DNA of 23,542 nucleotides. It comes from Candidatus Lithacetigena glycinireducens. GTDB lineage: Bacteria; Coprothermobacterota; HKB111. The position numbers and the translations under genes were made by a program. The notes below the pieces were generated by a model that did not search any database, was not told the DNA's origin, and was given only the letters and a program-made list of their open reading frames with translations. Numbering within the stretch: position 1 is the stretch's first letter; every line of letters begins with the position of its first letter. The stretch covers positions 1 through 23,542 of the forward strand of contig QLUP01000005.1 of assembly GCA_018725485.1 (NCBI GenBank). The letters are read 5' to 3'. This document shows, piece by piece, positions 1 to 23,542 of this stretch.

Positions 1-1
1 A

Positions 2-1414
2 CTAAATAATCTTTAGGGGAATTTTACCCTTGCTTACTCTCTTACCGTAAATCAGGTCTATAGCCCCAGAAAGTGACCCTTCCTGTTTAGAATAGGTTAA
101 TATGGTTGCCTTGCTTTCTGGTAACAACCTCAAGTCAACCGGATTACCAGCTACCAGATGAATTATGCGGTTATCCAGGGCTTTTACCTGATTAATAATT
201 TTAATCTGGCATTCAGTTTTAAAAGCGTCGCATGAAGCAATTATCACAGTTTTATGGACATCAAGGGTATGTTTAAGGTCTTTTTCGGTAATATCTTCAT
301 AAATCTTTATTAGAGGAACCGCATCTCTTAAAGGTATTATTCCATCATTATAATAAAGAGTAAGCGAGTTGCCTCTTATGGTATCAGCAATTTCCTTGTG
401 TTTGGTGCTGTTTATTATTTTTCTTTCTATATTCTTATTTAGTACTGATTTAACTTCATCCAGTCTTCTAAGCGATGTCTCAATAACGCTTCTAAATTCT
501 AATCTCTCTTTAAGTTCTTTTCTTAAGTGCTCGAGAGAAGATTTAGCTTTTGCTTGAGAATGGGAGATTAATAAAATGTCTGCTCCAGAATACAGGGTTT
601 TCAAGCTTCTCCAGTTAAAATCACCAAAACTATCCAGGGCTTTCATTTCCAGACAATCGGTAAATACCAGGCCCCTAAAGCCTAATTCTTTTCTAAGCAA
701 ATTAGTAAGAATACTTTTAGAAAGAGTAGCGGGGTACTTTTGGTCGAGAGAAGTATAAAGAACATGTGAGGTCATTATCGCTAAAGCGTGGTCTTTAATA
801 GCTTCCTTAAAGGGATACAGGTGGATGTTATATAAATGGTGAAGGTCCTTAGATATTATAGGAAGTTCCAGGTGAGAGTCGCTGATAGTGCCCCCATGCC
901 CGGGAAAGTGCTTGAAAACTGGCAATACACCTTCCTCGTAAAGCCCTTTTGCTAAAGAAGTGCCTAATTTAGCCACCTTGAAGGGATCATCGCTAAAAGA
1001 TCTTACGCCTATTACCGGGTTTTGGTGGCAGGTTAGGACATCCAGAACCGGGGCAAAGTTGATGTCAATTTGCCAGAAATGCAATTCTTGCCCCATAGCT
1101 TTACCCTGTTGGTAAGCAAGTTTTTCATCATCAACTGCTCCCAGGGCCATGTTTCCCGGAAAAGGGGTTAATTCTTGAGACCATCTTTCGATTAATCCCC
1201 CCTCGTGGTCAATAGCCACCAATGGTTGGGGAGTAGCTAACGATTTAATAGAGTTAATTAAATCATTTACCTGGTTTTTTTCTTTAAGGTTTCTTGAAAA
1301 TAGGATTACTCCCCCAATACATTCATTGGTTAAGAATTTTATTTCTTGAGTAGTTAAGGCTGTGCCCTCAATTCCCACAAAGAAAAGTGAACCGATAATT
1401 TCTCTTAAATCCAT
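2..1414 (-). CDS. nagZ: Beta-N-acetylhexosaminidase, GH3 family (NagZ type)
   Basis: This predicted cytoplasmic glycoside hydrolase removes N-acetylglucosamine from muropeptides or chitobiose-like substrates, a step in cell-wall recycling. The 470-residue protein opens directly into the GH3 barrel without a signal peptide. An IDHEGG segment (about residues 69-73) lines the sugar site. KHFPGHG (168-174) is followed by DSH (179-181), the Asp-His dyad that acts as acid/base in NagZ enzymes. TDCLEM (252-257) supplies the nucleophile Asp253. About 150 residues follow the barrel, so it is longer than the single-domain proteobacterial NagZ (about 340 residues) and nearer to two-domain Firmicutes forms. 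The start is an ATG preceded on the minus strand by AAGGAGCAGG. The stop codon lies at positions 2-4, so the gene is complete. It diverges from hutU across 85 bp. The family call is firm; the exact substrate is inferred. Confidence 0.88.
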   Translation of the reverse strand: MDLREIIGSLFFVGIEGTALTTQEIKFLTNECIGGVILFSRNLKEKNQVNDLINSIKSLATPQPLVAIDHEGGLIERWSQELTPFPGNMALGAVDDEKLAYQQGKAMGQELHFWQIDINFAPVLDVLTCHQNPVIGVRSFSDDPFKVAKLGTSLAKGLYEEGVLPVFKHFPGHGGTISDSHLELPIISKDLHHLYNIHLYPFKEAIKDHALAIMTSHVLYTSLDQKYPATLSKSILTNLLRKELGFRGLVFTDCLEMKALDSFGDFNWRSLKTLYSGADILLISHSQAKAKSSLEHLRKELKERLEFRSVIETSLRRLDEVKSVLNKNIERKIINSTKHKEIADTIRGNSLTLYYNDGIIPLRDAVPLIKIYEDITEKDLKHTLDVHKTVIIASCDAFKTECQIKIINQVKALDNRIIHLVAGNPVDLRLLPESKATILTYSKQEGSLSGAIDLIYGKRVSKGKIPLKII

Positions 1415-1432
1415 ATATCTTTAACCTGCTCC

Positions 1433-1461
1433 TTAGTTATTAATTAATTTTATACTATAAT
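1433..1461 (+). promoter_or_regulatory. Candidate sigma-70 type promoter for the hutU operon
   Basis: A perfect TATAAT at 1456-1461 lies in the 85-bp divergent nagZ/hutU gap. The hexamer 17 nt upstream (1433-1438, TTAGTT) matches the -35 consensus poorly. Transcription would begin near 1468, leaving a leader of about 32 nt that contains the GGAGG at 1486-1490. The gap is very AT-rich, so a chance TATAAT is possible. A divergent nagZ promoter must lie in the same gap, but I see no clear -35/-10 pair for it. Confidence 0.4.
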
Positions 1462-1499
1462 TTAGATATGATTTAATTATTGCCTGGAGGTACAATATA

Positions 1500-3197
1500 T
1501 TGGCAAAAGGAACTGCAGAGGAAAGATTAACCTTTATACCTGGTAAAACCAGGGTTCCTGTAGGCACAGAAATTAGTGCTAAGGGTTGGCCTCAGGAAGC
1601 TGCCTTGAGGATGTTTTTGAATGTTCTTGACCCTGAGGTAGCAGAAAAACCTGAAGACCTGGTGGTATATGGAGGAAGAGGAAAAGCCGCCAGGAATTAC
1701 GAAGCTTACCAGAAAATAATAAAATCCCTGTTAGAATTAGAATCGGAGGAAACTCTACTTATTCAATCAGGTAAGCCAGTGGGTATTTTTAAGACTCATT
1801 CTTTTGCTCCCCGGGTGTTGATAGCCAACTCCTTGCTGGTACCCGCTTGGGCTACCCTCGATAAATTCTGGGAATTAGAAGCTAAAGGCTTAACGATGTA
1901 TGGTCAAATGACTGCTGGATCCTGGATTTATATTGGTACCCAGGGCATATTGCAGGGTACCTATGAGACTTTCGCCCAGGCAGCCCGCACCCACTTTGGC
2001 GGTTCCCTCAAAGGTAAATGGGTGTTAACAGCTGGACTGGGAGGTATGGGTGGGGCTCAACCCCTGGCAGTAACCATGAATGAGGGCGTGGTTTTAGTGG
2101 TAGAGGTTGATGAAGCCCGGGTAAAAAGAAGGCTGGATACCGGCTATGTAGAGATGGTTGCTTATACCCTTGATGAAGCCCTTCTCCTGGTGGATGAAGC
2201 TGTAAAGAAAAATATACCCCGTTCAATTGCCTTGATAGCCAATGCTTCTGATACCCACCCCGAACTGGTAAAAAGGAACATATTCCCCGATTTAGTAACT
2301 GACCAAACTTCAGCCCACGACCCGCTTAATGGCTATATTCCTTCTGGATTATCCCTGGAGGAAGCTTCTAAGCTTAGGCTTCAAAATCCACACGAATACT
2401 TGAAATTATCTTTTGCTTCCATGGCCAAACAGGTAAAAGCCATGCTGGAGATGAAGGAAAATGGTTCGATTGTCTTTGATTATGGCAATAACCTAAGAAC
2501 ACAGGCTTTTATAGAAGGTGTTACAGACGCCTATAGTTATCCAGGTTTTGTTCCTGCTTATATTAGGCCTTTGTTTTGCGAGGGGAAAGGTCCTTTCAGA
2601 TGGGTGGCTTTATCCGGGGACCCTAAGGACATTTATGAAACCGATAAAGCAATCTTGAAGCTTTTTCCTGATAATGAGAACCTTAAGCGCTGGATTAATA
2701 TGGCTGAAAAACAGGTTCATTTTCAGGGACTTCCTGCTCGTGTGTGCTGGTTAGGATATGGAGAAAGAGATAAAGCCGGATTGGAATTTAATTATCTGGT
2801 TAAAAAAGGAGTGGTTAAAGCTCCTATTGTAATTGGTAGAGACCATCTTGACTCTGGTTCTGTGGCCAGCCCCTATAGAGAAACTGAAAGTATGAAAGAT
2901 GGTTCAGATGCTATTGCAGATTGGCCAGTATTGAATGCCTTACTCAACACTGCTTCAGGAGCTCACTGGGTGTCAGTACACCATGGTGGAGGTGTAGGTA
3001 TTGGCTATTCCCTACATGCTGGTATGGTGGTAGTGGCTGAGGGAACCCTGGAAAGTGAAAAAAGGCTTCAATTAACCCTTACTAATGACCCGGGTACTGG
3101 GGTGATGAGACATGCTGATGCTGGTTATGATGAAGCTATAAGCGTTGCTAAAAGATATAATATTAAAATACCTTGCTTAGAAAAGGAGGAAATTTAA
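1500..3197 (+). CDS. hutU: Urocanate hydratase (urocanase)
   Basis: This NAD+-dependent cytoplasmic enzyme hydrates urocanate to 4-imidazolone-5-propionate, the second step of histidine degradation. The 565-residue protein matches the usual family length (about 550-560). Visible signatures are YGQMTAGSW, the glycine-rich NAD-binding GLGGMGG (179-185), [10 protein letters not shown], and ARVCWLGYG with Cys416 equivalent to the conserved active-site cysteine of Pseudomonas urocanase. These are followed by [24 protein letters not shown] and [16 protein letters not shown]. Translation starts at TTG (1500), 9 nt after GGAGG (1486-1490). The protein opens with the family-typical proline-rich leader. 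It heads a plus-strand run with lemA and htpX, and no hutH, hutI or formiminotransferase gene lies in the window. The enzyme call is very firm. Its presence beside unrelated housekeeping genes is unexplained. Confidence 0.96.
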
Positions 3198-3200
3198 AAG

Positions 3201-3734
3201 ATGTGGTTTTTGTATGTTGTTTTAGGAGTAGGTCTCCTGGGAGTTTACCTTTATAACCGACTTATTGTTTTGAAAATGAGGGTGAATAACAGCTGGAGGC
3301 AGATAGATGTTCAATTAAAGCGGAGAGTAGACCTTATTCCTAACCTGATAGAAACAGTGAAGGGATATGCTTCACATGAAAAGGAACTTTTTGCAAAAGT
3401 TACCGAATTAAGGTCTATAATAGCAGGTGGTGGCTCGGTTAAGGAAATCAGTGAAGCCAACAATATGCTAACCGGAGCTCTAAAATCCTTGTTTGCAGTA
3501 GCAGAAGCTTACCCTGCTTTAAAAGCCAACCAGAACTTCCTTATGCTTCAGGAAGAATTATCAGGAACAGAGAATAAAATTGCTTTCGCTCGACAGTTTT
3601 ATAATGACACAGTAATGATTTCTGCGGTTCAGGTATTTCCCAATAACATGGTAGCTACCATTTTTAGCTTCAAAGAAGCTGAATATTTTGCTATACCCGA
3701 AGAAGAAGGCGAGGTTACTAAAGTTAGCTTTTAA
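3201..3734 (+). CDS. lemA: LemA family membrane protein
   Basis: This small membrane-anchored helical protein has no established biochemical activity. LemA genes frequently sit next to htpX or TPM-domain genes, which suggests a role in envelope homeostasis. The 177-residue protein has an N-terminal membrane segment (about residues 2-20), a short YNRLI linker, and the family core with NSWRQIDVQLKRR, DLIPNLIETVKGYASHE, and a C-terminal FPNNMVA and AEYFAIPEE. This length is typical of the family. The start is ATG, with GGAGG inside the end of hutU (3185-3189) about 11 nt upstream. The stop overlaps the first base of the htpX ATG (TAATG), so the pair is probably translationally coupled. Family assignment is firm; function is not known. 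Confidence 0.92.
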   Translation: MWFLYVVLGVGLLGVYLYNRLIVLKMRVNNSWRQIDVQLKRRVDLIPNLIETVKGYASHEKELFAKVTELRSIIAGGGSVKEISEANNMLTGALKSLFAVAEAYPALKANQNFLMLQEELSGTENKIAFARQFYNDTVMISAVQVFPNNMVATIFSFKEAEYFAIPEEEGEVTKVSF

Positions 3735-4600
3735 TGAGTTTAACCGGTCAAATTAAGCAAAACATTAGCATCAGCCTAATAATATTAATGTCGGGTATCA
3801 TTGTAGGTATTGGGTATATACTTGATGTTCATTATGCTTATCATGGTTTTTTAACCGGGATGGCTATTGTTTTTGCCTTTTTTACCAGCGCTGGTAGTTA
3901 CTGGTATTCAGATAGATTAGTTCTGTCACTTACAAACGCCAGAGAAGCGTCCTATTCTGGATATACTTACCTTCATAATATCACTGAAGGACTATCGATG
4001 GCTGCTGGAATTCCCAAACCTAAACTATTTATTATTGATGACCCTGCTGCCAATGCTTTTGCTACGGGGAGGAATCCAGCTAACGGAGTTATAGTAGTTT
4101 CTACGGGTTTGCTTAATTTATTGAATAGGCAGGAAATTGAGGGTGTAATTGCTCATGAAATTGGCCACATTAAAAATTACGATGTTTTGCTCGGTACTAT
4201 AGCTGCGGTGTTGGTGGGGTCTGTAGTTATATTAAGAGATGTGATGCTTCGTTTTGGATTTAGAAGAGGTGTTAAAAGGGGGGAGGGCGGCAACCCTATC
4301 CTCCTTATAATTGGTGTTTTGCTTTTGATTTTAGCACCATTTTTTATGACTATTATTAAATTTGCAGTCTCCAGGCAAAGAGAATTTCTGGCTGATGCAA
4401 CCAGTGCTTATCTTACCAGGCATCCTGATGGGTTAATAAAGGCACTGGAAAAACTTGAAACTAATTTTGCCTCAGAGGCTATGGCACATCTTTACATCGT
4501 TAACCCCTTTTCCCAATCTTTTGACCAGCTTTATCTGTTTAGCACCCACCCTCCAATTGAAGCGAGAGTTTTAAGGTTAAAAAGTATCAGAGGTTTATAA
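3734..4600 (+). CDS. htpX: M48 family zinc metalloprotease HtpX
   Basis: This membrane-embedded zinc protease is involved in quality control of misfolded inner-membrane proteins. The 288-residue protein has two N-terminal membrane segments (about 12-30 and 35-52). It also has the zinc motif HEIGH (141-145) in the context EGVIAHEIGHIKNYD and two central hydrophobic segments (about 152-168 and 189-211). The third zinc ligand is Glu217 in REFLADA. Those residues and the topology are diagnostic of HtpX, and the length matches the family (about 280-300). A glycine/arginine-rich loop (RRGVKRGEGG) sits between the central segments, as is usual. Its start codon shares one base with the lemA stop, and its stop directly abuts the ychF start. 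Confidence 0.95.
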   Translation: MSLTGQIKQNISISLIILMSGIIVGIGYILDVHYAYHGFLTGMAIVFAFFTSAGSYWYSDRLVLSLTNAREASYSGYTYLHNITEGLSMAAGIPKPKLFIIDDPAANAFATGRNPANGVIVVSTGLLNLLNRQEIEGVIAHEIGHIKNYDVLLGTIAAVLVGSVVILRDVMLRFGFRRGVKRGEGGNPILLIIGVLLLILAPFFMTIIKFAVSRQREFLADATSAYLTRHPDGLIKALEKLETNFASEAMAHLYIVNPFSQSFDQLYLFSTHPPIEARVLRLKSIRGL

Positions 4601-5671
4601 ATGCAGGCTGGTATCGTTGGACTACCTAATGCGGGGAAAACTACCCTTTTTAATGCTTTAACAGCGAGCCAGGCAGAAGTAGCTCCTTATCCCTTTACCA
4701 CGATTGATCCCAATATTGCTGAAGTAGATATTACCGATGAAAGACTGTTAGCTTTAACAAGCCTGCTTAACCCCCTGGAAGTAAGACCCGCTCGGTTAAG
4801 GTTTCTGGATATTGCAGGATTGGTTAAAGGCGCACATAAGGGGGAAGGTTTAGGAAATGAGTTTTTAACTCATATAAGAACGGTTGATGTTATCGTTCAT
4901 GTTTTAAGGTGTTTTCCTATTATAAATGTTTCTCATGTTGAAGGTTCTATAAACCCGGTTAGAGACTTAGAAATTGTCAGATTAGAATTAGCTTTAAGCG
5001 ATTTAACTTTGCTGGAAAGAGCTATACATAAACATAAAAAGATTTCTAAATCACTCCATAAGGAAGAACTGGAGGAGCTTAATTTCCTGGAGACCATTTA
5101 TTTACAAATTAACGAAGGAAGAAAGGTAGAGGAAACCGATTTACTCAGGCTGAGGAAATATAACTTATTAAGTATTAAACCGTCTTTGTTGGTAATAAAT
5201 GTTTCTGAGGATGAGATAGGGAATCCTTCTGAAGAACTTCAGGAAGTAAAAAACTACCTTAAGAATCAAGGTGTTGATTATTTAGTATCTCCTGCTCTTC
5301 TCGAGCAGGAATTATCAGCCTTTTCACCTGAAGACAGGTTAGAGTACCTTAAGGGAGTAGGGGTAAGTGGAACCTCACTAAATCAATTGATATTTAAAAC
5401 TAATAAGCTTCTCCAGAGAATATTCTTTTATACTACAGCTTCTAGAATTCTTCAAGCCTGGCCTATTAAGAAAGGAACTGTTATAAAAGAAGCTGCCAGG
5501 ATGATCCATACCGATATAGGAGAAGGATTCATTAAGGCCGAAGTGATTCCTTTTAATGATTTACTTCGCTTAGGCTCTTTAAATAAAGCTAAAGAAAGTG
5601 GTTTAGTAAAAATTGAAGGTAAAGATACCAGTGTAGAGGATGGAGATGTCATTTACTTCCATTTCAGGTAG
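4601..5671 (+). CDS. ychF: Obg-like ATPase YchF
   Basis: YchF (OLA1 family) is a ribosome- and proteasome-associated TRAFAC-class P-loop protein that prefers ATP to GTP and is linked to stress responses and translation. The 356-residue protein shows Walker A GLPNAGKT (7-14), switch I PFTTIDPN, DIAGLVKGAHKGEGLGN (70-86) as G3, and NVSE (200-203). NVSE replaces the canonical NKxD, the specificity change associated with ATP use in this family. A helical insertion follows G3. The C-terminal TGS domain includes AWPIKKGT, IHTDIGEGFI and EDGDVIYF. The start is ATG with AGAGG 7 nt upstream. Its 3' end overlaps the next gene by 32 nt. Confidence 0.96.
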   Translation: MQAGIVGLPNAGKTTLFNALTASQAEVAPYPFTTIDPNIAEVDITDERLLALTSLLNPLEVRPARLRFLDIAGLVKGAHKGEGLGNEFLTHIRTVDVIVHVLRCFPIINVSHVEGSINPVRDLEIVRLELALSDLTLLERAIHKHKKISKSLHKEELEELNFLETIYLQINEGRKVEETDLLRLRKYNLLSIKPSLLVINVSEDEIGNPSEELQEVKNYLKNQGVDYLVSPALLEQELSAFSPEDRLEYLKGVGVSGTSLNQLIFKTNKLLQRIFFYTTASRILQAWPIKKGTVIKEAARMIHTDIGEGFIKAEVIPFNDLLRLGSLNKAKESGLVKIEGKDTSVEDGDVIYFHFR

Positions 5672-6713
5672 AGATGTTAATATTCGTTTATTAAAAAGAA
5701 AAGATATAGATAATTTGCTTTCTCTATATAAAGAAGTCTGGCCTAATAGGGGGATAGATGAAAGTTACTGGAACTGGAAGTACCGTGATAATCCGTTTGG
5801 AAAGCCTCTTATTCTGGTAGCAGTCAAAGACGAAAAAATAGTAGGTCATGAAGGTCTCTGGCCAATGCCCTTATCAGTTGATGGTATAAATCAACTTTGC
5901 TATCAATCAGTAGATAGCATGGTTCATCCTGATTTCAGGGGAAGAGGCATTTTTAACAGTCTGATAGCCAGGTCTATGGAAGAGTGCTCAAACTCAACCT
6001 GTCCTATTATTTTTGGTTTTCCTAACAGAAGTTCCTATAAAATTTATACTAAATTTGGCTGGTTGTCGGGTAGTTCATTTCATAGGTTTATTAAAATTCT
6101 TAATTGGCAGGATGTTTTTGAAAGCCGAATAACAACTAAATACTTAAAATGGGCTGTAAACCTGGCAGGATTAGCGGTAAATGCCACTACCAGCCGTTTT
6201 TCAGAAAAGAAAAAAATAAAAGGGTTAGAAGTTCAGGAAGAACTTGAACCTTTGAAAATATTTGAAGATATCTGGCTGGAGTACTGCGAACTATCGGGAA
6301 AACCACTCGCTATAAACAAAAGCCTGGAATACCTGAACTGGAGATATAAAAATAAACCAGGTTCTAACTGTATCTTTCTTACCTTAAAGTACAAAGTCAG
6401 CACTATTGGTTTTGGAGTTATTAAAAAAGATACTAACGGGGTGATGAATAGGGCTCGTATTGGTGAATTCGTATTACTTGATAAAACCTTCACTAATAAT
6501 TTTCTTTGCGAAATAGTAGAGTTTCTAAAAGGAAAAGAATGTTCTACTATCGAATATAATGTTTGGAATAGCCTGGAGTTAGAAGAGATATTAAAATCAA
6601 TGGGCTTTATTAGAAGGTCTGATGAACCACCTTTAATATACAAAGTTTTTAAAGACCTTCCAGCTGATAAAATCAACTGGCAAATAAGTGGTGGAGACAA
6701 CGAGTCGTTTTAG
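5640..6713 (+). CDS. GNAT family acetyltransferase with two GNAT-like repeats
   Basis: Predicted acyl-CoA-dependent N-acyltransferase of unknown substrate. The N-terminal GNAT domain (about residues 12-150) contains the acetyl-CoA-binding motif A region, VDSMVHPDFRGRGIFNSLI (91-109), and FGFPNRSSYKIYTKFGW. A second, divergent copy follows: YWNWKYRDNP (43-52) is echoed by YLNWRYKNKP (231-240). Each copy then has a hydrophobic strand and a VG or IG turn, so the 357 residues are a tandem GNAT fold. The second copy lacks an obvious RGRG loop and may be non-catalytic. The start is uncertain. ATG 5640 overlaps ychF by 32 nt, while ATG 5646 is better spaced from GAGG (5636-5639). The gene lies between ychF and asnS, a context that does not identify a substrate. 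Confidence 0.8.
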   Translation: MEMSFTSISGRDVNIRLLKRKDIDNLLSLYKEVWPNRGIDESYWNWKYRDNPFGKPLILVAVKDEKIVGHEGLWPMPLSVDGINQLCYQSVDSMVHPDFRGRGIFNSLIARSMEECSNSTCPIIFGFPNRSSYKIYTKFGWLSGSSFHRFIKILNWQDVFESRITTKYLKWAVNLAGLAVNATTSRFSEKKKIKGLEVQEELEPLKIFEDIWLEYCELSGKPLAINKSLEYLNWRYKNKPGSNCIFLTLKYKVSTIGFGVIKKDTNGVMNRARIGEFVLLDKTFTNNFLCEIVEFLKGKECSTIEYNVWNSLELEEILKSMGFIRRSDEPPLIYKVFKDLPADKINWQISGGDNESF

Positions 6714-6728
6714 AAAGGAGTTGAAATC

Positions 6729-8021
6729 ATGTCCAGAGTAATGATAAAAAATTTAGGGAGTTTTATTGGAAAAAAGGTAAAGGTGAGTGGTTGGCTTTAT
6801 AGCAGAACCTCCAAGGGCAAACTTATTTTTCTCCTGATTAGAGATGGAACAGCATTAGTTCAAGCAATAGTTTCTAGACAAATGTTATCTGAAGAACAGT
6901 TCAATTTAGCTGATAAACTAACTCAGGAAAGTTCTCTGGAACTTATAGGGGTAGTTAGAGAAGATAAAAGAGCTGTTGGTGGTTATGAAATCGAAGTTGA
7001 ATCTCTTAGAGTATTCCAAATATGTGAGAACTACCCCATTTCACCTAAAAAGCACGGGGTTGAATTTTTATTGTCTCTTCAGCACTTATGGATAAGGTCG
7101 CAACACATTTCTTCAGTTCTTAAAATCCGAGCAGAAATTATATCGGCTGCTCGTAATTTTCTTAATTCTCGGGGTTTTTATCAGGTTGATACCCCAATAC
7201 TTACCCCATTTGCTTGTGAAGGAACTTCAACTTTGTTTGAAGTTGAGTATTTTGGTGAGCCAGCTTATCTGGCACAGAGCGGACAATTGTATAACGAAGC
7301 TACCTGTATGGCCCTGGGAAAGGTTTATACTTTTGGTCCCACTTTCAGAGCTGAAAAATCACGCACCAGGAGACACTTAATGGAATTCTGGATGTTAGAA
7401 CCCGAGATGGCTTTTGTAGAGCAGGAAGAAAATATGGTTATACAGGAAGAGTTGATTTATTATATTGTATCAGAGGTTTTAAGGAATTGCTCTAATGAAC
7501 TTGCTATCTTGAAAAGAGACATCTCTCTCCTCAAGAAAGTGCAAACCCCCTTTCCTCGCTTGACTTATTCCCAGGTTGTGGAAATACTGAGAGAAAAGGG
7601 GTTTGATATTAAATGGGGAGATGATTTCGGGGCTCCACACGAAACTGCTATATCCAGTCTTTATGAGAAACCCGTTTTTATTACCCATTACCCTGCATCC
7701 ATCAAGGCTTTTTATATGCAGCCTGATTTTAATAACCCGGAATTAGCTCTTTGCGCCGATTTAATTGCTTCTGAAGGTTACGGGGAGATTATTGGGGGTT
7801 CACAAAGGATACATGACTATGATTTGCTCAAGAAAAAAATTACCGAACACCATTTGCCTATTGAAGCTTACCAATGGTATCTTGACCTTAGAAAATATGG
7901 CTCTGTTCCGCATTCTGGTTTCGGGTTAGGGTTAGAAAGAACTGTCTGCTGGATCTGTGGTCTTTCTCATATTAGAGAAACTATCGCTTTCCCAAGGATG
8001 TTAGACAAGATTTATCCTTGA
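6729..8021 (+). CDS. asnS: Asparaginyl-tRNA synthetase
   Basis: Charges tRNA-Asn with asparagine in the cytoplasm. The 430-residue class IIb synthetase has an N-terminal OB-fold anticodon-binding domain (about 13-100). The linker YPISPKKHGVEFLL is characteristic of AsnRS. Motif 2 is FRAEKSRTRRHLMEFWMLEPE (from 207), followed by PVFITHYPASIKAFYM, GEIIGGSQR, motif 3 GFGLGLER (397-404) and the AsnRS-type C terminus AFPRMLDKIYP. These features distinguish it from AspRS. It starts at ATG 8 nt after AAAGGAG. Its presence indicates a direct route to Asn-tRNA, although a GatCAB pathway may also exist for Gln. The TGA stop overlaps the -35 box of the downstream tRNA-Gln promoter. Confidence 0.97.
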   Translation: MSRVMIKNLGSFIGKKVKVSGWLYSRTSKGKLIFLLIRDGTALVQAIVSRQMLSEEQFNLADKLTQESSLELIGVVREDKRAVGGYEIEVESLRVFQICENYPISPKKHGVEFLLSLQHLWIRSQHISSVLKIRAEIISAARNFLNSRGFYQVDTPILTPFACEGTSTLFEVEYFGEPAYLAQSGQLYNEATCMALGKVYTFGPTFRAEKSRTRRHLMEFWMLEPEMAFVEQEENMVIQEELIYYIVSEVLRNCSNELAILKRDISLLKKVQTPFPRLTYSQVVEILREKGFDIKWGDDFGAPHETAISSLYEKPVFITHYPASIKAFYMQPDFNNPELALCADLIASEGYGEIIGGSQRIHDYDLLKKKITEHHLPIEAYQWYLDLRKYGSVPHSGFGLGLERTVCWICGLSHIRETIAFPRMLDKIYP

Positions 8022-8046
8022 TAATATCCTCTTTTTGCCTTATAAT
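8018..8046 (+). promoter_or_regulatory. Promoter of tRNA-Gln
   Basis: TTGATA (8018-8023) and a perfect TATAAT (8041-8046) are separated by exactly 17 nt. Transcription should start about 6 nt upstream of the mature tRNA 5' end. The -35 hexamer overlaps the asnS stop codon. This is the closest match to a sigma-70 consensus that I found in the window. Confidence 0.85.
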
Positions 8047-8058
8047 TAATAGCTATAC

Positions 8059-8133
8059 TGGGGAGTCGCCAAGCGGTAAGGCAGTGGACTTTGGATCCAC
8101 CATTCGGGGGTTCGAATCCTCCCTCCCCAGCCA
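8059..8133 (+). tRNA. tRNA-Gln (anticodon TTG)
   Basis: A complete cloverleaf can be folded by hand. The acceptor is TGGGGAG/CTCCCCA, the D stem GCC/GGC and the anticodon stem GTGGA/TCCAC, with loop CTTTGGA (8089-8095) and anticodon TTG at 8091-8093. The T arm is GGGGG-TTCGAAT-CCTCC with one G-U pair. The discriminator is G and the CCA is encoded (8131-8133). The U1-A72 first pair is a known identity element of bacterial tRNA-Gln. It is 72 nt without CCA and has its own promoter. Confidence 0.97.
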
Positions 8134-8137
8134 GGTA

Positions 8138-8187
8138 ATCAGGAACTTAACTGAATAATCTACGAACTATCTTTACGCCTTCCTGAT
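8138..8187 (+). repeat. 8-bp inverted repeat downstream of tRNA-Gln
   Basis: ATCAGGAA (8138-8145) and TTCCTGAT (8180-8187) are perfect complements around a 34-nt AT-rich loop. They start 5 nt after the tRNA CCA. No T tract follows, so this is not a standard intrinsic terminator. It could help tRNA 3' processing or be chance. The 3' arm runs into TGATATAAA, a possible extended -10 for the next gene. Confidence 0.35.
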
Positions 8188-8205
8188 ATAAAACGAGGTT
8201 AATAA

Positions 8206-8781
8206 ATGAGTATCAATTATGAAAAAGCACATAGCCTGTTTGATGGTCTGATGATTAATATTTGCCATGCCTGTGGGGGTATTTGCGAGCAAAACCAATT
8301 AGCTGTGCTATTACCTGAAGAGGATGATTATATTGCTTTAAAAATTGGGGTGGAAAAAAAAGAATTTCTAAAGAACTATTGCACCACAGTGGATTTCCGA
8401 GAGCAAAAGATTAATATATTAAAAATAGGAGTCTGCCCCTTTTTGAATAACCAGTTCAGATGCGAACTGGAACAGTTTAATTGTAAAGCTCTACAATGCC
8501 TTCTTTACCCGGTACTGATAAACTCCTCTTTAGCACAGGGCAAAGCGATAGTAGATGAATCATATTGTCCTATGGCCCATTCTGTTTCTGAAGAGTTTAA
8601 ACATAAGTCCTGGAAATTACTTGAAGAAATAAAAAGTAACCTACCACAATGGTGGTTAGATTGTTCGGGAATTATTGACAGCTATATTTATGATTATAAA
8701 AAAATGTCGGATTTAAAAAATAAAACCACCATTACTATTGAAGAGTTAAATAACTGTATAATTAGATGGTATAATAACTAA
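8206..8781 (+). CDS. Cysteine-cluster protein resembling the YkgJ/UPF0153 family
   Basis: Function unknown. The 191-residue protein is rich in ordered cysteines: CHACGGIC (20, 23, 27), Cys59, GVCPFL (Cys77), Cys86, Cys93, Cys98 in CKALQCLLYP, and SYCPMA (Cys121). The order CxxCxxxC, then CPFL, then a Cys-rich stretch before a YP is the pattern of YkgJ-type proteins. Those are suspected to bind zinc or an iron-sulfur cluster, but their role is not established. The second half (about 125-191) is helical and aromatic-rich with no recognised domain. The start is ATG with GAGG 8 nt upstream. It lies between tRNA-Gln and glmU, five bases before the glmU start. Family assignment rests on the cysteine pattern only. 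Confidence 0.7.
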   Translation: MSINYEKAHSLFDGLMINICHACGGICEQNQLAVLLPEEDDYIALKIGVEKKEFLKNYCTTVDFREQKINILKIGVCPFLNNQFRCELEQFNCKALQCLLYPVLINSSLAQGKAIVDESYCPMAHSVSEEFKHKSWKLLEEIKSNLPQWWLDCSGIIDSYIYDYKKMSDLKNKTTITIEELNNCIIRWYNN

Positions 8782-8785
8782 GATT

Positions 8786-10177
8786 ATGACAAAACTGATT
8801 GGTGTTATTATGGCAGCAGGATGGGGGAAAAGAATGAAATCTAAAACCCCTAAGGTTCTGCATACTTTAATGGGTAAACCGCTCATTGAGTTTCCCCTCG
8901 GAACTCTTAAGCAACTGAATATAGATAGTATTTTTGTAATATTAGGAAGCCTCACTGAACCGTTAAAAGAACGCCTGGGGGAGAGATGTACCTATATAAT
9001 TCAAGACCCTCCTTTGGGAACTGGAGATGCTCTAAAAAAAATATTACCTTATTTGAAGAACAATCAGGAAACTGATGTTTTAGTTGTTCCAGGTGATGCT
9101 CCTTTTATTAACACCAGGCTTTTAGAAGAGTTTGGGTATTCTCACCAAAATTCAGGATGCCAGGCGTCCATTTTAACAACAATTATGGAGAATCCATATG
9201 GGTATGGAAGGATTATAAGGGATGAAAACAGTTCTTTGGTAAGAATTATTGAAGAATCTGACCTTACCTCCAGTCAAAGGAATATTCAGGAGGTAAATGC
9301 TTCGGTATATATTTTCCAAGCCTCGGCGCTTCTAAAGTACCTACCTCAGCTGGAAAACCAAAACCAACAAGGAGAATACTATCTTACCGATATCTTTGAA
9401 AAAATGAAATTAGATAATCTGGGAATTTTTGTGTTTTGTCAGGAAAAAAACCCTGAGATGCTTATGGGAATAAATAGTCGTAAAGACCTGGTCAAAGCCA
9501 ACAGGTTATTAAAAGAAAAAATAATTGAGGGGTTTTTGGAATCTGGAGTAACTATTATTGACCCTGAATCTACCTATATAGAAGAAAATGTTTCCATCGA
9601 ACAGGATGTAATTATCTACCCATTTTCTTTTTTAATGGGAAATACTGTTATAAAAAGTGATGCTATTATTGGACCCGGCGCACTGATTAAGAACTCGGTA
9701 ATCGGTAATGGATGTAAAATCTATTATTCTGAAATTGAAGAGGCAACCCTGGAACAAGGGGTTAAGGTGGGACCTTTTTCTCATCTCAGGTCAGGCACCT
9801 ATGTTAAAAGAGGAGCTAAAATAGGTAATTACGCAGAGTTAAAAAATTCTGTAATTGGTGAGAATACCAAGGTATCTCATGTATCCTATCTGGGAGATTC
9901 TACTGTAGGAGAGGGAGTTAATATCGGAGCGGGAACTATTGTATGTAATTACGATGGCGAAAAAAAACACCCCACAGTTATTGAAGATGAGGTTTTTGTG
10001 GGGAGCAATTCAACCTTAATTGCTCCTTTACGAATCGGAAAAGGGGCTTACATAGCAGGTGGCTCGGTAATTAATATTGATGTACCACCTGAAGCATTGG
10101 CTTTAGGTAGAGAAAGACAGGTTATTAAAGAAGGCTGGGTGAAAAAGAGAAAGGAAAGGAGAAAAAATCGTGGCTAA
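8786..10177 (+). CDS. glmU: Bifunctional GlmU: GlcN-1-P acetyltransferase / GlcNAc-1-P uridyltransferase
   Basis: Makes UDP-N-acetylglucosamine for peptidoglycan and other envelope polymers in two reactions. The 463-residue protein has an N-terminal nucleotidyltransferase domain (1-230) with MAAGWGKRM (9-17), PKVLH, GTGDAL (78-83) and PGDAPF. The C-terminal half is a left-handed beta helix built of hexapeptide repeats. It contains HLRSGTYV, SHVSYLGDS with the catalytic His365, and NIGAGTIVCNYDGEKKH. Both activities appear intact. The length is normal for the family (about 450-460). The ATG at 8786 has no convincing Shine-Dalgarno, so translation may be coupled to the upstream gene. The 3' end overlaps prs by 8 nt, a common bacterial glmU-prs arrangement. 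Confidence 0.96.
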   Translation: MTKLIGVIMAAGWGKRMKSKTPKVLHTLMGKPLIEFPLGTLKQLNIDSIFVILGSLTEPLKERLGERCTYIIQDPPLGTGDALKKILPYLKNNQETDVLVVPGDAPFINTRLLEEFGYSHQNSGCQASILTTIMENPYGYGRIIRDENSSLVRIIEESDLTSSQRNIQEVNASVYIFQASALLKYLPQLENQNQQGEYYLTDIFEKMKLDNLGIFVFCQEKNPEMLMGINSRKDLVKANRLLKEKIIEGFLESGVTIIDPESTYIEENVSIEQDVIIYPFSFLMGNTVIKSDAIIGPGALIKNSVIGNGCKIYYSEIEEATLEQGVKVGPFSHLRSGTYVKRGAKIGNYAELKNSVIGENTKVSHVSYLGDSTVGEGVNIGAGTIVCNYDGEKKHPTVIEDEVFVGSNSTLIAPLRIGKGAYIAGGSVINIDVPPEALALGRERQVIKEGWVKKRKERRKNRG

Positions 10178-11159
10178 CTTCGATGAAGTAAAGATTTTTT
10201 CAGGAAGCGGCAACCTGGAGTTATCCAGAAAGGTTGCCAAATACATTGGCTTACCCCTGGGCGATATTGCTTTGAGTAAATTTGCTGATGGTGAAATTAA
10301 TGTGCAGATAAAAGAAAGTGTTAGAGGGCTGGATATATTTCTCATTCAATCAACCTGCAGGCCAGTCAACGAAAATTATATGGAACTGTTAATTATCGTG
10401 GATGCTTTAAGACGAGCCTCTGCCAGATCCATAAATGTTATAACGCCTTATTTTGGATATGCTCGCCAGGATAGAAAAGCTAAAGGAAGAGAGCCTATAA
10501 CTGCCAAACTAATGGCTAATCTATTAACTGCTGCGGGAGCCAGCCGAATGGTGGCAGTTGATTTGCATAGTGGTCAAATTCAGGGATTTTTTGATATTCC
10601 CCTGGATAATTTAAGTTCGCTCTTTATTTTTTATAATTATTTGAAAAAGAAAAAACTTACCGAGGTGGTTGTGGCCAGTCCTGACCCGGGGAGTATCGCT
10701 CGTTCAAGGTCTTTAGCTGAAGAGTTTCAAGCCCCCCTGGCAGTGGTCGATAAAAGAAGACCCCTACCCAATGCTTCTGAGGTTATGAATGTAATAGGAG
10801 AAGTAGAGGGAAAAACAGTTATCATGCTTGATGATATGATTGATACGGGAGGGACTGCTGCTCAAGCAGCAATGGAACTGAGGAGGAGAGGTGCAAAAGA
10901 TATGTACATTTGCGCTACCCATGCTGTTTTTTCTGATGAGGCAACCAAAAAGCTTCAGAGTTGCGGGGCTACCGAAGTTATAGTAACTGATACCATTCCT
11001 CTTTCGGATAACTCCCTTCTCCCCAACCTTACCGTGTTGAGTGTAGCTCCTCTTATCGGGGAAGGGATTGTAAGGATAGTATCTCATAGCTCTATCAGTG
11101 AATTATTTGAGAAAAAGGTTGGAAAAGAAGATATCCCCACGCTTTTCGACCGTGATTGA
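10170..11159 (+). CDS. prs: Ribose-phosphate pyrophosphokinase (PRPP synthetase)
   Basis: Transfers pyrophosphate from ATP to ribose-5-phosphate, giving PRPP for purine, pyrimidine, NAD, histidine and tryptophan synthesis. The 329-residue protein shows FADGEINV, the ATP-binding stretch FGYARQDRKAKGREPI (95-110), VDLHSGQIQGFFDIP (catalytic His133), SPDPGSIARSR and the PRPP-binding loop DDMIDTGGT (221-229). This is the class I pattern and length. Translation starts at GTG (10170) with a strong AAAGGAG at 10154-10160. The product shares a metabolic neighbourhood with nadD, also in this window, since NAD synthesis consumes PRPP. Confidence 0.97.
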   Translation: MANFDEVKIFSGSGNLELSRKVAKYIGLPLGDIALSKFADGEINVQIKESVRGLDIFLIQSTCRPVNENYMELLIIVDALRRASARSINVITPYFGYARQDRKAKGREPITAKLMANLLTAAGASRMVAVDLHSGQIQGFFDIPLDNLSSLFIFYNYLKKKKLTEVVVASPDPGSIARSRSLAEEFQAPLAVVDKRRPLPNASEVMNVIGEVEGKTVIMLDDMIDTGGTAAQAAMELRRRGAKDMYICATHAVFSDEATKKLQSCGATEVIVTDTIPLSDNSLLPNLTVLSVAPLIGEGIVRIVSHSSISELFEKKVGKEDIPTLFDRD

Positions 11160-11166
11160 TAGATAG

Positions 11167-11733
11167 GTGCACCTTTTATTAGGTTTAGGTAATCCCGGAA
11201 GGGAATATATTTTTACCAAGCACAATGCTGGATTTAGAACTCTGGACCTGTTAGCCAGAGAATATAAACTAAGCTGGGTTAAAAAATATCGTGGTCTATA
11301 TAGTTCTTTTATATATAACAGTCAAACCGTAGAAATGATAAAACCTCATACTTATATGAATTTAAGCGGACTTTCTATTGTTTCTTATTTGAAATCACAA
11401 AAAATTGATATTTCAGAACTTACCAAAAATATGCTGATAATTCATGATGATTTAGATTTACCTTTAGGGGTTATCAGGTTTAAACAGGAGGGTAGTTCTG
11501 GAGGACAAAAAGGAGTAGAATCTATAATTGCTATGATGGGAACTAAATCATTTTCCAGGTTGAAAATCGGTATTGGAAGACCACCTGGAGGAATGAGTGG
11601 AGAAGAATTCGTATTGCTACCTTTTACGGGAGATTCTGCTATATTATTTGAAGAAACGATAGATAGAGCAGTGGTAGCATTAAAGTGTTACCTGGACAAG
11701 GGGATTTCTTACGCCCAATCTTTATTTAATTAA
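11167..11733 (+). CDS. pth: Peptidyl-tRNA hydrolase
   Basis: Releases tRNA from peptidyl-tRNAs dropped by ribosomes. The 188-residue protein has GLGNPG (6-11), KHNAGF with the catalytic His, KPHTYMNLSG, IHDDLDLPLG (the Asp that activates His), GSSGGQKGVES and RLKIGIGRP. All of these are expected in bacterial Pth, and the length is normal. The start is GTG, placed directly before the hydrophobic strand that begins the fold. Only a poor GATAG-like sequence precedes it. It sits 7 nt after prs and 2 nt before mfd, so it is probably translated in a coupled manner within one operon. Confidence 0.96.
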   Translation: MHLLLGLGNPGREYIFTKHNAGFRTLDLLAREYKLSWVKKYRGLYSSFIYNSQTVEMIKPHTYMNLSGLSIVSYLKSQKIDISELTKNMLIIHDDLDLPLGVIRFKQEGSSGGQKGVESIIAMMGTKSFSRLKIGIGRPPGGMSGEEFVLLPFTGDSAILFEETIDRAVVALKCYLDKGISYAQSLFN

Positions 11734-11735
11734 TT

Positions 11736-14687
11736 TTGGATTTAAAACCTTTAATACATTTTTTTAATTCACCTTTTTTTCAAGACCTTTCTTCTCATTT
11801 AGAAAAAGAAAAAGGCGTTAGCCTCTTAGCTCCTAAACCTCAGTCCTGGTCATTGCTATTTACCGCATTAAGCCAGCTTAAACCATTATTAATAATCATC
11901 CCTTTTAAAGAAGCTTATATTCTTTCGCTGGAAATGGTTTCCTGGGGTAACCAGGTTAAACTCCTTTCCCCTAAAAGTGAAGACTTAGAAAAAGATCTCC
12001 TGGATTTTTACCATCCTGGTAGCGCCAATAAAACTGTTTATTTAGCAACCAGCGATATCCTTAACTTATCTGTAGTTTCCAGGGAAACCCCAGAATGGAT
12101 GGTCTATAAAGGCGAGGTTATACCGCGAGATAATTTTATAAACCTTCTGCATTCCAGGAATTTCCATAGAACTAATATAGTTATGCAGCCTGGAGAATAT
12201 GCTATCAGAGGTTATATTCTGGATATCTTTGAACCGGTAGATAACCAGATATATAGAATTGAATTCGATGAAAAAGATGAAATAAAGGATATCAGGACGG
12301 TTGATTTACAAACTCAGATATCTCAAGGGCATATATCCTTCTTTACTATTAAAGGAAGCAAGATTAATTCCAATGAAGATTCCCTCCCCTTTTATAAAAC
12401 AATCCCTGAACAATACTCATTGATTGCTCTGCAAAAGTCCTATCTGGAAGCAGAAATTGAGGATAATTCCTGTCTCAGAGAACTTAATTGGGATTTAATA
12501 ATCAATACCGAAAAGAAAAAAGATAATCAATTAGAATTTGAGGTATCAGAACCCTTCCCCCTTGATAGTTTTAATGGACAGCAAATTATAATCACTGAAT
12601 ATGTAAACCGTGTTAGTAAAATTGTAAAAGACTCAGTTTTAGTTTTCAGGGGAAAGATAAGAGCCGGATTCAGCTTGCCCGGGAAAGTGCTAAATGTTAT
12701 CAGCGATAAAGAACTGTTTGAGGTAAAGACCAGCACTTATCCGCCTCCAACAAGGCGCAAGCAGGTACCTGTAGAAATATTAGAGGGGTTTGAAAGAAAC
12801 TCTCCCATAGTTCATTTGAACTATGGTATAGGCCTATTTAAAGGACTTAAGCCCGTGGAAATGGCTGGTGAGATTGGGGAGTTCATGGAACTGGAGTTTG
12901 CTGGAGGCGATAAGTTGTATGTACCTTTTGATCAACTTTTCCAGATCAGGAGATACTCAGGTTCTTCTGACTACTCACTTTCCTCGCTTGATAATAAAGA
13001 ATGGTTTAAAGCCAAAAAGAGCGCTGAAGATAGAGCTGGTGTAATAGCAGACAAGCTTTTAGAAATATATGCCCAGAGAAAGTTACAAAAAGGTTTTACC
13101 TTTCAATTAGATGAAGAAGGGGAAGAAGAATTTAAAAAAGGGTTTCTTTATGAAGAGACGCCTGACCAGCTCAAAACCATTGAGCAAGTTAAAGCAGATA
13201 TGGCTTCGTCAATTATTATGGACCGTCTTATCTGCGGTGATGTAGGGTATGGAAAGACTGAAGTTGCCCTGAGAGCATCTTACCAGGCAGTTTATAATAA
13301 TAAGCAGGTTGCACTGTTGGTTCCAACTACTATTCTGGCTCATCAGCACTATTTGCTTTTCCAGGAAAGATTTGCTCCCTTCCCTGTAAATGTGGGAGTC
13401 CTCTCCAGTTTTGTCTCCCGTAAGGAGATTAAAAAAACTTTAAGGGGGATGAAAGATGGTTGGATGGATATCGTTATTGGTACCCATAGTTTGTTGCAAA
13501 AGGATATAGTATTCAAGAATCTCGGTTTACTAATAATCGACGAAGAACATAAATTCGGTGTTCTGCAGAAAGAAAAGATAAAAGACCTTAAAATGAATGT
13601 TGATACACTTTCTCTAAGTGCTACCCCTATCCCGAGAACTTTGAAAATGTCTCTTGAAGGTATCAAAGAGGTTAGCTTACTTTATACTCCTCCTCTGGGT
13701 AGATTGGAGGTAAAAGTAGTTAATAAACCCTATGATTTAATGATGGTCAAAGAAGCTATTGAAAGAGAGATAAAAAGGGGAGGACAGGTGTTTTATGTTC
13801 ATAATAGAATTAAAACCCTTTCCAGCATTGAAGAGAAATTAAAGAAAATAGTCCCTCAGGTCTCAATTGGAGTTGCTCATGGTCAGATGGATAAAAGAAA
13901 GCTCGAAAATATCATGTGGAAATTTTATAGTGGCGAGATAAAGATGCTTTTATCCACAACTATTATTGAATCAGGATTGGATATTCCCCAGGCAAATACC
14001 CTGATTGTGGATGACGCTCAAAATCTTGGCCTGTCTGAATTGTACCAACTCAGGGGAAGGGTAGGACGGTCTAATGTCAGGGGATATGTATACTTATTTT
14101 ATTCTCCTAAAAGCTTAACCAGGGAAGCCGAAGAAAGACTTAAGGCTATTATTGAAAACTCTGGTTTAGGCTCGGGTTTCCGTATAGCAGTTATAGATAT
14201 GGAAATAAGAGGTACCGGTAATTTCTTTGGTCCAGAGCAACATGGAAATATTGTAAAAGTTGGCCTCGACCTTTTTACCGAAATGGTAGTAAAAAAATTA
14301 AAGGGTTCTCCTGATATTGAATCACAACCACCTCCAATAATAAGTGTAACTACGGACTGTCAGGCATATTTACCGATATACTACATTACGGATGAAGCAT
14401 TACGGTTATATTTTTACAAAAGACTGAGCAGTTGTTCTACCAGCGAAGAAATTATAAAACTCAAAGAGGAGTTAATTGATAGGTTTGGAAAAATTCCCCA
14501 AGAAGCAGATAATTTATTTAAAATAGTGTTATTTAAAAGAAAAGCTGAGGAGTTCAAAGCTAAAGAATTAGTGATAAAAAAAGGCGAAGCTGTCATTATT
14601 TTTGATAGGATAATCAGTAAGGAGGAGCATCCATTTTTTAAAGAAAGTAAGGCGATTAATAAGTTTATGGTGTTTTATGATTTTTAG
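11736..14687 (+). CDS. mfd: Transcription-repair coupling factor Mfd (short form)
   Basis: A DNA translocase that removes RNA polymerase stalled at lesions and recruits UvrA. The 983-residue protein contains a UvrB-like N-terminal module with GEYAIRGYILDIF (about 152-164). The RNA-polymerase-interacting domain starts near residue 350 (PIVHLNYGIGLFKG, GGDKLYVPFDQL). The translocase lobes carry Walker A GDVGYGKT (501-508), DEEHKFGV (602-609), LSATPIPRTL and LRGRVGR. The C-terminal D7 domain includes RFGKIP. It is about 160 residues shorter than E. coli Mfd (1148), with the shortening upstream of the RNA-polymerase-interacting domain. The start is TTG at 11736. An in-frame stop at 11727-11729 excludes an earlier canonical start. 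No Shine-Dalgarno is visible. Confidence 0.95.
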   Translation: MDLKPLIHFFNSPFFQDLSSHLEKEKGVSLLAPKPQSWSLLFTALSQLKPLLIIIPFKEAYILSLEMVSWGNQVKLLSPKSEDLEKDLLDFYHPGSANKTVYLATSDILNLSVVSRETPEWMVYKGEVIPRDNFINLLHSRNFHRTNIVMQPGEYAIRGYILDIFEPVDNQIYRIEFDEKDEIKDIRTVDLQTQISQGHISFFTIKGSKINSNEDSLPFYKTIPEQYSLIALQKSYLEAEIEDNSCLRELNWDLIINTEKKKDNQLEFEVSEPFPLDSFNGQQIIITEYVNRVSKIVKDSVLVFRGKIRAGFSLPGKVLNVISDKELFEVKTSTYPPPTRRKQVPVEILEGFERNSPIVHLNYGIGLFKGLKPVEMAGEIGEFMELEFAGGDKLYVPFDQLFQIRRYSGSSDYSLSSLDNKEWFKAKKSAEDRAGVIADKLLEIYAQRKLQKGFTFQLDEEGEEEFKKGFLYEETPDQLKTIEQVKADMASSIIMDRLICGDVGYGKTEVALRASYQAVYNNKQVALLVPTTILAHQHYLLFQERFAPFPVNVGVLSSFVSRKEIKKTLRGMKDGWMDIVIGTHSLLQKDIVFKNLGLLIIDEEHKFGVLQKEKIKDLKMNVDTLSLSATPIPRTLKMSLEGIKEVSLLYTPPLGRLEVKVVNKPYDLMMVKEAIEREIKRGGQVFYVHNRIKTLSSIEEKLKKIVPQVSIGVAHGQMDKRKLENIMWKFYSGEIKMLLSTTIIESGLDIPQANTLIVDDAQNLGLSELYQLRGRVGRSNVRGYVYLFYSPKSLTREAEERLKAIIENSGLGSGFRIAVIDMEIRGTGNFFGPEQHGNIVKVGLDLFTEMVVKKLKGSPDIESQPPPIISVTTDCQAYLPIYYITDEALRLYFYKRLSSCSTSEEIIKLKEELIDRFGKIPQEADNLFKIVLFKRKAEEFKAKELVIKKGEAVIIFDRIISKEEHPFFKESKAINKFMVFYDF

Positions 14688-14691
14688 GATT

Positions 14692-14700
14692 TGGTATAAT
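14692..14700 (+). promoter_or_regulatory. Extended -10 promoter candidate for ileS
   Basis: TGGTATAAT (TG at 14692-14693, TATAAT at 14695-14700) is an excellent extended -10 element in the 18-bp mfd/ileS gap. No good -35 is present, which extended -10 promoters tolerate. Transcription would start at about 14706-14708, at or within the ileS ATG. The resulting mRNA would be leaderless or nearly so. Confidence 0.5.
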
Positions 14701-14705
14701 AGAAA

Positions 14706-17441
14706 ATGAGCTACGATAAAACATTGAATTTACCTAAAACAAATTTTTCCATGAAAGCTAACCTTACTCAGAAGGAGCCTAGGTGGCTTGAATTCTGGGA
14801 AAAAGCCGATGTTTATAATAAGATGTTAGCCAGTAATAATATCACTAAAAGATTTATTCTGCACGATGGACCACCTTATGCTAACGGAGATATTCATCTC
14901 GGTCATGCTCTTAACAAGATACTGAAAGACACTATTGTACGCTATAAATCTATGAACGGATACTATTCCCCTTATGTTCCTGGGTGGGATTGTCATGGAC
15001 TTCCTACCGAGCAGGAAGTAGCCAAAAGACTGAAAATCGATAGGAAAACAGTTTCAATTACTGAGTGGAGACAAAAATGCCGTGAAACAGCCTGGTTATA
15101 TATTAACCGGCAGAGGGAGCAATTTAAAAGGTTAGGTATCTTTGGAGATTGGGAAAACCCTTATAAAACCCTGGATAATGCTTATGAAGCTACCCAGATT
15201 AATATTTTTGCGGAAATGTACTTTGAAGGATACCTTTATCGCGATTTTAAAACTGTTCTCTGGTGCCCCCATTGCGAAACCTCTTTAGCTGATGCTGAAA
15301 TTGAATACGAAGATAAATACTCACATTCAACTTATGTAAAATTTCCCCTGGTAGATGAACCTGGAACTTTTTTCCTCATCTGGACTACAACACCCTGGAC
15401 CTTACCTGGAAACAGGGCTGTGGCAGTTCATCCTGAGGGGAAATATATAGTTGTTGAGTTTGGTAACGAAAAGATAATTCTTCTTGCAGACAGGCTTTCT
15501 GATATTCTGAACCAAACTGGACTCAAAAACGGTTTAATAAGTAAAACTGTATCAGGAAAAGAGTTAGCGGGGTTAAGTTATTACCACCCCTTGTTTGGAA
15601 CCTCCCAAAAAGCTCTGGCAGAGGATTGGGTATCCCTCGAGGAAGGATCGGGAATTGTACATGTTGCACCTGGACACGGAGAAATAGACCATTTAACTGG
15701 AAAAAAGCATGGTTTAGACCTTCAATCCCCGGTTGACGAGAGAGGGATATTAACTATGGATGCAGGTCAATTTTCTGGCTTATCTTATAAAGATGCTGAA
15801 AAAGACATATTAGAATATTTAACTAACAAAAATTTGCTTTTTTGGTCAGGTAGGTTACAACATAGTTACCCACACTGTTGGAGATGTCACAAACCTGTCA
15901 TTTACAGAGCAGCTTTGCAATGGTTTGTGGATGTTGATAAATATCGGACCCAGGCTTTAGAGAGTATTGATGAAGTTAAATGGTTACCTGAAGGTACTGT
16001 AAACCGTATTAAGTCAATGGTAGAAAGTCGTCCAGACTGGTGCCTATCCCGTCAAAGAGCCTGGGGAGTCCCTATACCTGTTTTTTATTGCAGAAACTGC
16101 CAGGAAGTAGTTTTAAATAAAGAAATTATCCAGCATCTTACCGCTTTATTTTTACAACACAGTTCAGACATCTGGTTTGAAAATGATGAAAAACAACTTT
16201 TACCACCTGATACCCGGTGTCTTAACTGTCATGGTGATATTTTTGAGAAAGAAAAGGATATTATGGACGTTTGGTTTGACTCTGGCATATCACATTATGC
16301 AGTTCTGGAAAAAAGGAAAGAATTAGGGTGGCCAGCCGACCTTTACCTTGAAGGTTCAGACCAACATAGAGGTTGGTTCCAGACCTCGCTTTTAACCTCA
16401 GTTCCTCTTAAACAAACCGCTCCCTATAAAATAGTATTTACCAGCGGATGGATAGTGGATGAAAAAGGAAGAACTATGCATAAATCACTGGGGAATGTTA
16501 TCAGTCCCTTAGAAGTAATTAATAAACATGGTGCTGATGTTCTCAGGTTAACCCTTACCGGATCCGATTTTAGTAGAGATGTATCGGTTTCTAAGGATAT
16601 CTTAGAACAGTTTTCTAATATCTACCGTAAAATAAGGAATACTTTAAGATTTATGTTAGGAAATCTTCAAGATTATAAGGAAACTGAAGATGTATCCTAT
16701 GCTGATTTAGGTGAGCTAAATCAATGGATTCTACATAGGCTAAACAATCTGGTGAATGATGTTCGCGAAGCAATGGACGAATATAAATTTTATAGGTTTC
16801 ACCGTCTTTTACATGATTTCTGCGAAAAAGATTTGAGCGCTTTTTATTTAGATGTTTTAAAAGATAGGCTATATGTTTTACAACCGACACATCCAAGAAG
16901 GAAATCTGCTCTGACTACTCTTTATCATATTTTAAGCAGTATAACCTCACTGATGTCGCCAATACTACCTTTTACTTCGGAAGAGGTTTTTACTGAACTA
17001 AAAAATATTTCCAACTACCTGCCAATTAGTGTCCATTTAACAAGTTACCCAACCTGGAAAGAGGAGTATTTCAGGCCTGACTTAGAAGAGAAGTACAGTA
17101 AGATATTGTATTTTAGAGAAAAAGTCAATCAGGAATTAGAAATAGCCCGCAGAAATAACCTGATAAGGAGCTCACTGGAAGCAAAAGTGATAATTTATGC
17201 TGATAAAGAAAGTATTTCTTTTCTGAAACAGGTTGGTGATAAAGAACTGGAGGATATTTTTATAGTATCCAAATTAGAATTGCAGGTCAATGATAGTTTG
17301 GTTGAGGATATACAAATTTTGCATTCTGAGGGACTTAAATGTGAACGGTGCTGGAAATGGAGTGATAGTGTGGGGAAATATGAAGAACATCCTGCTATTT
17401 GCGGCAGATGTGTTGGTGAAGTTTCTGGTTTAGAAATATGA
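14706..17441 (+). CDS. ileS: Isoleucyl-tRNA synthetase
   Basis: Charges tRNA-Ile and edits mischarged valine. The 911-residue class Ia enzyme has PPYANGDIHLGH (HIGH motif His64-His67), an editing domain with TTTPWTLPGN (about 228-237), DVWFDSG, EGSDQHRGWFQ, and a KMSKS-equivalent read as MHKSLGN (591-597). The C-terminal zinc-binding module has Cys879, Cys882, Cys899 and Cys902. This is the bacterial type with the zinc finger and the usual length. The serine of KMSKS is His here, a substitution I believe occurs in some bacterial IleRS. The start is ATG. The nearest AGGA lies 16 nt upstream, too far for a standard ribosome binding site. The stop overlaps the surE start (ATGA). Confidence 0.97.
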   Translation: MSYDKTLNLPKTNFSMKANLTQKEPRWLEFWEKADVYNKMLASNNITKRFILHDGPPYANGDIHLGHALNKILKDTIVRYKSMNGYYSPYVPGWDCHGLPTEQEVAKRLKIDRKTVSITEWRQKCRETAWLYINRQREQFKRLGIFGDWENPYKTLDNAYEATQINIFAEMYFEGYLYRDFKTVLWCPHCETSLADAEIEYEDKYSHSTYVKFPLVDEPGTFFLIWTTTPWTLPGNRAVAVHPEGKYIVVEFGNEKIILLADRLSDILNQTGLKNGLISKTVSGKELAGLSYYHPLFGTSQKALAEDWVSLEEGSGIVHVAPGHGEIDHLTGKKHGLDLQSPVDERGILTMDAGQFSGLSYKDAEKDILEYLTNKNLLFWSGRLQHSYPHCWRCHKPVIYRAALQWFVDVDKYRTQALESIDEVKWLPEGTVNRIKSMVESRPDWCLSRQRAWGVPIPVFYCRNCQEVVLNKEIIQHLTALFLQHSSDIWFENDEKQLLPPDTRCLNCHGDIFEKEKDIMDVWFDSGISHYAVLEKRKELGWPADLYLEGSDQHRGWFQTSLLTSVPLKQTAPYKIVFTSGWIVDEKGRTMHKSLGNVISPLEVINKHGADVLRLTLTGSDFSRDVSVSKDILEQFSNIYRKIRNTLRFMLGNLQDYKETEDVSYADLGELNQWILHRLNNLVNDVREAMDEYKFYRFHRLLHDFCEKDLSAFYLDVLKDRLYVLQPTHPRRKSALTTLYHILSSITSLMSPILPFTSEEVFTELKNISNYLPISVHLTSYPTWKEEYFRPDLEEKYSKILYFREKVNQELEIARRNNLIRSSLEAKVIIYADKESISFLKQVGDKELEDIFIVSKLELQVNDSLVEDIQILHSEGLKCERCWKWSDSVGKYEEHPAICGRCVGEVSGLEI

Positions 17442-18202
17442 TATTAATCTCCAACGACGATGGCATTCATTCTGAAGGTATATATAACTTAGTTGATGCT
17501 GTAAAAGATCTGGACGAAATTAAAGTTTTTGCTCCTGATAGCGAGCGAAGTGCTGTTTCTCATGGCTTGACTTTACATAAACCCTTAAGGATGGAAAAAA
17601 CTAATTTCAGAATTAATGACATTGAAGCATATGCAATAAACGGTACACCAGCTGATTGCGTGGTTCTCGGTCTGTATAAACTGAAAGAAAATAAACCTAA
17701 GTTGATTCTTTCGGGTATTAACAGAGGTCCTAATATTGGGGTTGATGTTTTTTATTCAGGAACACTGGCTGCAGCTGTAGAAGGTTATATAGCTGGATTA
17801 CCTGCTGTGGCCTTTTCTCTGGCCAGTTTTAACGACCTTCATTGGGAAACTGCTAAACGTGTTGCTTCATATATCACCCGCCTGGTAATTAAATATGGGT
17901 TACCTCCAAAAGTAGTTCTTAATGTAAATATTCCTAATATACCCTACGAAAAAATTAAAGGATACAAGTGTACAATTTTAGGGAAGTGGGAGTATCGCAA
18001 CCATCTTGAAGAAAAGATAGACCCCAGAAAAGATAGTTATTACTGGCTTTCCGAACACATTGTCCATATTCCAACAGGGGATGATAGTGATGTTAAAGCG
18101 GTAAGAGATGGTTTTGTATCTGTAACTCCACTTAGTTATGTTTTAGATTGTCCTGAATGCTTTTCAACGATTGCTCAGTGGTTTGTGAATCAGGAGGTGT
18201 GA
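17438..18202 (+). CDS. surE: 5'/3'-nucleotidase SurE
   Basis: A metal-dependent nucleoside monophosphate phosphatase, linked to stationary-phase survival in other bacteria. The 254-residue protein begins with ISNDDG, where Asp7 and Asp8 are metal ligands. Ser38 in DSERSAVS and Asn95 in SGINRGPNIG complete the metal site. NGTPADCV and YSGTLAAAVEG are also conserved. The length is normal. The ATG overlaps the ileS stop by four bases and has no Shine-Dalgarno, which suggests coupled translation. The last codons (CAG GAG GTG) double as the Shine-Dalgarno of obg. The TGA stop is in the same frame as obg, three bases before its proposed start. Confidence 0.95.
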   Translation: MILISNDDGIHSEGIYNLVDAVKDLDEIKVFAPDSERSAVSHGLTLHKPLRMEKTNFRINDIEAYAINGTPADCVVLGLYKLKENKPKLILSGINRGPNIGVDVFYSGTLAAAVEGYIAGLPAVAFSLASFNDLHWETAKRVASYITRLVIKYGLPPKVVLNVNIPNIPYEKIKGYKCTILGKWEYRNHLEEKIDPRKDSYYWLSEHIVHIPTGDDSDVKAVRDGFVSVTPLSYVLDCPECFSTIAQWFVNQEV

Positions 18203-18208
18203 TTAATT
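18193..18208 (+). promoter_or_regulatory. Strong Shine-Dalgarno and ATT start codon of obg
   Basis: GGAGGTG (18193-18199) lies in the last codons of surE. The in-frame codon 8 nt after GGAGG is ATT (18206-18208). No in-frame ATG, GTG or TTG exists between the surE stop and residue 107 of Obg, so ATT is the best start. It places methionine exactly where family members begin (M-F-[VL]-D). Confidence 0.75.
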
Positions 18209-19438
18209 TTTCTTGATAGAGTAAACTTAACCATCAAAGGTGGAAGAGGTGGTAAAGGGTCTTTTAGCTTTGAAAAAAGGAAGTATTTTCCCCGGGGAGG
18301 TCCCGATGGAGGGGATGGAGGGGACGGGGGAAATGTAATTCTGAGAGTATCTGAAAAACTTTACGATTTATCTGCTTTTTCCCATAAGACAGTATTCTTA
18401 GCTGAAGATGGATTACCAGGACAAAAAAGACAGAAAGCTGGAAGGTCTGGAAAAGACCTGATTATTGAGGTTCCTGCAGGTACCAGGGTAATAGATGTTC
18501 TCCAGGATCGGCTAATTATCGACATGATTAGCCCTCAACAGGAATATATCATTGCTAAAGGTGGCAGAGGTGGCAGAGGTAATGTTCATTTTAAATCTTC
18601 TACTAATAGGTCTCCGAGATATGCTGAGTGGGGTGAAATAGGAGATGAAAAATCTATAGTTTTAGACTTATCTCTTTTATTGGATGTAGCTATCCTGGGG
18701 GCTCCCAATAGTGGGAAATCTTTACTCTTAAATAAACTTACTAATGCCCAAGCGGAAGTGGATATTTATCCTTATACCACTAAGTCGCTCGTACCGGGAG
18801 TGTTAAAAAACGACCCTCCACTGGTGTTGGGAGAAATACCTTCCTTCAGGGATACTCAGGAAAATTTGAAGTACGCCAAACATTTCCAGAGAGCCAGGGT
18901 TTTTGTCTTAGTGTTAGATGTGTCTTCCGCTGAATCTGCTCAATGGTTATTAGATATTATTAATAGATATTCTTTAAAAAATATACTAATAGTATTTAAT
19001 AAAGTTGATTTAGTTAGCAGTGAGGAATTTATAAAAGAATTTCTTAGTGAACTTATTGAATTAACAGGCCATCAACCACCATATGTAAAGACATCTGCTG
19101 AAAGTGGCGAAGGAATTGTGGAGCTAAAGCAGGCCTTATATAATTTATATGCTATGCCTATCGCTCATGTTTTTGAAGTTTCTAAAGATAATAAATTTCT
19201 GGAGGAATTTCAGTTACCATTAGTAATTAAGTTAGAATCGGGAGATTTTGAGATAAAAAGCCATGAAATTGAAAAATCCCTCTCTTCTATTAATATCGAT
19301 ACCCGTCGAGGGATTCAGCTATTACAGAAAAAAATAAGAGATTCTGGTTTGGAAAAGCTTCTGATTAAAAAGGGTATAAAGCCTTATGACCGGGTTAAAA
19401 TTGGCGATACCTGGTTCACCTACTTAGCTGATGAGTGA
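18206..19438 (+). CDS. obg: GTPase Obg (CgtA), with ATT start and degenerate switch II
   Basis: A large-subunit ribosome assembly and stress-response GTPase. From ATT 18206 the protein is 410 residues. The N-terminal Obg fold (1-157) has the glycine-rich repeats GGPDGGDGGDGG (31-42) and GGRGGRGN. The G domain has G1 GAPNSGKS (165-172), G2 YTT, G4 NKVDL (265-269) and G5 SAES (297-300). The C-terminal OCT domain (about 335-410) contains RGIQLLQKKI and DRVKIGD. The normal G3 DLPGLIEGA is instead GEIPSFRDT (from 209): Asp to Glu, Gly to Ser, and about five switch II residues missing. GTP binding seems possible, but hydrolysis or switching may be altered. The first in-frame ATG (18524) would delete two-thirds of the Obg fold, so it is not the start. 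The 3' end overlaps nadD by 8 nt. Confidence 0.92.
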   Translation: MFLDRVNLTIKGGRGGKGSFSFEKRKYFPRGGPDGGDGGDGGNVILRVSEKLYDLSAFSHKTVFLAEDGLPGQKRQKAGRSGKDLIIEVPAGTRVIDVLQDRLIIDMISPQQEYIIAKGGRGGRGNVHFKSSTNRSPRYAEWGEIGDEKSIVLDLSLLLDVAILGAPNSGKSLLLNKLTNAQAEVDIYPYTTKSLVPGVLKNDPPLVLGEIPSFRDTQENLKYAKHFQRARVFVLVLDVSSAESAQWLLDIINRYSLKNILIVFNKVDLVSSEEFIKEFLSELIELTGHQPPYVKTSAESGEGIVELKQALYNLYAMPIAHVFEVSKDNKFLEEFQLPLVIKLESGDFEIKSHEIEKSLSSINIDTRRGIQLLQKKIRDSGLEKLLIKKGIKPYDRVKIGDTWFTYLADE

Positions 19439-20039
19439 TAAGAAATATGGTTTAATTGGAGGAACCTTTGACCCTGTGCATATCGGTCATTTATTAAATG
19501 CCCAGTATGCCATTGAGTTTCTGAACCTAACGAATTTTTTTTACATTCCGGCTTTTATTCCACCCCATAAACAGGATATTTTTATTACTCCCTACCACCA
19601 CCGGGTAAAGATGCTTGAATTAGCCTGTTTGAATAATGAAAAATTTGCTATTCTCAACCTGGAAAGGGAAAGAGGGGGAGTGTCTTATACAGTTGAAACT
19701 TTAAAGGAGTTAAGGAAACTCTGGGGAGAAAAAGTGGAGATCTATTATCTTTTAGGTACCGACTCATTCCTGGAACTTCCAACCTGGAAAAACCCCCGGG
19801 AAATATCTTCTTTAGCCAGGTTAGTTGTATTAATGAGAAATCAAAACTACTATCCCCTGGATGATTTTAAAAAAGTAAGGGACCTGCTTGTCCCCTCATC
19901 GGTTATGGAAATCCCGGGAAGGGTTATTGATATTAGAGCTTCAGAAATTAGAAAACGAGTAAAGCTTGGTCTGTCAATAAAGTATATGGTGACTAAGGAA
20001 GTTGAAGATTATATATATACAAATAAACTTTATAGTTAA
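19431..20039 (+). CDS. nadD: Nicotinate-nucleotide adenylyltransferase
   Basis: Adenylates nicotinate mononucleotide to deamido-NAD in NAD synthesis. The 202-residue nucleotidyltransferase has GGTFDPVHIGH (10-20) with the HxGH ATP-binding motif, FIPPHK, LLGTDSFLELPTWKNP and, near the C terminus, IDIRASEIRKRV. The last corresponds to the usual SSTxIR motif with Ala in place of one Ser or Thr. The length is normal. The ATG overlaps the obg coding end by 8 nt and has no visible Shine-Dalgarno, which fits translational coupling. The obg-nadD-rsfS order is common in bacteria and supports all three assignments. Confidence 0.95.
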   Translation: MSDKKYGLIGGTFDPVHIGHLLNAQYAIEFLNLTNFFYIPAFIPPHKQDIFITPYHHRVKMLELACLNNEKFAILNLERERGGVSYTVETLKELRKLWGEKVEIYYLLGTDSFLELPTWKNPREISSLARLVVLMRNQNYYPLDDFKKVRDLLVPSSVMEIPGRVIDIRASEIRKRVKLGLSIKYMVTKEVEDYIYTNKLYS

Positions 20040-20040
20040 A

Positions 20041-20056
20041 GGAGGAAAGAAAACTG
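20041..20056 (+). promoter_or_regulatory. Shine-Dalgarno and CTG start codon of rsfS
   Basis: AAAGGAGG ends at 20045, and the in-frame CTG at 20054-20056 follows GGAGG by 8 nt. No in-frame ATG, GTG or TTG occurs before 20222, which lies in the middle of the conserved domain. CTG is therefore the best start and yields a family-typical length. Confidence 0.7.
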
Positions 20057-20410
20057 GAGCAAACGGTAAATGATTTATTTAACAGGGTAGTAACATTATT
20101 ATGTAATTTACAGGTTGAACAACTGGTATCCATTGATGTAAGAAATAACATTGCTCTTTTTGATTACCTTGTAGTTGGGACTATCACTTCTTCAGCCCAC
20201 GCAGGGGGTGTTGTCAAAACTATGTTAGAGGACCGAGATTTAAAGAAGGTAATTATTGGCGTTGAAGGTGTGGATAAAAGCGGATGGATTTTAATTGATT
20301 TTGATCATTTTCTTCTAAACTTGATGGATGACCAGACCAGGGATTATTATCGCCTCGAAGATAAATGGTATAAATCTTCTATGGTAAAATTATGTGATAC
20401 GCCTGAGTGA
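20054..20410 (+). CDS. rsfS: Ribosomal silencing factor RsfS (Iojap family), CTG start
   Basis: Binds ribosomal protein uL14 on the 50S subunit and blocks joining with 30S during starvation or stationary phase. From CTG 20054 the protein is 118 residues, normal for the family (about 105-120). Conserved features are the IDVR strand (about 27-30), FDYLVVGTITSSAHAGGVVK (about 36-55), GVEGVDKSGWILIDFDHF and the C-terminal TRDYYRLEDKW. The usual SxxH is SSAH. The start is inferred from the 8-nt spacing to GGAGG and the absence of ATG, GTG or TTG. It lies 14 nt after nadD. The final three codons and the TGA stop form the 5' strand of the RNase P RNA P1 helix, so the two genes overlap by 11 nt. Confidence 0.9.
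   Translation: MEQTVNDLFNRVVTLLCNLQVEQLVSIDVRNNIALFDYLVVGTITSSAHAGGVVKTMLEDRDLKKVIIGVEGVDKSGWILIDFDHFLLNLMDDQTRDYYRLEDKWYKSSMVKLCDTPE
20382..20390 (+). promoter_or_regulatory. Extended -10 promoter candidate for rnpB inside rsfS
   Basis: TGGTAAAAT (TG at 20382-20383, TAAAAT at 20385-20390) lies 10-18 nt upstream of the P1 helix of RNase P RNA. A start about 7 nt downstream (near 20397) matches the expected RNA 5' end. No good -35 is visible. It resembles the TGGTATAAT upstream of ileS. Confidence 0.55.
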
Positions 20411-20752
20411 ATGTTTGCAACCGCATGCGTTGCTTTTAGCAACTCATGAGGAAAGTCCGGGCTCCATAGGGCAAAAGGCTGGGTAATACCCAGCGAGGGC
20501 GACCTCGGGAGAGTGCCACAGAGACTATACCGCCTGTTTATAACAGGTAAGGGTGCAAAGGTGGGGTAAGAGCCCACCGTGCAGAGGGTGACTGAAGCAG
20601 CAGGGTAAACCCCCTTTGGAGCAAGGCCAAATAGGAAGGCGACGACGGTGCCCCTCGAGCCTTCGGGTAGGCCGCTTGAGATGTTGAGTAATCAATATTC
20701 TTAGATAGATGGTTGCACCAGGACAGAACCCGGCTTATGGTTCACTCAGGCG
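20400..20752 (+). ncRNA. rnpB: RNase P RNA, bacterial type A
   Basis: The catalytic RNA that matures tRNA 5' ends. A perfect 12-bp P1 joins 20400-20411 with 20741-20752. P2 pairs GCAACC (20417-20422) with GGTTGC (20711-20716). P3 is a hairpin of CATG and GTTGC/GCAAC (20424-20448). Universal segments are GAGGAAAGTCCGGGCTCC (from 20448), CACAGAGA, GGTGCAAAGGTGGGGTAAGA, GGTAAACCCC, GAGCAAGGCCAAATAGG, AGATAGATGGTTGC and ACAGAACCCGGCTTA. The order and spacing match the E. coli-like type A rather than the Bacillus type B. A T-rich run (20753-20767) directly follows P1 and may serve as transcription end. The 5' strand overlaps the end of rsfS. Confidence 0.97.
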
Positions 20753-20787
20753 TTTATCTTATTTTTTGACAAAAAGAGGTATCACTT

Positions 20788-22314
20788 ATGTTTTACATAA
20801 CAACTCCTATATACTATGTTAATGCTCGTCCCCACCTGGGTACTACCTATACTACTGTAATTGCTGATGTTATAGCTCGTTATTACCGGTTGATGGGTGA
20901 AGATACCTTCTTTTTAACTGGTACCGACGAACATGGAATAAATATTCAGCGAATTGCGGAAAGCAAGCAAATTACACCCCAACAACATTGTGATGAAATT
21001 TCTTCAATTTTTCAAGAAACCTGGAGAAAACTGGGCATTCAATATGATGACTTTATCAGGACCTCTGAAGATAGGCATATTAAAATTGTACAAAAGGTGT
21101 TCGAGTCTTTACTTAACAAAGGTGTGCTGTACAAGGGCTTTTACAAAGGGTGGTATTGCCCTCATTGTGAATCCTATTATAATTTTGAGGAACTGGAAGA
21201 AGCTAACTGCCCTGTCCACCAAAACAAGGTTGATTATTTAGAGGAAGAGACCTATTTTTTCTCCTGGAGCAAATACCAGGAAAAGCTTTTAGAATACTAT
21301 GCTAACCACCCCGGTTTCGTGGTTCCCGAAAACAGGTACCGCGAGATTATTTCCTTTGTTGAAAGGGGATTAAAAGATATTTCAGTTAGTAGAACCAGCG
21401 TTAGCTGGGGAATCCCGGTAGTTAGCTCTCCTGAACATACCGTATATGTTTGGCTGGATGCCTTGCTGAATTACCTCAGTGCTGTGGGTTTTAATAGTGA
21501 TGGGGCTCTTTTTTCTTTCTGGTGGCCTCCAGGGGTGCAGGTGATGGCTAAAGACATTCTAAGGCAACACGCTGCCCTCTGGCCGGCTGTATTAATGGCT
21601 CTTGATTTACCTCTCCCTGGCCATATAATGGTACACGAATATTTTTTGGTGACAGGCTCTAGGATGTCAAAAACAAGAGGAAATGTTTTTGATCCATTAG
21701 TTTTAATTGATGAATTGAGTAAGTTATCCGGTGTAGACCCGCAAATTAGCACGGATGCTTTGAGATATTTTTTAATAAAAGATGGTCCAGAAAGGAATGA
21801 TTCAGATTTTAGTTTTGAGTCTTTTATTAACAGGTTCAAGGTTGATTTAGCCAATGACTGGGGTAACCTCATTAACAGAACTTTCGGGTTGATGCTCAGG
21901 GTAGGATTAAACAAAGTACCTGACCCTGATGAACTTTATGATAGCGAATTCAAAACTGAAATTCAGAAATATATTAAACTGTACCATCAGTGCTTCTTTC
22001 AGCTCAGCCCTAAGGAAGCTTTAAACCAAATTTGTGCAATTCTAAGGTTTTTAAACACTTATATTGATATCCACAGACCCTGGAGTGCCGAAGAGAAAAA
22101 AAGAGATAACTGCCTCTATCATATTCTTGAAGGAATTAGAATAGTTTCTATTCTTATGTTACCTTTCATGCCCTTTAGTTCTGAGTTAATACTCAGATCC
22201 TTGAACTACTGTACTGATAAATTAGATTTGAGAACAGAAACATCGTTATTTAAAATTAAACCTCATACGCCTATTTTTCTTAATTTACCTCCACTTTTTC
22301 CCAGGCTGAAATGA
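20788..22314 (+). CDS. metG: Methionyl-tRNA synthetase
   Basis: Charges initiator and elongator tRNA-Met. The 508-residue class Ia enzyme opens with FYITTPIYYVNARPHLGTTYT, where the HIGH signature reads HLGT (16-19). GTDEHG (45-50) follows. One zinc site is formed by Cys124, Cys127, Cys141 and His144. The KMSKS signature reads RMSKT (292-296). The layout matches the Thermus/Bacillus-type MetRS catalytic and anticodon-binding core, and the C-terminal EMAP-like tRNA-binding extension of some MetRS is absent. The start is ATG, 8 nt after AGAGG. It follows rnpB by 35 nt and overlaps tatD by four bases. Confidence 0.96.
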   Translation: MFYITTPIYYVNARPHLGTTYTTVIADVIARYYRLMGEDTFFLTGTDEHGINIQRIAESKQITPQQHCDEISSIFQETWRKLGIQYDDFIRTSEDRHIKIVQKVFESLLNKGVLYKGFYKGWYCPHCESYYNFEELEEANCPVHQNKVDYLEEETYFFSWSKYQEKLLEYYANHPGFVVPENRYREIISFVERGLKDISVSRTSVSWGIPVVSSPEHTVYVWLDALLNYLSAVGFNSDGALFSFWWPPGVQVMAKDILRQHAALWPAVLMALDLPLPGHIMVHEYFLVTGSRMSKTRGNVFDPLVLIDELSKLSGVDPQISTDALRYFLIKDGPERNDSDFSFESFINRFKVDLANDWGNLINRTFGLMLRVGLNKVPDPDELYDSEFKTEIQKYIKLYHQCFFQLSPKEALNQICAILRFLNTYIDIHRPWSAEEKKRDNCLYHILEGIRIVSILMLPFMPFSSELILRSLNYCTDKLDLRTETSLFKIKPHTPIFLNLPPLFPRLK

Positions 22315-23084
22315 TTAAGCTAATAGATAGTCACACTCATCTTAACTCCCATAAGTTATTACCACATTTAGACGATGTTATCAGGGAAAGCAATAAAATT
22401 GGTCTGATATCTATGTTAAATGTAGGGTATGATTTTTCTACCAGTCTTAAGGGAATAGAGATAGCTTCTAAATACCAGAATATTTATACCTCAGTAGGTC
22501 TTCACCCTAACGATATTAAAGGATTTAATGTTAAAACCTTAGAGGATTATAAGCGTTTATTAGAAAAACCCCGGGTGATTGCTATTGGAGAAGTAGGTCT
22601 TGATTATTTTAGAAATCCTGAACATAAAAACGACCAAAAAAAAGTTATGGAGTTTTTTATCGACCTTGCTTTACAGGCACAATTACCATTAATATTGCAT
22701 ATTAGAGATGCTTACAATGAATGTTATGATATGCTAAATTCGTTTAATGAATTACCCAGGATTATTTTTCATTGTTTTTCTGGTAATAAAAATGATGCTA
22801 AATTAGCTCTGGATTACGACAGCTGTATTTCCTTTGCTGGCAATATTACTTACCCCAAAGCTAATCTATTAAGAGATACTCTTTCTTCTATACCTCTAAA
22901 CAGAATACTCTTAGAAACGGATGCACCTTATTTGCCACCTCAATCTTTCAGGGGTAAAATATGTCAGCCTTCATTTATTCTGGAAACTTATTCCACAGTT
23001 GCAAAATTAAGAAAGGTTAGTTTGGAAAGTTTGAGCCAAACAATACTTGATAGTTATAATAAATTGTTTAGAGGTGTTGCATGA
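22311..23084 (+). CDS. tatD: TatD family metal-dependent hydrolase (DNase)
   Basis: A cytoplasmic TIM-barrel metallohydrolase; characterised family members are 3'-5' exonucleases acting on DNA and RNA. The 257-residue protein carries the complete metal set: His8 and His10 in DSHTHL, Glu94 in AIGEVGLDY, His130 in LHIRDA, His154 in FHCFSG and Asp204 in LLETDAPYL. The length is standard. The start overlaps the metG stop (ATGA), and CAGG lies 5 nt upstream. metG-tatD adjacency is widespread in Firmicutes and related bacteria, which supports both calls. Confidence 0.95.
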   Translation: MIKLIDSHTHLNSHKLLPHLDDVIRESNKIGLISMLNVGYDFSTSLKGIEIASKYQNIYTSVGLHPNDIKGFNVKTLEDYKRLLEKPRVIAIGEVGLDYFRNPEHKNDQKKVMEFFIDLALQAQLPLILHIRDAYNECYDMLNSFNELPRIIFHCFSGNKNDAKLALDYDSCISFAGNITYPKANLLRDTLSSIPLNRILLETDAPYLPPQSFRGKICQPSFILETYSTVAKLRKVSLESLSQTILDSYNKLFRGVA

Positions 23085-23317
23085 CTGAAAAAGTTGCTGA
23101 AAAAATTAATATTATCATCAATCAGAAATGGTGTAAAAAATGTGGGATATGTGTTTCTTTTTGCCCCACCAATGTCTTGGAGCTCGATGCTAAAATTGGT
23201 GTAATAGTTAAAGATATATCTGCTTGCATCAATTGTAAGCTTTGCGAACTGAGATGCCCGGATTTTGCTATTGAAGTAATTATAGAAGGCGATGAGAGAG
23301 AAAATACTGGTAGTTGA
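23081..23317 (+). CDS. Small 2x[4Fe-4S] ferredoxin-like protein (KorD-like)
   Basis: An electron-transfer protein predicted to hold two [4Fe-4S] clusters. The 78 residues contain CKKCGICVSFCP (Cys18, 21, 24, 28) and CINCKLCELRCP (Cys49, 52, 55, 59), each a full CxxCxxCxxxCP. This size and sequence style resemble the delta subunit of 2-oxoacid:ferredoxin oxidoreductases. No alpha, beta or gamma subunit gene is visible before the window ends, so it could instead be an independent ferredoxin. The ATG overlaps the tatD stop (ATGA) and follows AGAGGTG at normal spacing. Its 3' end overlaps the next gene by 26 nt in another frame. Confidence 0.85.
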   Translation: MTEKVAEKINIIINQKWCKKCGICVSFCPTNVLELDAKIGVIVKDISACINCKLCELRCPDFAIEVIIEGDERENTGS

Positions 23318-23542
23318 AAGAGAAGCGTTTTTTGAACCTGGATTTTTTGAAGGTTTTTTAATTTTTGATAAATGCACTAGATATCTAAATGTCATAGAGA
23401 ATAAATCATTTTCTGCTGAAAGAACAGTAGTAGAAACAAATATTAATTTAAAGCAATTAATATCTTATGCCATTGTAAAATCTGGAAATGATATTTTTGT
23501 TTACCAGAGGGTTACCGGTAACGAAAAAAGACTGAGAGATTT
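23292..23542 (+). CDS. Partial gene resembling COG4112 (NUDIX-like predicted phosphoesterase), cut by window end
   Basis: The first 83 codons are open from ATG 23292 to the last base. The reading frame gives KILVVEREAFFEPGFFEGFL, then a variable stretch, then KQLISYAIVKSGNDIFVYQR and NEKRLRD. This matches, from memory, the N-terminal layout of a clostridial NUDIX-like family (COG4112), in which a xKQLIPYxV strand and an RLHDLYSIGxGGH motif follow. The diagnostic NUDIX box would lie beyond the window, so the call is by resemblance only. The start overlaps the ferredoxin-like gene by 26 nt. The AAGG at 23286-23289 is only 2 nt from the ATG, so the start may be wrong. Confidence 0.65.
   Translation, partial: MREKILVVEREAFFEPGFFEGFLIFDKCTRYLNVIENKSFSAERTVVETNINLKQLISYAIVKSGNDIFVYQRVTGNEKRLRD

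Follow-up and report, generated by a model that had tools for sequence, protein, structure and literature searches.

A probable ATT start codon for obg in Candidatus Lithacetigena glycinireducens, one of four conserved near-cognate starts in translation genes

Introduction

The locus raises a simple question: where does translation of obg begin? In the stretch of DNA that we analyzed (hereafter the window; 23,542 nt of contig QLUP01000005.1, assembly GCA_018725485.1), no stop codon interrupts the obg frame after that of surE, yet it contains no ATG, GTG or TTG before codon 107. Near-cognate starts and their control by initiation factor IF3 are already known. Escherichia coli infC, which encodes IF3, starts at AUU and is autoregulated by IF3, and Streptomyces infC starts at ATC. 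To our knowledge few other bacterial near-cognate starts are established, and in our searches of open-licence papers none of the results listed reported such a start for obg, rsfS or rpsP.

Comparison within the genus was between two genomes, Ca. Lithacetigena glycinireducens and its sister species Ca. Psychracetigena formicireducens BS5B28, described from The Cedars and placed in the candidate phylum Ca. Lithacetigenota (PMC9751293). The genus is little known, and its habitat is alkaline springs.

Results

The start region of obg

The features of the region are as follows.

17438-18202, + strand: surE (ORF list; NCBIfam SurE)
18192-18199, + strand: extended Shine-Dalgarno (SD) sequence of obg, AGGAGGTG, read from the sequence and containing GGAGG at 18193-18197
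18199-18201, + strand: GTG out of frame with obg (ATG in the sister species), 1 nt past GGAGG, opening five codons and then TGA; judged unused
18206-18208, + strand: putative start codon of obg, an ATT that the sister species shares, with the 8-nt spacing seen in infC, rsfS and rpsP
18206-19438, + strand: obg, 410 aa (Pfam GTP1_OBG, MMR_HSR1 and DUF1967; match to the Obg structure 1udx; dN/dS 0.144)
18524-18526, + strand: ATG, codon 107 counted from the ATT, the first in-frame ATG, GTG or TTG and the default start for standard gene callers; CTG in the sister species

At its 5' end the obg frame reads TGA (18200)-TTA-ATT (18206)-TTT CTT GAT AGA GTA, which from the ATT gives MFLDRV. The surE stop (TGA, 18200-18202) is in the same frame and lies between the SD and the ATT. 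A preliminary description of this DNA, made from its letters, had reported the open frame without canonical codons and an ATT 8 nt past GGAGG that yields MFLDRV; the ORF list agrees with the former, and the latter was confirmed at 18193-18197 and 18206-18208, where the 8-nt spacer is TGTGATTA. The out-of-frame GTG was absent from that description. Over 8 nt the extended SD matches the complement of the 16S rRNA 3' end, as seen in the sister species, where that end is canonical. A predicted hairpin over the SD has a folding energy of -10.1 kcal/mol in the window and -4.7 kcal/mol in the sister species, with a z-score of only -1.0; on both counts, since it is not clearly kept and the z-score is low, we do not claim that it masks the SD.

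Roughly 4.5% of coding-frame codons are ATG, GTG or TTG, which puts the chance probability of 106 codons without any of them at about 0.008. Taken alone this absence is only suggestive, and the question was therefore decided by homology and selection data.

Homology and selection across the frame

Pfam GTP1_OBG matches residues 4-156 of the predicted protein (E 1.2e-53), so that a start at codon 107 would lose most of the N-terminal domain. The N-terminal, G and OCT-type C-terminal domains all score above their cut-offs (PF01018, PF01926 and PF09269, DUF1967), the match to structure 1udx covers nearly the full length, and the score against TIGR02729 (276.2) falls just below the cut-off of 280.25. 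The G3 motif and switch II are not intact: in both species EIPS/EIPA replaces DIPG, leaving no DxPG, and five residues of switch II are gone after G3 (window 18820-18900, residues ~205-230). The gene is nonetheless under purifying selection. Judged from its sequence, the protein is Obg by descent, which does not imply Obg-like GTP hydrolysis.

Between the two species obg has a dS of 0.61 with the dN/dS listed above, and neighboring genes are in a similar range. Divided along the gene, dN/dS was 0.11 for codons 1-61, 0.07 for codons 64-106 and 0.16 for the remainder, indicating strong purifying selection (0.07-0.11) on the very codons that a start at ATG107 would leave untranslated. This selection, together with the CTG that stands in place of ATG107 in the sister species, rules out the downstream start and shows that the short obg of standard callers is wrong, in agreement with the earlier expectation that they would truncate the gene. 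The full obg frame is very probably real and translated.

The sister obg 5' end, which lies near a contig edge, reads GAGGAGGTATGATTAATTTTTCTTGATAGAG, with the ATT, the 8-nt spacing and the T5 run all as in the window. A 35-nt run from 18200 is identical between the species, but such runs cover 8% of aligned bases, so the identity gives mild support only, and one codon shared by two species would be weak evidence alone. Other families of the phylum begin obg with ATG-x-F-[IVA]-D, and their ATG aligns with the TTA one codon upstream of the ATT. The proposal to examine the 5' ends of relatives thus had a divided outcome: ATT, SD and spacing hold in the sister species, whereas farther out in the phylum obg has the ATG at the preceding codon. 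The ATT is therefore genus-specific, a genus-level trait that is neither strain-specific nor ancient. The upstream neighbor of obg also differs, being surE here (window 17438-18206) and, in other families of the phylum, apparently a gene encoding a protein with an L27-like (ribosomal protein L27) end.

Companion starts in rsfS, rpsP and infC

We scanned 875 kb (~70% of the genome) and 862 coding frames for genes that have a near-cognate codon behind a strong SD but no plausible canonical start. Only four strong cases emerged from that ~70%: obg (ATT), rsfS (CTG), rpsP (CTG) and infC (ATC). One of the companions is in the window.

20038-20045, + strand: SD of rsfS, AAAGGAGG (sequence; SD comparison)
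20054-20410, + strand: rsfS, with its predicted CTG start at 20054-20056 (Pfam RsfS, E 5.4e-16; TIGR00090; CTG identical in the sister species)

The rsfS gene lies 1.8 kb downstream of obg and has the arrangement GGAGG-8-CTG; no ATG, GTG or TTG occurs over 56 codons, so gene callers would miss or shorten it. Its CTG lies inside a 49-nt run identical in the sister species, dN/dS over the first 56 codons is 0.08, and the aligned start in phylum relatives is TTG in five of six and ATG in the sixth. RNase P RNA (RF00010; window 20403-20753) directly follows rsfS and overlaps its last codons. For rpsP, which encodes ribosomal protein S16 (L135:7773, C172, and L192), the start region reads GGAGGTGATTACT-CTG here and GGAGGTGATTACC-CTG in the sister species, and the corresponding codon of relatives is GTG or TTG. 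Both species have GGAGG-8-ATC at infC, where two relatives appear to use ATA. In rpsP and infC in-frame canonical codons are found a few codons upstream, the nearest overlapping the SD; homology sets the starts at CTG and ATC, respectively.

Several other frames were set aside: a SIS-domain gene (L144; ATC, GGAGG-8) whose neighbors on the contig look broken, a frame with ATA (L097) that looks antisense to a real gene, frames at L106 and L126 that have no canonical start but weak SDs, and a radical-SAM gene resembling amrS (L066:8092, C2), in which CTG is the first codon after the stop and no canonical start occurs for 46 codons, also with a weak SD. A DUF362/ferredoxin gene (L126:3432, C163) runs for ~70 codons without a canonical start and has an ATG one base out of frame before a six-A run, where slippage or a sequence error is possible.

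All four starts have GGAGG exactly 8 nt upstream in both genomes. Here the SD match of each is 8 nt or longer, as it is in 7.8% of 689 genes of this genome. Since a strong SD was a requirement of the scan, part of this enrichment follows from the design; among genes with a match of at least 5, only ~17% are calculated to reach 8. Canonical starts in the genome hardly exceed background 2-3 nt from GGAGG, reach their maximum at 6 nt and are common at 5-9 nt, a range that includes the 8-nt spacing of the obg ATT. Near-cognate codons are not in general excess behind SDs in this genome, so the four starts are exceptions and not signs of a general relaxation.

Alternative readings of the obg start

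Ribosomes might instead initiate at the out-of-frame GTG (18199; ATG in the sister species) and reach the obg frame by a +1 shift on the U-run, AAU UUU U CUU, which would yield MINFLDRV; slippage of RNA polymerase on the T5 run would be another route. Both species have a start codon at the R-TG triplet, the T5 run would let tRNA-Phe re-pair after a +1 slip, and a programmed +1 shift exists in prfB here. We nonetheless regard this route as unlikely: the triplet is 1 nt past GGAGG, closer than the 2-3 nt at which canonical starts are already at background; the base that differs, A or G, is the third of a surE Val codon and synonymous there, so conservation of the triplet as a start codon can be chance; the SD abuts the shift site in prfB and is too distant at obg; and rsfS and rpsP, with the same geometry, require no shift. 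Initiation at the TTA (18203) one codon upstream, in the column of the ATG of phylum relatives and at a 5-nt spacing that is also common in the genome, is quite unlikely as well. Two points favor ATT: it has a single mismatch to the initiator anticodon, against two for TTA, and infC, rsfS and rpsP share the 8-nt spacing. Obg proteins of both lengths exist.

An error that conceals an ATG would be conceivable in a fragmented draft of 204 contigs, in which some other start-less frames look like errors or broken genes, but the same bases recur in a second, diverged species (obg dS ~0.6), which largely refutes the concern about the assembly and leaves this explanation very improbable. Hardly credible at all is a single SurE-Obg protein made through UGA by readthrough or selenocysteine insertion. 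The two genes share a frame with one TGA between them, the glycine reductase GrdB is present, and selenocysteine use has been reported in the phylum (PMC9751293); against this, TGA terminates 29% of long coding frames and prfB retains its UGA-dependent frameshift, so UGA is a stop, while folding of the region gave no stable structure after the UGA, SurE ends where its family ends, and a strong SD before the ATT would be needless. The earlier claim of initiation at ATT is thus well supported by the codon, spacing and SD of the sister species, by selection on codons 1-106 and by the geometry shared with infC, rsfS and rpsP, and obg in this genus very probably starts at this rare codon.

Discussion

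We consider it likely that obg in this genus is translated from AUU by means of a long SD, as one of four conserved near-cognate starts in translation genes. The part of this explanation that comes from sequence comprises the open frame, conservation, purifying selection, SD strength and spacing, and the companion starts. Mechanistically, a long, well-spaced SD helix would hold the 30S subunit while initiator tRNA pairs with AUU despite one mismatch; the same kind of helix would allow AUU, AUC and CUG to be used at low efficiency, and initiation on obg would be low but real. Translational coupling to surE, with its stop between the SD and the AUU, probably helps.

The infC system resembles what we describe in having a near-cognate start in a translation gene, and infC itself has ATC here with the same spacing from GGAGG; it differs in that the gene at issue is obg and that IF3 control is a proposal. 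In Staphylococcus aureus, conserved AUU (cvfC1) and AUA (ccpN) starts with extended SDs have been mapped and found to lower output (PMC13009471). These too are conserved near-cognate starts directed by an extended SD, but they rest on ribosome profiling and reporters and are not in ribosome genes. Streptomyces sigR is likewise a non-canonical start outside infC, although the codon is GTC, the gene encodes a sigma factor and repression by IF3 was shown there by experiment, where for obg we infer it (PMC5472188). An AUU start was proposed for lepA in Borrelia burgdorferi and Bacillus licheniformis (PMC1780047), again a ribosome-linked GTPase predicted from sequence to require AUU for its full length; the gene is a different one, and the available part of that report describes no companion set. 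The AUU start of E. coli pcnB, which as cited in PMC13009471 and PMC1780047 limits translation, was shown experimentally, in a gene for poly(A) polymerase.

The preliminary description had suggested that an IF3-sensitive start would tie Obg synthesis to the initiation machinery, which is plausible in view of the precedents of infC, pcnB, sigR and the S. aureus AUU and AUA starts. IF3 repression of near-cognate initiation has been described for infC and shown for the sigR start (PMC5472188), and the IF3 gene is present in both genomes; IF3 would then repress the AUU start of obg, and Obg would rise whenever IF3 activity runs low. Obg binds the 50S subunit as an anti-association factor, an activity probably centered in its N-terminal domain, IF3 is called a well-known anti-association factor in the same paper (PMC4028186), and RsfS binds uL14 and blocks subunit association (PMC7125091). 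Each thus opposes subunit joining, so three of the four genes encode factors that keep the subunits apart. The four shared near-cognate starts hint at shared control of synthesis. We offer as a tentative and rather doubtful extension that IF3, Obg, RsfS and S16 form a start-codon regulon with long SDs, in which IF3 proofreading would set all four together and couple ribosome assembly and subunit dissociation to the IF3 level; such co-control is suggested by codon choice.

The set of four ribosome-related genes, which rests on two genomes, is more interesting than obg alone. With a conserved set of near-cognate starts in ribosome genes, IF3 autocontrol would widen into a small network. In this candidate phylum, and perhaps in others, callers limited to ATG, GTG and TTG would shorten obg and rsfS or lose them.
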